This document shows positions 1 through 64,000 of a stretch of 64,000 nucleotides of DNA, piece by piece. The stretch lies in the NCBI GenBank assembly GCA_937899835.1, contig CALCCE010000011.1:1-64000 (forward strand). Reading direction: 5' to 3'. The translations under genes were made by a program, and so were the position numbers. Origin of the DNA: an uncultured Flavobacteriales bacterium. Its GTDB lineage: Bacteria > Bacteroidota > Bacteroidia > Flavobacteriales_G > Salibacteraceae. The notes below the pieces were generated by a model, which did not search any database, was not told the origin of the DNA, and worked only from the letters and a program-made list of their open reading frames with translations. The stretch's first letter is position 1. The number at the start of each line of letters is the position of its first letter.

Positions 1-960
1 ATGCCATCGCCATCGTTGTCCGCAGCACCATCTACGATACCGTCATTGTTGGCATCGGTGCCGATTCCACTTTCTACTAAGTCAGCAATGCCATCGTTGT
101 CACTGTCCAGGTCAAAGGCATCAGGAATGTTGTCACTGTCCGTATCGGTTGGCACTGTGGAAGGCGTACCGCGGTTGACATCATCCGAATCCGCAGAATC
201 AATGATACCATCACCATCATTATCGGCACTGCCATCCACTAACCCATCATTGTTAATGTCGGAGCCAGTACCACTTTCCGCAAGGTCGGTGATGCCGTCA
301 TTATCACTATCCAAATCGAGGAAGTTGGGCCTACCGTCATTGTCGGTATCCAGGGGTGCAGTAGAAGGCGAACCGTGCGCATTGTCGTTGCTGTCCGCAG
401 CATCTAAAATACCATCGCCATCGTTGTCGGCCAAGCCATCTACAATGCCGTCATTGTTGGCATCGGTACCATTGCCGTTTTCGGCCAAATCGGTAATACC
501 ATCATTGTCGCTATCCAAGTCTTGGAAATCAGGAGTGCCATCGTTGTCCGTATCTTCCACTACAGTTCCAGGAGTTCCACGGTTAGCATCATCGCTGTCC
601 GCAGAATCCAGAATACCATCACCATCGTTGTCGGCAGCACCGTCAACCACACCATCGTTGTTGGCATCGGTGCCCGTTCCTGCTTCCGCCAGGTCGGTTA
701 TGCCATCATTGTCGCTGTCCAGGTCGCGTAAGTCAGGTACCCCATCGCCATCGGTATCCTCCGGATTAGAATTGGGGGCTCCACGGTTGGCGTTATCGCC
801 ATCCGCAGAATCCAGAATACCATCGCCGTCGGCATCAGTAGAACCATCCACCACACCATCATTGTTAGCATCGGTACCAGCATCGTTTTCAGCAAGGTCA
901 GAAATGCCATCGTTGTCGCTATCTAAGTCTTGACTGTCGGGCACACCATCGCTGTCGGTA
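1..960 (-). repeat. TSP3-coding repeat block B, nearly five 204-bp units, runs off window
   Basis: A second tandem block with the same 204-bp period; the LDSDNDGI(T/S/A)DL segments fall near 79, 283, 487, 691 and 895. It is separated from block A by irregular units at about 960-1834. It encodes the [10 protein letters not shown] and DANRGTPGT variants and continues past base 1. Confidence 0.85.
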
Positions 961-3900
961 TCGCCAGGAGTGAAATCGAGCACCCCGTTGTCGGCCGAAG
1001 TTTCCAGGTCGTTGGCAAGACCGTTGTTTCCAAACGTAATGGTGTTATCAATCACGCCATCGTTGTCGGCATCCAGTGCAGCCAAATCAGCGGTACTCAT
1101 GCCACTTTCTTGCAGATCGGGGATGCCATCGTTGTCGCTGTCGAGGTCCGCATGGTTGGGGACGCCATCGCCATCGGTATCGTACACATCAGGAATACCA
1201 TCGCCATTGCTATCGGTATAATTGGTCGTACTGCCATCACCTGAATTTCCACCGTCAGAATTGTCTTGAAAATTCAGGATGCCATCTCCGTCTTCGTCCC
1301 CAAAAGGATCATTGCCGTTGGATTCATTAGCATCAGGAATGCCATCATTGTCGGTGTCTAAATCGAGTGCATCGGCAATACCATCGCCGTCAAGGTCATT
1401 GATTTCGCGCCAATCCCGCTCGTTCGTAGCCGTATTGTCTAAGTTGGGGAAGTCAAGCGCATCCTGGCCTCCGTTGGTGGGGTTCGTGGTGGCGTTGACT
1501 GTTCCTTGATTGTCAAAGCTATTGTCCAAGCCATCACCGTCGGTATCGTTACCGGAAGGGCTGGTATTGGCAATGCCATTGTTGTTGAGGTCGTACGCCT
1601 CGATCAAATCCGAAGAACCATCGTTGTCACTGTCGGTGTCGAGGTAATCGGGATCATCGGTACCGTCGGTGTTCGCGGAGGTAATGGTAACACCACCGTT
1701 GTCCGTATCAAAATTGTTGTCGAGGCCATCGCCATCAGTATCGTTGCCGGAAGGAATTACCGGAGTTCCAGTAGTGGCCTGCGCTTCGATCAAGTCGATG
1801 ATGCCGTCAGCATCACTGTCCAAGTCAACATAATTCGCCAACCCGTCAGTATCGGAATTGGTAGGAACCGACCCGGGAGTTCCGCGGGTACCATCGTTGT
1901 TATCGGCCGAATCTAAAATACCATCAGAATCGTTGTCGGAACTTCCATCTACCTCACCATCATTATCGGCATCGGTGCCCGATCCACTTTCGGTCAGATC
2001 GAAGATACCGTCATTGTCACTATCCAAATCCAGGAAGTTGGCTACGTTGTCGGTATCCGTATCGGTTGGAACGGTAGAAGGTGTACCGCGGGTGCCGTCG
2101 TTACTGTCCGCCGAATCCAAAATACCATCGGTATCCGTATCGGACGATCCATCCACAATGCCATTGTTATCAGCATCCGTTCCGGTACCACTTTCAGCGA
2201 GGTCGGTAATGCCGTCGTTATCGCTGTCCAAATCCAGGTAATTGGCAACTCCATCCGCATCGGAGTTAGTGGGAGTCGTCGATGGAGTACCCCGGGTACC
2301 ATCGTTGCTGTCGGCCGAATCTAAAATACCATCCGAATCACTATCTGAACTTCCGTCCACAATACCGTTGTTGTCCGAATCGGTGCCGGTTCCGCTTTCC
2401 GCAAGGTCGGTGATGCCATCATTGTCGCTGTCCAGGTCCAGGTAGTTGGCCACCCCATCGCTGTCGGTGTTGGTCGGTATGGAGGAAGGTGTGCCGCGTG
2501 TGCCGTCATTGCTGTCGGCCGAATTTAAAATACCATCCGAATCCGAATCTGCTAAGCCATCTACAATTCCATTATTGTCTGCATCAGTTCCGGTGCCACT
2601 TTCCGCAAGGTCGGTGATGCCATCGTTATCACTGTCCAGGTCCAAATAATTGGCTACCCCATCCCCATCGGTATTGGTTGGTTCGGTTGATGGGGTACCC
2701 CGTGTGCCGTCGTTGCTGTCGGCGGAATCAAGCACACCGTCATTATCAGCATCAGAAGAGCCGTCTACAATGCCGTTGTTGTCAGCATCCGTACCGGTAC
2801 CACTTTCGGCAAGGTCGGTAATGCCATCGTTGTCCGAGTCTAAGTCAAGGAAATTAGCAGCGCCATCACCATCGGTATTGGTCGGAACGGAAGCAAGGTT
2901 GCCTATGGTTCCGTCATCATTGTCAGCACTGTCTAAAATACCATCTTTATCGGCATCAGAAGAGCCGTCTACAATGCCATTGTTGTCCGCATCGGTACCG
3001 GTGCCACTCTCGGCAAGGTCGGTAATGCCGTCATTGTCACTGTCCAGGTCCAGGTAGTTTGGCGTGGTGTCGGTATCGGTGTCGAGAGGAGCAGTTCCAG
3101 GCGTTCCCCGATTGGCGTCATCGCTGTCGGCCGGATCGAGGATACCATCGCTGTCGGCATCTGAACCCCCATCAACAATGCCGTTATTGTCAGCATCCGT
3201 CCCGTTGCCGTTTTCTGCCAAGTCGGTAATTCCATCGTTATCGCTGTCCAGGTCGCGGTGATTCGGAGTGCCATCGGCATCGGTGTCAGTAGTTGCAGAA
3301 CCTGGGGCCCCGCGCACTGCATCATCCCCATCTGCCGAGTCTAACATGCCATCGTTGTCCGCATCGGCAGTACCATCCACAATGCCATCGTTGTTGGCAT
3401 CGGTTCCGTTGCCGTTTTCCGCAAGGTCGGTAATGCCATCATTGTCGCTGTCCAAATCCTGACTGTCATTAAACCCGTCTCCATCCGTATCGGCCGAAAG
3501 AAAATCGATGACTCCATTGTCAGTATTGGTTTCTATATCATCCGCCAAACCGTTGGCACCTACACTAACGGTGTTGTCAATAATGCCATCATTGTCACTA
3601 TCCAGTGCGGTAATATCGGTTCGGCTCATGCCGCTTTCTTCCAGGTCGGTGATGCCATCGTTGTCCGAATCCAAATCGAATTGGTTGATCACTCCGTCTC
3701 CGTCCAGGTCGAGGTTAGCACATACTCCATTGGAATTCAGGGTACAGAAATCACTATCAAGGTAATTGAGTACACCATCATTATCCGAGTCTCCGGTGGC
3801 ATCAATTCCACCCGATTCAGTTACATCCAAAATGCCATCGTTGTCGTCGTCGAGGTCTATTGCATCTGCGATACCGTCTTCATCATAATCGACACATCGG

Positions 3901-6900
3901 GTGGTATCGTCATGATCTCCCCGGTAAATAATCAAGGTTTGGTTGGCCAACTCAGAAGGAACAATCGAGCGGGAAACGGTGTCGCGCACGCCCGCTGAAT
4001 CCACAAAGAATACGGTGACTTTGTAAACCGCATCCGGGCCATTTGCGCCCAGGCCAAAATGCACTTGGGAGGGCCGCTGCGATCCATGACCACGACCGCC
4101 ACTTACCTCACGAATTCCACAATCTGTGCCCCCGCAAAGGGAAAGCATCACATTCGAACCGAAGGCATAGCGCTCTGCTCCACCACTTAGGCGAACTTTA
4201 GCGTCTACCAACAGGTAATTGTTGTCGTTTTGAATGTTTTTCCAAAGTTGGTTGGCATCTCCATTGATGTTCATGTAAAGGTCCATGTCGCCATCGTGGT
4301 CGAAATCCACGAATTCAGAACCTTCCACATCATCATTAGGATCAATACACAGATTGTTTTGGGTGAAGGAAAGGCTGCCGCCCTTTGGCGTATTGTTAAT
4401 GAAGAGGTAGCTGCTCCCGCCATCATCGCCTAAGAACAGATCCAGATCACCATCGTTGTCTACATCGGCACAATCACACTCGTCGATGCCCGAGTCAGAA
4501 GAAGCGGCTCCAGCGGGAATTCCGGAAGCGACAAAAGTACCGTTGTTGTTGCGCCAAATCTGGTTGGTTCCCTGAGCCGTCCAAAAAATATCTAAATCGC
4601 CATCGTTGTCGAAATCACAAAAGATAACCGACCCTTTGTTGCTGTTAGCAGCCGAAGTATTGGGATTGGTTTGTGATTCGTAGCGGCTGGTAGAAGGGTT
4701 ATAGCGCCAAAGGTTTACTCCGGTGCTTTTCCTCAAAATGAGGTCTACAAAACCATCGTTGTCAAAGTCTGCTGCAGCTCCGTAATCACCATCGCCTCCG
4801 GTAGATTCAGGAAAACCGGTTTGACCAGCAGCAGTGCCTGGTGTAGCTACCGTAAACGAACCACTTCCGTTGTTCTCAAACACCTCCATACCAAAGTTGT
4901 GATTGTCCAACACCAGGTCAAGGTCATTGTCATTGTCCCAATCGATGAAGAACATACCTTCCACATTGATTCCACCAGAAATGCTGGTGATGGTCTGGCT
5001 TGGGCTCTGCGATCCGTCTCCAAAACTGTAAGCGGGAGTTGAGCCGCTTCCCTGGTTGAGGTAGATTTCGATTCGGCCAAAAGTGTTGCGGGCAAAGTCA
5101 ATGTTGCCATCATTGTTAAGGTCGCCTGCAATGGCCGTACGTTCGGTATTTTGATCCAACAATCCGGCAGCATTGGTGGCCGTTACGTCCGTGAAGTTGG
5201 GCACCACACCACCGTCTGAGAAATACAAGCGGGAATCCAATGAATTGTCATCGGTATTGACCAGTACATCGATGGCTCCATCGTTGTTGAAGTCGGCCCA
5301 GGTGAGTCCTCCGTCTTTGTTGCCATCTATGTCGAGCCCAACAGCATTAGCGGTTTCCACAAATTGCCCGGTGCTGCACACCACGTCTACGTATACCGTA
5401 GCCACTTCACAAATACCCGTTTGATCACAAACGATGTACTGAAAGTTGTCGGTTCCGGTGAATCCTGGATCAGGGGTATAGGTAAAATTACCATTGGAAG
5501 GATTCACGGTGACACTTCCGTTGGAAGGAGGCAAAAGACCCAGGTTGGTTACCGTGGAAGGATCAAGGTTGTTGTCTGCATCTGAATCGTTGGCCAACAC
5601 ATCGATGACCACGGCGTTGTTTTCTACCGTAGAAGCTACATCGTCTACTGCTTCAGGGGCGTTGCTGGTACACTGAATATCGATGATGGCGCCACCGGCA
5701 ATGAAAGAATCACCAATGGAGGTGCTGGATACAATTTCCAGCGTAATGGAAGTGGCTGATGCTGGCACATCTTCCAAAACAATAGTGAACAGCTTCAGTG
5801 AATTTCCAAGGTCTTCGGTAAAGGTTTCCAAAACCTCGGTCACACCACCTGCAGAAGCCGTAATCCGACAACTTCGCCCATCGGGATTGAGCTCAGAAAC
5901 CGGCACAACAATCTTGATGTTGCGCACCGATGTACCAGCAGGGATGGTGATGTTTCGGGTATAGCTATCCTTGAAGAGGTAAACGTGAAACACATCATGT
6001 ATCGAAATAATGGCCTTGGTATTGTCGCTCCGGTAAACATAGCCGATTAATGAACGGGTGGCGCTTGCGTTGGTAGTGGTCGCACTTATGGTAGTGGTAG
6101 GGTTCAGGTTGGTTTGAAAAACACCTCGGTTACCAGCTGGGTTGATGGTAGGAATGGAAGTGTTGTTCACGATGTTTTGCCCGGCACTCGTAGCATAAGT
6201 GATGCTGGAAGTATTACCACTTTTAAAAACCGATTCTGCAATGAGGCTGTCCATATTGGCCGAGTCGGTCAAATTCAGCGTAGCAGTGGTAAGCCCGGCG
6301 GCACCAGTTCCAAAAACTTCTACTTGAAAGGCCCCGCAACCTGCAAATACGGTGATGCTCACCGTAGCTTGGTCGGTATTTCCACAGGTATCGGTAATGG
6401 TATAGACAAAGGAATCAGAACCCGAGAAACCAGAACTGGGCGTGTAATCGATGAAATCATCTGTGAAATCAGAAGGCGTCCCGTTGTTGTTGATGGCCAA
6501 GGTGAAGCCTTGAGCAGAAAGCAAGTTATTGGCTCCGCCGTTGGATCCGGCACTGGTGATTTGCAAAATATCGCTATCGATGTCTGAATCATTGGTACCA
6601 AGGGTAAGTACCATAATGGGGTTGGTAGCTCCTCCCGCTACCACGACCGTATCGTTTACTGCGGTTGGATCAAGACAAGCCGGGCCGGTACCCGTAAAAA
6701 AGATCGGGCCGGTGCAGGTGGAACCGTTAGCTCGGTAAACCGTAATCCCTGAGCATACGTTAGCCGTGGAAGAGCCTCCATTGAAAGTAAAGTTGTTAAT
6801 CGAATTGCTTGGACCGATGGAAATACTGCCGGTTCCACAAACAGTGGCGGTGGAATTGTTGATGAGGAAGTCGTCGTCTACTTCTACACAAACGTTCCTT

Positions 6901-7421
6901 TCCATGAAGAAGATGGCATTGTCATCTGCATGAATATCATCGGAAACGTATACAGTAGCCCCCTCATAAATGTAGAACAAGGCATTGTCTTGCACCCGCA
7001 AATCTTTTTCCGTTGGAGTAGCGGTGCCCGGCCCCTGGCCCGCACCAGCAGAATAAAAAGATCCATAAACACGCACTTCTCCGTTGGATTCCAGGATGAA
7101 ACCAGCAGAGTTAGAACCGACCTCCACTTGTAAGCGTGCCGTAGAATCAATTTGTAAGTAACCATTGAATTGGTAGTTGCTACCACTCGTAGTAAAATCG
7201 ATGTCTACCAAATGAGGAGAACGAATGAATACAGAATCGGAAGGGGCAGGAAAATCTACACCTACAGTACCGGGAGAGGCATTGCCCCAGGTAGCACCAT
7301 TGTCCCAGTCACCGGATTGAACAGAGGTGAATACGGCACCACTTGCGTTGAGATGAATACCAAATACAAGAATGAGGATAATACCAGGGAGGCGAAATAC
7401 AGGGGCAACTGAGAAAGGCAT
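1..7421 (-). CDS. Giant secreted Ig/FG-GAP/TSP3-repeat protein (3' end outside window)
   Basis: The frame is open from the ATG at 7421 down to base 1, giving at least 2,473 codons; the C-terminus is missing. Residues 1-30 are a signal peptide (IILILVFGI core). Residues 30-200 begin with [11 protein letters not shown], as in many secreted Bacteroidota proteins. Two Ig/cadherin-like domains lie near 255-355 (DSFVYTITD) and 605-675 ([10 protein letters not shown]). Residues 690-1075 carry FG-GAP/VCBS-type units with DxDxDG loops ([22 protein letters not shown]). Residues 1077-1145 resemble an ASPIC/UnbV domain (VHFGLG). From residue 1173 onward the chain is thrombospondin type 3-like ([14 protein letters not shown]), with a 68-residue period. 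Asp-rich loops of this kind bind calcium in known families. I infer a surface or adhesive protein; a T9SS or gliding-type C-terminal domain is expected beyond the window but not seen. A weak promoter-like TTATTTTG (7/8) lies at 7462-7469. Confidence 0.9.
1834..3466 (-). repeat. TSP3-coding repeat block A, about eight 204-bp units
   Basis: About eight tandem units of 204 bp (68 codons) inside the giant gene. Each encodes [19 protein letters not shown], then [29 protein letters not shown] and [11 protein letters not shown]. Neighbouring units differ at few bases, so the block appears recently expanded or homogenised. It is coding sequence, not an intergenic array. Confidence 0.85.
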
Positions 7422-7762
7422 CGTGCTTACAAATTGGTTTGGACGATAAGAAACTTTACTTCAAAATAAAGCGAGGTTTCTTTCTGTTTCACTTTTTCAT
7501 TTCCAATCCAAAATACTTTGACTAACGGAGGCATCCGATGCGTCAGCTATAGGATCATTTGTGGCAATTGATAAAAAGCACAAATGTGTTACTGAACGGG
7601 TGAGGCTTGGTTCGCTAAAGTGTTTCGGTCTTCAAACAGCACTCTTGTTGGCTAATCATTTTTAACTAGCCTTTGCACCTGAGCACCTTATCAATTTTGC
7701 GTCAAGCTCCAAAAATAGGGTTTTTTCTGAACATTTTTTTGTGGAAAACTTCTCGCCAAAAC
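7422..7762. other. Intergenic stretch, no gene seen
   Basis: These 341 bp lie between the giant gene and the YCII lipoprotein gene, both on the minus strand. They are AT-rich, contain one short perfect inverted repeat (GCATC-C-GATGC, about 7531-7541) with no T-run, and hold no convincing ORF or RNA gene. They probably carry the leader of the giant gene. Confidence 0.5.
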
Positions 7763-8320
7763 TCAGATGTTTTCTTTCGAAATCTTGGCGTGCCATTCGT
7801 TGATCAATTGCAGCGAAGCCGAACCGTACCAAGGGTGTAGTTCCATGATCAAACTGCCCGTTTGAATGGCAGGGTCAGTAGCCGTAAGGGCCCTTGCTTC
7901 CTCTATTGTGGCCACATTAAAAATGTAGATGCCCCTTACCTCACCATCGTCCATAAAAGGGCCGGCAAGCACCAGTTTCCCGCTCTCAGCCAATTGATTG
8001 ATGTTGTCGAGGTGGGCCCGTTGCAACCTGGCAGCTTCCTCGGTATCAGTGCTGCGATTGGGTCCTTTTTTTAGCCAAGCCATCACGTAGGGCTTCATGC
8101 CATAGGCATCGGCATCCAACTGCTTCGCCAATTCAGCATCGTATTTCATAGAGCTATTTCTTTCCATTTCAGATGTAGATGTGAGGCTGTCTTTTACCGG
8201 AATATTATCCCGTTCAGCTCCTTTAGTATTATTTGTTTCAGAAGGTATTGGCTCCTGGCAGGAGGGTGAAAGAAAAGCCAGTGTAGCAACGGTAAAAAAC
8301 AAGGTGAAAATGCGATTCAT
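7763..8320 (-). CDS. YCII-domain lipoprotein
   Basis: 185 aa. The N-terminus is a lipoprotein signal with lipobox-like LSPSC (Cys21), followed by a polar Ser/Thr/Asn linker to about residue 60. Residues 75-165 match the YCII-related fold: LDNINQLAESGKLVLAGPF, then GIYIFNVATIEEARAL, and an HPW near the end. YCII domains are small ferredoxin-like barrels, mostly cytoplasmic and often of unknown reaction; an exported, lipidated copy is somewhat unusual. Start is ATG at 8320. It stands alone between two long intergenic stretches. The family call is fairly safe; the function is unknown. Confidence 0.8.
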   Translation of the reverse strand: MNRIFTLFFTVATLAFLSPSCQEPIPSETNNTKGAERDNIPVKDSLTSTSEMERNSSMKYDAELAKQLDADAYGMKPYVMAWLKKGPNRSTDTEEAARLQRAHLDNINQLAESGKLVLAGPFMDDGEVRGIYIFNVATIEEARALTATDPAIQTGSLIMELHPWYGSASLQLINEWHAKISKENI

Positions 8321-8796
8321 GCTTTAGTAAAGTTTGTGATAGAAGATAGGGATTTCTCCACGGCTCAAATGATCTTGTAGGGTCATGAGTTTTAGGGTTT
8401 CAGTTGTTTATACCACCTTTTGATTACCCGCTTAACCTTAATTTCTTGTTCGATAAACTGCCTTGTTAAATACACATTAAGGTAGTTAACCTAGTCACTT
8501 TTTGGTTTCGGGTCATTTGCCCAAATCCGTTTCTATTGCGTCCGTTACTCAAAAAAGCAATTCTAAAGCTCTAAAAAGCAGTTTTATCACTCCAAGCTTT
8601 GCTAAAAAAAATTGATTAATTACTGAATAACCAGTCACTTTTTTGTTAACTTCAATCATCAGGTTGGCAAAACCCCTCTCCTTGTGCCTCATTACTCGGA
8701 TTTAAGGCTAACCTTTTGTTAAAAGTGATTTTCTCGGGACTTTCTCCACTCCCAAGTACATTGCAATCAGATACAAACTGATATACTAACACTATT
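8321..8796. other. Long AT-rich intergenic stretch, no gene seen
   Basis: These 476 bp separate a divergent pair. I see no ORF with coding character and no tRNA or structured RNA. AGTCACTTTTT occurs twice (near 8490 and 8634). The stretch probably holds the promoters of both flanking genes, but no full TAnnTTTG element was found near either start. Confidence 0.4.
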
Positions 8797-8919
8797 ATGA
8801 GCCACGTCAACTCAGGTAAAAAACTGAAAAATCAAGGATGGATTACCGCCTTGATTCGCCTGGGTGCCATTGGGTTGTTGTTGGTTGTGTTGTTGGTGCT
8901 GATTGCTCTGGGCACTTAA
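8797..8919 (+). CDS. 40-aa single-TM peptide, hypothetical
   Basis: Short ORF: MSHVNSGKKLKNQGW, then a hydrophobic segment ending LLLVVLLVLIALGT at the C-terminus. A basic, polar N-terminus and one TM helix predict a cytoplasmic-N membrane miniprotein. Start is ATG at 8797 and stop TAA at 8917-8919, 61 bp before the next gene. I do not recognise a family. In favour of a real gene: it has coding-like composition, sits after a long non-coding stretch, and is co-oriented with the next gene. Against: it is very short and no homologue can be checked here. Confidence 0.45.
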   Translation: MSHVNSGKKLKNQGWITALIRLGAIGLLLVVLLVLIALGT

Positions 8920-8954
8920 TACAACCATACTTACGCTAGTCCTTCCAAATCTGG

Positions 8955-8962
8955 TACTTTTG
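8955..8962 (+). promoter_or_regulatory. Bacteroidota -7 element TACTTTTG
   Basis: A perfect match to the TAnnTTTG -7 consensus of Bacteroidota, 18 bp before the ATG at 8981. No clear TTTG -33 partner was found at the expected spacing. It supports the start at 8981 rather than the longer frame that begins at 8903. Confidence 0.5.
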
Positions 8963-8980
8963 GGGAATTGCATTTCATCT

Positions 8981-10357
8981 ATGCCTACCCGAATTTCGCT
9001 TTTTATTGCCTGCTTCATTTTGGCTTTGGGGATTTTTGCGCCTCTTGGAACTTCCGCACAAACTGGCCAATTGGTCAATGGATACGTAGTGAACGCACAA
9101 ACCAAACAGGTGGTGCCTTACGCTACCGTGGTTTTATCCATTACCGGGAAGGGGTCAGCTACTGATTTTAGTGGATACTTCGAAATCTGGGTGGATTCGC
9201 TGCCTTCCTCGGATACGCTTTGGGTTTCTTCTGTTGGGTTTCTCCCAAAAAAGTTTCCGCTGACTTCCAATTATCAAGCTTTAAAGACTTTTGAGCTACA
9301 ACCTTCTACCCAGCAATTGCGCGAAGTCACCGTTGCGGCCAAGGCGGAATCTGCGGATGAAATTATCGCAAAAGCTATCAAACGAAAAGAGGATCTGTTG
9401 CCCAACAAACCCCGGTTGATGGAAACACTCTACCGGGAGATCGTAAAGAACGAAGGACGGTATGTTGGCATGACGGAGGCAGAGGGCATTCTGTTTTTAG
9501 GGGGATTTCAGAAGAGCAACCTGCGCGATGGATTGCCAGAACTCACCCAGGACGTTGCTCAATGGAAGCACCTGAGGCGCACCGATTATGCCATTACTGA
9601 TGACCTGCGCCCTCAACAGGCTCGGCGACTTTCCGTCAACCGATTGTTGATGCTTAAAGAGCAGTACATGTACAACGGCCCGCTCAGTAAGGCTGGTTCA
9701 AAAACCTTTCAGTATCGAATTGATCGTGTTTTGTATGAAGGCAACCTTCCGGTATATGTACTGCAATTCGCACCCATCGATACCAACCAAAAATACCCTT
9801 CGGGGTCGATTCAGGTGCGCAGCGAAGACTATGGAGTAGTATCCCTTGAGGTAATAAATGACATTGATCCTTTATTGCCCAAAGAAAAATCGGAGAGTCA
9901 AATTCAATTTGTAACGACTAAATTCCAAATGCGTTTTTTGAAGCTCGAAGAATTTTATCATCCCCATCACATCCGCTTGGAAGCTGCTTATTCGGTAGAG
10001 TATCCAAATTCTGAAGCGCCTTCCAAAAGAGTGGAAGAGTTTCTTGAGTTGGTGGGTGGAAAATTTACCAATCAAAAAGCTCCTGCACTCAACACCAATC
10101 AGCGGACGGTCATGTATCATGAGATGGTCAATCCGGTTATTCGATATGATCACAATTATTGGGTTCAAAAACGGGTGGCTTATGAAATGGCCTTTGGCAC
10201 GGTGGTGACTGAACTGTCACAAGGAGAGTCGATGGATATTCAGTTTTTGTTTCACAATGGCAAACGCATCTATCCACTGCCCAAAGGCTACCAATCCTAC
10301 GAAGAATTGATGCAGGACAAGAATGCTATATTCAACTGGATGAACACCAGCAATTAA
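8981..10357 (+). CDS. Carboxypeptidase-regulatory-like domain secreted protein
   Basis: 458 aa. Signal peptide MPTRISLF...APLGTSAQ. Next comes a CarboxypepD_reg-like (Ig-fold) domain at about 28-110: VNGYVVNAQTKQVVPYATV, SATDFSGYFEIWV, DTLWVSSVGF. This is the N-terminal module of many Bacteroidota outer-membrane proteins. The rest (LREVTVAAKAESADEIIAKAIKR and onward) matches the large group annotated only as carboxypeptidase-like regulatory domain proteins, with no barrel or catalytic motif that I can identify. I chose ATG 8981 because it gives a clean signal peptide, avoids overlap with the upstream small ORF, and follows a TACTTTTG element. Probably periplasmic or outer-membrane associated; role unknown. 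It converges on the DUF4097 gene with a 3-bp gap. Confidence 0.8.
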   Translation: MPTRISLFIACFILALGIFAPLGTSAQTGQLVNGYVVNAQTKQVVPYATVVLSITGKGSATDFSGYFEIWVDSLPSSDTLWVSSVGFLPKKFPLTSNYQALKTFELQPSTQQLREVTVAAKAESADEIIAKAIKRKEDLLPNKPRLMETLYREIVKNEGRYVGMTEAEGILFLGGFQKSNLRDGLPELTQDVAQWKHLRRTDYAITDDLRPQQARRLSVNRLLMLKEQYMYNGPLSKAGSKTFQYRIDRVLYEGNLPVYVLQFAPIDTNQKYPSGSIQVRSEDYGVVSLEVINDIDPLLPKEKSESQIQFVTTKFQMRFLKLEEFYHPHHIRLEAAYSVEYPNSEAPSKRVEEFLELVGGKFTNQKAPALNTNQRTVMYHEMVNPVIRYDHNYWVQKRVAYEMAFGTVVTELSQGESMDIQFLFHNGKRIYPLPKGYQSYEELMQDKNAIFNWMNTSN

Positions 10358-10360
10358 ATG

Positions 10361-11224
10361 CTATCGGAGGTTGATGTCTCCCATGTTGGAATGGGCTTGT
10401 AGCTGCCAATCGCCAGAACCATTATCAAAGCGGTTGCGCACCAAGGAATCGCCCACTGTAATGTTGCCAGACTTGCTGGTAAGCAGTAAATGTAGGCTAC
10501 TGGGTTCGGCTTTTAAGCGAAATTTGATGTCTCCTGAATAAGATTCAACATTGGAATGACCATCAAAGTCCAATTGTTTGCCTTTGATCTCCCCTGAGCC
10601 TGCTTCCATTCGAATACTCCCGGTAAAATTGTCGAGGTTGATGTCTCCCGAGGTCGTGATGGCTTTGAGGCTCCCTTTGATTTCGCGCAATTGCAGATCT
10701 CCGGAACCAGTTTTCACCTTGGTTTCTCCTTCCTGACCGCTTACTTCTATATCGCCAGAAGCTGATTTTACGCTAATGAAGGTTTGGAGGTCGTTCAAAA
10801 ACACATCGCCCGAATTGGTTCGCACTTTCACTTTTTCTCCACTGAGTCCATCAACATAAATATCTCCGGTTTCACTTTCTAATTTTACCCGGGTATTGGC
10901 AGGTACTTTCAGGTTGATGCTCCCTCGGGCGTTGCCGAGGGTGGCCAGAGGTTTGTCTACCCAAACTTTGAGGGTTTCTTCTACCACAAGGTATTTCAAT
11001 TGATACCCTTTCGAATTGCTCAATTGTTCCAGAGTCCCGTCTAAGGTTATTTCAGTGCCTCCAACCACTGCTACCGAAATCTCACAGAAATCCCCTTTCA
11101 CTTTCAAGTAAGTGGGACCACTAAACTTCTGGTTCAAATTGACCGTGGAGGTGGTATTGGAGTTGCACGCTGAAAAGGTGCATCCAAAAAGCAACAAAAG
11201 GAAGGTGAAATAGCGCACAAACAA
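10361..11224 (-). CDS. DUF4097-type beta-helix lipoprotein
   Basis: 287 aa. Lipoprotein signal (LLLLFGCTFSAC) followed by a repetitive beta-strand region in which SGDI/SGDV/SGDL/SGEI/SGNI recur about every 20 residues from about 115 to 280. This is the signature of DUF4097/GIN-like right-handed beta folds. The function of the family is not settled; members are often envelope-associated. The only in-frame starts after the upstream stop (11231-11233) are TTG at 11224 and GTG at 11218, so this gene uses a non-ATG start or its start is misread. It ends 3 bp from the converging upstream gene. Confidence 0.8.
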   Translation of the reverse strand: MFVRYFTFLLLLFGCTFSACNSNTTSTVNLNQKFSGPTYLKVKGDFCEISVAVVGGTEITLDGTLEQLSNSKGYQLKYLVVEETLKVWVDKPLATLGNARGSINLKVPANTRVKLESETGDIYVDGLSGEKVKVRTNSGDVFLNDLQTFISVKSASGDIEVSGQEGETKVKTGSGDLQLREIKGSLKAITTSGDINLDNFTGSIRMEAGSGEIKGKQLDFDGHSNVESYSGDIKFRLKAEPSSLHLLLTSKSGNITVGDSLVRNRFDNGSGDWQLQAHSNMGDINLR

Positions 11225-11353
11225 ACGGTTTTATACGAATTTAAGGCTTTCCCATTAGAGATTTACCAACACATCATCTTAAGGAATTGCTTTATTTTAG
11301 AAGCGCTGGTTGGTCCTTCTGTTTTGAGGACCTATCCGCCAAATCCACCTCTG

Positions 11354-13684
11354 ATGATCGACCACCCCAACCCAGACCCCACTGTCACCTATTTCATCGT
11401 TGTACACGGCATTGGCCAACAACGACACAACGAAACAGTACTGAATGTCATCAATCGAATGGCAGAAGTACGTACTGCAGAAAATGCGCAATTGGCGCTC
11501 GAAAAAGCAGGTTTACTGAAAGCGGAAAGCCCAGCCAGGAAAAAGTTCAAAAAGGCATTGCGCAAGGTGCGCAACCGGCAAAACATTGAGGTAGTTTCTT
11601 TGGGTATGCTGGCCTCGCAAACCGGGACGCCAGAGGTAGAGAAAAACGGCAAACTCAGTTTTAAACACTGTCGCACGTGGTCAGAATTCGAGGGCATTTC
11701 AGCGCAGAAAAGATCGGAAGCAGGTGACCCTTTTTTTGAAGGGAAACTGGCTTTTGAAGGTGAAAATTTGCGGTTTGTGGATTTCACATGGTCCGATCTG
11801 CTGGAAAAACACTTTTCGCAAACCGGCCAGAGCCTCGGCACCTGGACCAAAAGCTTGATTGGTCGGTATTCCATCAACATGCACGGCACCGATCCCGACA
11901 GTGGTTGGATAAAACCCCTGTTGGAGAGCTTGGCTGAAACCATGCAGTTTGTAGAAAATTTGCTGGGCTGGCGGTGGAGTAGCCTCAAAAAAACAATTTT
12001 CGATTCGTACCTGGGGGATGTTCAGATTTATGGAGAAAACCTCCGGGTGAGGGGCGAAGCAGTTCGTCGGTTTCACAACCTGATGGACAAGCTGGAATGG
12101 GCGCACTTCAGGCAGTTTATTTTTACGCCTGAGGAAGAAGAAAAGGCCCTGGCATTCTTTCTCAATACCCAGGATATTGATTCCGACGAAAAGCCTACTG
12201 CTGCGCATTTGAACGCCTTTGAAGAGCACCTTAAAGTGCGCTACCGGGAGGGAGAACGCGCAAAGGTGAAACCCAACTATGTGATTTTGGCTCACAGCCT
12301 GGGTACGGTGCTATCCATGGATGCTTTGTTATATGCGTTCTCCAGGCGCGATCTGCAATCGCCCTACAACCGGGATCGCTTCGTTAATCTACCGTTTGCG
12401 GGCTACGAAAGGCCTACCGATCCGTTTACTTCGGGAGGCTTTGTAGGAGACCGCTGGATAAGCAATGTCTCGTCTTTTGTGACCCTCGGCTCCCCAATCG
12501 ATAAGTACCTCACCTTATGGTGGAACAATTATCACTATTTGGATGCTTTGCCCAACACGGCGAACCCAGACGGTTGGGAGCCCGACCGCGAGGCCTTGAA
12601 AGCGGTTTTTGACCTTCCTGAAGCGCCCTTTATCCGGCATTACAACTATTGCGATGAGCAAGACCCGGTGGGCCACAACCTCGATCGGTTCAGCTCAAAG
12701 GCCATCTATTCCCAGCTGTTCTGCCAGGAAAACGAAGATTTACCGTTTCCAAACAAAGAGGACCATGTATTTAGCCGCTATGCCTGGACGGGCCTGGCCC
12801 ACGAAAAGTATTGGTCTGATGTGTACTTGTTTCGAAGAATTCTCCAGCTTACCGTCGATTTACCGGCAGGAACTGCAAAGAAGGAAGAGTTGGAAGATGG
12901 TTCGCGCCTGGATCAATTTTGGACCTACTGGGTAGTGATCCTGTTGGTGTACTTGTTTCCTCCCTTGGCAGGTGCCTGCACCAGTGCAGCTCTTTTCGGC
13001 TGGTTCTGGACGGTTTACCTTGAATCTGGGTTTTCAAGTGCTTTCGTTCCTCTGATTTTCACGTTCTCCTCCATTTATCTTTTTCGTAAGATCATTCACA
13101 TGTCCATCACCTGGCGACAGGTGGTCAAATCAAAAAACCGAGGAGAAAAAGCCAATTACCGCAAGCAAAACCGGGCGAGGGTGTTCAAATACATTTTGGT
13201 TCCGGCTATTACCATCACCCTGCTCACCCTTTCGGGTTTGCAGTTGTTGGCCTTGCTGGCAGAACGCACGCAATGGGGCAACCCGGTAATTCCGTATGAA
13301 AAACAATCGGTGCTCTATGTTCTGCCTATTTTAGCGGCAGCGCTTCCTTTGCTGGTCTTTTTCTTGCGGAAGAAGATCGCGCACATCCCGCCTCGTGTAA
13401 ATTCATTGCTGCCCGACCTGCTTTCGTCGGTGGTGTTCTTTGGTTCCGGACTACTGGTCTACCGTTTGTTTCTTATCTCCTTTGACAATGCTTCCTGGTC
13501 GTTTCTTTACCCTTGGAACCACTCGATGCCATCCTGGGTTGGCCTGTTGTTGAGTTTTGGCTTTTTGAGTTGGCTCTTCACCGTTTTTGATTTTGTTTTA
13601 ATGCGAAATCGATTCAAAAACCTCGAACGCCAATCCCAGCAATTTGTGAAGCAAAAACAATACTTCAAAAAGTCGAAAAAATAG
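11354..13684 (+). CDS. Alpha/beta-hydrolase-like protein with C-terminal membrane segments
   Basis: 776 aa from ATG 11354. The N-terminal half is cytoplasmic in character: TYFIVVHGIGQQR near residue 15 resembles the oxyanion-loop strand of alpha/beta hydrolases, and NYVILAHSLGTVLSMDAL around residues 309-326 is a lipase-like nucleophile elbow with Ser315 (AHSLG). After about residue 525 come hydrophobic segments (YWVVILLVYLFPPLAG, FVPLIFTFSSIYLF, ILVPAITITLLTLSGL, VLYVLPILAAALPLLVFF and two more), so the enzyme domain is tethered by about six TM helices. The substrate is unknown; lipid or ester hydrolysis is a guess. A TTG 30 bp upstream is a less likely start. A -7-like TATTTTAG lies at 11293-11300. 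Confidence 0.7.
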   Translation: MIDHPNPDPTVTYFIVVHGIGQQRHNETVLNVINRMAEVRTAENAQLALEKAGLLKAESPARKKFKKALRKVRNRQNIEVVSLGMLASQTGTPEVEKNGKLSFKHCRTWSEFEGISAQKRSEAGDPFFEGKLAFEGENLRFVDFTWSDLLEKHFSQTGQSLGTWTKSLIGRYSINMHGTDPDSGWIKPLLESLAETMQFVENLLGWRWSSLKKTIFDSYLGDVQIYGENLRVRGEAVRRFHNLMDKLEWAHFRQFIFTPEEEEKALAFFLNTQDIDSDEKPTAAHLNAFEEHLKVRYREGERAKVKPNYVILAHSLGTVLSMDALLYAFSRRDLQSPYNRDRFVNLPFAGYERPTDPFTSGGFVGDRWISNVSSFVTLGSPIDKYLTLWWNNYHYLDALPNTANPDGWEPDREALKAVFDLPEAPFIRHYNYCDEQDPVGHNLDRFSSKAIYSQLFCQENEDLPFPNKEDHVFSRYAWTGLAHEKYWSDVYLFRRILQLTVDLPAGTAKKEELEDGSRLDQFWTYWVVILLVYLFPPLAGACTSAALFGWFWTVYLESGFSSAFVPLIFTFSSIYLFRKIIHMSITWRQVVKSKNRGEKANYRKQNRARVFKYILVPAITITLLTLSGLQLLALLAERTQWGNPVIPYEKQSVLYVLPILAAALPLLVFFLRKKIAHIPPRVNSLLPDLLSSVVFFGSGLLVYRLFLISFDNASWSFLYPWNHSMPSWVGLLLSFGFLSWLFTVFDFVLMRNRFKNLERQSQQFVKQKQYFKKSKK

Positions 13685-13733
13685 AAACTTACGAGGGTCT
13701 TGTTGCGTAACGGATGTTCCAAACTTTTACTGC

Positions 13734-14168
13734 ATGAATCAGGAAAGAACACACTACGCAACCCTGAAGAATAACGTAGGCCAGGTACACTGCCGCATTG
13801 AATACGATTTTGACCAGCACACCATTTACTCTACCTGGTTCGGTTTTCACGAATTAGAAGACACCCAACGCGGTCTTTTGAAACTTCTCGAACTTCAGGA
13901 AAAACACGCCGGGCACTTTCACAAAGGCATGGCCAATACCCAAGCGGTGGAAGGCAGCTGGGCAGGGGCCAACGACTGGATAGAAACTGAGTATATGCCC
14001 CGCAACATTCAATCCGGATCGCGCAAATCGGCCATGGTAGTGGGAGAAGATATTTTTAACCAAATGTCGAGTGACGATCTCATTAACCGGGTCGGCGACC
14101 TGATAACCATTCGCACCTTTGGCAACGTGGAAGAAGCTCAAACTTGGTTAGACGCGCCTGAAAACTAA
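13734..14168 (+). CDS. STAS/SpoIIAA-like domain protein, hypothetical
   Basis: 144 aa, soluble, no signal peptide. The layout (YDFDQHTIYSTWFGF at 20-35, a helix LLKLLELQEKH, a central DWIETEYMPR, the MVVGEDIFNQMSSDD segment, and a final NVEEAQTWLDA) resembles the small STAS/SpoIIAA-like or 'STAS/SEC14' proteins common in Bacteroidota, in which the C-terminal VEEAxxWL is characteristic. No catalytic residues are evident. It lies 50 bp after the hydrolase gene and 50 bp before the peroxiredoxin, in the same direction, so the three may be co-transcribed. The family assignment is tentative. Confidence 0.6.
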   Translation: MNQERTHYATLKNNVGQVHCRIEYDFDQHTIYSTWFGFHELEDTQRGLLKLLELQEKHAGHFHKGMANTQAVEGSWAGANDWIETEYMPRNIQSGSRKSAMVVGEDIFNQMSSDDLINRVGDLITIRTFGNVEEAQTWLDAPEN

Positions 14169-14217
14169 GATTCCGCATATCCCGCAACAATCCAGGCGTT
14201 TGCTTGTTTCCTAAATT

Positions 14218-14733
14218 GTGGGAAATGCTATCCAATCCAGAGAATTACAGGTAGGAGATCAATCGCCCGTTTTTCGGCTGAAAGACCAGGACGGAAAGTG
14301 GGTTGACCTTCGCCACCTCATTGGTAGAAAAGTTCTGGTGATCTTTTTCTACCCTAAAGACAATACCCGAGTTTGCACCAAAGAGGCCTGTCAATTTCGA
14401 GACGAGTACGAAGATTTCATCGATGCCGGAGCCGAAGTAGTGGGCATTAGTACCGATAGTGTGAAATCCCACGAGCAGTTTGCGGGTAGAAACAACCTTC
14501 CCTATCGCATTCTTAGCGATCCTAAGAAAATAGCGGTCAATCAATTTGGAGTCCCCGGATTTTTATTTGGCTGGTTTACTGGCCGTGTGACGTACATCAT
14601 TGACAGGAATGGAATCATTCGGCACATCACCAATTCGATTCGTGACGCAGACCGACACGTGCACGAAGCATTGAAAGTGGTGAAAACACTTCAGCAAGAA
14701 AATTCAGGCAAGGCCAAAGGCAATCCGGCCTAA
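14218..14733 (+). CDS. Peroxiredoxin, PrxQ/Bcp type
   Basis: 171 aa thiol peroxidase reducing hydroperoxides in the cytoplasm. It shows the PxxxTxxC site (P46, T50, C53) and a second Cys at 58, the spacing of the alpha2-located resolving Cys in PrxQ/Bcp enzymes. DEYEDFIDAGAEVVGISTDS and VPGFLFGWFTGRVTYIIDRNG complete the fold. The residue after the catalytic Thr is Arg rather than the usual Pro. An in-frame stop sits at 14212-14214 and there is no internal Met, so GTG at 14218 is almost certainly the start. The stop overlaps that of the converging kinase gene. Confidence 0.9.
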   Translation: MGNAIQSRELQVGDQSPVFRLKDQDGKWVDLRHLIGRKVLVIFFYPKDNTRVCTKEACQFRDEYEDFIDAGAEVVGISTDSVKSHEQFAGRNNLPYRILSDPKKIAVNQFGVPGFLFGWFTGRVTYIIDRNGIIRHITNSIRDADRHVHEALKVVKTLQQENSGKAKGNPA

Positions 14734-17700
14734 TCTCCAGAGTAAACCGGCAGGGTAACGTAAAAACTGGTCCCCTCTCCCTTTTTCGTCTCAAACCAAA
14801 CTAATCCACCGGCATTGGTGATCATGTTGCGCACCATGGCCAAACCAAGGCCCATGCCGGCAGTTTTGGTGGTGAAGTTGGGCACAAAAATACGGTCGAC
14901 CAATTCGTCAGGAATTCCGGTTCCATTGTCTTTAACCTCTATGAGGACATCTGAATGCCGGTGGGTCAGCAGCACTTCGATTTTTCCATTACGATCCTCT
15001 GGAATAGCCTGAATAGCGTTTTTGATGAGGTTATTGAAAACCCTCAACAAGTGATCCTTGTCCGCAAACACCGGTGGAGAATCACCAGAAACGTTCTTGA
15101 AGTGCAGCTCAATACGTGGAAGATCAGTATACAAGTCAATGACCGATTGCAACACCTGATCGATGGTCAACACCTCACTTTTGGCGCGCGGCATCTTGGC
15201 AAAATTGCTGAACTCGCTCGCAATGCTCGAAAGGGTATCGATTTGCTCAATCAAAGTAGTACTCACCCGTTTCAACCGGCCGTCGAATTCTTCCGGCCGC
15301 TCTTGCCATGCCCTGAGCAGGTGTTGTACGCTGAGCTTCATGGGAGTCAACGGATTTTTGATCTCGTGGGCCACTTGTTTGGCCATTTCCCGCCAGGCAC
15401 TTTCCCGTTCACTCTGCGCCAACTTTTCAGCACTGCTTTCCAATTCGGCCACTTTTCGGTTATATACCGTTACCAGGCTTCCAATCTCATCTCGACCATC
15501 GTAAGCAATGGCTTCGTTGGTTTTACCCAACTCCACCTGGCTCAGCATGTTTTGCAACAGCCGCAGCGGTTGAGTAATGATGTTGGAGATGAGCAGGGCC
15601 ACCACTACCGAAAGGGCAAACAACAACACGTAAATATTGATCAACGCCACTAAGAAAGAACTGATCTCGTTCTCCAACTCCGATTGCTTGGCAAAGTAGG
15701 GCAGGTTGAGGTAAGCCATGAGTTTACCCTGTTTGTTGTAAAAAGGAACATAGGCCGACAAGTAAGAGAGTTTACCAATGCTCTCTTCGTGGATAAATTC
15801 ACTTTTTTGGCGTTGGTGCATCTCGTAAAAAGCCTCTGCATTCATGGTGCGCCCCAGCAAGCCTTCATTGAAAAGTTTTGGCCGCGATGTAGCCAATAAT
15901 GTGCCTTGTGGACTATACAGAGTGATGTCGGTGAAGAACACGTTGGAAAACTTGGTGAGAATCGCATATTTATAACCGGGAGTAGCCTGCTTCAGATTGC
16001 TCAGTCCGCCCAGTTTATTGTCCACTTCAATGAGTACCGATTGGATTTTCTCACTGATGTTTTTGAAGTTCTTCTCCTTGTATTGCCGGTTGATGTAATA
16101 GCTTGTTCCCAACCCAAAGAGAATAAGCGATGCCAGAATAACGGTTACCAGCAAAAACTGCACCTTGCTGTGAAAGCTAAAGCGGGTAAGGTGGTTGTTT
16201 TTCCGTACGCTGCGCAACAAGATCAACAGTAAGACGATAAGGCTGAAAAAAGCAAACAGGTAGGAGAAAGTAGTTGCCCTGGCCAGGAGATCTTCTTCGG
16301 GCTTGCTTACTACTACCATTAAGTCTTTGGCAATTCGGTAAACCAGGTGGTCGTTCTCGTCCTGGCTAAGGTATTCCTGATAAGGCCCCATAGCTCCAAA
16401 CTCCCGGGTGGTGAGCGGAAAAGAAATGCTCCCGTATTCGTAGCGCAACTCCTGGGATTTGTACTTGGCAATAGAATAGCCGGTAAGGTCCAGGTAAACC
16501 TGATTTTTCTTATCCAACAAGAGGTCAGGAAAACCGATTTTCTCAGGTATCAGTTTGGATTCCAGCACTAAGTAAGTGGTCCCGGCGAGGCTATCAATGC
16601 CTGGAAACTTCAGTTTCAGAATGTAGTTTTCCTGTTCTTTAAAATTGTCGATGTAGTAAAATCGATTCCCTTGATTGTCGCGCCCGTAGTTGCCAATCAG
16701 GTTTTCGAAATAGCGCGGGTTGCTTTTCCGTTTGTCTGCAGCCGCCCCAATGGCCAACTGTCCGTTGGGTTTGAAAACGTAGGCCTGAAGGTTGTATTTG
16801 GAGAAATAACCGTTGAAATACTGCTGCTCTAAGCGTTTCTCAAAACCGCTTTGATCAAAACTATCCAGTTGACTGAAATAATCTCGCACCGTTAGGTCGT
16901 TCATTAGGCGTTGCTCCATCTCCTGGTAGAGCAGCTCCGCAATGGGATCTTCGTCCTCCGACAGCTTTTCCGCCTTCAATATCCGTTCACGGTGCTCTTT
17001 TTCGGAGGAATAGCGCGTTAATGCGGAAGCCGCATACAATGAAAATACGGTGAGCAACAGAATCACCGAACCAAAGGAGTAGGATTTTCCGCGGTCACGG
17101 ATTACGGCCAGGATCGAAGCCACCAATAAGGGCCAAGTAATCAGCGCCCAACTTACCGGATAGATGGACACTGCAATACCCAAGAACAGCAAGTACCCTA
17201 CTCCAATCATAAACGACTCTGAAGTTACCGGGAGCGATAAGGTCCCGAAAAGGCTCAGCACCTTATCAAACAACAGGAAGTAGGCAAACAGCATGACCCC
17301 AATCACAAAAATGCCCTGGTAGCTGTAGCCTTCCAACGCAAAAAGGTTGTTGACATTAAAAGAAATATTACTGTCGATGATGAGCCCTTCCACCAGGCTA
17401 TCGCACACCAGCGATAAGCTAAACAGCCCGGCGGAGGTGATAGCAACCAACCACAGTCGAGCATCCTGGAAACGCGAACTGGCTTTCAATACCGGAAGTT
17501 CCAGTCGGGTATTAAGTAAATAAGCCAGGTAAAAGAAGACCAGCATGTTGAGGCTCAAGTCGCCCAAAGAGGGAAACCATTCGGAAGCTCCGTAGGCCTC
17601 AGGACCAAACATGCCTAACTCGTAGAATGAAACCGGAAGTTCAAGGGAAATGGAAAGTGCTCGAATGCCTAAAACAACCCCAACATGTGCTATTAGCGTC

Positions 17701-18452
17701 ATGTTTTTTCCCCAGCGATTAGCGATCCGAGCGAACGTTTCATGCAAGTAGATCAACAGCAACAACAACCCGATCAAATCCACCAGCAACAACACCAACC
17801 TTCTACCGCGTAAATTCTTGTCGTTGTCGGGAAAACGAATGGAGCATAGGTCATTTCCCTCCCGTGTTTTTACGTTAAGCCGATCGATACTGCTGAGGGC
17901 CACAACTGCATCGGGGCTTAAACTAAACCCTGCTTGAAAACTGTTAACCAGATAATTATTCTGGTAAGGATATACTTTTTTGAGTAAAATCAAACCCACC
18001 CATAAGATGGGACCTTCCCGGCGTTTGCGCACTTCATACCACCCATCTGGCAAACGCACCAGGGGTGAGTGAAAACTGCTTCGGTTTTGTACCCGATCTA
18101 CCGGTACTGAATTGCCCGACCAGAAAACCAACGTATCAGCTTGGTACTGCAGCACCAGAAAGCCGTCGGTGTCATACAACTCCGGCCACCGACTGTCTGG
18201 TTTCGAAAACTCTTCCCAAAGCTCAATGGTCAACTGTGGTGCCAATTCCCCAAGGAGCAGGTCCATTTTCTGCTCTTTTTGGTGCAATACCTTCTCAAAG
18301 GTTTGAATGACCCGTGTAGGCGCCTGATTCAACCAGGAGCTGTAATACAGGAAATGGGAAATGAGCAGGAGGAGCAGGCCGCCCACCAGCCAGGGATAGT
18401 TATGTCGCAATAGCCGATGCACTTTGGCGTGGGTGACCTCCAAAAATAACAT
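14730..18452 (-). CDS. Large multi-TM sensor histidine kinase, NtrY-like
   Basis: 1,240 aa. TM1 at about 20-36; a set of about seven helices between roughly 220 and 480 (e.g. LVLLLVDLIGLLLLLIYL, GIFVIGVMLFAYFLLF); a long extracytoplasmic region to about 730; further helices (LFAFFSLIVLLLILL, LLVTVILASLILFGLG); a second sensor segment; and a last TM leading into HAMP. The kinase core has the H-box with His1029 (QVAHEIKNPLTPMKLSVQHL), the N-box NNLIKNAIQAI, DNGTGIPDE and the G2 box TAGMGLGLAM. This is the NtrY/nitrogen-type HATPase architecture, but the sensory part is far larger than usual. No response regulator is adjacent, so it is an orphan in this window. It is transcribed after the ATP synthase operon, behind its terminator. 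Signal unknown. Confidence 0.92.
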   Translation of the reverse strand: MLFLEVTHAKVHRLLRHNYPWLVGGLLLLLISHFLYYSSWLNQAPTRVIQTFEKVLHQKEQKMDLLLGELAPQLTIELWEEFSKPDSRWPELYDTDGFLVLQYQADTLVFWSGNSVPVDRVQNRSSFHSPLVRLPDGWYEVRKRREGPILWVGLILLKKVYPYQNNYLVNSFQAGFSLSPDAVVALSSIDRLNVKTREGNDLCSIRFPDNDKNLRGRRLVLLLVDLIGLLLLLIYLHETFARIANRWGKNMTLIAHVGVVLGIRALSISLELPVSFYELGMFGPEAYGASEWFPSLGDLSLNMLVFFYLAYLLNTRLELPVLKASSRFQDARLWLVAITSAGLFSLSLVCDSLVEGLIIDSNISFNVNNLFALEGYSYQGIFVIGVMLFAYFLLFDKVLSLFGTLSLPVTSESFMIGVGYLLFLGIAVSIYPVSWALITWPLLVASILAVIRDRGKSYSFGSVILLLTVFSLYAASALTRYSSEKEHRERILKAEKLSEDEDPIAELLYQEMEQRLMNDLTVRDYFSQLDSFDQSGFEKRLEQQYFNGYFSKYNLQAYVFKPNGQLAIGAAADKRKSNPRYFENLIGNYGRDNQGNRFYYIDNFKEQENYILKLKFPGIDSLAGTTYLVLESKLIPEKIGFPDLLLDKKNQVYLDLTGYSIAKYKSQELRYEYGSISFPLTTREFGAMGPYQEYLSQDENDHLVYRIAKDLMVVVSKPEEDLLARATTFSYLFAFFSLIVLLLILLRSVRKNNHLTRFSFHSKVQFLLVTVILASLILFGLGTSYYINRQYKEKNFKNISEKIQSVLIEVDNKLGGLSNLKQATPGYKYAILTKFSNVFFTDITLYSPQGTLLATSRPKLFNEGLLGRTMNAEAFYEMHQRQKSEFIHEESIGKLSYLSAYVPFYNKQGKLMAYLNLPYFAKQSELENEISSFLVALINIYVLLFALSVVVALLISNIITQPLRLLQNMLSQVELGKTNEAIAYDGRDEIGSLVTVYNRKVAELESSAEKLAQSERESAWREMAKQVAHEIKNPLTPMKLSVQHLLRAWQERPEEFDGRLKRVSTTLIEQIDTLSSIASEFSNFAKMPRAKSEVLTIDQVLQSVIDLYTDLPRIELHFKNVSGDSPPVFADKDHLLRVFNNLIKNAIQAIPEDRNGKIEVLLTHRHSDVLIEVKDNGTGIPDELVDRIFVPNFTTKTAGMGLGLAMVRNMITNAGGLVWFETKKGEGTSFYVTLPVYSGD

Positions 18453-18540
18453 TAATCACCCGTGCAGCACAAAGCATACCAAATTCCTTGTGCGGAGGTA
18501 CTGAGAAACGCCCCCAACAACTGGAAAACCACCCATTAGG

Positions 18541-18576
18541 AAAAATAAAAAAAGCGCTCCGTTGCCAGAGCGCTTT
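18541..18576 (-). terminator. Intrinsic terminator of the ATP synthase operon
   Basis: On the minus strand, AAAGCGCTC and GAGCGCTTT form a perfect 9-bp stem (18568-18576 with 18551-18559) around an 8-nt loop, followed by TTTTATTTTT at 18541-18550. It starts 26 bp after the atpG stop and separates the operon from the kinase gene. Confidence 0.92.
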
Positions 18577-18602
18577 CAAAATGAAAATCAGAAGAGTAAG
18601 AA

Positions 18603-19481
18603 TTAGCCGTTGAGCGCTTCTGCTCCACCAACAATCTCGAGGATTTCGTTGGTAATTGCAGCCTGGCGGGCTTTATTGTAAGAGAGTTTCAACTCTTTCA
18701 GGAGTTCGGTTGCGTTGTCGGTCGCCTTGTGCATGGCCGTCATTCGGGCTCCGTGCTCAGAGGCAAACGAATCTTGAAGGGCTTTGAAAAATTGCATTTT
18801 CAGGGACTTGGGAATGAGGTCAGTCACGATCTCTTCTTTCCCTGGCTCGAAAATGTAATCGCTGCTTACGCTGCTGCTTTCTTCGGTTGCGGGTGGTAAT
18901 ACTGGTAAAAACTGCTCAGTGGTCAAATTTTGTACTGCTGCATTTTTAAATGCATTGTACACCAAGATCACCTTATCGAATTGCTTGTTGGCAAAGGCTT
19001 TCATCACCGCTTCGGCAATTTCCGATGAACCCTCAAAATTGAGATCATCGAATACCTCATTGGGGTGCCGTGGAAGTGTAGTGCCCTTGATAGCGTATTC
19101 GGTTCCCCGAAAAGCGTCTTCCACCTTTTTACCGACCGAAAGAACGGTAATGGTAGAACCTTTGTGCTCTTCAATGAGACGTTTGGTTTGTTTCACCACG
19201 TTGGAGTTGAACGCACCACACAAACCGCGGTTAGAAGAGATGGGAATGATCAACACATTCTTTGCCTCCCGCTGCTGCGAGTAAATGCCTTCGGACTCAT
19301 CGAGTGAGCTGCTCAGGTTCGACAGGATTTCCTGAAGCTTAATGGCATAAGGGCGCATTTGAACAATGGCATCTTGTGCCCGCTTCAACTTGGCAGCAGA
19401 AACCATTTTCATGGCCTGTGTGATCTGCCGGGTGGATCCTACCGAAGTAATTCGGTTACGTACCTCTTTTAAGCTTGCCAT
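18603..19481 (-). CDS. atpG: ATP synthase F1 subunit gamma
   Basis: 292 aa, the central rotor stalk of F1. The N-terminal helix MASLKEVRNRITSVGSTRQI and the C-terminal helix with MTAMHKATDNATELLKEL and NKARQAAITNEILEIVGGAEAL are the paired coiled-coil helices that insert into the alpha3beta3 head. Length matches the family. It is the last gene of the operon, 48 bp after atpA, and is followed by the terminator. Start ATG 19481. Confidence 0.98.
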   Translation of the reverse strand: MASLKEVRNRITSVGSTRQITQAMKMVSAAKLKRAQDAIVQMRPYAIKLQEILSNLSSSLDESEGIYSQQREAKNVLIIPISSNRGLCGAFNSNVVKQTKRLIEEHKGSTITVLSVGKKVEDAFRGTEYAIKGTTLPRHPNEVFDDLNFEGSSEIAEAVMKAFANKQFDKVILVYNAFKNAAVQNLTTEQFLPVLPPATEESSSVSSDYIFEPGKEEIVTDLIPKSLKMQFFKALQDSFASEHGARMTAMHKATDNATELLKELKLSYNKARQAAITNEILEIVGGAEALNG

Positions 19482-19529
19482 AGGCGGCTATCTTCTGCGA
19501 ATCACCAAGAGGTGGTTTCGCCGTGCAAC

Positions 19530-21110
19530 TTATGCTTTATAATTGGCGGCCAAATCGGCCCCTACTTTCACCAAAGTATCTTTCACCTCGTCGGTCAGCT
19601 TTCCGCTACGCAAGGTTTCTAAAACGTCTTTGTGCTTGTTTTCCAAGAACTCAAGGTATTCGTTTTCGAATTTCTTAACCTCTTTCACCGGCACATTTTT
19701 CAACAAGCCGTTTACACCAAGGTAGATGATTGCCACTTGCTTCTCAACCGACATGGGCTGGTTTTGGCCTTGCTTCAATATCTCTACGTTACGCTTTCCT
19801 TTGTTCAACACTCCCATGGTGGCAGCATCCAGGTCGGAGCCAAACTTGGCAAACGCTTCCAATTCACGGTATTGCGCCTGGTCCAGTTTCAAAGTACCCG
19901 CTACCTTTTTCATGGATTTGATCTGAGCCGAACCACCTACACGAGATACAGAGATACCTACGTTAATCGCAGGACGTACACCCGAGTTGAAGAGGTTGGC
20001 TTCCAGGAAGATCTGTCCATCGGTAATGGAGATCACGTTGGTTGGAATATAAGCAGAAACGTCACCCGCTTGTGTCTCAATGATCGGCAGTGCAGTGAGT
20101 GATCCCCCACCTTTTACCTGATCTTTCAGCGACTCGGGCAAGTCGTTCATTTGGCTGGCAATTTCGTTGGAATCGTTCACCTTGGCCGCACGTTCGAGCA
20201 AACGCGAGTGAAGGTAGAATACGTCTCCAGGGTAGGCTTCACGACCCGGAGGACGACGAAGCAACAGCGATACCTCACGGTAAGCAACCGCTTGTTTCGA
20301 GAGATCATCGTACACAATCAATGCAGGACGACCGGTATCGCGGAAGAACTCACCAATAGCGGCTCCGGTGAAAGGAGCGTAAAACTGCATCGGTGCAGGA
20401 TCAGAAGCGTTGGCCGCTACTACTACAGTATAAGGCAATGCTCCGTTTTCTTCCAAAGTCTTCACAATACCAGCAACGGTAGATCCTTTCTGACCGATGG
20501 CTACATAGATGCAGAATACTGGCTCTCCGCGATCGTAAAATTCACGCTGGTTGATGATGGTATCGATCGCCACGGTAGTTTTACCGGTTTGGCGGTCACC
20601 AATGATCAACTCCCGTTGGCCACGGCCAATGGGGATCATCGCATCAATGGACTTGATACCCGTTTGCAGTGGCTCGTTTACTGGCTGACGGTAGATTACA
20701 CCGGGAGCTTTCCGCTCCAAAGGCATTTCGAAGGTATCGCCTTCGATAGGACCTTTACCGTCGATGGGGTTACCAAGGGTATCTACCACCCGGCCCAGCA
20801 TGCCGTCACCAACTTTTACCGAAGCAATCAGTTTGGTACGACGAGCGGTGTCGCCTTCTTTAATATCGTTAGAAGTACCAAGCAATACGGCACCCACATT
20901 GTCTTCTTCGAGGTTCAGAACGATTCCCTTGAGTCCGTTGTCGAACTCGATCAACTCTCCGGCTTGCACATGAGACAAGCCGTAGATACGGGCAATACCG
21001 TCTCCCACTTGCAGAACGGTGCCTACTTCTTCCAGTTCCGCTTCGGATTTGAAGCCTGCCAGTTGCTCCCGAAGGATGGCGGATACTTCTGCCGGTTTTA
21101 CTTCAGCCAT
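19530..21110 (-). CDS. atpA: ATP synthase F1 subunit alpha
   Basis: 526 aa, non-catalytic nucleotide-binding subunit of F1. The P-loop GDRQTGKT is at 171-178; [17 protein letters not shown] and the DELSKQ-like [12 protein letters not shown] segment are typical of alpha. Beta (atpD) and epsilon (atpC) are not in this window, consistent with the Bacteroidota habit of keeping atpDC elsewhere. Start ATG 21110; 29 bp from atpH. Confidence 0.98.
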
Positions 21111-21139
21111 TGTTGATGGTTTTTGTGTTATGCCGCCGA

Positions 21140-21697
21140 TTAAAAATCAGCGATATAAGGGTTCTTGCTAAATTCTTGTTTCAATTCTCCGATGCGTTGG
21201 GCCAGACTGGCATCAATCTGCTGGTCTCCTACCCGCACCATAAATCCTCCAAGGATGGAAGGATCAACTTTTTCGTGTACTTCCAGGTCGTCAAAATCAA
21301 TGTCCTTGAACAGGTCATTCATTTTCGCCCGAAGCTTATCATCCATGGGTACCGCCGTAGTAATCTCGGCTACCAAAATGTTTTTGTGTACTTTGTATTG
21401 GCTCAAAAAGGAAGCAGCAATGCCTTCCAACAAGTATTCCCGACGACGGGAGGTAATGAGCCGAATGAAAGAAAGGGTCAACTCAGAGAGGTCGCTGCCA
21501 AACACCGCCTCGATGATCGACTGTTTTTTATCGGTTTTAACGATGGGGCTGGACAACAGCAACTGCATGTCGCGGTTGTTGCTCAGCAACTCATTAACCC
21601 GAAGCATGTCGTTGTAGGCCTCTTCGAGCTTTCCTTGCTCAATGGTGAGGTCCAACAGCGACTTGGCGTACCGGGCGGCTACTTTTGTTCCTTTCAT
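21140..21697 (-). CDS. atpH: ATP synthase F1 subunit delta
   Basis: 185 aa peripheral-stalk subunit (OSCP type). N-terminal helical domain [21 protein letters not shown], and C-terminal [21 protein letters not shown], the conserved delta signature. It lies between atpF (7 bp) and atpA, an order fixed in most F-type operons. Start ATG 21697. Confidence 0.97.
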
Positions 21698-21704
21698 TAG
21701 AGGA

Positions 21705-22199
21705 TCAGTTTAAGCTGACATCATCCATCAAACGGTCGACCAAAGCTTTCTGCTTGTCGTCATTTGAAAGCTGCTCTTTCAATACCTTTTCGGCAATTTC
21801 GATGGCCAATACCCCTACCTGGTTTTTCAACTCAGCAATAGCGGCATTTTTATCGTTTCGAATGTTTTCCTTGGCGTTGGCCAACAACTTGTCTGCTTCT
21901 TCCTGCGCTTTGTCTTTGGCTTCGTTCACGATCTTATCGCGCATGTCGCGGGCATCGCGAAGCATCGCATCGCGCTCGCTGCGGGCCTCTTTCAACAACT
22001 CTTCGTTGGAGGCTTGCAGTTTTGCCATTTCTTCTTTGGCCTTCTCAGCAGAATCAAGCGCATCTTGAATCTTTTCTTCCCGCTCTTTCAAGGAGGCAAG
22101 AATAGGCTTCCAGGCCGCTTTGCGGAGAATGACCAGCACCAGGAGGAAGGTAAGTGTGGTCCAAAATACGAGGCCTAAGCTAGGAGTTACAATTTCCAT
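21705..22199 (-). CDS. atpF: ATP synthase F0 subunit b
   Basis: 164 aa. One N-terminal TM (GLVFWTTLTFLLVLVILRK, about 9-27) followed by a long charged coiled coil (about 35-130), the stator stalk architecture. The segment after the TM (WKPILASLKEREEKIQDAL) is typical of b subunits. Start ATG 22199. Confidence 0.97.
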   Translation of the reverse strand: MEIVTPSLGLVFWTTLTFLLVLVILRKAAWKPILASLKEREEKIQDALDSAEKAKEEMAKLQASNEELLKEARSERDAMLRDARDMRDKIVNEAKDKAQEEADKLLANAKENIRNDKNAAIAELKNQVGVLAIEIAEKVLKEQLSNDDKQKALVDRLMDDVSLN

Positions 22200-22289
22200 A
22201 TCTCAGTTTGTTGTTAGTCTCTTCAAATTCGTCTAAATGATTCGGGCTGCAACCAACCGTTGCAGCTCCGAATCAGAAATTGTTTTGGC

Positions 22290-22535
22290 TTAGCCTGCGA
22301 GTACAGCGAGCAGACAAACTACGATTGCGAAGAATACCGCACCTTCTACAAGTGCAGCAGCAACGATCATGTTTGCACGAATGTCTCCGGTAGCTTCTGG
22401 CTGACGCGCCATCGCTTCCAAAGCTTGTCCACCAATGCGGCCGATACCGACACCAGCGCCCAATGCAGCAACACCAGCTCCGATGCTACCACCCATTACG
22501 CCGAACCCATCAAGCAATACAGCTAAAAGTTCCAT
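22290..22535 (-). CDS. atpE: ATP synthase F0 subunit c
   Basis: 81 aa, two TM helices forming the rotor ring. The first is Gly-rich (GGSIGAGVAALGAGVGIG), the polar loop is ARQPE at 43-47, and the ion-binding carboxylate in helix 2 is Glu64 (ALVEGAVFF). The Gln in helix 1 and the Ser after the Glu that mark sodium-binding rings are absent, so a proton ring is likely. Start ATG 22535. Confidence 0.97.
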   Translation of the reverse strand: MELLAVLLDGFGVMGGSIGAGVAALGAGVGIGRIGGQALEAMARQPEATGDIRANMIVAAALVEGAVFFAIVVCLLAVLAG

Positions 22536-22572
22536 AGTTGTTGTTATTTATGGTTTATTGACGAATTACAAA

Positions 22573-23685
22573 TTAATGATGTGCTTCCTCTGTGGCCATC
22601 CCGAAATACAGAGCCGACAACAAGGTAAATACATACGCTTGCAAGAAGGCCACCAACAGTTCGAGGAAGGTCATGAAGATGGAGAAAGCAACACTGACAA
22701 CTGAAACGCCGAGGCCGCCTGCGGCTCCGTAAGTTTCAGCAAAAATGAAGATGAGGCTGGTGAAAGCCAATAAGATAATGTGGCCAGCAGTAATGTTCGC
22801 AAACAAACGCAGCATCAATACGATGGGCTTGGAGAACACTCCGATGATCTCAATGGGCAACATGATCGGCAACAAAGCAGCCGGTACTCCGGGAGGAGAT
22901 ACAATGTGTTTCCAGTAGCCACTGTTGGCTCGGTAAGAAGTAATGATAAAGGTAAACGTTGCTAGGACCAGGGTCACCGCAATGTTTCCCGTAAAGTTAA
23001 TTCCTCCTAAGAATGGGATCAATCCAATCAGGTTACCGATCCAAATGAAGAAAAATACCGTCAGCAAGTAGGGCATGTAATAAGCATACTTGTGCCCGAT
23101 AGAAGGTTTGGCCACTTCATCGCGCACAAACAGCACGAAAGGCTCAATGAGGTTTTGAATGCCATTGGGTGCTTTGCCTTCATTCTTTTTATAGCCCTTA
23201 GCTACCTGAGTCATGATAAGGATGAGCAACAAGCCACCGAGCAACATTCCCACTACGTTTTTGGTAATGGAGAAATCTAAAGGATGACCGTTGGTGATGT
23301 GAGACTCACCTTCCACCATTTCAGTAGTTAGAGTTTCGCCCTTGTACACATGCTCGTGCATAAAGGAATACCCGTTGGCAGAAAAATAGTTTTCTTCTTT
23401 GCCATCAATGGTGATGGTTTTCTCCACACCATGGTATAGATCATTGGAAGAAAATACCACAATCCCATCATCCAGAAGAATCACCGGAAGGTATATCCCG
23501 AAATCTCCTACGATGTGTATTTCATGAGCATCGAGCACGTGGTGCATGATCATGGCACCGGCATCGAAAGGCTCATCGGAGTTGCCTCCTGCTTTGGTAG
23601 TTGTGGGAATAAGCAGCGCTGTTGCGGCTGCGATAGCGAAAGCAGCTTTTGCTAACTGCTTGAAAATGGTACTTTTACCGTTCAT
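22573..23685 (-). CDS. atpB: ATP synthase F0 subunit a, with N-terminal extension
   Basis: 370 aa, the proton channel of F0. The essential Arg is R293 in LRLFANITAGH, and the last helix carries FLQAYVFTLLSALYFG. It is about 100 residues longer than the E. coli protein. The extra N-terminal part begins with a signal-peptide-like segment (AAFAIAAATALLIPTTTKA) and a periplasmic-looking region with many His and Asp (AHEIHIVGDFGIYLPVI), a form common in Bacteroidota. Start ATG 23685, 30 bp downstream of a TACTTTTG element. Confidence 0.96.
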   Translation of the reverse strand: MNGKSTIFKQLAKAAFAIAAATALLIPTTTKAGGNSDEPFDAGAMIMHHVLDAHEIHIVGDFGIYLPVILLDDGIVVFSSNDLYHGVEKTITIDGKEENYFSANGYSFMHEHVYKGETLTTEMVEGESHITNGHPLDFSITKNVVGMLLGGLLLILIMTQVAKGYKKNEGKAPNGIQNLIEPFVLFVRDEVAKPSIGHKYAYYMPYLLTVFFFIWIGNLIGLIPFLGGINFTGNIAVTLVLATFTFIITSYRANSGYWKHIVSPPGVPAALLPIMLPIEIIGVFSKPIVLMLRLFANITAGHIILLAFTSLIFIFAETYGAAGGLGVSVVSVAFSIFMTFLELLVAFLQAYVFTLLSALYFGMATEEAHH

Positions 23686-23715
23686 AATCGCTGGTTATGC
23701 GCCTGAAATCGAGGG

Positions 23716-23723
23716 CAAAAGTA
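23716..23723 (-). promoter_or_regulatory. -7 element TACTTTTG upstream of atpB
   Basis: A perfect TAnnTTTG match on the minus strand, 30 bp before the atpB ATG, within the 108-bp gap between the small membrane gene and atpB. It suggests that atpBEFHAG can be transcribed separately from the upstream bactofilin-atpZ part. No convincing -33 box. Confidence 0.5.
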
Positions 23724-23793
23724 GGGATATATTTAAGAAAGAAAAGAATTTGGACCACTCTTTTTGTCCCAGATTTGTCACACTACTGAAAGG

Positions 23794-24183
23794 TCAATTG
23801 TCTTGCCTCATGATCCGGTATAAAATCACCACTTCGAAGCCGGTATAAAGCAAATAGAGGATCAAAAAATTGAGACTGAATGCCATGGGCCGGTCCTTGA
23901 TCACCACCAGGTAGAGCAAGATGATAATGAGGCTGAAAAACATCTTGGCCGACATCAAACCCAAAAAGGCGTTGACAAAGAGTTTAGAGCTTTGCTTGTT
24001 GGCAATCATCAACACGGTATGAATGCCAAAGGTGACGACTACAAAAAACCCATACTGTAAAAACACTACATTGGGCCATACCAAAGCATCGATGAGTGCA
24101 TAGGCTCCATAATGACTTCCGAATACAATTGCGGTGAAGAGGAGCAAGAGGGAAAGAAAGCGGGGGGTTGAAACGGCGTTCAT
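23794..24183 (-). CDS. AtpI-like four-TM membrane protein
   Basis: 129 aa with about four TM helices (FLSLLLLFTAIVFG, FLQYGFFVVVTFGIHTVLM, FFSLIIILLYLVVI, FLILYLLYTGFEVVIL). Position and topology match the poorly conserved subunit-I-like protein that precedes atpB in many F-type operons; in E. coli and other bacteria AtpI assists c-ring assembly or magnesium supply. Sequence alone would not identify it. Its ATG overlaps the stop of atpZ by 4 bp (ATGA), indicating translational coupling. Confidence 0.7.
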   Translation of the reverse strand: MNAVSTPRFLSLLLLFTAIVFGSHYGAYALIDALVWPNVVFLQYGFFVVVTFGIHTVLMIANKQSSKLFVNAFLGLMSAKMFFSLIIILLYLVVIKDRPMAFSLNFLILYLLYTGFEVVILYRIMRQDN

Positions 24184-24416
24184 TTGATCAGATCGCGAAT
24201 CACAATGTACATCGCCAGACCTACCGAAAGCAGGGAAAGCAACAAAGTGAAGAGTGGAAATTCGGATGCGAGCACTTCATCCAGTTTGATCCCGCCAAAG
24301 ACTCCGGCGAGGATCACCGCGATCATTTTTGCCGCGATACCGGAATAAGCATATACGTTTTTCGGGGGTTTAGGCGGTTTGTTCGGCTTCGATGAGTCGC
24401 TTCTTTTTGTCCCCAT
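24180..24416 (-). CDS. atpZ: AtpZ/AtpI family small membrane protein
   Basis: 78 aa. Basic, Pro/Lys-rich N-terminus (SSKPNKPPKPPKN) and two TM helices (AAKMIAVILAGVFGGIKLDE, LFTLLLSLLSVGLAMYIVI). The GxxxGxxLDE-like segment at the end of helix 1 is the AtpZ/AtpI signature. AtpZ and AtpI have been linked to divalent cation supply and c-ring assembly of the ATP synthase. It overlaps the bactofilin gene by 47 bp upstream and the next membrane gene by 4 bp. Start ATG 24416. Confidence 0.85.
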   Translation of the reverse strand: MGTKRSDSSKPNKPPKPPKNVYAYSGIAAKMIAVILAGVFGGIKLDEVLASEFPLFTLLLSLLSVGLAMYIVIRDLIK

Positions 24417-24798
24417 GGTTGATTTCTTTCACCACGCCACCCATTTTGCAATTGGCATTGAAAAGGGCACCCGGTTCGATGGACAATTTATCGGTCACTA
24501 CTTCACCATTGAGTTTGGCGGAAGCCTGCAAGGACAACAATTCACCTACCGTAATTTTTCCATCGATAACTCCGGAGATGTTGGCACTCTGGCATTTGAT
24601 TTCGCCGGTTATCCTACCGGTTGGACCAACCACGATTTTACCCTTGGAAACAATGGAGCCGTCGAGCGTACCGTCGATGCGGATCACCCCGTCGGTTTGA
24701 ATATCTCCTTTGATGACAGTTCCTTTGGCAATTTGATTGTGGATGCCGGCATCGGTATCGTTATTTCTGGCCATGTGGTTGTCCGATTTCTTAAACAT
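24370..24798 (-). CDS. Bactofilin (polymer-forming cytoskeletal protein)
   Basis: 142 aa from ATG 24798. The DUF583 beta-helix core (about 25-120) has the typical short-strand repeats: KGTVIKGDIQTDGVIRIDG, GSIVSKGKIVVGPTGRITG, SANISGVIDGKITV. Bactofilins polymerise without nucleotide and scaffold cell-envelope processes. I chose MFKKSDNH over a TTG 15 bp upstream; MARNND at 24774 is also possible. It is the first gene of the unit that continues into atpZ, with which it overlaps by 47 bp. The pairing of bactofilin with the ATP synthase genes recurs in Bacteroidota, but its meaning is not known to me. Confidence 0.93.
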   Translation of the reverse strand: MFKKSDNHMARNNDTDAGIHNQIAKGTVIKGDIQTDGVIRIDGTLDGSIVSKGKIVVGPTGRITGEIKCQSANISGVIDGKITVGELLSLQASAKLNGEVVTDKLSIEPGALFNANCKMGGVVKEINHGDKKKRLIEAEQTA

Positions 24799-24824
24799 TT
24801 GAATGCGTTGCAATTAACCGTGGA

Positions 24825-24832
24825 CAAATATA
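24825..24832 (-). promoter_or_regulatory. -7 element TATATTTG upstream of bactofilin-atp unit
   Basis: A perfect TAnnTTTG match 26 bp before the bactofilin ATG at 24798; a likely promoter of the whole bactofilin-ATP synthase unit. No clear -33 box. Confidence 0.5.
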
Positions 24833-24891
24833 CAATTTTTCCAACGGCGGATTGGGAGGACAAAAACCACGAAAAATTGGGAAATTAGGCC

Positions 24892-26586
24892 TTACTGCTC
24901 CCTAAGCAATTGCTCTAAAAGCGCCTCGGTGCGTGCCTTAAAATCAGTGTAGTACTTGCTTGTCCCCGGACCGTAGAACCCGGTGGTAATCCGACGAACG
25001 TTGCCTGAGCGGTCAATAAAGATCGCGGTAGGGAAAGACAATACTCGGTTGAGCATGGGCAAGGATTCTTCAGCTACCTTTTTACTGGCTTCTCCCGCTA
25101 GCAAAAAAGTGAAATTGGCATCCAGGTCTCGCTGGTGTTTCAATACTTGCCTACGGGCTTCTTCCTCGGTCCCTTTTTCAAAAGCCAAGGCCAGTATCTC
25201 TAAACCTTGCTCACCGTATTTTTGGTTCAATTCATTGAGGAAGCGGGTACCGTCCATGCAATTAGGACACCAGGAACCCATAACTTCTACTAACACAACT
25301 TTGTTGTGAAATTTGGCATCCTCCAGGGATACCGGATTGCCTTCTAAATCGGGGAATGAGAAGGCAAATTTTTCGTATCCAGGTTTGAGGTAGGTAAGCG
25401 AGTCGGGGTGTGTGAGCTCAAACTCCGGATTGCGCACTGCTTGCCAGGGTTCGGACCAATGGGTGCCCGACCAAAAAGTGCCATTGGTAATGCGCCCTTC
25501 CTGCACTTTGGCCTTGAACAAAAAGGCGTGCGAGCCATCAAAGGCAGAAAGCGACAATTCGTTGCCGTCTACTACTCCTTCCAGGTAGCGGTAATCACCG
25601 GTTTCGGTCAAAAACGTTCCGTGCACCTTGTTTCCTTCTTGCTCAAAGATGCCTACTGCCGGATATTCATCCTCTGTGTCGGGACTGAAGGCAACCTCCC
25701 AATGGCCGGTAACATCAACGACAGGTGCCTCGGATGCTATATCAAACCGATCAGCAATGCCTTTTTCGGCAATGAAGGGAATTGCATAATCGTTTCCGCG
25801 CGCCAGGTTGTGCCAATGTCCTTTAATGGTCTTACCATCAAAAGCACCTTCAATCATTGAGTTGAAAATGGGCATATCGATCATAATGCTGTCATGCGCA
25901 ACCGACACCCGATCTACTTCAATGCGTTCGTGACTATTGAATACGGTAAGCTGCCAGCCGTCTTTCATTTCTCCGAGTTGAAAGTTAAATGGCAACATTT
26001 TTCCTTCCATATCCAGCTTACCCTGCCACACCGGAGTGTTGGGCATGATGTCTCCTACAACTTCAAACTGTGTTTCAAAAGCGTAAGCTACTTTTTGATC
26101 TACTTTGATGTGGTATTTCTTTCCCGGAATGTAGCTCATGGTGCGGATGGCTTCCATCACCTGGTTTTCCATTCGGCGTTTGATGTGCAAACCGGTTACC
26201 TCATCGTCTTCCATTTCAAGTGAAAAAGAACGGACTGCAAGATTGGAATCCAAAGCGAGATAAGTAACCGATTTCTTGCCCTTCGCGTTTTCCTCTTTCA
26301 TCGAATAACGGTCTTTGAAAGCAGGCTGGTTGATGTTAGACTCCCGAAAGGGTTGGAATTCTGTACTCCAATTGACGGTTCCGGTTATCGTTTCCCGAAT
26401 ACCATCTTTCAGGATCGTTTTGATTACCTCAGGATTTTCTTCAGTAAGTCTTTTGATTTCTGCATCGAAGTCGAAAAAGATGCTAAAGGGGAGACTGCTG
26501 TCTGAATTGACGCCACAAGCCGTGAGCAGAACCAGAAGGATCAAAGACAAACGGGATTTCAATCGAAATAGAGGTGAAGGCAGCAT
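24892..26586 (-). CDS. TlpA-like thioredoxin-fold lipoprotein
   Basis: 564 aa. Lipoprotein signal (LILLVLLTACG, Cys24). A long N-terminal part to about residue 410 shows lipocalin/DUF4369-like beta-rich segments (VTGHWEVAFSPD, VGIFEQEGNKVHGTFL, GDYRYLEGVVDG). The C-terminal thioredoxin domain has WCPNC (C440, C443), KVVLVEVMGSWC before it, and the cis-Pro loop SFPT (P519). Such proteins handle periplasmic disulfide exchange, but the substrate is unknown. A 7/8 -7 match (TATCTTAG) lies at 26616-26623, 30 bp upstream of ATG 26586. Monocistronic by spacing. Confidence 0.9.
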   Translation of the reverse strand: MLPSPLFRLKSRLSLILLVLLTACGVNSDSSLPFSIFFDFDAEIKRLTEENPEVIKTILKDGIRETITGTVNWSTEFQPFRESNINQPAFKDRYSMKEENAKGKKSVTYLALDSNLAVRSFSLEMEDDEVTGLHIKRRMENQVMEAIRTMSYIPGKKYHIKVDQKVAYAFETQFEVVGDIMPNTPVWQGKLDMEGKMLPFNFQLGEMKDGWQLTVFNSHERIEVDRVSVAHDSIMIDMPIFNSMIEGAFDGKTIKGHWHNLARGNDYAIPFIAEKGIADRFDIASEAPVVDVTGHWEVAFSPDTEDEYPAVGIFEQEGNKVHGTFLTETGDYRYLEGVVDGNELSLSAFDGSHAFLFKAKVQEGRITNGTFWSGTHWSEPWQAVRNPEFELTHPDSLTYLKPGYEKFAFSFPDLEGNPVSLEDAKFHNKVVLVEVMGSWCPNCMDGTRFLNELNQKYGEQGLEILALAFEKGTEEEARRQVLKHQRDLDANFTFLLAGEASKKVAEESLPMLNRVLSFPTAIFIDRSGNVRRITTGFYGPGTSKYYTDFKARTEALLEQLLREQ

Positions 26587-26881
26587 TCAGAGGCGCATTC
26601 CTTGATAAAGGAGCGCTAAGATAAAAGAATTGGACTGGTGTAAGCGTACGGGAATAACTGCAATTCTTGGAAAGCCTATAATTGCGATGGGTCTGAATGA
26701 CTTAGCCTAAGCACAAGAAAAAGTGCTTTAACTTACCACCTGAGCAAACTACTTATCTCCCCATTATTTTCCAATTGGAGAATTTGCCTTCAGCAGGTAG
26801 CAAGGAAAAGGGTGTTCTTTTTTGGGACGCCTTCCCAGGGGAGGATCAACTTCATTACCCGAAAGTTCAAATTAACAGGCC

Positions 26882-28438
26882 TTAGAGATCGAATTTGATC
26901 CCTTGAGCCAGTGGCAATTCCGAACCGTAGTTGATGGTATTGGTTTGCCTGCGCATGTACACTTTCCAAGCATCAGAGCCCGACTCGCGACCACCACCAG
27001 TTTCTTTTTCTCCTCCGAATGCTCCACCAATCTCAGCACCTGAAGTCCCGATGTTGACGTTAGCAATGCCACAATCAGATCCAGCGTTCGACAAGAAAGC
27101 TTCTGCTTCCTGAAGGTCCCGCGTCATCAAAGCGGAAGAAAGGCCTTGTGCAACACCGTTTTGCATGGCTACCGCTTCCCCAAAGGTTTTGTATTTCAAC
27201 AAGTAGAGAATCGGAGCAAACGTTTCTTGTTGTACGATTTGGAAATGGTTTTCTGCCTCCACAATGGCCGGCTTAACGTAACAGCCTGATTCGTAGCCAT
27301 CGCCTTCGAGCACTCCACCTTCTACCACAACCTTACCGCCTTCTTCAACGGCTGACTTTAGCGCGTTTTCGTATTGTTCAACAGCCATTTTGTCAATCAA
27401 TGGGCCAACGTGGTTGTTTTCATCCAAGGGGTTACCAATGCTCAACTGGGTATAGGCTTTCGACAGCTTTTCCTTCACTTCATCGTAAACCGATTCGTGA
27501 ATGATCAACCGGCGGGTGGTGGTGCAGCGTTGTCCTGCAGTACCCACAGCTCCAAATAAAGCGCCACGCACCGTCATATCGATGTCGGCACGATCGGAAA
27601 CAATGATGGCATTGTTGCCGCCCAACTCCAACAAGGCACGACCCAAACGCGCGCCAACTGCTGCGCCAACTGCCTTGCCCATGCGGGTAGAACCAGTGGC
27701 AGACACCAGTGGAATACGACCATCGTTGCTCAACAATTCTCCAATCACGTAGTCGCCCTGCACCAGGCAACAAACCCCTTCGGGAACATCGTTGGCCGCA
27801 AATACTTCAGCTGCAATTTTTTGGCAAGCTACCCCGCACAATGGCGTTTTTTCGGAGGGTTTCCACACACAAACGTCTCCGCAAACCCAAGCCAACGCAG
27901 TGTTCCAGCACCAAACAGCTACCGGAAAGTTGAAAGCAGAAATGATGCCCACGATTCCCAAAGGATGGTATTGCTCATACATGCGGTGTGAGGGGCGCTC
28001 GGAGTGCATGGTTAATCCATGCAGTTGACGAGAAAGCCCAACCGCAAAGTCGCAGATGTCGATCATTTCTTGCACCTCTCCAAGGCCTTCCTGGTAAGAC
28101 TTGCCCATTTCGTAAGAAACAAGCTTACCTAAAGGAGCCTTGTATTTTCGAAGCGCTTCTCCAAATTGACGAACCACCTCTCCACGTTTCGGAGCAGGCC
28201 ATTGGCGCCAATCGACGAAAGCCTGTTGGGCGGTAGCAATCACCTTCTGATAGTCTGCCTCAGTAGCCGAACCGACCTTACCGATAGCTTGTCCATCTAC
28301 AGGAGAAGTAGAGGTATATTCAGGTCCACTACCTTGCATCCATTGGTTGCCAGTAGATAAACCGGGATTGGTGTCTTTGATTCCAAGGGCTTCCAGGGCC
28401 TCGGCTATTCCGTAGTTATCGGTAAGAGTATCGCTCAT
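26882..28438 (-). CDS. Aldehyde dehydrogenase, antiquitin type (ALDH7-like)
   Basis: 518 aa NAD-dependent dehydrogenase. Catalytic Cys305 in GTAGQRCTTTRR and general base Glu271 in LELGGNNAIIV; AFNFPVAVWCWN is the cofactor-binding segment. NIGTSGAEIGGAFGGEKETGGGRESGSD toward the end is characteristic of ALDH7 (alpha-aminoadipic semialdehyde dehydrogenase), the enzyme oxidising the semialdehyde in lysine breakdown. The likely substrate is alpha-aminoadipic or a related semialdehyde, but no other lysine-degradation gene is nearby, so the pathway is inferred from family only. Start ATG 28438, 32 bp after a TACTTTTG element. Confidence 0.93.
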   Translation of the reverse strand: MSDTLTDNYGIAEALEALGIKDTNPGLSTGNQWMQGSGPEYTSTSPVDGQAIGKVGSATEADYQKVIATAQQAFVDWRQWPAPKRGEVVRQFGEALRKYKAPLGKLVSYEMGKSYQEGLGEVQEMIDICDFAVGLSRQLHGLTMHSERPSHRMYEQYHPLGIVGIISAFNFPVAVWCWNTALAWVCGDVCVWKPSEKTPLCGVACQKIAAEVFAANDVPEGVCCLVQGDYVIGELLSNDGRIPLVSATGSTRMGKAVGAAVGARLGRALLELGGNNAIIVSDRADIDMTVRGALFGAVGTAGQRCTTTRRLIIHESVYDEVKEKLSKAYTQLSIGNPLDENNHVGPLIDKMAVEQYENALKSAVEEGGKVVVEGGVLEGDGYESGCYVKPAIVEAENHFQIVQQETFAPILYLLKYKTFGEAVAMQNGVAQGLSSALMTRDLQEAEAFLSNAGSDCGIANVNIGTSGAEIGGAFGGEKETGGGRESGSDAWKVYMRRQTNTINYGSELPLAQGIKFDL

Positions 28439-28470
28439 TTTTCAAAGGATTAAGGATCGAAAATCGGCCA

Positions 28471-28478
28471 CAAAAGTA
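28471..28478 (-). promoter_or_regulatory. -7 element TACTTTTG upstream of aldehyde dehydrogenase
   Basis: A perfect TAnnTTTG match 32 bp before the ATG at 28438. A TTTG lies upstream but with a 23-nt gap, slightly longer than the usual -33/-7 spacing. Confidence 0.5.
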
Positions 28479-28695
28479 GGCTTTTCAACCCACTGCTCCC
28501 ACAAATACATTTTCCCAATTCGGGAGCTTTCGATGAAATCCAAAAAAATTTAAGTCTGGAATACAACTTTTTGTCGATTCTCCGGTCTCTTCATCAAAAA
28601 TGATTTCATTTTGGTAGCAACAACCTCCTAATTCGAAACTCTATCAACACTTCGCGACTAAATTGAAACAACCTGTTGATCTAATTTCAATCATC

Positions 28696-29808
28696 ATGAC
28701 TCCTAACCCTACTCTTTTATTGGGAACCTGCTTGCTTTTTAGCACCTTGACCCTGCAAGCTCAAATTACGGTGGATGGCAGCCAAATTCCAACCGGCACC
28801 GACACCATCAAGATTACCTTCGACACCAACCCTGCCAGTTCGATCAACGGTGGACCTACAGGGGGCAACCAAACCTGGGATTTTTCGGCACTCAACAACG
28901 ATGATCCGGAAGAACGCATTTTTGCCGATCCGGCCAATACGCCGTTTGCCGCCAGTTTTCCTAGTGCCAACCTTGCTGTTTCAGAAGAAACCGACTCTTG
29001 GGCTTATCTCCTGGTAAACAATTCTACTTTCGAAACCTTAGGCTTCGGCGAATTTGATGGCGGCCAACCTGAAATCGATAAATTCAATCAAACCCTATTT
29101 ACCTTTCCTTCAACGTTTGGCACGAGCTATGTCGATGTAGAAAGTGAAGGGTGGGTTTTTAAAGACCCTATTCCTACTTCAGCAGGTGTACCTTTCGACT
29201 CTTTGGGGTTTCGCGCTGCATTTATTACTGACAGTGAAATAGATGCCTGGGGCACCTTGAAAACTCCTTTGGGCGATTGGCCAAGCCTACGCCAAAACAT
29301 GCAACTCATAGAGGTCGACTCTCTCTTCGTATACGCTAATGGTTCATGGCAGTTTGCCACCAGTCAAGTAGCACAAGCCCTGGGTGAAGACCTTATCGAC
29401 TCAGATACTCTCTATCAATTTATTTGGTGGTCAGACAATGCGGAGGCTAAATTTCCTATCGTGGTTTTCGAATACGATACGGACGACAACAGCCCCGAAG
29501 GCGATGTGGAATGGCTTCGCGAAACTCCGGCTCCTCCCGTCTCGGTGAACACTTTGGCCGCAATCTCTTCGGTAAAGCTGTTTCCTAATCCTGCGTCTAC
29601 TGCTACTACCCTCCTTCACCCTGAAGTGAATCGCGGTCACGTTTTGTTGTTGGATATGCTTGGAAACTTACTTTCGAAGCAAGCCATTGAAGGAACCAAC
29701 ACCGAACTTTCGCTGGAAGGATTGCCCTCCGGGATGTTCCTGGCACAAATTTTCGACCAGCAAGGACAATTGATAAGTCAGGAAAAATTGAGTGTGGCGC
29801 AGCGCTGA
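28696..29808 (+). CDS. Secreted protein with T9SS type A sorting domain
   Basis: 370 aa. Signal peptide LLLGTCLLFSTLTLQAQ; N-terminal part with GGNQTWDFSALNNDDPEE, a motif common in Bacteroidota cargo of unknown function. The C-terminal ~75 residues form a T9SS type A sorting domain: SSVKLFPNPASTATTLL, then VLLLDMLGNLL and GLPSGMFLAQIFD. It should therefore be exported across the outer membrane by T9SS and perhaps anchored. Enzymatic activity is not evident. I chose ATG 28696, which starts the signal peptide directly, over a TTG 33 bp upstream. Confidence 0.88.
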   Translation: MTPNPTLLLGTCLLFSTLTLQAQITVDGSQIPTGTDTIKITFDTNPASSINGGPTGGNQTWDFSALNNDDPEERIFADPANTPFAASFPSANLAVSEETDSWAYLLVNNSTFETLGFGEFDGGQPEIDKFNQTLFTFPSTFGTSYVDVESEGWVFKDPIPTSAGVPFDSLGFRAAFITDSEIDAWGTLKTPLGDWPSLRQNMQLIEVDSLFVYANGSWQFATSQVAQALGEDLIDSDTLYQFIWWSDNAEAKFPIVVFEYDTDDNSPEGDVEWLRETPAPPVSVNTLAAISSVKLFPNPASTATTLLHPEVNRGHVLLLDMLGNLLSKQAIEGTNTELSLEGLPSGMFLAQIFDQQGQLISQEKLSVAQR

Positions 29809-29822
29809 TCTGGCACAAGTCG

Positions 29823-31823
29823 TCACTTCAACACTTTTAATTCCACACGGCGGTTGGCTTTCCGGCCTTCCGCCGTTTTATTTGTGGCCACCGGCTGGGT
29901 GCTGCCATGTCCCTTGTAGGACAAGCGATTGCTAGTGATATTTTTACTAACCAAATAATCGTAAACCGCTTTGGCCCTGGCAGTGGAGAGCCGTTGGTTA
30001 TCCGACTCGCTTCCGGTGTCGTCGGTGTGGCCGTGCAAGGCAATCCTCAACATGGGGTTGGCCTTTAAGGCTTCCACCAGGCGGTCTAACTCTTGGTAAG
30101 AATCGGGCAGTAGCTCTGCCTTTCCGGTAGCAAAATACACCTCCTGCAATTCTACGGTGGTGCCAGCCGTTAGTCGGTTGAAAGAGTTAGAACCACTCAA
30201 TTCATCTACTTCTGCCATGGGTTCCAACGATACTTCCATAGGTGGGAGGGGTTGAAAATGAAAAAATCCCAGCTGATCCAGGTTACTGGAAGTTGCCGTC
30301 ATTACGGGAATGCTCTTGTCGTTTACCAATAACATTTCTGCATACACCGCTTTTTCACCCTTGGCAATTGAAATGAGGTTTTTGCCATTTGGGCTGGCAT
30401 TGAGGAACCAAAATTTTCCAAAAGCATCGGTCTTTGTGGAATCTACCAATGAATTTCGGTCGCGGTATAAATAGACGGTCCGCTGCGAAATGCCATCTAC
30501 CGGCACTTTGGGATTGACCAACCGACCTACGATACCGAAACTACCGTTCTCCGATTTCAACTTTTTTACATCGGCCCAACGCAACAGGGGCAAGAAACTA
30601 AGGCGGGCCGGAATGTTTTGGAATCCGTACAGATTTTTCTCCACCTCCCGTCCTTTGGCCAAGATAGTCCCGTTTTCTTCCGTTTGATATACATCAAAAT
30701 AAAACTCGGTGTCTTGTTCCTCAATGCGCACCAGAAAGGGATCTTCAGCAGGTAGTTTTCGAAAAGAGAATTTACCGAGAATATCGGTGGTCTCGGTCCC
30801 GATCACTTCTGATTTTTCATTGAGCAAAACGATCTTACTCTGTTGAATTCCTTTTCCTTTAAGGGTTTGCAACCGACCCACCACAACTACCGTTGCTTCA
30901 TCTTCCGTTTCAGGAGGCAAATGGTCGTCGATGAAAAGGCCAAAAGTTCCTTTGTATTTCTCTATATAATTGTGGTCTACTGAGAGGTAATAGGTTTGCC
31001 CGACCTTTAATCGGGAGTAACTCAAGGACAGCTTTTCTTCCGCATAGAGGTCCTGCACGCAATGCAATTCCTTCAGGTCGGCATTCCATAAAGTAAGGTA
31101 AGGAAATTGTAGTCCTCCTTCTTTCGACTTGCTGAGCAAGACCTTGACATCTATTTCCGAAGCACGGGCCGTGAAACGAAACCACCGGTTGTAGTTGGGT
31201 CCTCCTTTCATTTTGGAAGGCTTGCTGCCTACTCCAGTAGCGCCAACGGTCGTGTATGCATTTTGGGCAGAATACCACCCGGAAAGGTTGTTCAAAAGAG
31301 TGGCACCTTCCGGAAAATCATTTGAAACCCGATTAGAGATACACAACCCAAAAGACCCGGAATATTTGGGTTTATTGGTGCATCCCACTCCAATATAATA
31401 TTGTTCACCCGGAACGAGCTCTTCAGAAAATATGGCTACTGTTCCATAGGTATCTGCATAGGTCTGATCTTTTAAAGGCTTACCTGCCTTATCCACAAGA
31501 AATAAATGCGCAAACTGAAGGGTGCCGGCATCATTTCCACTGTGCACGCGAACATCAATTTCTGTAGAGGTTGCCCGAAACGAAAACCACTTTCCAAAAG
31601 ACCTGGGAACCTGCACTTTTGGCCCTCTCATCAGTTCATCCGATAGCGCTTCAGTGGCAAAGGCCGCTTCTTCCGAACACCAGTTGTTGAGATCATTCAA
31701 TGGCTGTGCCCCTTGGGGTACTTGAGCATACGTAAGAAAGGGGAGCCAAAAAAGTAAAAATAGAGGAAGTAAAGATTTACCAAACATGGCAGACGAGAGT
31801 TGGTTGGGTAGGCACTTCTTCAT
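29823..31823 (-). CDS. OmpA-family peptidoglycan-binding protein
   Basis: 666 aa. Signal peptide (LPLFLLFWLPFLTYAQ), then two similar segments of about 150 residues (NWCSEEAAFATEALSDEL...GEQYYIGVGCTNKPKYSGSFGLCI and WYSAQNAYTTVGATG...GQTYYLSVDHNYIEKYKGTFGLFI), i.e. an internal duplication of a beta-rich domain. Two carboxypeptidase-regulatory-like segments follow (GRLQTLKGKGIQQSKIVLLN; GRLVNPKVPVDGISQRTVYL). The C-terminal OmpA domain (about 550-666) has the peptidoglycan-binding motif HGHTDDTGSESDNQRLSTARA. It is expected to bridge outer membrane or secreted structures to the cell wall. Start ATG 31823; ATG 31787 is an alternative. Confidence 0.9.
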   Translation of the reverse strand: MKKCLPNQLSSAMFGKSLLPLFLLFWLPFLTYAQVPQGAQPLNDLNNWCSEEAAFATEALSDELMRGPKVQVPRSFGKWFSFRATSTEIDVRVHSGNDAGTLQFAHLFLVDKAGKPLKDQTYADTYGTVAIFSEELVPGEQYYIGVGCTNKPKYSGSFGLCISNRVSNDFPEGATLLNNLSGWYSAQNAYTTVGATGVGSKPSKMKGGPNYNRWFRFTARASEIDVKVLLSKSKEGGLQFPYLTLWNADLKELHCVQDLYAEEKLSLSYSRLKVGQTYYLSVDHNYIEKYKGTFGLFIDDHLPPETEDEATVVVVGRLQTLKGKGIQQSKIVLLNEKSEVIGTETTDILGKFSFRKLPAEDPFLVRIEEQDTEFYFDVYQTEENGTILAKGREVEKNLYGFQNIPARLSFLPLLRWADVKKLKSENGSFGIVGRLVNPKVPVDGISQRTVYLYRDRNSLVDSTKTDAFGKFWFLNASPNGKNLISIAKGEKAVYAEMLLVNDKSIPVMTATSSNLDQLGFFHFQPLPPMEVSLEPMAEVDELSGSNSFNRLTAGTTVELQEVYFATGKAELLPDSYQELDRLVEALKANPMLRIALHGHTDDTGSESDNQRLSTARAKAVYDYLVSKNITSNRLSYKGHGSTQPVATNKTAEGRKANRRVELKVLK

Positions 31824-31940
31824 CCAGCTGACCGAAGCGCGTTATTGGGTATACGCAACAACGCAATGAAAATAGCATTTTCTCGACGAAAATAAGGCCC
31901 TAACCGATTAAGGGTTTTCAGGATGGGACGGAAGTGTATT

Positions 31941-32564
31941 TTATTCTCCGCAAAGTTTGGGTTTCCCGTCGGGGTCAGTCTCGCGCCCAAACCAAACCGT
32001 GGCTACTCCCTTTTCAATTCCTACGCCAACCGCATTCCATTTCACCTCTTTCCAAATATCCCTGTTCACAATCACGGCATTGTGGTGAACAGATGTTTTC
32101 CAGCCATCTAATGCGCTTTGAGCAGTGGCCGGAAAACGCTCAAATTCTTTGGAGGAACTCCCAAAGGCAATTTCGAAACCCTGTCCTGGGTAGTTGGTCA
32201 GTTCAGCGGGTTTGTCCCACATACAAGTGGCAGCCTTATGATCTGCGGTGTAGCAACACCCCGACCATTCACCCTTCATAGACCAACTGTGTGAATTGCA
32301 TCCGTCCTCCAGGTCAGCATGGTTGGCCAACAAATCTCTGCAGTGGGTTTTGGCCACGTAAGAAAGCGACTTGGACAATGGCACGGCATTGAGGCCACTT
32401 TCTTTTCTATATGCATTGATGAAACGGTATAGTTTCATCTCTTCCTGCGACAAACACACCTCATAGCTTTTGGGCTGTTCTACGGAGGGGCCTTCCGATT
32501 GACCAACATGCATCCAAAAAAAGAGGCCGAAAACAAAAAGAGTGATAGACATATAAAAAGTCAT
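31941..32564 (-). CDS. Secreted CAP-domain (SCP/PR-1-like) protein
   Basis: 207 aa. Signal peptide/TM (SITLFVFGLFFWMHVGQS) then a CAP domain: FINAYRKESGLNAVPLSKSLSYVAKTHCRDL, NSHSWS, the ATCMW segment, and AVIVNRDIWKEVKWNAVGVGI near the end. It has six to seven Cys, more than usual for bacterial CAP proteins, suggesting disulfides. The role of bacterial CAP proteins is mostly unknown. ATG 32564 was chosen over a GTG 48 bp upstream; ATG 32552 is also possible and fits the nearby -7 element better. Confidence 0.85.
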   Translation of the reverse strand: MTFYMSITLFVFGLFFWMHVGQSEGPSVEQPKSYEVCLSQEEMKLYRFINAYRKESGLNAVPLSKSLSYVAKTHCRDLLANHADLEDGCNSHSWSMKGEWSGCCYTADHKAATCMWDKPAELTNYPGQGFEIAFGSSSKEFERFPATAQSALDGWKTSVHHNAVIVNRDIWKEVKWNAVGVGIEKGVATVWFGRETDPDGKPKLCGE

Positions 32565-32573
32565 GGTTTGGAT

Positions 32574-32581
32574 CAAAGTTA
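32574..32581 (-). promoter_or_regulatory. -7 element TAACTTTG upstream of CAP gene
   Basis: A perfect TAnnTTTG match only 9 bp before ATG 32564 and 21 bp before ATG 32552. If used, the leader would be a few nt or about 15 nt, which argues for the downstream start. Confidence 0.4.
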
Positions 32582-32688
32582 CCGAGCATTCCTGGCATGG
32601 AGAACATGGCACGGCTCCGAGTCATCCCTGAAACTTTTCCATTCCTCTTTCAAAGAATTATTTTAGACCCATTCCTATACCCTATGCC

Positions 32689-34620
32689 ATGAGAGCACTC
32701 TTATCCTACTTCCTATTATGCAGTCTATTGTTTGTTAAATGTACTGCTCCAGATAACAACCGCCCCAGTGTGGCTCCGCCTTCCTTTTGGTCCGACTCTT
32801 TGGAGCAAGTTATTTTTGAAAGCACTTACTTTCAAAAAGACCTGCCCGCTACATGGTCAAGTCACCCGGAAGTTCGCTACCGCAGAGCAATAGCGCGAAA
32901 CCTTGCCCTGTTTGGTCAACCAGAACATAAGCACCTCCTCCAGCACCTGCAGTCGGACCAAGATGCACAGGTTCGCACCTGGGCGGCCAAGGCCACCTAC
33001 AAAACTTTAGAAGCGGAGGCCATTGCCGCCTGGATGGTGAGTGAAAAAGAAGGGAATGTTTGGAAATACCTTGCAGCCTCTCTGGGTAGAATTGGTGACA
33101 CCGCACACCTGGATTTCATCTTATCTGGTGAACACCCTGAAAACAACCGCAATGCGTGGCTGAGCGGACAAGCAAGAGCGCTCTATCAATTTGGCAAACG
33201 GGGCATCACCCGTAAAGAAGGCAGCCGGTTAGCGGTTGCCCTGTTGGGCGAAAACGATCAGGTAGAAGCTCGAAAATACGCGGCCAACTACCTGGCGAGA
33301 GCCCGAAACCTTGACTTAACTCCCTACAATAGCACGATTGAAACTGCCTTTCACCAGCAAGAACCTGCTACACAATTGGCCCTGGTGGGAGCGCTTAGCA
33401 AAACCGGGGATGCCCGCTTCTTGAAAGAACTCTGCCGCCACGAAAATCCATTGATTCGGGTTAACGCCTTTCGAGGCCTGGCACGTTTTGATTATTCTGA
33501 GGGAGTGGCCGAAGCGTTTCAAGCACTCACCGATTCCGATCACCAAGTAAGACGGGCGGCTCTCCGCTTCTTTCAATCCAAAGGAAAGGCAGCGGATGTT
33601 TCACAATATTTGAAGATGGCTCAGAATTCAGAGGACTGGGCCATTGCAGCGGGTTTACGCGGCCTTGTTTTAAGCTTCAAAAGCGATCGTGAGGCGGAGG
33701 AGCTCTATCAGAACCTGCAAAAGCAAATCAACACAACTCAAAACGTTTTCGAAAAAGCCGCTTTGGTCAAGGCCATTTCCAATTACCCGAGCGCCATAGC
33801 TCAATTAAAAACATGGACATTAAACGATTCCCTTCCTTCCTTGGTGCGGCAAGCTGCTTTGGAAGGACTGATCGCTTATTGGCAATCCGAGCCTATCGGC
33901 CGTGATTCCATGAATACTGCATTGGAACTTATCCAAAAAGTGTTGGATCAAAAAGATGTGGGCTTAACCTATTTGGCCGCTAACTTTCTCGCTACTATTG
34001 ATGTAGACTTTGAACCTCTATCGCTTGGGACGGCCTATTTAGACCGAGCTATAGCAGCATGTGATCTTCCTAAAGAAGTAGAAGCGATACAAGCCCTTCT
34101 CAAGGCCCGCGCAAATTTAGGAGGAGACCCTGTTGTAGACTGGACAGTGCACCTCCCACCACCTAAAGGTCCGAATTGGTCCATTTTATCCAGCCTGAAC
34201 CGTATTCCAATCGTTGAAATTGAAACGTCAAAGGGTACCATTCTGGTGGAGCTTTACCCACAAGCGACTCCGGCTACGGTATCCAACTTTGTGACTTTGA
34301 TTCAAGACGGCACTTTTTCCAACCGCAACTTTCACCGCATGGTTCCTGGATTTGTCATCCAGGGCGGTTGTCCGCGAGGCGATGGGTGGGGTGCTCCGGA
34401 TTATAGCATTCGAACCGAGGCCATCTTACCATTTGAGGCCGGTAGCCTAGGAATGGCCTCAGCAGGGCCCGACACAGAAGGGGTACAATGGTTTATTACC
34501 CACTGCGCTACTCCCCACCTTGATGGGAACTATACCTGTTTCGGTAAAGTGGTTCAAGGAATGGAAGTAGTGCAGACCTTAGAGCAAGGCGATCGGATCG
34601 AAAAAATTTCTTTGAAATAA
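32689..34620 (+). CDS. Lipoprotein fusing HEAT repeats to a cyclophilin-type prolyl isomerase
   Basis: 643 aa. Lipoprotein signal (LCSLLFVKC, Cys19). Residues 50-490 are alpha-solenoid HEAT-like repeats (VRYRRAIARNLALFGQPEHK, DAQVRTWAAKATYKTLEAEA, DHQVRRAALRFFQSKGKA). The C-terminal 135 residues are a cyclophilin: VEIETSKGTILVELYP, FHRMVPGFVIQGGCPRGDG, GSLGMASAGPDTEGVQWFI, CFGKVVQGMEVV. The catalytic Arg (HRMVPGFVIQGG) and the QWFI strand are intact, so it should be an active periplasmic peptidyl-prolyl isomerase. The solenoid may hold client proteins; that is inference. Start ATG 32689; a 7/8 -7 match lies at 32659-32666. Confidence 0.9.
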   Translation: MRALLSYFLLCSLLFVKCTAPDNNRPSVAPPSFWSDSLEQVIFESTYFQKDLPATWSSHPEVRYRRAIARNLALFGQPEHKHLLQHLQSDQDAQVRTWAAKATYKTLEAEAIAAWMVSEKEGNVWKYLAASLGRIGDTAHLDFILSGEHPENNRNAWLSGQARALYQFGKRGITRKEGSRLAVALLGENDQVEARKYAANYLARARNLDLTPYNSTIETAFHQQEPATQLALVGALSKTGDARFLKELCRHENPLIRVNAFRGLARFDYSEGVAEAFQALTDSDHQVRRAALRFFQSKGKAADVSQYLKMAQNSEDWAIAAGLRGLVLSFKSDREAEELYQNLQKQINTTQNVFEKAALVKAISNYPSAIAQLKTWTLNDSLPSLVRQAALEGLIAYWQSEPIGRDSMNTALELIQKVLDQKDVGLTYLAANFLATIDVDFEPLSLGTAYLDRAIAACDLPKEVEAIQALLKARANLGGDPVVDWTVHLPPPKGPNWSILSSLNRIPIVEIETSKGTILVELYPQATPATVSNFVTLIQDGTFSNRNFHRMVPGFVIQGGCPRGDGWGAPDYSIRTEAILPFEAGSLGMASAGPDTEGVQWFITHCATPHLDGNYTCFGKVVQGMEVVQTLEQGDRIEKISLK

Positions 34621-34945
34621 AATGGCGATGGCATCACGGTGCTGGATCTTGAAGGAACTTCATAGGTGGGAATGGAATGGTGACGCCATCGCCGGAGAAC
34701 CTGGAGGGCATTTTGGGTGATCTCCGGCAAAGTGCAACGTCATTAAGCGGTTCCGACCGATCCACTTAGGATAAGGGTGCTGGTAGGAATGGGCGCTGGA
34801 ATTGAATTGGGCTGAATTCTGATTTCCGAAAGACATTTCGGATGGTGTGGGTAGTACCGAATCAGTCAGGGATTCCAACTTAATGACGTGTACAATGCGT
34901 TGCCGAAGATTCTGGCCGGTGGCCAGAATGGAGTGAAAGTCTTGA
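34621..34945. repeat. Intergenic patch rich in inverted repeats
   Basis: Three perfect or near-perfect inverted repeats lie within 325 bp: GGCGATGGCATCAC (34624-34637) with GTGACGCCATCGCC (34680-34693), 1 mismatch in 14; GCCGGAGA (34692-34699) with TCTCCGGC (about 34718-34725); and ATTCTGGCC-ggt-GGCCAGAAT (34909-34929). None is followed by a T-run. The patch lies between two converging genes and could terminate or stabilise transcripts. One minus-strand frame (34660-35040) stays open through it. Confidence 0.6.
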
Positions 34946-35143
34946 TCAGCAGCCTTCTTGAAGAACTGCCGGGGCGGGGACGTTTTCCACTTCAGCGGCA
35001 TCACAGATTTCTTCCTGGTGAAAATCCATGATGTTGCCATAAGCGGGACAACGCTCGTGAGAGCGTCCTAACGTACCACAAGAGCTTAGCAACCAGGTAC
35101 AACAAAACAGTAAAATAAAGAACAGGGTAGCTTGGCTTTTCAT
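34946..35143 (-). CDS. Small lipoprotein, possibly truncated
   Basis: 65 aa. Clear lipoprotein signal (ATLFFILLFCCTWLLSSC, lipid Cys22) followed by a short polar, acidic tail with CPAYGN and a terminal Cys. No family recognised. From codon 35 onward a second minus-strand frame (34660-35040) is also open and has protein-like composition (VHVIKLESLTDSV), so the gene may really be about 160 aa with a frameshift near 34946-35040, natural or from sequencing. Start ATG 35143. Confidence 0.55.
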   Translation of the reverse strand: MKSQATLFFILLFCCTWLLSSCGTLGRSHERCPAYGNIMDFHQEEICDAAEVENVPAPAVLQEGC

Positions 35144-35410
35144 GCGTGGGCCTAACGGTAAAAATTGTTTTCATATGGTTAGGACCCATGCTCGGCGAAT
35201 TCCACAATAAATTTATTCTTTTTTTTGTTCGATACCATAACAATATAGTTATCAAGCCGTTAAGCTTTCAATTTTTTTCTGATTATTTTTGTGAATACTT
35301 AAAATCGCCCTTCCCAAGTAGGGAATTCGTCTTTGCAACCCTAACCGTAGGTTGCCACCCGTTTATCTTCGGGCCAATCACCGGCCCTTCACCAAATCCA
35401 AACCACCGGC

Positions 35411-35986
35411 TTGTTTTTCGGTAAGAAAAAATCGCTTTCTGCCTTATCTGATGAAGTCCTGATTGAACGTTACCGTCCATCGGGTGATGTGGTATTGGTG
35501 GGTGAACTTTTTCAGCGCTATGCACATTTAGTAAGTGCCTTGGCACTAAAATATTTGCAAGATCCCAACGAAGTAGAGGATGCTGTTATGGATGTTTTCG
35601 AACTGCTGGTGCGGGACCTGCGCACCCACGAGGTCCAAAATTTTAAGGCGTGGCTCTATAGCGTCACAAAAAATCTATGCCTCAAAAAGCTGCGTAAACG
35701 GAAGCAAATGCGGCAAAAAGAAGTCCGGGATGTTAATTTTGATCTGGAACTTATGGAATTTCCAGTGGATACGGACCTTGAAGTGGAGATTCGCAAAAAC
35801 CAACGGTTGGAGCAGCTACAGGAAGCACTTGGTCAGCTGCCGGATCAACAGAAGATTTGTGTAGAACTTTTTTATCTCCAAGACAAAAGTTACAAGGAAG
35901 TCGCCGAAATTACTGGCTTCTCGTTGAAGCAAGTAAAAAGCTTCATTCAAAACGGAAAACGAAGATTAAAAGGCTTATTGAGCTGA
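35411..35986 (+). CDS. ECF-type RNA polymerase sigma factor
   Basis: 191 aa. Sigma region 2: LFQRYAHLVSALALKYLQDPNEVEDAVMDVFELL, then KAWLYSVTKNLCLKKLR. Region 4: QLPDQQKICVELFYL, KSYKEVAEITGFSLKQVKSFIQNGKRRL, the helix-turn-helix that reads the -35 box. In-frame stops at 35342 and 35348 and the lack of an ATG leave TTG 35411 as the only sensible start. A 7/8 -7 match (TATCTTCG) lies near 35363. Eight bp separate it from the next gene, its probable anti-sigma or effector partner. Confidence 0.92.
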   Translation: MFFGKKKSLSALSDEVLIERYRPSGDVVLVGELFQRYAHLVSALALKYLQDPNEVEDAVMDVFELLVRDLRTHEVQNFKAWLYSVTKNLCLKKLRKRKQMRQKEVRDVNFDLELMEFPVDTDLEVEIRKNQRLEQLQEALGQLPDQQKICVELFYLQDKSYKEVAEITGFSLKQVKSFIQNGKRRLKGLLS

Positions 35987-35994
35987 ATTAAGAC

Positions 35995-37089
35995 ATGAGT
36001 GCCACGCCCTCAAATAATGCACCGGAAGGATACGTTCCCTCGTTGGAAACTTTAACACGTTTTCAGCGTGGCGAACTCAAAGGCCCCGAGTTGGAATGGG
36101 TCGAAGCCTGGACTGCAGAATCTCGACTCGGTTCTGAAGTAACGGAGTTTATTCAGCCTGCTCAGCTCAAGAACCTGACTGATATTACTGAACGGGTCAA
36201 CCAAAGAGTTGCGGCCAAGGTTAATCAACCTGGAGGAGGCTGGACTTCCTGGAAGTTACCTGCATTGGTTGTGCTGATTCCAATTTTGGGGTTAATCACC
36301 TGGAGCCTTTGGCCAACCAATCAAATGGAAGTCCCACAAGACACTTCCAATCAGCAAAATGCGGTAGTCTTAACCGATTCCCTCAGCAGCGGAGCCTCAC
36401 TAAATGAAGAACCTTTGCCATCTGATGTGGAGGAGCCACCGTCTGCCACCGTCTCCAATACTAAAATAGCTACCCCCGCTTCCAATAAGGAGGAGTTAGC
36501 ACAAGGAAGCGTAAACGAAGTTGTACCAGAAGCAAGCGATAGCGACTTATCATCTGCAGAAGCAACAAGCAACGGAGATCAGGAAATTACTCCAAACACC
36601 GCTGAATCTCCACCGATGAGTGCCCCTCCGGTGGTGCGCAAATCACCAATGCTTCAAGTAGTAGCCGTTGAGATTTTGAACATTCACCCTTTCGACCCTT
36701 CTACTCGCAAGGAAAAGAAAGACCGGGATAAGAAGCGTCAGGGGATTGACGGCCCACCTTTGGGAGAGAAGAAAAAGTCTTCTAAAAGCAACGGTGGCAA
36801 CATTGCAGTACCAGAATTTTATGGTGGAGACAGTGGGCTAAAAGATTACCTGCGCAACAACCTGGGTGATATTCAAAGGAGCAAAATACCGGTTGACCGG
36901 AAAAATATTGTGATCCGATTTTCGGTAACATCGAAAGGAGAACTCCACGATGTGGAGATCATGACTCCGGTATTACCGGCCATTGATGAAAAAGTGATGG
37001 AGCTCATCCGCAATATGCCCAAATGGAAGCCTGGCCGCAACGGCAAACGCGGTGCGGTAAGCTACATGGTTTCCATTTCACTCAACTAA
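35995..37089 (+). CDS. Single-TM protein with TonB-C-like domain, putative anti-sigma partner
   Basis: 364 aa. Residues 1-85: acidic cytoplasmic part (LETLTRFQRGELKGPELEWVE) resembling the start of anti-sigma proteins, but with no HxxxCxxC zinc motif. One TM at about 88-107 (LPALVVLIPILGLITWSLW). Residues 110-220: Ser/Thr/Glu/Pro-rich periplasmic linker. Residues 235-275 are strongly basic (RKEKKDRDKKRQ). The C-terminal ~80 residues resemble a TonB C-terminal/energy-transducer domain (IPVDRKNIVIRFSVTSKGEL, MPKWKPGRNGKRGAVSYMVSI). It follows the sigma gene by 8 bp. I infer that it holds the sigma factor at the inner membrane and senses an outer-membrane partner; alternatively it is simply a TonB-like protein. 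Confidence 0.75.
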   Translation: MSATPSNNAPEGYVPSLETLTRFQRGELKGPELEWVEAWTAESRLGSEVTEFIQPAQLKNLTDITERVNQRVAAKVNQPGGGWTSWKLPALVVLIPILGLITWSLWPTNQMEVPQDTSNQQNAVVLTDSLSSGASLNEEPLPSDVEEPPSATVSNTKIATPASNKEELAQGSVNEVVPEASDSDLSSAEATSNGDQEITPNTAESPPMSAPPVVRKSPMLQVVAVEILNIHPFDPSTRKEKKDRDKKRQGIDGPPLGEKKKSSKSNGGNIAVPEFYGGDSGLKDYLRNNLGDIQRSKIPVDRKNIVIRFSVTSKGELHDVEIMTPVLPAIDEKVMELIRNMPKWKPGRNGKRGAVSYMVSISLN

Positions 37090-37146
37090 AACAGTTCGAG
37101 CAAACGCCTTTTGTCTAAGAAAATTTGTTTGGGAGGAAGGCGAAGC

Positions 37147-37521
37147 TTAACCCTCAAGCACTTCAAAGGGGAGATCTAACATTTCTGCAAACTCTTCTCC
37201 TGCCTCTTGCGTAGCCTCATCGTCTTCGTGGTAATACCATTTAACCGAAACCTGATGGCCAGCATTGAATATTTTATTGAGCAACAAGAGAATGTCCACG
37301 ACCATTTTTTGGGAGGTCGTGTTGAAATAATCCAAATTGACGGTTACCTCGGTACTGGGATTCGGTTCGGAAGCATAAACCGTTAACCAATCCAACACCG
37401 GCTCATAAAAACGCTGAGCATCTTCCGGATAGGAGTGGCCGATCAAGGAAAATTCCCCATTCAATTTATCCAACTTTATTTCTGGCGACTCTTCTGACCC
37501 TGCTCGATAAAACCTTTTCAT
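37147..37521 (-). CDS. SiaC/DUF1987-family regulatory phosphoprotein
   Basis: 124 aa, cytoplasmic. PEIKLDKLNGEFSLIGHSYPEDAQRFYEPVLDWL at 13-46 is the conserved N-terminal half; TTSQKMVVDILLLLN at 68-82 holds the Thr/Ser that is phosphorylated in characterised SiaC proteins. In Pseudomonas, SiaC works with the kinase SiaB and phosphatase SiaA; neither lies nearby here. Start ATG 37521; a 7/8 -7 match (TAATTTCG) is at 37539-37546. Confidence 0.85.
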   Translation of the reverse strand: MKRFYRAGSEESPEIKLDKLNGEFSLIGHSYPEDAQRFYEPVLDWLTVYASEPNPSTEVTVNLDYFNTTSQKMVVDILLLLNKIFNAGHQVSVKWYYHEDDEATQEAGEEFAEMLDLPFEVLEG

Positions 37522-37651
37522 AGGGGTAATGCTTGAGCAACGAAATTACATTTTTTTGCTGCAAAGGCCATTCATACCCAAACCTCGCGGCACGAAGCTT
37601 GTTTCAGAAGGAAAATCTTTAATTTCCAATTCAAATAATTTTTATCGAACT

Positions 37652-38092
37652 ATGAAAGCATTGGTGTTTGGTCTTAGTCTTTTGATTGGTCTGGTGGCGA
37701 GTTCCACCGTAAGTGCCCAAAAAGCTGACGATGTGGTTGGAGTTTGGAAAACTCAAAACGGAAAATCACACATAAAAATCTTTAAGAAAGGAACGAAGTA
37801 CTATGGCAAGATCATTTGGCTGCAAGAACCGAACAACGAGGACGGCAACGCCAAAAAAGATAAAAACAACCCGGAGGAATCCCTACAGAGTCGCCCACTT
37901 ATGGGCATGGAGTTGCTAACGGGCTTTTCTTTCGATGGAGATGATGAATGGGAAGACGGTAAAATTTATGACCCTGAAAGCGGTAAAACCTACAGTTGTG
38001 TGATGGTGCTTGATGAGGGAGAACTGGAAGTTACCGGATACGTTGGGTTTTCGTGGATTGGTAGAACTGTTCGCTGGACCCGAGTAAAATGA
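37652..38092 (+). CDS. DUF2147 secreted protein
   Basis: 146 aa. Signal peptide ALVFGLSLLIGLVASSTVSAQ, then the DUF2147 domain: DDVVGVWKTQNGKSHIKIFK, GTKYYGKIIWLQEP, a Lys/Asp/Asn-rich loop, LTGFSFDGDDEWEDGKIYDP and GKTYSCVMVL, ending VGFSWIGRTVRWTRV. The family is periplasmic with unknown role. ATG 37652 starts the signal peptide; a longer frame from 37529 begins without ATG. Its TGA overlaps the ATG of the next gene by 4 bp (ATGA), so the two are likely translationally coupled. Confidence 0.88.
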   Translation: MKALVFGLSLLIGLVASSTVSAQKADDVVGVWKTQNGKSHIKIFKKGTKYYGKIIWLQEPNNEDGNAKKDKNNPEESLQSRPLMGMELLTGFSFDGDDEWEDGKIYDPESGKTYSCVMVLDEGELEVTGYVGFSWIGRTVRWTRVK

Positions 38093-39669
38093 ACCGCACA
38101 CTCCTTTTCGCTTTCGTATGCCTGTTTGGGCTGATGTGCTCATCTCATTTGATGGCTCAAAATCAAGCTCCGGTTATCTCCAACCTGGCGGTCGTCAACA
38201 ATGCAACACAAAACCAGCTGGTAGTGACATTCGATGTAAGCGATGCAGAAAACGACTTGCTCGAACTTCAACTTTCCATTTCCGATGACTTCGGGCAAAC
38301 TTACCTGGTGACTTCGGGCACAATTTCGGGCGATCAAGGTTTCCCTATGTTTCAAGGCAATGGCAAATCCATTGTCTGGAACTACCCCAGCAGCGTTACG
38401 TCACTCCAAGGTTACAAGGTTAGGATAGTGGCCGACGATCGTCAACCGGTAGACCTTGCAGCATTGTTGCAGCAAGTCGACAGCAATCGAATGCGTCAAA
38501 ACCTCACTTTTGTTCAAGGCATTCGGCATTATTCGGCCAATCCCAGCCAACTCGAAGCGGTGAAAGATTCGTTAGAAAGGCTGTTTCTGGTGAACGATTG
38601 GCAAGCTGACCGTCAGGCTTTCACTTTCAGCAACTACAATGCGCACAATATTCTCGGGCGGAAACCGGGCCTTTATGAAGAATCTAAAACCTATGTGCTC
38701 GACGGCCACTTTGATGGCGTCAATGATTCTCCCGGGGCCGATGACAATGGCTCGGCCGTTGTGGCGTTGATGGAAGCCGCCATCGTTTTAAAAGATCAAC
38801 ATTTTGGCCGCTCTCTTCGCCTCATTGGTTTCGACTTTGAGGAGTCGGGCTTGGTGGGAAGTCAGGAATACGTTGCAAACGGTATCGAAACCTGGGAAAC
38901 CATTGAAGGGGTGATCAACCTGGAAATGATCGGATACTTTGACAACGCGCCCAATTCCCATTCTTTGCCCACGGGATTCAACTTGCTTTTTCCCGATGCT
39001 TACAACGCGGTGGCCAACGACAATTTTAGAGGCAACTTTATCGCCAACGTTGCCAATACTGCTTCCAACGACTTGAAAGATCAGTTTGACAGCTGTGCGA
39101 ATGCACTCGTGCCCAATCTACGCGTGATTTCACTGGCAGTAAGCGGAACCGGCACCGCCGTTCCTGATCTAAGACGTAGCGACCATGCTCGGTTTTGGGA
39201 CGCTGGCATTCCCGCACTTATGATCACCGATGGGGCCAATTTCAGAAATCCCTACTACCACAGCCCGGCTGATACTTTGGACCTTCTCGATTTTGGATTC
39301 ATGCGGCAGGTGACCCAAGCTGCCCTTGCAACCCTAGTCAAACTGGCCGATATACGCCACGCCGATGTGGTTTCCACCTGGGTAGAACCACTTTCTACGG
39401 TAGGGAATGCGAAGCTTTCTGCCAAAAGTGTCAAGGTTTTCCCCAACCCCAGTCAATCTGAGCTCTTTTTGGGTTTTCCAAGGGTCACCACTCAAATCCA
39501 GACCGTTGTGCTCTTTTCCCTTTCGGGAAAACTTTTGTGGCAGCAAACCCTTTCACCGGGTCGCAACAATTATCAGCTCGACTTATCAGAAATGCCATCT
39601 GGAGCTTATGAGATCGTGATTTCTGATGGAGAATCGCGCGAGAACCATACGTTGATCATCCAGCGCTAA
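38089..39669 (+). CDS. Secreted M28 metallopeptidase with T9SS sorting domain
   Basis: 526 aa. Signal peptide to about residue 24; an Ig-like domain at 25-115 (DVSDAENDLLELQLSISDDFG); the M28 zinc peptidase at about 125-425. The metal ligands visible are H207 (GHFDG), D218 (GADDNGSAV), E251/E252 (FDFEESGLVGSQE), the later SDHARFWDAGIPALMITDGA and H of YYHSPADT. All are intact. A T9SS type A C-terminal domain follows (VKVFPNPSQSELFL, LFSLSGKLLWQQ). Secreted amino- or carboxypeptidase via T9SS. It is coupled to the DUF2147 gene by an ATGA overlap. Confidence 0.9.
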   Translation: MNRTLLFAFVCLFGLMCSSHLMAQNQAPVISNLAVVNNATQNQLVVTFDVSDAENDLLELQLSISDDFGQTYLVTSGTISGDQGFPMFQGNGKSIVWNYPSSVTSLQGYKVRIVADDRQPVDLAALLQQVDSNRMRQNLTFVQGIRHYSANPSQLEAVKDSLERLFLVNDWQADRQAFTFSNYNAHNILGRKPGLYEESKTYVLDGHFDGVNDSPGADDNGSAVVALMEAAIVLKDQHFGRSLRLIGFDFEESGLVGSQEYVANGIETWETIEGVINLEMIGYFDNAPNSHSLPTGFNLLFPDAYNAVANDNFRGNFIANVANTASNDLKDQFDSCANALVPNLRVISLAVSGTGTAVPDLRRSDHARFWDAGIPALMITDGANFRNPYYHSPADTLDLLDFGFMRQVTQAALATLVKLADIRHADVVSTWVEPLSTVGNAKLSAKSVKVFPNPSQSELFLGFPRVTTQIQTVVLFSLSGKLLWQQTLSPGRNNYQLDLSEMPSGAYEIVISDGESRENHTLIIQR

Positions 39670-39696
39670 GCGGATGAAAAATATGGTCATTTTCCA

Positions 39697-40290
39697 ATGA
39701 GCAAAGCTAAACCTCATGAGATACAACGTTGTAGCTGGGTGAAGCACCCCCTGGACTTCTCCTACCACGATGAAGAATGGGGTGTTCCGGTACACAACGA
39801 CCGAACCTTATTCGAATTCTTGGTCCTGGAAGGTTTTCAAGCCGGATTGAGTTGGTCTACTGTTCTGGTAAAGAGGGAGCATTTTAGAACAGTTATGGAT
39901 GGCTTTGACCCTGAAAAAGTGGCGAAGTACGGTGCATCCAAAGTTGAGTCTTTACTCAACGACCCGGGCATTATCAGAAACCGTTTAAAAGTGCAAGCTA
40001 CCATCAACAACGCGCGATTGTTTTTGGAAGTTCAACAAACCTTTGGCTCGTTTGATCAATACATCTGGCAATTCACTGATCATCAGGTAATCAAGCGTGG
40101 CTGTCAAAATGCCAATGAGGTACCCGATCGAACACCCGAGTCGGATGCCATGAGCAAGGACTTGAAAAAACGTGGATTCAAATTCGTTGGCACCACTATT
40201 TGTTATGCCTACATGCAGGCCACTGGCATGGTGAACGACCATATCACCTCTTGTTTCCGCTACTCCGAGGTGGCCAGACTTTCGAGGTGA
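39697..40290 (+). CDS. tag: DNA-3-methyladenine glycosylase I
   Basis: 197 aa base-excision repair enzyme that removes 3-methyladenine. The N-terminal signature RCSWVKHP...YHDEEWGVPVHNDRTLFE and C-terminal TTICYAYMQATGMVNDHITSC carry the Cys/His residues that bind zinc in E. coli Tag (here C12, H24 and the C-terminal His and Cys). FEFLVLEGFQAGLSWSTVL is also highly conserved. Start ATG 39697. Length is normal for the family. Confidence 0.97.
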   Translation: MSKAKPHEIQRCSWVKHPLDFSYHDEEWGVPVHNDRTLFEFLVLEGFQAGLSWSTVLVKREHFRTVMDGFDPEKVAKYGASKVESLLNDPGIIRNRLKVQATINNARLFLEVQQTFGSFDQYIWQFTDHQVIKRGCQNANEVPDRTPESDAMSKDLKKRGFKFVGTTICYAYMQATGMVNDHITSCFRYSEVARLSR

Positions 40291-40374
40291 AAGCAGTTTT
40301 TAAACCAGTAATTTGGCATTATTCCTCAGAATTGCTAAACTTTACGACCACCGAGTCAGCAACACTTTTTTTCT

Positions 40375-41010
40375 ATGCCAAGCACTACTTTTGAGAACCT
40401 CGCCGAGGAGAAACGCACCCTGATCCTCACTACTGCTTTGGATGAGTTTGCCGCCAACAATTTTCAGAATGCTTCTATCACCAACCTGGTGCGCACCCTG
40501 GGAATTGCCAAGGGGAGCATTTATCAATATTTCTCCAACAAACTCGACTTGTACCTTTACTTGATTGAGTTGGCAGAAAGCGTTCGAAAAGAGTACTTAA
40601 GCCGCATCAAAATCGGTCCGGAAGACCATTTTTTCAAGTGGCTACGAGAAGTGCAGTTGGCCCAAGTTGTGTTTGAGATGGAAAACCCACGCTATGGTCG
40701 CCTCTTGAAGAATGCTGCGCAAGAAGTAAATACTCAAGGAATTGGGGACATTGCCAACAACCTGCGCCAAAACGAACTTACTTTTTTTCGCAAGGCGCTT
40801 AAAAAGCAGCGGAAAAAGGGAAAAATTCGGAAAGACACATCGGTGGAGTTGCAGGCGCATGTGCTAAAAGAGGTGAACGATAGCTTGTCGGGATTCTTCT
40901 CTGGTGCAGTTGTTAATAACTCGAAGAGGAAAAAAGCACCTTCTCGAAAGGCGGTTAAAGCGTCTTTGAAAGAGTTGGCCATTTTACTCGAGCGTGGATT
41001 GAGCGACTGA
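40375..41010 (+). CDS. TetR-family transcriptional regulator
   Basis: 211 aa. N-terminal helix-turn-helix at about 15-60: ILTTALDEFAANNFQNASITNLVRTLGIAKGSIYQYFSNK, the TetR DNA-binding signature. The ligand domain is divergent, with very basic stretches (KKQRKKGKIRKD, NSKRKKAPSRKAVK) unusual for the family. No transporter or enzyme gene that it obviously controls is adjacent; its target is unknown. Start ATG 40375. Confidence 0.9.
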   Translation: MPSTTFENLAEEKRTLILTTALDEFAANNFQNASITNLVRTLGIAKGSIYQYFSNKLDLYLYLIELAESVRKEYLSRIKIGPEDHFFKWLREVQLAQVVFEMENPRYGRLLKNAAQEVNTQGIGDIANNLRQNELTFFRKALKKQRKKGKIRKDTSVELQAHVLKEVNDSLSGFFSGAVVNNSKRKKAPSRKAVKASLKELAILLERGLSD

Positions 41011-41226
41011 GGCCCCATATTGGCTTTAAAGCCTTCTATTGCTGAATTACGTTAAGTAACTTACTGCTGAAATCCAATTTTTATTACCCTGTTTTTTGCA
41101 CAAAATTTGGTGAATTAAAAGCAGGGACCAACTGGTCAACTTCCCATCGGGATTCGACAAATTTGTTTTGAGTATCTCCCTCTTTGAGAATATTCTGAGT
41201 TGAATCTTAATCCGGTAAGCCTGCCC

Positions 41227-42564
41227 ATGCCACGTAGGAAAAAAGCATCAAAAATCTACGTTTTTGATACCTCCGTAATTCTTTACGACCACAATTCGAT
41301 CTCCAATTTTGAAGACAACGATGTGGCCATTCCGATCACTGTTTTGGAGGAGCTCGACAATTTCAAGAAAGGCAACGACACCAAAAATTTCGAAGCCCGC
41401 GAGTTCATTCGTTTCCTCGACAAGATTTCGGGCAACTACTCCTTGCAAGACTGGATTCCTCTTGAAGGCAAAAACAAGGGGCGGTTTCGGGTGGTGATGA
41501 ACGGCCATCAGTCGGCAGTAAACGCAGAAAAGGTGTTCGATGGAATTAAGGCCGACCACAAGATTCTGAATGCCGCAATGAGCCTGCAAGCTGAGGAACC
41601 AGACAAGAAGGTAGTGCTGGTTACCAAAGACATTAATTTGCGCCTCAAGGCCAAATCGCTCAACCTTCCGGCCGAAGATTACGAAACCGGAAAGGTAAAA
41701 GACCTCGATAACCTCTATACTGGCAAAACGATGGTAGAGGGGTTAAAAACCGACATCATAACCGAGATGTACGATAAGGGGCAGATTGAACGGGAACGGG
41801 TTTTAACCGAAAAACCAGTAGACAACCACTACTTCATCCTGCGCAACTCTACTAAGTCTACGCTGGGATTTTACAACCCACAGGAACAAACCGTTCAGCG
41901 AGTAGAGAAGGTGCGCACTTCCGGCATCGAACCTCGGAACGCTGAACAGACTTTTGCCTTACATGCGGTGATGAACCCTCAAATTAAACTGGTGACTTTG
42001 CAAGGTGTGGCTGGTACAGGGAAAACCTTATTGGCCTTAGCAGGATCTATTGAGCAACGCCGAAATTTTAAGCAAATTTACCTTGCAAGGCCCATCGTGC
42101 CGCTGAGCAACAAAGACATCGGTTACCTGCCCGGGGACGTTAAATCGAAGCTTAATCCTTACATGGAACCTTTGTGGGACAATTTAAAGTTCATCAAGAA
42201 CCAATTCAGAGAGACGGACAAAATCTACAAGCAAATTGACGAGATGGTGAACAAGGAAAAGCTGATCGTTACGCCATTGGCCTACATTCGGGGACGCAGC
42301 CTTTCCAATGTCATTTTCATCGTTGACGAAGCGCAAAACCTAACTCCACACGAAGTAAAGACCATTATTACCCGTGCTGGAGAGAATACCAAGATGATTT
42401 TTACGGGAGATATCTACCAAATTGACACGCCTTACCTTGACGAACAGTCGAACGGTTTGAGTTACCTGATCGATCGACTTAAGGATAATGAGTTGTTTGC
42501 ACACGTAACTTTGGAGAAGGGAGAACGTTCAGAATTGGCCAATCTGGCCAATGAATTGTTATAA
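41227..42564 (+). CDS. PIN-PhoH family ATPase/ribonuclease
   Basis: 445 aa. N-terminal PIN nuclease domain (about 8-140): IYVFDTSVILYD with the first catalytic Asp, VLEELDNFK and VTKDINLRLKA. C-terminal PhoH ATPase (about 235-445): Walker A GVAGTGKTLLAL, Walker B VIFIVDEAQNLTPHE. This is the PhoH2-type fusion, for which RNA helicase/ribonuclease activity has been shown in other bacteria. ATG 41227 was chosen over a TTG 27 bp upstream. The usual upstream antitoxin-like gene of PhoH2 systems is not recognised here. A palindrome GGCTTTAAAGCC lies at 41024-41035 between TetR and this gene. Confidence 0.93.
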   Translation: MPRRKKASKIYVFDTSVILYDHNSISNFEDNDVAIPITVLEELDNFKKGNDTKNFEAREFIRFLDKISGNYSLQDWIPLEGKNKGRFRVVMNGHQSAVNAEKVFDGIKADHKILNAAMSLQAEEPDKKVVLVTKDINLRLKAKSLNLPAEDYETGKVKDLDNLYTGKTMVEGLKTDIITEMYDKGQIERERVLTEKPVDNHYFILRNSTKSTLGFYNPQEQTVQRVEKVRTSGIEPRNAEQTFALHAVMNPQIKLVTLQGVAGTGKTLLALAGSIEQRRNFKQIYLARPIVPLSNKDIGYLPGDVKSKLNPYMEPLWDNLKFIKNQFRETDKIYKQIDEMVNKEKLIVTPLAYIRGRSLSNVIFIVDEAQNLTPHEVKTIITRAGENTKMIFTGDIYQIDTPYLDEQSNGLSYLIDRLKDNELFAHVTLEKGERSELANLANELL

Positions 42565-42639
42565 TAACTCTTGTTTTATCGAAATAAATTATAAATTGTA
42601 GCCGAAAATCAGAATTTTTAACCTAAACAGAATTGTATC

Positions 42640-42819
42640 ATGAGCGTATCGCAATATGACAAAATGCATAGCATTCTTGCAGATGCTGAAAAAGACTTCG
42701 ACAAGTTTTATAACAAAGGCAACAAAGCCGCTGGAACCCGCGTCCGCAAGGCGATGCAAGACATCAAAACTCTCGCTCAAGATATCCGTAACGAGGTAAC
42801 TAACATCAAAAATTCGTAA
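42640..42819 (+). CDS. Hc1-like histone H1 mini-protein
   Basis: 59 aa, mostly helical and basic: DKMHSILADAEKDFDKFYNKG, then NKAAGTRVRKAMQDIKTLAQ, DIRNEV. The KGNKAAGTRVRKAMQDIKTLA segment matches the short histone H1/Hc1-like proteins found across Bacteroidota, thought to bind DNA. Start ATG 42640 and stop TAA 42817-42819; 41 bp later lies a strong intrinsic terminator. 75 bp separate it from phoH, so it may have its own promoter. Confidence 0.9.
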   Translation: MSVSQYDKMHSILADAEKDFDKFYNKGNKAAGTRVRKAMQDIKTLAQDIRNEVTNIKNS

Positions 42820-42860
42820 GGATATCGGCCAACCACCGAACGAACGATATTTATGTATCA

Positions 42861-42892
42861 GGCTTTCTGAGGTTTCAGAAAGCCTTTTTTTT
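42861..42892 (+). terminator. Intrinsic terminator after mini-histone gene
   Basis: A perfect 10-bp stem GGCTTTCTGA / TCAGAAAGCC (42861-42870 and 42875-42884) with a GGTT tetraloop, followed by eight T (42885-42892). Strong termination on the plus strand, 41 bp after the mini-histone stop. Confidence 0.95.
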
Positions 42893-43041
42893 GTCCAAAA
42901 TTTAGGCCCTCACACCCTGGTCTTCCCCTGTTATGCCGAAATGATTCCGATTTTCCCTTAACTTTAGGTACAACAATTGTCCCGATTTGGGGTTATTGTG
43001 GAATCTAACTCGCTCGAAAATTACTCCAATTCCTCTTTGCC

Positions 43042-44082
43042 ATGAGCGCAAGGAGCCTGACCATACTCTCCGCCCTGTTGCTGTGTTTTTCCTTCGGAAT
43101 GAACGCGCAGGTGAACTGGTTTCCTAAAGTCGAAAAACCAACAGATTACGACTGGAAGTCTGCCAGAACAGAAATCTATTTGGGAATTGGCACCGCCAAC
43201 TACCTTGGAGAATTGGGCGGCTTAGACCGGGAGCGGTCTCCACTCATCTTTGATCTTGAGCCCACTCAGTTTAAATATTCCTTCTCAGGTGGGTTTCGCT
43301 ATTACCTTCAGTACCAACACGCCCTCACCACCACTTTTTCTTATGCCCGGATTACCGGAGACGACAAGTTGACCAATTATCCCAATCGAAACGGCCGCAA
43401 CCTTCATTTTCGCTCCCCAATTGTAGAGCTGTCCACCCGCTATGAATTTCATTTGTTACGGCCCATTGTTCGACACACAATGAACATCAACCGTACGGTT
43501 TCTTTTAATGGCCGTCGGTTTGGCATATTTGGGTTTGTGGGAGTCGGAGCATTCTACTTCAACCCCAAAGCCGAGTTTGGCGGTGCCTGGATTCCGCTTC
43601 AACCCTTAGGGACTGAAGGCCAGGGTCTACCCGGAGGACCTCGCCCCTATTCGCGCATTGCCATTGCTTATCCGATTGGTTTTGGCTTCACTTACCAATT
43701 TCACCGTTATTTACTTGGCTTCGAGTATGGCCTCCGCCTAACGAGCACCGACTACTTAGACGATGCCAGTGGCACTTATTACAACAACGATGTGATTCGA
43801 CGGGAACGAGGCGAAGTGGCCGCCTACCTTGCCAATCCCTCAGAAGGCACCGAGAATCCTCAATGGTATGAAGAAGGAAGTGTTCGTGGCAACCCCAAGG
43901 ACAACGATGCCTATATGTTTGTTCAGATCACTTTTTCGCGGTCTACAGCTGGAGTGGTTCATTTGAAGCGACCCAAATTGAAGCGGAAGAAGGCTAAGTT
44001 TGCCGCCAAAAACCCGAAAGACAAACGGCGTACGGTACGCAGGAAGAAAAAAGCCCGCAAAAACAACTCTGCCTTCCGATAA
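43042..44082 (+). CDS. PorG/DUF6089-like outer-membrane beta-barrel with basic tail
   Basis: 346 aa. Signal peptide ILSALLLCFSFGMNAQ, then an eight-strand-type barrel: ARTEIYLGIGTANYLGELG, FRYYLQYQHALTTTFSYARITGDD, NLHFRSPIVELSTRYEF, FGIFGFVGVGAFYFNPKAE, GFEYGLRLTSTDYLDDASG. This is the layout of DUF6089 proteins, which include the T9SS component PorG. The last 38 residues are unusually rich in Lys and Arg (KRKKAKFAAKN, RRTVRRKKKARKN), which I do not expect in PorG. A 7/8 -7 match (TAACTTTA) is at 42959-42966. Start ATG 43042. Confidence 0.8.
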   Translation: MSARSLTILSALLLCFSFGMNAQVNWFPKVEKPTDYDWKSARTEIYLGIGTANYLGELGGLDRERSPLIFDLEPTQFKYSFSGGFRYYLQYQHALTTTFSYARITGDDKLTNYPNRNGRNLHFRSPIVELSTRYEFHLLRPIVRHTMNINRTVSFNGRRFGIFGFVGVGAFYFNPKAEFGGAWIPLQPLGTEGQGLPGGPRPYSRIAIAYPIGFGFTYQFHRYLLGFEYGLRLTSTDYLDDASGTYYNNDVIRRERGEVAAYLANPSEGTENPQWYEEGSVRGNPKDNDAYMFVQITFSRSTAGVVHLKRPKLKRKKAKFAAKNPKDKRRTVRRKKKARKNNSAFR

Positions 44083-44111
44083 TTCCCCCGAAAGGTACTT
44101 CCCTACTTAAT

Positions 44112-46526
44112 TTAGAATTCAATCCGATATTGGATGAGCGGAAAGATGCCCAACTGGTTAATGGTTTGCACTTCACCGGTAGAGCGGTTGAACCTTTTGG
44201 TATAAGGATTCTCGCGGTCGGTCAGGTTTTGCACATCAAAGGCAAACTCTTGAGAAAACTTGGCTGCTTCTAGTCGAAAAGCCACCCTAATGTCTGCCCG
44301 AGCATAATTTTTAAACCGCTCTGAAAAAGCCTCCTCCTCCACAAAAACCGTTTCCGCCTCTCTAATGGAAGCTTCTACGTCTACTGGAGTAAAGCGTTGC
44401 CCTCCGGCTGCTGTGAAGCGCAGATCAACCAGAATAAGCTTATTGTAGCGTTTGTTGGTCACTCCTGGTTGTAGCTGAAACTCTTTTCCACCCAGGATAT
44501 TGAAAACGTAGTCACTATCGAAAGCACCCTCTCGTTCAATTCCATCGCTTCCTTCGTAGGTAGATTGGTACAATGAGGTGGTCGTTAAGAAGTAATACCC
44601 CCGATCCAGAAAGCGCTCTAAGGTCAGCTCCACGCCATAATTTTCACCGGTTCCTCCATTTTTTAAGTAATCTGGAAAACCACCCGAGAAGGAACCTGCA
44701 TTGAGTGACGAAAAAGAACTGGGCGTTTCCTCCACTACTGCATTGAAAATTCGCTGGTAGTAGGCCTCAGCCTTCAACCGCATGTTGGGCGAAAAGCTCC
44801 AATCGTAGCCTACCACCAAGTGGTGACTTTTGGTAAAGTCGAGGTCCTCGTTGGGACGAATGTTCGTCCCGTCGGGCTGCCGAACCTCCCGGAAATAATT
44901 GTAGAGCTGCAGCATCTGGCTGTGCAAACCGTAGGCAAAGCTCAGCGATTTACTGGCATCTAACTTCCATTTCACACCCAAGCGAGGTTCTAAGGAGGTA
45001 GCTCCACTTAACGCTAAATAAGAGAAGTTGAGCCCGGTATTGACCGTCAGGTTATCCGTAGGACGGTATTGCCACTGCAGGTAGGGTGAAATCAATTGCG
45101 TAGATCCTTCATAGTCTGTGAGCACCTGAAAATCATCACGAAGGGTGACAAAAACACTGTCCTGCAAACTGGAAATGAAGTGTTGCACGAATGCACCTGC
45201 CCTGAAATTATGCTTTGCACTCAGCTTTTTGTTGAGCAAAAAGGAGGCAAAAACTATGCTGTTGGTAAGGTTTTGTCGGTAGAAATCGAACACTTGGTTG
45301 TTCTCCAGACCGATGGAATCTACAATGTTTCGGTTGGTAATTCCGGTAGCGGCAATGGAGACCTTGGAATACGTAGAATTGTTGAATAAATAAGTGTGTT
45401 TCACACCGATCACCCCTTGTCGCGACTTCACATAAACGTCTACATCATCTCCGGTAAACAGGTTGTCATCCTCTTCCGATTCTTCTTCTGAATCTTCGCT
45501 CGCCACAAAATCAATGTTACTGCTTCCACCCAATCCGAAAATAGACAGGTTGCCGTATTTACGTGAGGGAAAGTTAAACTTGAAGGTCAAATCCTGATAG
45601 TAAGGAATCGCCGTACCCGTACCTACTTCCAACCCCAGTTGCGACACCAAACTAATGGTGGAATAGCGGTAGTTGATCAGGTAAGAAGACCGCTTTTCAC
45701 GCGAAAGTGGGCCTTCTGCTCCAAACTCAAATCCATTGAACCCTACCTGGCCCAAAAATTCGTGTTTCTGATCGTTTCCGCTCCGCATTTGCAGGTCAAA
45801 CACCCCACTCAACGCATTGTGATACTCCGCTGGAAAAGCACCGGTCAAAAAATCCGAATTGGACAACACATTATTGTTCAAGATACTTACCGGTCCTCCA
45901 GTTGATCCCAGCTCTCCAAAGTGGTTGGGGTTAGGAATGTCTACCCCTTCTAAGCGCCACAGGAGCCCAACCGGCGAGTTTCCACGGATCACAATGTCGT
46001 TCACCGCATCGTTTCCACCTCGTACACCAGCGAAATTGCTGGCCATGCGGCTCACATCGTTTCGGGCTCCGGCATAGCGTTGACTTTCCTCAATGGAGAA
46101 AGTACGCGCGCTGGTAGTCGCCATTTTATTGAGGGTTTCGGTCTTATCCCGGCTGGCTTTGATCTCCACTTCCTTGGTGGTAATCACGCTTTCTTGAAGC
46201 TCAAAATTGATGACCAATTCTTTTCCAGTGGACAAAGGGAGGTTGGACCGGGTTTGAGGTACATACCCCACAAAAGAAGCTTGCAACGTGATGCGTCCAA
46301 CAGGAACATTGGGAATGGAATAGTAGCCATCCATATCGGTGGCAGCTCCAAGGGTTTGCTCTCCACTGATCACAACCACGTTTACGCCGGGCAGCGACAC
46401 TTGTGACTGTTTGTCGAGTACGCGTCCTCTCACGGTTTGGCTCAAACCTTGGTCCTGAGCCAGGGTTGGAACAGAAACCAAGAGGGAAAAAACAAGAGAA
46501 AATATGAATAGGATTGATGACTTCAT
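44112..46526 (-). CDS. TonB-dependent receptor with carboxypeptidase-regulatory domain
   Basis: 804 aa from ATG 46526. Signal peptide (ILFIFSLVFSLLVSVPTLAQ), CarboxypepD_reg-like domain at 25-110 (VRGRVLDKQSQVSLPGVNVVV, DMDGYYSIPNVPVGRITLQ), plug domain (NDVSRMASNFAGVRGGNDAVN, DIVIRGNSPVGLLWRLEGVD) and a C-terminal barrel ending in QLGIFPLIQYRIEF with terminal Phe, as expected for BAM-dependent insertion. Imports an unknown ligand with TonB energy. The frame stays open upstream to 46733, but the signal peptide shows the start. Divergent from the response regulator over 254 bp. Confidence 0.92.
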   Translation of the reverse strand: MKSSILFIFSLVFSLLVSVPTLAQDQGLSQTVRGRVLDKQSQVSLPGVNVVVISGEQTLGAATDMDGYYSIPNVPVGRITLQASFVGYVPQTRSNLPLSTGKELVINFELQESVITTKEVEIKASRDKTETLNKMATTSARTFSIEESQRYAGARNDVSRMASNFAGVRGGNDAVNDIVIRGNSPVGLLWRLEGVDIPNPNHFGELGSTGGPVSILNNNVLSNSDFLTGAFPAEYHNALSGVFDLQMRSGNDQKHEFLGQVGFNGFEFGAEGPLSREKRSSYLINYRYSTISLVSQLGLEVGTGTAIPYYQDLTFKFNFPSRKYGNLSIFGLGGSSNIDFVASEDSEEESEEDDNLFTGDDVDVYVKSRQGVIGVKHTYLFNNSTYSKVSIAATGITNRNIVDSIGLENNQVFDFYRQNLTNSIVFASFLLNKKLSAKHNFRAGAFVQHFISSLQDSVFVTLRDDFQVLTDYEGSTQLISPYLQWQYRPTDNLTVNTGLNFSYLALSGATSLEPRLGVKWKLDASKSLSFAYGLHSQMLQLYNYFREVRQPDGTNIRPNEDLDFTKSHHLVVGYDWSFSPNMRLKAEAYYQRIFNAVVEETPSSFSSLNAGSFSGGFPDYLKNGGTGENYGVELTLERFLDRGYYFLTTTSLYQSTYEGSDGIEREGAFDSDYVFNILGGKEFQLQPGVTNKRYNKLILVDLRFTAAGGQRFTPVDVEASIREAETVFVEEEAFSERFKNYARADIRVAFRLEAAKFSQEFAFDVQNLTDRENPYTKRFNRSTGEVQTINQLGIFPLIQYRIEF

Positions 46527-46780
46527 GATGAGGTTGGCTTGTTTGACACAACAAAGAAATTGAGAATTAAGTAACCCGTATTGCCAAAGCCGATCAACCG
46601 GAAAAATGTAGGAGTGAACCGGATCAATCTTGCACGAACAGGAATCCATTGCCTTGTCTTTCGCTTGTTCACAACGGTTTGCGTATGCTAATGGAGGTTC
46701 ACAACTGCGCTTAGAGCAACCTTTTGGCACCAAGTTTCGTTTGGATAGCTCTATGTCCTCCTCAAAAGAGGGTTTTCACC

Positions 46781-47164
46781 ATGAGCACCTCCTTTAAAAA
46801 ACGCATTCTATTAGTGGAAGATGACCCCACTCACGCTTTCATCATCCGCAAGTTTATTGGCCAGGAATTCCATCTCGACCACGCCAATAACGGACAAACG
46901 GCTATTGAACTGCTGATGCAACAACCTTATGCATTGATTCTTATGGACATCGACCTGGGCCAAAACAACCTTACAGGAACGGAAGTACTACAAAAAATTC
47001 GAGACAAGCAGGAGTTCAGGAATATTCAGGCGATTGCTACCACTGCATTTGATAGCCCGGACGCCAGAGAACGTTTATTGTCCGGTGGATTTAACCTTCA
47101 CATGGCCAAGCCCATCACCAAACAAGTACTACTCGATGGCATTACCGCCCTGTTAGGGATGTGA
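46781..47164 (+). CDS. Single-domain response regulator
   Basis: 127 aa receiver domain only. Acidic pocket E13-D14-D15 (ILLVEDDP), phospho-acceptor D56 (LILMDIDLG), Thr/Ala at AIATTAF and Lys in MAKPIT. No output domain, so it acts by protein contact or as a phosphate relay. The large orphan histidine kinase at 14730-18452 is far away; partnership cannot be judged. ATG 46781 gives a normal receiver start. Confidence 0.92.
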   Translation: MSTSFKKRILLVEDDPTHAFIIRKFIGQEFHLDHANNGQTAIELLMQQPYALILMDIDLGQNNLTGTEVLQKIRDKQEFRNIQAIATTAFDSPDARERLLSGGFNLHMAKPITKQVLLDGITALLGM

Positions 47165-47213
47165 AACCGGGAGTGCGCCATGTATTTGTGCAATCTTCCC
47201 GTAACTTGCAAAG

Positions 47214-48338
47214 GTGTATGACGTTGCCATATTAGGAGGAGGTTTAGCCGGTCTGGCCAGCGCAATTGGCTTATCGAAGGCCGGCATTTCCGTGGTTTTG
47301 ATTGAAAAAAACCGCTATCCTTTTCACCGGGTGTGTGGCGAATATGTATCGCTGGAGACGTTAAACTACCTGAAAGCACTTGGTTTTGATCCCTTTGCAG
47401 CTGGTGCAGCCCACCTGAAACGCCTGCAAGTTTCCGCACCCTCGGGCAACACCTTGGAATGCAACCTTGACTTGGGAGGTTTTGGGCTTAGCCGCTACCG
47501 CTTTGATCTGGAGTTGGTGCAGCTGGCACAAGCGGCAGGAGCTACCCTCCACACCCGGGAAAAAGTGAATGCGGTCGACCCGAATGGCAATGGCTACCGC
47601 ATCAAAACTTCGGAACGTGAAATTTCTGCCCGAATAGTGATCGGGGCATTTGGTAAACGATCCACCCTCGACAAATCCTTAGAGCGCTCTTTTCTGCAAA
47701 AAAGATCTCCATATGTGGGCATCAAATACCACATCCATTACGACCAGGAGGATGATCTGATTGCCTTGCACAACTTTAAAGACGGTTATTGCGGCATTTC
47801 ACGCATCGAAGACGAAAAGTACTGCCTTTGCTACCTGGCCCAAAACCGACACTTGAAAAGGCTGCGCTCTATTCCTGAAATGGAGAAACAGATGCTCCGT
47901 ACCAACCCACACCTCGATCGTATTTTTGTAAAGGCGGAATTTCTGTGGAAGCGTCCGGTAGTCATCAACGAAGTATCTTTTGCTCCCAAACCTTTATTGG
48001 AACAAGGAATTTTCACTTGTGGAGATGCTGCTGGAATGATTGCACCATTGTGCGGAAATGGCATGGCAATGGCGTTGCACGGTGCAAGCCTGCTTACCGG
48101 GCTTTTGGTCGATCATTTTTCTGGTAGGCTTTCGATTTCGGAACTGGAACAACGCTATGTTAAAGAATGGCGGGCACTGTTTGCCCTACGACTGCAGGTT
48201 GGTAGGAATGTGCAACAACTGTTTGGAGCTCCTGTAACCACCGAATGGGTAGTACGCTTGTTCAAAGCGCTACCGCCCCTCACCCGAGCGGTGATGAAAC
48301 AAACCCACGGAAAATCTTTTGAAGCATTTGCCTATTAA
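47214..48338 (+). CDS. FAD-dependent oxidoreductase, geranylgeranyl-reductase-like
   Basis: 374 aa flavoprotein. FAD-binding GGGLAGLASAIGL at 8-20 with the conserved E of VVLIEKN; the second FAD motif GIFTCGDAAGMIAPLCGNGMA at about 265-285 (PHBH fold). HRVCGEYVS near residue 40 is typical of geranylgeranyl-reductase-like enzymes and of hydroxylases of aromatic or lipid substrates. An in-frame stop at 47202 leaves GTG 47214 as the start. It overlaps the UbiA gene tail to tail by 4 bp, and lies beside type III PKS and methyltransferase genes, so I infer a tailoring hydroxylase or reductase in the same pathway. Confidence 0.85.
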   Translation: MYDVAILGGGLAGLASAIGLSKAGISVVLIEKNRYPFHRVCGEYVSLETLNYLKALGFDPFAAGAAHLKRLQVSAPSGNTLECNLDLGGFGLSRYRFDLELVQLAQAAGATLHTREKVNAVDPNGNGYRIKTSEREISARIVIGAFGKRSTLDKSLERSFLQKRSPYVGIKYHIHYDQEDDLIALHNFKDGYCGISRIEDEKYCLCYLAQNRHLKRLRSIPEMEKQMLRTNPHLDRIFVKAEFLWKRPVVINEVSFAPKPLLEQGIFTCGDAAGMIAPLCGNGMAMALHGASLLTGLLVDHFSGRLSISELEQRYVKEWRALFALRLQVGRNVQQLFGAPVTTEWVVRLFKALPPLTRAVMKQTHGKSFEAFAY

Positions 48339-49204
48339 ATCTCCACGAAGGCAATCAAAGTAAAGAAAGCGATCATCGCTACCGAAGATATCAGGTTGAG
48401 TCGCATCGTAGACCTAAAATCGGCCCTTTCGGGATGGTTCCAGGTGCGCCACAACCACCAGGCAAAATAGCCTATCGGCGGAGCCAAAAACGCCTGGAAA
48501 ACTAAGAAATATCCAAAATGGTGGAAACGCTCGAAATAGAAAAGAAACCCTAAGGCTGCCATGCCAAAAGCCAGAGCGGTAAACACAAAAGTGCCGCGAA
48601 TACCCAATATTCGACTCAGTGTTTTGTCGCCTCTACGGGCGTCTTCTTCGTGTTGGTAAATCTGAGTCATGGGGTAAGAGCCGGTGAGCAACAAAGTCAT
48701 CAGCAGAGCCGGCAACCAGATGTCCATTTGCAATGCCGCTCCCCAAGACAACCCGTCTAAGGCCACCAAGGTCATGAAGTAGGTAACCGCCCCCTGGAAA
48801 AAACCTACGACTAACAAACCGCCAATGGGATAGGCTTTTAACCGAATTTTATCGTGACTGTAGGCCTTGGAAGCCAAACCATAGAGTAACAACAGGACCA
48901 CAAACTCCCAACCGAAATACATGCCCAAAAGGAGTGCGAAGCCATCAAAAAGCAATGAGGTTCCCAATAAATCACGGGTGACTTCGGGCGGTTTTTCCAA
49001 CCCGCCAATGCTGTCTTCGTCTTTATCATAATAACTGTTGTAGCCGTTGCTCGCCGGATACAAAAACAGGTGAAGGATAACAAACAACAAGAGGTATTCC
49101 CAGTAGTTGGAACTCGCTGCCTGACTGGCTGCAAAGCAAAAAACCGGAAGCAGAAAAACCGAGAAAGGAATGCGAAGATGCAGAAGAGTGGACCGAGTTA
49201 TCAT
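48335..49204 (-). CDS. UbiA-family prenyltransferase
   Basis: 289 aa with about eight TM helices. First Asp-rich motif NGYNSYYDKDEDSIGG (residues 53-68) fits NDxxDxxxD-type UbiA sites that bind prenyl diphosphate through magnesium; the second is YQHEEDARRGDKT. UbiA enzymes join prenyl chains to aromatic acceptors. Flanking PKS, methyltransferase and flavoprotein genes make a phenolic acceptor likely. ATG 49204 (MITRSTLLHLRIPFSVF) is preferred over ATG 49231. It is divergent from the PKS gene over 47 bp and overlaps the flavoprotein stop by 4 bp. Confidence 0.88.
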   Translation of the reverse strand: MITRSTLLHLRIPFSVFLLPVFCFAASQAASSNYWEYLLLFVILHLFLYPASNGYNSYYDKDEDSIGGLEKPPEVTRDLLGTSLLFDGFALLLGMYFGWEFVVLLLLYGLASKAYSHDKIRLKAYPIGGLLVVGFFQGAVTYFMTLVALDGLSWGAALQMDIWLPALLMTLLLTGSYPMTQIYQHEEDARRGDKTLSRILGIRGTFVFTALAFGMAALGFLFYFERFHHFGYFLVFQAFLAPPIGYFAWWLWRTWNHPERADFRSTMRLNLISSVAMIAFFTLIAFVEI

Positions 49205-49251
49205 AACTTTGATGGAGCGTAAGATAACCATTCTGCGGGGAGTCCCTGCCT

Positions 49252-50346
49252 ATGCCGAACCGATTCATTACCCATATAGGGACTGCCACACCTCCCACCC
49301 GTATCGTTCAAAAAGATGCCGCACAATGGATGAGTCGTGCACTTGAGCTAGACCGCTCAAAAGATCGCATTCTGAAAACCATCTATCGGGCCACAGCTAT
49401 TGAGTCGCGCTTTACCGTGCTTCCCGATTATGGACAAGAAGCAGGGTTCAACTTCTTTCCCAACACCAGTGGATTGGCACCTTTTCCAGGAACTGCCGAA
49501 CGCATGGAGATCTACCGAAAGGAGGCCCTACCCTTGTGCATAGCGGCCATTCGCAATGGAATTCCGGAAGCTGAGCTTTCGGGCATTACACACCTGGTAG
49601 TGGTAAGCTGCACCGGTTTTTATGCTCCAGGAGTGGACATTGAGCTCGTAGAAGCACTTCGCCTGCCTGCATCGACTCAGCGCACCATGGTTTCCTTTAT
49701 GGGGTGTTATGCGGCATTTAATGGCCTAAAAGTGGCGGATGCATTTTGCCAGACCAACCCCAATGCCAAAGTATTGATGGTTTGCGTAGAATTATGCACC
49801 CTGCATTTCCAAAAAACATGGACGGAAGACAACTTGATTGCCAACGCTTTGTTTGCCGATGGCGCGGCTGCAGCCCTTGTCCAAAACCATCCTAAAGGAG
49901 AGACAAACCTGGAATTAACGCACTTCTACTGCGACCTTGTTGCGAAGGGAAAAACCGATATGGCCTGGAACATTGGCAACACCGGATTTGAAATGCAACT
50001 TTCTTCTTATGTTCCCAACCTATTGGAATCGGGCCTTAAAAACATGCTGCAAGGCTTGAACTTTTCGCCAAAATCGGGTTTTCGACTAGCTGCACACCCT
50101 GGTGGTAGAAAAATCCTGGAAGCCATCGAACGCGCACTGGACTTGGACACCAGCGCCAACCAAGCCGCCTATTCGGTGCTCAACGCTTATGGAAACATGT
50201 CGTCCGCTACCATTTTGTTTGTGCTCAAAGCCCTGTTGGAAAGCCCGGAAGCGCTACAATCCAATGACCCCATTTTGAGCATGGCTTTCGGACCTGGCTT
50301 AACCTTGGAATCGGCTTTATTACGTTACCACGACCGTACTCCATGA
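49252..50346 (+). CDS. Type III polyketide synthase
   Basis: 364 aa thiolase-fold chalcone/alkylresorcinol synthase-like enzyme. The catalytic triad is visible: C152 (FMGCYAAFNGLK), H282 (AAHPGGRKIL) and N315 (NAYGNMSSAT). GGRKIL and the C-terminal FGPGLT loop are also typical. It extends an acyl starter with malonyl-CoA and cyclises it to a pyrone or resorcinol; starter and product cannot be read from the sequence. Start ATG 49252. Its TGA overlaps the methyltransferase ATG by 4 bp, indicating translational coupling. Confidence 0.95.
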   Translation: MPNRFITHIGTATPPTRIVQKDAAQWMSRALELDRSKDRILKTIYRATAIESRFTVLPDYGQEAGFNFFPNTSGLAPFPGTAERMEIYRKEALPLCIAAIRNGIPEAELSGITHLVVVSCTGFYAPGVDIELVEALRLPASTQRTMVSFMGCYAAFNGLKVADAFCQTNPNAKVLMVCVELCTLHFQKTWTEDNLIANALFADGAAAALVQNHPKGETNLELTHFYCDLVAKGKTDMAWNIGNTGFEMQLSSYVPNLLESGLKNMLQGLNFSPKSGFRLAAHPGGRKILEAIERALDLDTSANQAAYSVLNAYGNMSSATILFVLKALLESPEALQSNDPILSMAFGPGLTLESALLRYHDRTP

Positions 50347-51068
50347 GCCGGTTTTCGCAACGTTCTTCAGAAACGGAGTTGATGGACGACCTGGAGTTGG
50401 CCAATGACGCCTTACGCAAGAACCTCGACGAGCTGGAAACCATCAACACCTATTTGGGAGGCAATGCCGTTACGCTAATGGGTTTAAACCAGCTTTTGTT
50501 GCCCAACTACCCAAATAGTGATCGCACGATTCGCATTGCTGACCTCGGCTGTGGTGGTGGCGATGGCCTCCGAGCCATGGCTCGATGGGGACGGAAAAAG
50601 GGAGTAAAACTGGAACTCATTGGAATTGACGCCAATCCATTCATGCTCGAATATGCCAACGAAAAGGCTCGAAACTATCCGGAGATACAGTTTGAACAGC
50701 ACAACATTTTTGATCAAGACTTCCAACGGCAGCCGTACGACATCATCACTTGTAGCCTTTTTTGTCATCATTTCTCCGATGAAGAATTAGTACGCTTTTT
50801 TCAGCAGTGGTACCAACAAACTTCCATGGGTGTGGTGATCAACGACATTCATCGGCATTACCTGGCCTACCATTCTATTTATTGGCTCACCCGGATCTTC
50901 CGAGGGTCTTATCTGGTGAAAAATGATGCGCCACTTTCGGTGTTGCGGGCGTTTAGCGATAGGGAATTGAAAGAGCTTATGGCTCAAGCCGAAATCAATC
51001 CATTCAAGATGAGTTGGAAATGGGCCTTCCGTTGGCTGCTCCTTTTTGGGAAAGCGGTGAAAAGTTAA
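50343..51068 (+). CDS. SAM-dependent class I methyltransferase
   Basis: 241 aa. SAM-binding motif I IADLGCGGGDGL (65-76), motif II ELIGIDANPFMLEYA, motif post-I DIITCSLFCHHFSDEELVRF. It belongs to the general small-molecule methyltransferase fold. ATGA overlap with the PKS gene makes it the probable O- or C-methylase of the polyketide product. The stop overlaps that of the next minus-strand gene. Start ATG 50343. Confidence 0.92.
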   Translation: MSRFSQRSSETELMDDLELANDALRKNLDELETINTYLGGNAVTLMGLNQLLLPNYPNSDRTIRIADLGCGGGDGLRAMARWGRKKGVKLELIGIDANPFMLEYANEKARNYPEIQFEQHNIFDQDFQRQPYDIITCSLFCHHFSDEELVRFFQQWYQQTSMGVVINDIHRHYLAYHSIYWLTRIFRGSYLVKNDAPLSVLRAFSDRELKELMAQAEINPFKMSWKWAFRWLLLFGKAVKS

Positions 51069-51691
51069 ATGCCTCCAAACAGCAGGTTGGCCTGTAAACT
51101 GCGCAAACGAAGCGTATCCAAAGAATCTGCGTTCACCAATTGACAGTCAAATTGCAAACCCGTCAAGAGGTACTGTCTCCCCTCGCGAACAAGACTTTGA
51201 GTAGACTCAATATTGAAAAAGCTCTGCTGCTGTGGCAACAAAATGGATTCGTATACCACCCCACCAATCGTAGTAAGCACGACTTCTACCCTTTTGGTCT
51301 GAAAGGGGTCGGCATCAATTGGAGGAAGCAAAAAAGCATAGTTGAAACTATCCATTTCTACGGTTTGCTGCAGGTCTGGGAAAGGATCTTCGAAGGGTAC
51401 CTGGTGGTTTCGAATGTAAAGGTCGATACGGCCGAAATGGCGCTGGCGCTGATCGATCATAGAAAATTTCCACAACCGTAAGTCTTGGTTATCGACTACT
51501 TCGGTCTCTGCCACAACCGAGTCTAATCCTGCGGAGTGGCTGAATGACATGCCATCGAGTTCAGCAGAAAGTACTACAATCGGAGCGCCATCTCGTGGCT
51601 CCGGCAACGAATTTTCTTCACACCCCCAATACAGCAATGAGCCAACAAAAGCCAGCAAACCAACAAGCTGATTGCGGAGTTTTAGTCGCAT
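51065..51691 (-). CDS. Lipoprotein, hypothetical
   Basis: 208 aa. Lipoprotein signal LLAFVGSLLYWGC (Cys24), acidic N-terminal stretch (EENSLPEPRDG), then alternating beta-rich sequence with no recognised domain (LDGMSFSHSAGLDSVVAE, RIDLYIRNHQVPFEDPF). It lies 12 bp after the barrel/sigma gene pair and in the same direction, so is probably the third gene of that unit. Its stop overlaps the converging methyltransferase stop by 4 bp. Function unknown. Confidence 0.75.
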   Translation of the reverse strand: MRLKLRNQLVGLLAFVGSLLYWGCEENSLPEPRDGAPIVVLSAELDGMSFSHSAGLDSVVAETEVVDNQDLRLWKFSMIDQRQRHFGRIDLYIRNHQVPFEDPFPDLQQTVEMDSFNYAFLLPPIDADPFQTKRVEVVLTTIGGVVYESILLPQQQSFFNIESTQSLVREGRQYLLTGLQFDCQLVNADSLDTLRLRSLQANLLFGGI

Positions 51692-51703
51692 CGAGGAAGA
51701 GAA

Positions 51704-52996
51704 TTAGTAAAGCTTCAAGCGGACGTAGACCTGATAGTCACGTTGCAGGTCGGTGGAATTCACGCCATTTTCCAGGGACATCGATTCCTGCGTGAGGTCA
51801 TTCAAACCCTGGTTCATCCTAGCTCCAAATGCTACCCGACGAGAGGCCTGTAATTCGTAACCCAAGGTCAATCCAAGGCTTACCCGATTAAGGCCATGCA
51901 TGTATCCTTTCTTAGACCCCAGGTTGGCCTCTTGGTAACCGTCATTGCTTTCTACCACATCCAGGCGTTCGCTGGAAGTGTTGAGCAGGATAGAGGTAAA
52001 CATCCCTCCGGTGAAGGAGTGCAGGTTGTTTAAACGGTAACGGGCCGAAATGGGCAAGTGAAGGTATTCCAAAGATTGAATGGTGACCTGGCGGGTCACT
52101 TCTTCCCTTCGCAAGAAGAATTGTTCTTCAGTGGTAGAAGTTCTCAAACGGTTGCCGTTTCTACGGAGGTAATGTACTTCCCCAATAATGCCTAGACGGG
52201 TGTTGATGTTGTAATCCAAGCCCACACCAATGAGTGGTGACAATTCCCAGTTGCCTTCCTCGGTACTGAGGTTGGAAAACCCTTTGCCCCAAGTAGCACC
52301 TCCAATGAAAGAGACTTCCCAACGGGCCAATAGTCGGTTCTTAAAGTTTGGAGCTGGTGGCATAGAAGCCAAAACAGCGGAATCTATTTGCCTTACCACA
52401 TGTGGTGGTACTTCCGCAAAGCCATTTTCATCTTCCAAAAAGCTGTAGTTCCAACCCAAAGGCATGATCGGGCAATCATCCCGGTACACATTGGGTAGGC
52501 CAACAAATGGCTTTGATTGGAGCAATCGAAACCGATGATTAATTCGAATCGGGGTTTTAGATGCTCGGGAAGCAAGGGTTGCCTGCACCGGTGTTTCGGT
52601 AGGCAGCACAATGGCCTGAACATCGGATACGGCTACACTGCTCGTAGCCAACCAGTTTCTTGTTTCAGCTTGCGCTTGAGCCTCAAAATATTCGTCGGAA
52701 AATACTTGGGCAGCGGAAAGTTCTGCGTTTCCATTACCGAGAGGCTCGTAGATGTCAGGGGGTGTTTCGCTTGTAGAAAATACGGTTAAGGTAACTGCAG
52801 TAACCACCGAAAGGGTACTGAGGGAAACTCCCGCTATTTTTCCATGAATAAGCTTTCCGAGTAGTACACTTCCCAGAACTGCTTTGGGCAAACCAGCTTG
52901 AACAACCTCCCAATTAGCCTCAAGGCCTCTAAGGTCGCCTTGCCCTTCAAAACCATCTTTGAAGTGCTTGTCAATATCCGAACCCGGCTCAAGCAT
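51704..52996 (-). CDS. Cytoplasmic/TM N-terminus fused to an outer-membrane beta-barrel-like domain
   Basis: 430 aa. No signal peptide: residues 1-45 are polar (DIDKHFKDGFEGQGDLRGLEANWEVVQAGL without the last residues being hydrophobic), followed by one TM at about 50-73 (IAGVSLSTLSVVTAVTLTVF). A long linker follows, then from about 225 a PorT/OMP-like beta-strand region (ARWEVSFIGGATWGKGFS, LGIIGEVHYLRRNGNRL, LPISARYRLNNLHSFTGGMF, VSLGLTLGYELQ) ending in RLKLY. The start ATG at 52996 overlaps the upstream ECF sigma gene by 8 bp. The N-terminus resembles the anti-sigma-like start of many Bacteroidota proteins that follow ECF sigma genes. Inferred as a sigma-linked envelope sensor; how barrel and TM coexist is unclear. 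Confidence 0.75.
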   Translation of the reverse strand: MLEPGSDIDKHFKDGFEGQGDLRGLEANWEVVQAGLPKAVLGSVLLGKLIHGKIAGVSLSTLSVVTAVTLTVFSTSETPPDIYEPLGNGNAELSAAQVFSDEYFEAQAQAETRNWLATSSVAVSDVQAIVLPTETPVQATLASRASKTPIRINHRFRLLQSKPFVGLPNVYRDDCPIMPLGWNYSFLEDENGFAEVPPHVVRQIDSAVLASMPPAPNFKNRLLARWEVSFIGGATWGKGFSNLSTEEGNWELSPLIGVGLDYNINTRLGIIGEVHYLRRNGNRLRTSTTEEQFFLRREEVTRQVTIQSLEYLHLPISARYRLNNLHSFTGGMFTSILLNTSSERLDVVESNDGYQEANLGSKKGYMHGLNRVSLGLTLGYELQASRRVAFGARMNQGLNDLTQESMSLENGVNSTDLQRDYQVYVRLKLY

Positions 52997-53543
52997 TTGC
53001 TACTGCGCGATAAGCAACTTTTTGACGAAGTTGTTCCTGCAATTGTTGGCGACCAATGTACAAATGCCATTTGGAGGTACCCACACTAATGCCCAGTTTT
53101 TCAGCAATTTCCTTGTGGGAATATCCATCGAGCGCATACAGGTTAAAAACTGTGCGGCTCATCGGTGTAATATCCTCCAGCATTCGGTACAATTCCTCCA
53201 CTTCCAGATTGTACAACCCCATGTTGGTTTCTTGCCCGGTTTCAGCTTCGTAATCGAAGTTCATCCGCTCCAGATAACTCTTCTGCGATCGGAGGTGATC
53301 CAATGCAGAATTGATCATGATGCGCTTTACCCAGCCTTCGAAACTACCTTTACCCATGGATTGGTATTTCTTGAGGTTTCGAAACATTTTGAGAAAACCA
53401 GTATTCAGTATCTCAAAGGCATCGTCTTCATTGCGCGCATATCTACGACAAACCACTAGCATATGACCATAGAGCATTTCATAAAGCTCTTTTTGGGCCT
53501 TGCGGTTGTTTCGAATGCAGCGCTTGATGAGATCGGATTGCAT
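52989..53543 (-). CDS. ECF-type RNA polymerase sigma factor
   Basis: 184 aa. Region 2: QKELYEMLYGHMLVVCRRYARNEDDAFEILNTGFLKMFRNL, with the YARNEDDA segment typical of Bacteroidota ECF factors. Region 4: MSRTVFNLYALDGYSHKEIAEKLGISVGTSKWHLYIGRQQLQ. Start ATG 53543. It overlaps the following TM/barrel gene by 8 bp, so the two should be made together. A different ECF lineage from the one at 35411 by sequence. Confidence 0.93.
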   Translation of the reverse strand: MQSDLIKRCIRNNRKAQKELYEMLYGHMLVVCRRYARNEDDAFEILNTGFLKMFRNLKKYQSMGKGSFEGWVKRIMINSALDHLRSQKSYLERMNFDYEAETGQETNMGLYNLEVEELYRMLEDITPMSRTVFNLYALDGYSHKEIAEKLGISVGTSKWHLYIGRQQLQEQLRQKVAYRAVANA

Positions 53544-53815
53544 GTACTGAAGCTGCCTAAGGGTCGACTGGTTCGAAAGAAAAATATATTGATGCTGGGT
53601 GAGTAACCGGGCGAAGGACTAATATACAAACAATTTATTTTCCGGTATCTTATTTTCATTTATTGCCCCGTTCAAATCCTGGTTTTCAGTGGATTTGTAC
53701 CGATCAATTGCAGGCTTGATCTCATTTAGTTCCAGTGCATTCCCAAGGCCAATAAGTGCGTCTCCTGCGGTCGTTTTCGTATCTTCCGGCCCAAACGACC
53801 CTTAACTTTAAACTC

Positions 53816-54619
53816 ATGAGTCAACCCGTCATTCTAGTTCCTACTGATTTTACCAAAGTGGCCGATACAGCCTTGAGTCACGCAGTTCGTATTGCCCGCC
53901 AATCCAACAGTGAGATCAAACTTATTCACGTGGTAGACAATGCCGATGAAGTAAAGGCTACCAAAAAGATCATTGAAGATGTAGCCGAACGCGCAGCAGA
54001 ATGGTATAAATTAAAAGTATCTGGCGCCATTCGAATTGGAAACATCTTTGAAGACATTGGAGATGCTGCAGCAGAATTGGATGCCAAACTTGTTATCATG
54101 GGAACACACGGACTGAAGGGCATTCAACACTTGGTGGGGGGCTATGCGCTAAAGGTGATTACCCACTCCCAGATTCCTTTTATCGTGGTTCAGGAAGCGG
54201 CCAAAGAAGGCAATTACAAGCGCATTGTTGTTCCGCTCGATTTGTCAAAAGACACCAAACAAAAGCTCGGTATTACCGCCCGGCTGGCAGAGCTCTTTCA
54301 CTCTGAGATCAAAGTAATTTCTCCTAAAACTTCGGATGAGTTCCTCAACAATCAGATATTCAGGAACATCGCCTTCACCAAAAAGTTTTTGTCGGAACGC
54401 AACATCCCCCACACGACAGAGATTATCGACCTTGATGGGTCATTTGCAAACACGGTGATCGGCTACGCCAAAAAAGTGGACGCTGACCTCATTTCGATTA
54501 TGAGTCATCAAACCATGATGTTCTCTAACATTTTTGGGGAGAGCTATCAGCAAAAGGTGCTCACCAATGATGCTGGGATTCCTGTGATCGCTGTGAACCC
54601 TAAGCCTGTTACTGTTTAA
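53816..54619 (+). CDS. Tandem universal stress protein (UspA) domains
   Basis: 267 aa, two Usp domains (1-140 and 141-267). The first carries VILVPTDFTKVADTALSHAV and MGTHGLKGIQHLVGGYALKVI, the nucleotide-binding G-xx-G-x9-G pattern; the second (IVVPLDLSKDTKQKLGI, ISIMSHQTMMFSNIFG) lacks a clean version. Family members support survival under stress or starvation. ATG 53816 (MSQPVILVPT) was chosen over a GTG 60 bp upstream. A 7/8 -7 match TAACTTTA at 53803-53810 lies only 5 bp before the ATG. Confidence 0.9.
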   Translation: MSQPVILVPTDFTKVADTALSHAVRIARQSNSEIKLIHVVDNADEVKATKKIIEDVAERAAEWYKLKVSGAIRIGNIFEDIGDAAAELDAKLVIMGTHGLKGIQHLVGGYALKVITHSQIPFIVVQEAAKEGNYKRIVVPLDLSKDTKQKLGITARLAELFHSEIKVISPKTSDEFLNNQIFRNIAFTKKFLSERNIPHTTEIIDLDGSFANTVIGYAKKVDADLISIMSHQTMMFSNIFGESYQQKVLTNDAGIPVIAVNPKPVTV

Positions 54620-54650
54620 TTGCCTGTAGATTAGAGGTTACGCCAGTTGG

Positions 54651-55727
54651 TCAACCTCCGGTATGTTTAGGCATTACGCCTTTTTTGAAGAGCCCGGTTT
54701 CCGGGCCTTTTTTCTTTTTATCCTTCCGGGCTATTTTGCGCTTGTTGCGCACAAAGGCATCTGCGTCAATGGACCGTTTCTTTCGCTTGGCGATTTTCGG
54801 ATTGCTAAAACCCAGTTTACGCCCATGGCGTTTGTTGGCCCTAACACCATCGGGCGCCACACGGTGATCGTTGAGAACTCTATTGCGAGATGAAACTTTG
54901 ACCGCAAACGGGTCTCCCTGCTTGCGTGACTTTTTGGGCGATCTCACTTTTACAGAAAAAGCATCGCCTTTAGCCGATTTCCGACTGGATTTTTTGGAGA
55001 CTTTTACTGAAAACGCATCACCTGCCGATTTTCTTTTTTTCGCCTTGCCGACCTTAATGGAAAATGGATCGGAACCATTGGTGCCTCTTTTGGCGCGAAC
55101 CGGCTTACTGAAGGGGTCCTTACCCGACTTCGACTTTCGCGCTTTGGGAGCTTTCGTGGAAAATGCATCACCTTTGGCCGCCTTTCGGCTTCCCTTTTTT
55201 CCACCTCCACCCAACTGTTTTAATGCCAGTTCACCCTCCGCTTCATGCGCAGGTACAACCAACTGATCTGGCAACAGTCGAGGCCTTTGTAGGCTCAACC
55301 CCGAAGGCAGGTTTTCTGGCTGAAAAGAGAAACGCCTCCGTTTGCCTCTTGCCTTTTTCCGATTAACCCTTTTACTAAAGAAATCGGTTTTGCCGCGAGC
55401 GCGGTCTCTCTTACGGGCTCGGGTAGGCTTCGAATACGAGTACTTTTTCCCGGAATATCGCCCTTTTCGCACCTTACGGGCAAAACTATCGTTCTTGCCC
55501 TTCCCAACCTTTGATTTGCGTCTTTTTTGCCTTTTGGGTACCACTCGGCGTTGACTGAAAGCATTTCGCCTTTTCTTTTTCAACGTGCGCGACCGGTTCA
55601 TATTCCTACCCCGATCGCCCGACCTGGAAAAAGCAGATTTTTCCACCCGATTGCCAGGCACACTGGCACACTGCGTCAAAGAAAACAGAGCAATAGAAAG
55701 GAAAATGTAGAGCAGGTAAACGCGCAA
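54651..55727 (-). CDS. Highly basic lipoprotein with repeated GD(A/P)FS motif
   Basis: 358 aa. Lipoprotein signal (LLYIFLSIALFSLTQC, Cys20) followed by an almost wholly Lys/Arg-rich chain of low complexity. A Phe-centred motif recurs about a dozen times: SAFSRS (31), RNAFSQ (55), NDSFARKV (79), TDFFSKRV (114), GDAFSTKA (186), KDPFSKPV (203), SDPFSIKV (219), GDAFSVKV (236 and 254), GDPFAVKV (271), DADAFVRNK (321). A short non-basic island lies at 136-175. The end is VMPKHTGG. No family recognised. A TACTTTTG element 34 bp upstream and an in-frame stop at 55758 support the TTG 55727 start. It may bind LPS, nucleic acid or other polyanions; inference only. Confidence 0.8.
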   Translation of the reverse strand: MRVYLLYIFLSIALFSLTQCASVPGNRVEKSAFSRSGDRGRNMNRSRTLKKKRRNAFSQRRVVPKRQKRRKSKVGKGKNDSFARKVRKGRYSGKKYSYSKPTRARKRDRARGKTDFFSKRVNRKKARGKRRRFSFQPENLPSGLSLQRPRLLPDQLVVPAHEAEGELALKQLGGGGKKGSRKAAKGDAFSTKAPKARKSKSGKDPFSKPVRAKRGTNGSDPFSIKVGKAKKRKSAGDAFSVKVSKKSSRKSAKGDAFSVKVRSPKKSRKQGDPFAVKVSSRNRVLNDHRVAPDGVRANKRHGRKLGFSNPKIAKRKKRSIDADAFVRNKRKIARKDKKKKGPETGLFKKGVMPKHTGG

Positions 55728-55761
55728 TGGGGTCGGCTTAGTTAAGTGGCAAAGATATTAA

Positions 55762-55769
55762 CAAAAGTA
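55762..55769 (-). promoter_or_regulatory. -7 element TACTTTTG upstream of basic lipoprotein
   Basis: A perfect TAnnTTTG match 34 bp before the TTG at 55727. It supports transcription of the gene and its non-ATG start. Confidence 0.5.
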
Positions 55770-55851
55770 GGGGTGGTGTTGATAAGAAATCATAACATTT
55801 ATTCACATTCAATCGTACATATCGAGTCTATTCTTAACAAATCAGCGCCCC

Positions 55852-56085
55852 ATGCAAGCAAAAGAGATTCGTCCGTATTACCAAAAACATTGCCGCTTTA
55901 GAATGCGATCTGGCAAGGTTGTATACGGAGTAATCTGGTCAGATGTTCACCAACATTATTTTGCAAGTCATCGGGAGTTCGAAGCCTATCAAAGCGCCAT
56001 TCAAAACCGGGACAAAGCAACATGCCAACGCCTTCGTTTTCCGGTGGACCTCAACGAAGTAGTTGCGGCCGAACGCTTAAATTAA
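55852..56085 (+). CDS. 77-aa conserved-looking hypothetical protein
   Basis: 77 aa, soluble, start ATG 55852. YYQKHCRFRMRSGKVVYGVIW forms a beta-hairpin-like start, followed by HYFASHREFEAYQSAIQNRD and a final RFPVDLNEVVAAERLN helix. RMRSGKxVYGVIW resembles small Bacteroidota proteins of unknown function. The codon content looks normal. It converges on the TonB receptor gene with an 11-bp gap. Confidence 0.65.
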   Translation: MQAKEIRPYYQKHCRFRMRSGKVVYGVIWSDVHQHYFASHREFEAYQSAIQNRDKATCQRLRFPVDLNEVVAAERLN

Positions 56086-56096
56086 TTTCGTAAGCT

Positions 56097-58538
56097 TTAC
56101 AACCGCGCCCTAAGGGTGAGAATAAAGTTTCTTCCGGGTCCTGAAATTCCTGATGCAAATGGTTTATAGTGGCGATCCAACAAATTTTCAACCGCCAGTT
56201 GTAATCCAAATGATTTAGACATCTGGTAATTTCCCTTCAAATTCAAGGTATACCAGGATGGTGCTCCATCCACTGTTGCTTCTTCCGGGTTGTCTACTCC
56301 TGAAGGAGAATAATCTTCAATGCGTTTCCACCCATTGAACATGGTGAAAAAGCTTCCTTGCACTTTGCCTTTCAAAAAATTGAGCCCCAAACGGCCAAAG
56401 GTTGGAGGAATATGGCCCAGCGGAACATCCTCAGAAAGGTCTCTTCCGAAAGTATAGGTATACCGGCCTGCAAAATCAAAAAAGCGATTCAGCTTCCAAT
56501 CTATACCTGCGGTTCCCCCATAGATCACCCCCCGATTGGAATTGGTGTTGGATTGCAGGTTGAGCATTTGCCCATCAAACATGAGGGAATCTTGACCGTT
56601 CAGTTGCACATCTGTGCGCACCATTACATTTTGCAACCAAGAATAGTACCCGTTGAGGTGAAGCTTTAAACGCTTTTCAAAAAAGGATTTGGAAACCGTC
56701 AGCTCTGCGTTGTATACATATTCTGGCTTCAAATCATTGTTGGGCACAATCAGGTTGTCGCCATTCTCAAAAATTTTACCGATGTCGTCCACATTGGGAG
56801 CTCTAAAACCCGAAGAAGCAACGCCATTGATTTGCCAGCCGGGCGAGGGACGATAAATCAAACCTACACTTCCTGTCAATGCTCCGTTTTTATTGTCGAT
56901 GCGGTTAAAAGGCAAATCGTAAATGTTGGAATCGATCTCTGCTTGTAGCGACACAAAGCTGTAGCGGGCACCCAGATTGGCAATCCATTTTTTACCAAAG
57001 TTCTTTTTGTAACCCAGGTAAACGGCAGCACTTTGCACCTCACTTCCTCCATCGGGATACCGGGTAGCCCGAAATCCGATTTCTTCCGATTCGATGTTTT
57101 CAGTAAAAGCATTGGAAGTTACTCCATTGTGTAGCAATTCTATACCGTATTGCAAAGAAGAAAGGGTGTCGATTATTTTTCGGAAATCAGCATTCAAACT
57201 GGCCACCTTTACTTCTTCCTCGTTGTGTTGGGTTTGGGATTGACCAAAGCGCCTGCTTATCCGACTCTCCTCAATATCCTGATAGCCAGCCGTTATTTTT
57301 AAGGTGTTGAAAAAGGTATTGGAAGAGCGTACAATGGAAGTAAGCGAGGTAAACAGCCTCTTTTGTGGTCCATAGTGCCAATCGGCATACCGCAGGGTAG
57401 AGTCGTTGTCAAAAATCGTGAGGCGATCGTACCGCGGCACATTAGAGCTGGTGGAAAACTGGGTATTTAAGATCAAATCAAGGTTGCTGTTTGGCCGGTA
57501 CAACACCTTTTGCATCACATCGTACTGCTCGTACCCCGACCTGCGCATACGGTTGGGATCGGAGTTGGGCACCATTACATCTTGACCGTTGATGCGGTCG
57601 GCGTAGAAATTGATCTTTCCAAAGTCGGGATACGCCGAACTCCGGTTGCTTCCCATTTGCAAGTCGCCAAAATTGGAGTAGGTAATACTGGAAAGGAATC
57701 CAATTTTCTTGTAGCCCAGCTCAACATCCGCGTGCGTAGTAAATTCACGCGTAGCACTTGCGCCTCGGGAAAAAGTTTGAACAAAAGCTCGGGTGCTGTC
57801 ATTTTGCGCCAGTCGAGGGTTTCGCGTTACAAAGTGCATCACTCCACCAAGTGCATCACTTCCATACATGACCGAGCCCGGGCCGAAGAGTACTTCAACC
57901 CGCTCCATGTTGTTGTTATCTAAGGTGATGACATTCTGCAGGTGGCCGCTCCGATAAATGGCATTGTTCATTCGAACACCGTCTACCACCAACAACACCC
58001 GGTTCGCTTCGAAGCCCCGCAATACCGGACTCCCCCCTCCTACCTGGCTTTTTTGCACCAATACCTCACCGCGTGTTTGCAAAAGATCAGCGGTAGTGGC
58101 ACTGTTGCTCAAGCGAATTTCTTTGCTGGAAATGGTCTGAATGCGGTACGGAACTTCTGATTTTTTCTCCTCATGACGGGCTCCTACAATGGTCACTTCC
58201 CCAATACTCTGGAAAGTACTGCTAAGGATAAGGGTATACCCCCAGTCTTTCAAATCCGACTTCACAATGGTGAAAGATTCGTAGGCAGGGTGCTGGAAAA
58301 CCAGCGTATCCGTGTCTTTGAATTCGTTTAGAATGGCGAGGCCGGTAGAGTCGGAAAGGGTAGAGGTTTTGCGCTGGGTATCGTAAATGAAAACATTGCT
58401 AATGGGCCGAAAGTCCGATTCTGAACGCAGGCGCAACTCTTGCGCCCAAGTGTGGTTGCTGAGCAAAGACAACAACGCAACCAGGCACACCAAAGCTGGT
58501 TTCCAAAATCGGACGGTGATGGGTTGTAGCGGTTTCAT
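56097..58538 (-). CDS. TonB-dependent receptor, heme/hemoglobin-receptor type
   Basis: 813 aa. Signal peptide to about residue 33; a short carboxypeptidase-regulatory-like segment (RPISNVFIYDTQRKTSTLSD); plug at 115-250 with the segments SPVLRGFEANRVLLVVDGVR, NNAIYRSGHLQNVITLD and GPGSVMYGSDALGGVMHF, diagnostic of the hemoglobin/transferrin/heme receptor branch. The C-terminal barrel ends GRNFILTLRARL. It should import heme or another iron source. Its ATG overlaps the recO stop by 4 bp (ATGA): co-translated after recO, an odd functional pairing. The heme ligand His residues (FRAP/NPDL) are not clearly seen. Confidence 0.92.
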   Translation of the reverse strand: MKPLQPITVRFWKPALVCLVALLSLLSNHTWAQELRLRSESDFRPISNVFIYDTQRKTSTLSDSTGLAILNEFKDTDTLVFQHPAYESFTIVKSDLKDWGYTLILSSTFQSIGEVTIVGARHEEKKSEVPYRIQTISSKEIRLSNSATTADLLQTRGEVLVQKSQVGGGSPVLRGFEANRVLLVVDGVRMNNAIYRSGHLQNVITLDNNNMERVEVLFGPGSVMYGSDALGGVMHFVTRNPRLAQNDSTRAFVQTFSRGASATREFTTHADVELGYKKIGFLSSITYSNFGDLQMGSNRSSAYPDFGKINFYADRINGQDVMVPNSDPNRMRRSGYEQYDVMQKVLYRPNSNLDLILNTQFSTSSNVPRYDRLTIFDNDSTLRYADWHYGPQKRLFTSLTSIVRSSNTFFNTLKITAGYQDIEESRISRRFGQSQTQHNEEEVKVASLNADFRKIIDTLSSLQYGIELLHNGVTSNAFTENIESEEIGFRATRYPDGGSEVQSAAVYLGYKKNFGKKWIANLGARYSFVSLQAEIDSNIYDLPFNRIDNKNGALTGSVGLIYRPSPGWQINGVASSGFRAPNVDDIGKIFENGDNLIVPNNDLKPEYVYNAELTVSKSFFEKRLKLHLNGYYSWLQNVMVRTDVQLNGQDSLMFDGQMLNLQSNTNSNRGVIYGGTAGIDWKLNRFFDFAGRYTYTFGRDLSEDVPLGHIPPTFGRLGLNFLKGKVQGSFFTMFNGWKRIEDYSPSGVDNPEEATVDGAPSWYTLNLKGNYQMSKSFGLQLAVENLLDRHYKPFASGISGPGRNFILTLRARL

Positions 58539-59260
58539 TCACTCAAAGCTTCAAGCACCCTTCTTGATTTCAACTCCTTGAAGTGTTCCAGGTGAACTTG
58601 ATAATAGCGTAGCAGTAGGTCTAACAGACTTTTTCGCTCTGTTCTTGAAAATTTTAAGCCGCCAATTGCAGCAAATTTCGTGCCTGATATTGCACCTAAG
58701 TGCTCCACCGCTTGCCCGTCAGCAACATCGCGGTGGGTGGGTGAAAAAGAGGAGAAACGGCCTTCGCGGAGATCGAAATACATTTCATTAGGGTGTTGCT
58801 GCTCTTGCAGCGCAAACCCTAAAAAACCTGCAAACTTCACCAGAAACCAAAGATGAAAGTTGAACGGACAAGCCGCCACCTGATCTAAGTAGTTGCCACA
58901 ATCAGCCAGGAAATCGAACAGGTCTTCGTCCGGTTCATCCTCCTCTAAGGATTTGTAGATGACCTCGGCCAGAAAAAACGCCATGCTTTGGCGGGATGGA
59001 TCAAACGGAATGGATTGATAAGGAACCTCCAATTTGATTTCTTTAATGCGGTGGAGCGTACTCCGCTCGCTTCGGTACACGACCAGATCAAGTTGATTGA
59101 AAGCTTGAAACCAACCTGCCTTGGTTTTGGATTTCCGGCTTCTGGCACCGGGCACCAGGTAGGATTGCAAACCGAATTGGCGCGTGTAGATGCGCACAAT
59201 TAAGCTGCTCTCAGAATACTTGGATTTATGGAGTACGATGCCCCCCGTTTTGTAGAGCAT
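58535..59260 (-). CDS. recO: DNA repair protein RecO
   Basis: 241 aa recombination mediator (RecFOR pathway). N-terminal OB fold: YKTGGIVLHKSKYSESSLIVRIYTRQFG, QSYLVPGARSRKSK; helical C-terminal part with KFAGFLGFAL. The four-Cys zinc motif of some RecO proteins is absent, as in many Bacteroidota. ATG 59260 (MLYKTGG) was chosen over TTG 59275. It follows the first PorZ-like gene by 27 bp and overlaps the receptor gene by 4 bp. Confidence 0.93.
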   Translation of the reverse strand: MLYKTGGIVLHKSKYSESSLIVRIYTRQFGLQSYLVPGARSRKSKTKAGWFQAFNQLDLVVYRSERSTLHRIKEIKLEVPYQSIPFDPSRQSMAFFLAEVIYKSLEEDEPDEDLFDFLADCGNYLDQVAACPFNFHLWFLVKFAGFLGFALQEQQHPNEMYFDLREGRFSSFSPTHRDVADGQAVEHLGAISGTKFAAIGGLKFSRTERKSLLDLLLRYYQVHLEHFKELKSRRVLEALSE

Positions 59261-59287
59261 GATGGTAGGCCACAACCGGCCAAAGCG

Positions 59288-61681
59288 TCAATTCACGAAT
59301 AGTATTTTCGAAACACAGGTATTTTGTCCCAGTGGATCGCTGCAATATACAAGATACACCCCGGTAGACGCTTTTTCACCATTAAAACTTCGACCATTCC
59401 AGGTGGCCTGACCTCCATCGGTAATGGTTTCGTAAACAATGTTGCCTTCTACATCGGTAATTTTCACATTGCTGTTGCGGATGAGACCCGAGATAGCAAT
59501 TTGTCCGGTATAATCCGGTGGAACCGGATTGGGAAAAGCATACACATCGTTGCACTGAAAACCACCTTCGGTAGCGGTTCCCCGGTAGGCAATTACGCCC
59601 TTGTCCGTAGAAAAAATCACTTCTCCATTGTCCGAATCGATGCTGATGTGCAACACGTTGTTGGATAACAGAGGACTATTGTCAGTCGTGAAGTGCAGGA
59701 TTTCTTCAGTTCCATCTGCCGACATTAGAAATACACCCGCCTTCTCGGTGGCAAACCATTTGCGATCTGCTCCATCCACGGCAATAGAGGTTACCGTTTC
59801 GGTTTCCAATAAGATTTTGGTTTGCCCATCTTGCTGTACGAATATTTGCTGGGCATCGATCGCACCGCCAGAAAACACGTCTCCGGGAGAATAGAAAACC
59901 GCTACACCCAAGTCAGTTCCTACCCAGATTTCTCCGTCCTGGTCTTCGGCCACACAAAAGGTAGTAGGGCTGGGCAAGTTTCCTCCTCCTGGAGCAGTAT
60001 TCAAAATCCGGGTACGATCATCGGTAAAATTGTTCAAGGTGCCATTGTCGTCAAACACCAACAAACCCGCCCGGGGCATCACGATCCACTTCCGGTCAAA
60101 TTGATCGACCATTACCTGACTGAAAAGGTCGGTGCCCGTAGCTGCAGCCAATCCATAAGACACAAAGTTTCCTCCGTTGGTCAGCACAGCCACGTTTTTT
60201 TCCACCTTATTCAAAGACATCCAAAGGTTGCCGTTTTGATCAAAGTCGAGCCCTCGAACACCTACCCAATTGAAATTGGGATTGGTGGGGTCTTCTTCTT
60301 CCAAAATACTATTGGTGGCATCGAACACACTGGTCACCACACCATCGCGGAACTCGATCAAGCCGGTACCGAATGAGGCTCCGTACACCAAAGAAGGATC
60401 TTCAGGATGAACCGCAAAGTTGACAATATCGTGAAGTGGCTCAAGAATAGCATCTGATGATTCAGAGATGAGGCTCCAGGATTCGTCTGTTCTACGGTAA
60501 ACTTCTGCTGGAAAAAAAGCACTCGATTTTTGCGAAATCACATTGCCCGCAGCTATCCAGAGGTCGCCATTGGAGACCATGGTGCTGCTTGTATTGGCGC
60601 GAAAAGGGCCTTCCGGCGTAATGACATCGTATTTAAAATCGTCGATCACTTTCACCAAACCCTGGTTTCTATCGGCAATCCACATGGTACCGTCGGTAGC
60701 CATTGCAATGTGTTGAGGCGATGGCGGAAGCTCAGAGAAATAGGAAAAAATGTTTTGTACTGTTTCAAAGTCCTTGTTGTAAGTCGTTACTGTATTGGCG
60801 TGCGTTACTACGAGGTTCTCGCCCACCACCTCCATGTTTCGATTGTTGAGCCCTGCAAAAACCGTAAAGGGACTCCATTGCTGGGTATCGAAGTCATACA
60901 CAATGGCACTGTCATTATTGAACACAATACTTCGGTAGTTGGCGTAGAGTTTACCATTGAAAAAGTCAATCTCCTGGAAATAGGGAATACTCGAGTAGGG
61001 CAAGTCGGCAAACTTCTGCCAGGAATCAGGTGCCCAAAGTGCCGGGCCGTTCAGAGCGGCAAAGTATATGCCCAAACTTGTGGTGGCAAATAGCTGATTT
61101 CCATCCGAGGTAATATCGAACACTTCTAATTGGGAGCCATTTTCCCCAATGAAAAAGGTTTCTCTTACCTCCGGGCTTCCGCCAGCATCAAATCGAATCC
61201 AAATGATGCCGAAACCACAAGCGAGGTAGATGTCCTCTTCTAAAAAGTAAATGTTGTAAATGGTCTTAGGGCTTACCTGATTGTCACGCAGTATATCAGC
61301 CATGTTGATGACCCGGTTGTCGTTGATGAAATCCAGGTTTCCGTTGGAATATCCTACTACCACAAAACCAGAAGCCGGGTGATAACGCATGACTTCAACT
61401 CCTACATCACTAAGTCCAGAAATACTGTTGAGCCGCTCTACGCTGTTGTCGTTCAACCCAAAGGTGAAAAGGCTGTGCGGAGTAGCGGCATAAATGGTGT
61501 TTGGCGTAACGGCTACCCATTGGCCTTCACGGTAGGGCAAATAGTCGCGCCACTGCCCTACCCCAACCCCTTGGGCATATAGCTGCCCCCAAGGCAAAAG
61601 CAATACCCCGATCAAGGCCCCAATAAAAGGCTTCAGCAGTTTCTTAGACCTACTTTGGTTTCCACTTAGTTGCTTTGTCAT
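59288..61681 (-). CDS. PorZ-like T9SS beta-propeller protein (copy 2)
   Basis: 797 aa from ATG 61681. Signal peptide (LLKPFIGALIGVLLLPWGQLYAQ). Two seven-bladed propeller regions with Asp/Trp box-like repeats (DGTMWIADRNQGLVKV, NGNLWMSLNKVEKN, DGEIWVGTDLGVAVF, DRKWFATEKAGVFLM). The C-terminal beta-sandwich is T9SS CTD-like (VYAFPNPVPPDYTGQIAISGL, VYLVYCSD, ending ILFVN). This is the PorZ architecture; PorZ in Porphyromonas helps attach anionic LPS to T9SS cargo. It lies 2 bp after its paralogue. Confidence 0.85.
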   Translation of the reverse strand: MTKQLSGNQSRSKKLLKPFIGALIGVLLLPWGQLYAQGVGVGQWRDYLPYREGQWVAVTPNTIYAATPHSLFTFGLNDNSVERLNSISGLSDVGVEVMRYHPASGFVVVGYSNGNLDFINDNRVINMADILRDNQVSPKTIYNIYFLEEDIYLACGFGIIWIRFDAGGSPEVRETFFIGENGSQLEVFDITSDGNQLFATTSLGIYFAALNGPALWAPDSWQKFADLPYSSIPYFQEIDFFNGKLYANYRSIVFNNDSAIVYDFDTQQWSPFTVFAGLNNRNMEVVGENLVVTHANTVTTYNKDFETVQNIFSYFSELPPSPQHIAMATDGTMWIADRNQGLVKVIDDFKYDVITPEGPFRANTSSTMVSNGDLWIAAGNVISQKSSAFFPAEVYRRTDESWSLISESSDAILEPLHDIVNFAVHPEDPSLVYGASFGTGLIEFRDGVVTSVFDATNSILEEEDPTNPNFNWVGVRGLDFDQNGNLWMSLNKVEKNVAVLTNGGNFVSYGLAAATGTDLFSQVMVDQFDRKWIVMPRAGLLVFDDNGTLNNFTDDRTRILNTAPGGGNLPSPTTFCVAEDQDGEIWVGTDLGVAVFYSPGDVFSGGAIDAQQIFVQQDGQTKILLETETVTSIAVDGADRKWFATEKAGVFLMSADGTEEILHFTTDNSPLLSNNVLHISIDSDNGEVIFSTDKGVIAYRGTATEGGFQCNDVYAFPNPVPPDYTGQIAISGLIRNSNVKITDVEGNIVYETITDGGQATWNGRSFNGEKASTGVYLVYCSDPLGQNTCVSKILFVN

Positions 61682-61683
61682 GG

Positions 61684-63999
61684 CTATTGATTTAGCAGCA
61701 AGAGTTTGGTAGTGCAAGCTTCTCTGCCTCCTGGCTTTTGAGTAAACATTAAATAAATACCTGAACTGACCGGTTCTCCATCGAACCGCATCTGATCCCA
61801 AACCAGACTTTCACCATCCGAAAGGGCTTCGTAAACCAAGTTGCCCGCAAGATCGGTAATTCGAACCACAGCATCGGTTTGTAGCCCGGAAATGGTGATC
61901 CCGAATTGGTGTTCAGGTGGTACTGGATTAGGATAAGCGTACACTTCGCTACAATCGATGCGTGAATTGACTTCTGTAAGTGAAAACGCCAGCAAGCCAA
62001 GATCAGTACCTATATACATCGTTTGGATGGAAGGATCGTATTCCAGCGCAATGATGGAATTCGAAAAGAGGGGGCTATCCGATTGGGTGAATTGTGCCAG
62101 TACTTGCTCTCCTTGCTCGTCAAGGACATATAAACCTCGGTTTTCGGTGCCTACCCATTTGCGGTTTTGGTGGTCTACGGCCAAGGACTTTACCCAAGCA
62201 TCTTCCGGAATAGCAATAGCACGTGCCGCATCAACAACCTGATTCTCCCAAATGGTTTGTTCAGGATCGACGAATTGAACCAGGCCTGAAGAAGTTCCGA
62301 TCCATACGTTAGTATCCAAATCTTCCGCAATGCAGTGCAACTGATCGCTCGGAAATCCACCTTCTCCCGAATTTTCGGTAAGAATGCGGGCCCGATCGTC
62401 GGACACATCTTCCAGCGTACCTTCTTCCCGAAAGATCAAGACCCCACCACCTCTCGGTAGAATGGCCCATTTGGTTCCGGAACTGGCAATTAAAGTTTGA
62501 TCTACAATGTGTCCCTCCATCCACTCCGAAAGGTCGAACGTGTGCCACTCGCCCGCAGGAGTTTTTACCGAAAACGGATTGTTGACCGCCGTGTTGGTCA
62601 CCCAAAGATTGCCATCCCGATCGTGGTTCAAATCGGTGATGCCTATCCAATTCCAAGCCGGGTCAGCGGCTGGCATCCGGGAAAGCGTGCTGTTCTCGTG
62701 GTTGTAAGAGCCAATCAAGGTTCCGTTTTGAAACTCCCAAATACCATCTCCCAAACTACCGGCATACACATGCGTCTGATCCTGTGGGTCACTTTCGATA
62801 GCAATGAAATCAAAAACGGTATCCAATCGAGAATCCTTCCACCGGTCTACCGATAACCAATCGCCATTGGAAAAACCATAAATGCCTCCTTGGAGCCAAC
62901 GGTTTCTCCATCCCGAATTTTTACCTCCTGGTGCTACCCAAAGGCTTCCGTTGCGGGCCGACATTCCGGTAATAGCAGAACTCGGAGGCCCAAGCGCCCG
63001 CAGCTCTTGAAATTGATTGTCAGTTCCAAAAACCAATCCCTTGTTCAAGTCGGCGATCCAGAACTTTCCCTCATAAAACAAGGCATGTCCCGGTCGTGGA
63101 GGAACATCCAATTGATAGTTGGAAACAGCAGATACCGTTTCCCAATTTGCATCTACCACTTGAATCCACTCCGAGTGGGTAATCACCATGCGATTTTCTA
63201 CTACTTCAAGGTGGTAAGTGCTTTTGTTAGACAGCGTATCCACCACTTGCCAGGCAGAGTCTTTCCAAGTCCACACAGTGTCGGTTCGGTAAGCCTCGTT
63301 TCTATGGTTTGCATAGTAGGTTCCTTCTAAGCATGCGATGGCATCCAGTTGCCGTTTTCCCCAGGGCAAGCTTCCGAGATAAGACCAAAAACACGGGTAG
63401 GGCAATGTGCCATTGTCCAGCGAAGCAAACCGCGCACCTTTTGGGGTGGCCAACACCATGGTGTTGCCATCCGAAGCAAAATCCAACACTTGCAAAAAAC
63501 CCTCATCCACTCCTGGGTAATAGAAGTTGCGCACCTCTCTTTTGTCGGGGTCCAGTTCCACCAATCCAAAGTCACAACCGAGATAGAGCCTACCGGCAAT
63601 CTCTCGAATGCGGTTGATCTTTTTGCCTGAATTGATCGAAGTCAAACGTATGGCAGGTAAGTTGAATAAGTTTCCATTGGAGTAGAAGTCAACATCTCCC
63701 GATGCATACCCAATCACCAATTGATCACTGGCATGATGGTAAGCCATTGCCGTAATGTCGAGGTTGGATAATCCTTGCACCTTACTCAATCGTTCTAACT
63801 CCCCGGAGGAGCGATGGTATACCAAAACACCATTATCATTGGCAGCAAACGCCTGGTTGGGACTCACCGCTACCAAACGTCCTTTTTGGTAAGAAAGAAA
63901 TTCTTGCCAATTACCAATGATCGAAGACTGTGCAAAAAGATTACCCACTATATCTACAAGAAATAAGGCGAACAGCAAATATTTGAGGGAACGCCTCAC
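61684..63999 (-). CDS. PorZ-like T9SS beta-propeller protein (copy 1, 5' end at window edge)
   Basis: 771 aa as read from GTG 63999, one base inside the window, so a true ATG may lie outside. Signal peptide (YLLFALFLVDIVGNLFAQ), then the same plan as its downstream paralogue: NWQEFLSYQKGRLVAVSPNQ, DGNLWVTNTAVNNPF, NVWIGTSSGLVQF, RKWVGTENRGLYVLD, and the CTD-like end VYAYPNPVPPEHQFGITISGL through TTKLLLLNQ. About 43% of aligned CTD positions look the same by eye, a rough estimate. Tandem with copy 2 at a 2-bp gap. Confidence 0.82.
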   Translation of the reverse strand: MRRSLKYLLFALFLVDIVGNLFAQSSIIGNWQEFLSYQKGRLVAVSPNQAFAANDNGVLVYHRSSGELERLSKVQGLSNLDITAMAYHHASDQLVIGYASGDVDFYSNGNLFNLPAIRLTSINSGKKINRIREIAGRLYLGCDFGLVELDPDKREVRNFYYPGVDEGFLQVLDFASDGNTMVLATPKGARFASLDNGTLPYPCFWSYLGSLPWGKRQLDAIACLEGTYYANHRNEAYRTDTVWTWKDSAWQVVDTLSNKSTYHLEVVENRMVITHSEWIQVVDANWETVSAVSNYQLDVPPRPGHALFYEGKFWIADLNKGLVFGTDNQFQELRALGPPSSAITGMSARNGSLWVAPGGKNSGWRNRWLQGGIYGFSNGDWLSVDRWKDSRLDTVFDFIAIESDPQDQTHVYAGSLGDGIWEFQNGTLIGSYNHENSTLSRMPAADPAWNWIGITDLNHDRDGNLWVTNTAVNNPFSVKTPAGEWHTFDLSEWMEGHIVDQTLIASSGTKWAILPRGGGVLIFREEGTLEDVSDDRARILTENSGEGGFPSDQLHCIAEDLDTNVWIGTSSGLVQFVDPEQTIWENQVVDAARAIAIPEDAWVKSLAVDHQNRKWVGTENRGLYVLDEQGEQVLAQFTQSDSPLFSNSIIALEYDPSIQTMYIGTDLGLLAFSLTEVNSRIDCSEVYAYPNPVPPEHQFGITISGLQTDAVVRITDLAGNLVYEALSDGESLVWDQMRFDGEPVSSGIYLMFTQKPGGREACTTKLLLLNQ

Positions 64000-64000
64000 G

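Follow-up and report, generated by a model that had tools for sequence, protein, structure and literature searches.

A conserved, exported polybasic protein with regularly spaced phenylalanine motifs in an uncultured Flavobacteriales bacterium and its relatives

The 64,000-nucleotide stretch of an uncultured Flavobacteriales bacterium analysed here (GenBank assembly GCA_937899835.1, contig CALCCE010000011.1, positions 1 to 64,000; hereafter, the window) carries on its reverse strand, at positions 54651..55727, a gene for a polybasic lipoprotein built around a repeated Phe-centred motif. The gene is real, conserved and undescribed, and no searched family library names it. Its product probably serves to glue together or organise envelope material of negative charge, a role that we infer. 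No credible match to the repeat protein was found in Pfam, NCBIfam, PHROGs, PADLOC or PDB sequence searches, in agreement with an earlier sequence-only reading of this DNA, which had recognised no family; literature searches on YfiR/SpoIIE/T9SS and on polycationic or lysine-rich lipoproteins in Bacteroidota found nothing relevant.

The gene encodes 358 amino acids and begins with a TTG codon (coordinates include the stop codon). All parts of the product described below are given by their positions on the reverse strand. A predicted signal peptide with the lipobox SLTQ-C (residues 1–20; 55668..55727) precedes a first, irregular region of Phe motifs (SAFS, NAFS, DSFA, DFFS, and RFSF; residues 31–135; 55323..55637), an island poor in Lys and Arg (residues 136–175; 55203..55322), a regular repeat region of the GDAFSxKV type with a Phe each 16–18 residues (residues 186–277; 54897..55172), and a conserved C-terminal region (residues 289–358; 54654..54863), which includes an invariant tail LFKKGVMPK (residues 346–354; 54666..54692) located 4 residues before the end. 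The mature protein, counted from Cys20, has 112 Lys and Arg and 22 Asp and Glu among 339 residues, corresponding to 33% K+R and a net charge of +90, and the island has only 3 Lys or Arg in 40 residues, just as the sequence-only reading had described a K/R-dominated chain interrupted by a short island. On the same strand, a candidate Bacteroidota -7-type element TAnnTTTG (TATCTTTG; 55750..55757) lies 30 bases before the TTG codon, and a second putative element of the TAnnTTTG type (TACTTTTG) is located at 55762–55769; both are consensus matches only. The codon usage of the repeat gene fits that of its neighbours (0.022 versus a mean of -0.052 and a standard deviation of 0.018 for random synonymous sequences), but antisense frames score equally high, and codon usage alone cannot choose the strand. 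A terminator-like hairpin with a T-run was observed on the forward strand within the 3' portion of the coding sequence (54692–54706); it is well placed for the convergent Usp gene, and such sites were no commoner in the scan than in shuffles.

Ser or Ala follows 12 of the 16 Phe residues in the window protein, while 3.0 such pairs are expected from composition shuffles. The strict motif D(A/P)F(S/A) is present in six copies, compared with a shuffle mean of 0.018, and none of 20,000 composition-preserving shuffles reached six; GD(A/P)F(S/A) is present in four. The "about twelve" motifs counted earlier therefore hold as F(S/A), and in the strict G-D-(A/P)-F-S form the number comes down to 4–6. 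In residues 186–277 the distances between consecutive Phe are 17, 16, 17, 18, and 17, in line with the spacing of about 15–20 residues previously noticed in the second half of the chain. Since the motif copies differ in synonymous codons for Gly, Ala, Ser, and Val, the motif is not a product of recent DNA duplication, and, taken together with the absence of any DNA-level tandem array in the repeat gene according to Tandem Repeats Finder, this indicates that the protein motif is what is kept.

A plain search of relatives returned six weak matches, three of which (L003, L004, and L005) encode exported polybasic Phe-repeat proteins, each just downstream of recO. Using recO as an anchor, 60 neighbourhoods were fetched from relatives; 18 of these encode the repeat protein, either immediately behind recO or behind recO and a TonB-dependent receptor gene. 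An alignment of the C-terminal region from 15 members, including the window, in which the tail residues F, L, F, G, V, P, and K are invariant, was converted into a profile designated A1. This profile matched 21 of 149 relatives, the window among them, with one copy in each; every sampled member of the genus g10 belongs to these 21. In the genomes G107 and G039 the repeat gene sits elsewhere and not downstream of recO, and when named genomes were scanned with the TonB receptor, the single carrier found was Flavobacteriales bacterium NORP27. The window matches A1 with an E-value of 5.3e-13, being itself one of the 15 profile rows; the scores of the fifteen known members are not independent evidence, as all of them are rows of the profile, and the independent evidence for the family is the common locus, the motif and the tail. 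A profile search of 395 genomes of the phylum matched only the window, and thus the A1 form is restricted. The tail motif was found 0–5 residues from the end only within K/R-rich frames, and when its DNA pattern was used alone, matches outside such frames were mostly due to chance.

All members that were read to the N-terminus have an export signal, which is a lipobox in about half of them and a plain SPI signal peptide in the remainder. Across the family, K+R content ranges from 19 to 33%, net charge from +22 to +90, and Phe spacing is mostly 16–17 residues; Cys and Trp are nearly absent, and the C-terminus carries a tail of the LFxxGVxPK type. Among 256 pooled Phe residues, Asp occupies position -2 in 47% of cases, Ser position +1 in 29%, and Lys position +3 in 49%; overall, Ser, Gly or Ala are found at +1, and basic residues at +5 to +9 and at -7/-8. 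The repeat protein is under purifying selection: for the close pair L059/L061, dN was 0.082 and dS 1.10, giving a dN/dS of about 0.07, while synonymous sites are saturated in most other pairs. The recO tree, with long branches and 28 of its 59 inner branches open, cannot separate loss from transfer.

Several irregularities of individual genomes were also observed. In two otherwise diverged genomes, G027 and G034, a segment of 2,255 bases is 98.7% identical (L062:3549-5803 and L069:590-2843), and the identical protein stretch starts inside the repeat gene, close to where its C-terminal region begins; this could result either from a recent recombination event that broke within the repeat gene or from a binning or assembly artefact. 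In G038 (L073:4120-5465) and in NORP27 (L143:8422-10733, with N runs), the repeat gene is distributed over different frames, probably owing to assembly errors or frameshifts in the repeats.

The signal peptide and lipobox predicted in the window protein, together with its net charge of +90, agree with the exported polycation carrying a fixed Phe-centred motif that had been proposed from the sequence. The lipobox (SLTQC) leads into CASVPGN, and no export signal of the K-(D/E)2, Q-A-(D/E)2 or S-D-D type was found after the +1 Cys. In Bacteroidota, lipoproteins are directed to the surface by an acidic signal at this place (PMC5080379); given CASVPGN without such a signal, the window protein is predicted to face the periplasm and, being lipidated, probably remains at the periplasmic side of the outer membrane. 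The outer surface, offered earlier as another location, is thus unlikely for this protein. However, its relatives L040 (CKQEE) and L065 (CSSDD) look more surface-directed, so that anchoring varies within the family, and the lipid-anchor signal pointed out before applies to the window protein but not as a general trait, since only about half of the family has a lipobox. An AlphaFold model of the window protein, obtained in a single-sequence run of the kind that often gives low confidence by itself, had a mean pLDDT of 49.8 and no tertiary fold, which is consistent with an intrinsically disordered chain. Neither Por_Secre_tail nor CHU_C, the type A and type B C-terminal sorting domains of the type IX secretion system (T9SS), was detected in the repeat protein at E<=1.

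The gene order in the window, all on the reverse strand, is a PorZ gene (PF21544) with a T9SS sorting domain (59288..61801), recO (58535..59275), a TonB-dependent receptor gene (56097..58538), which overlaps recO by 4 bases, and the repeat gene. This conserved context, which also includes a small neighbour described below, had been missed by the sequence-only reading. Two tandem genes for PorZ-like propellers with sorting-domain-like ends occupy 59288–63999 on the reverse strand, upstream of recO. In several relatives the repeat gene is followed by genes for a DUF4154/YfiR-like protein, a TPR protein and a HAMP-SpoIIE protein (directly after it in L071, L073, and L138). PorP/SprF genes are likewise among its neighbours in relatives. 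In the genome of the window, DUF4154, TPR and HAMP-SpoIIE genes are located elsewhere (L225:5611-13507), after OmpA-like and PorP/SprF-like genes. The steadiest neighbour of the repeat gene is recO, while the TonB receptor and DUF4154 genes do not adjoin it in genus g10 and in G003. Anionic LPS is a ligand of PorZ in P. gingivalis (PMC8545088). The PorZ/T9SS context of the repeat gene is suggestive only: the PorZ–recO adjacency is also present in genomes without the repeat gene, so the link to T9SS may be incidental. D-x-F bears some likeness to the RecO-binding tail of SSB, a parallel that was considered and dropped because the repeat protein is exported and the SSB motif lies at the C-terminus.

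On the forward strand, at 55852..56085, the window encodes a conserved 77-aa protein, transcribed divergently from the repeat gene and separated from it by 124 bases. Its family, with the core CxFxLxSGKxVYGVVW, has no match in Pfam or NCBIfam. Homologues of the small gene adjoin the repeat gene in G036, G038, G041, and G064; with the window, this makes five A1-type genomes from four families. Among 149 relatives the small-gene profile matches 23, and among 395 genomes of the class it matches 50; many of these matched genomes lack an A1-type repeat gene. Genus g10 and G003 retain the repeat gene but have no small gene. In family f10 the small gene is also found about 3 kb downstream of recO, with no detectable polybasic neighbour. 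The 38 small-gene loci fetched were screened for polybasic proteins with a signal-like N-terminus, at least 20% K+R in the mature chain and four or more Phe, loci being accepted up to 55% G+C. Ten such proteins were found in 0.25 Mb of small-gene loci versus one in 1.65 Mb of control loci; because only three families (f7, f17, and f39) contribute to them, the ten amount to no more than three or four independent cases. The f17 proteins L243, L255, and L258, diverged relatives with a period of about 32, have clear GDAFASNTK-type repeats, with six motifs in L243 and nine in L255 where 0.1 or fewer would be expected. In the polybasic Phe-containing proteins of f7 and f39 the strict motif is not clearly above chance, and two of those from f39 end in GLFPNGHPG or GLWPNGHPG. 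The model of the 77-aa protein (pLDDT 90) is a predicted small barrel with an N-terminal helix, as in Hfq/Sm-like proteins, and its nearest solved folds are those of Hfq, although the Foldseek match to 3hfo is weak (E 0.04, probability 1.0), the score in a VIA comparison to Hfq is modest (Z 5.0 over 58 residues, 3.1 A), there are extra helices between strands, and no sequence family is matched. The shared barrel does not by itself show RNA binding.

Taken together, these data lead us to favour, tentatively, an exported disordered polycation that would hold anionic envelope polymers together as a multivalent scaffold, its Phe motifs acting as stickers. The protein would be made with a signal peptide, cross the inner membrane and, in the window species, become lipid-tethered at the outer membrane on its periplasmic face. 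Blocks of Lys and Arg, alternating with D-x-F-S-x-K every 16–17 residues, would bind anionic LPS, capsule or DNA, the Phe motifs would provide stickers or docking sites at regular intervals, and the invariant LFxxGVxPK tail would attach one end to a partner. The outcome would be a flexible multivalent scaffold cross-linking envelope material, encoded beside PorZ/T9SS surface-assembly genes. Proteins of such extreme positive charge should adhere to nucleic acid and LPS. LPS, DNA or a repeated partner, which the sequence-only reading had proposed as ligands, are possible binding targets. In vitro, Lys/Phe peptides and polyanions form pi-stabilised polyelectrolyte complexes (PMC8271475). However, a pure polyanion binder needs neither a conserved acidic Asp before Phe nor an invariant tail, and lipidation is not conserved in the family. 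Since the conserved Asp in a polybasic chain and the tail ask for specificity, a second explanation comes close behind: each D-x-F-S-x-K could bind one copy of a specific envelope protein, such as a T9SS, TonB-receptor or DUF4154 partner, the basic linkers merely holding the chain extended or near LPS. The fixed flanks of the motif, which go beyond charge, its prevailing 16–17-residue spacing and the envelope-protein gene context agree with this possible but somewhat doubtful arrangement; on the other hand, no partner is common to all loci, given the situation in g10 and G003, recO as the steadiest neighbour is cytosolic, and L243, L255, and L258 have a different period.

It is also conceivable, though we consider it unlikely, that the 77-aa Sm/Hfq-like protein controls the polycation as an RNA binder or chaperones it before export, the envelope role being additional; such a two-gene module can be combined with either the scaffold or specific docking. 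The adjacency in five A1-type genomes, the excess of exported polybasic Phe proteins at small-gene loci and the fold model speak for it, whereas the genomes that keep the repeat gene without the small gene, the many small-gene loci without a polybasic neighbour, the varying orientation and the weak Hfq match speak against it. A charge-neutralising chaperone is not favoured, because the small proteins of this family are near neutral. A polyprotein precursor, cut by proteases at basic runs after export to free short cationic Phe peptides with antimicrobial or signal function, could be imagined from the many dibasic sites between similar 16–17-residue units; it appears very improbable, as a released peptide would have little use for the conserved C-terminal region and tail or for the lipid anchor that half of the family carries, and the loci read contain no gene for a processing protease next to the repeat gene. 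Low-complexity drift without function, the reservation attached to the earlier reading should homologues lack the motif, is refuted. It would fit a K/R-rich, apparently disordered chain with no family match, but homologues keep the motif, its spacing and the MPK end, the low dN/dS and the six motif copies against 0.02 by chance argue otherwise, and tail and locus are conserved over several families.

Exported disordered repeat polycations as a kind are already known from other organisms. Mussel foot proteins are likewise exported, disordered and strongly basic, and aromatic residues recur in them at short, regular intervals, but this is a resemblance only: their short tandem repeats combine Lys with Tyr/DOPA, whereas the repeat protein, which has no homology to them, is bacterial, uses Phe and has a conserved Asp before the aromatic residue, a conserved C-terminal tail and a membrane anchor. 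Sticker-and-spacer proteins of the FG/RG type (Ddx4, FG nucleoporins) also have a charged disordered chain in which Phe recurs at regular intervals; the repeat protein, again not homologous, differs in being exported, in its larger period of 16–17 residues, and in having D-x-F-S-x-K instead of FG. From its gene neighbour PorZ, linked to surface assembly, it differs in having neither a T9SS C-terminal sorting domain nor a beta-propeller. To our knowledge, few conserved exported extreme polycations have been described in Gram-negative envelopes.

The paired small protein and polycation would be the more novel part, if their function were confirmed. One could speculate, with little confidence, that they represent an undescribed class-wide two-gene module of Bacteroidia, in which the Sm-like protein would be a dedicated RNA-level regulator of an exported disordered polycation with Phe docking motifs, forming a condensate-like envelope layer of anionic polymers. 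The regular Phe motif under purifying selection, the fixed tail and the recurring small neighbour make this family a testable case of a sticker-and-spacer envelope scaffold, and would provide a first handle on genes that have no family-library name in many Bacteroidia.
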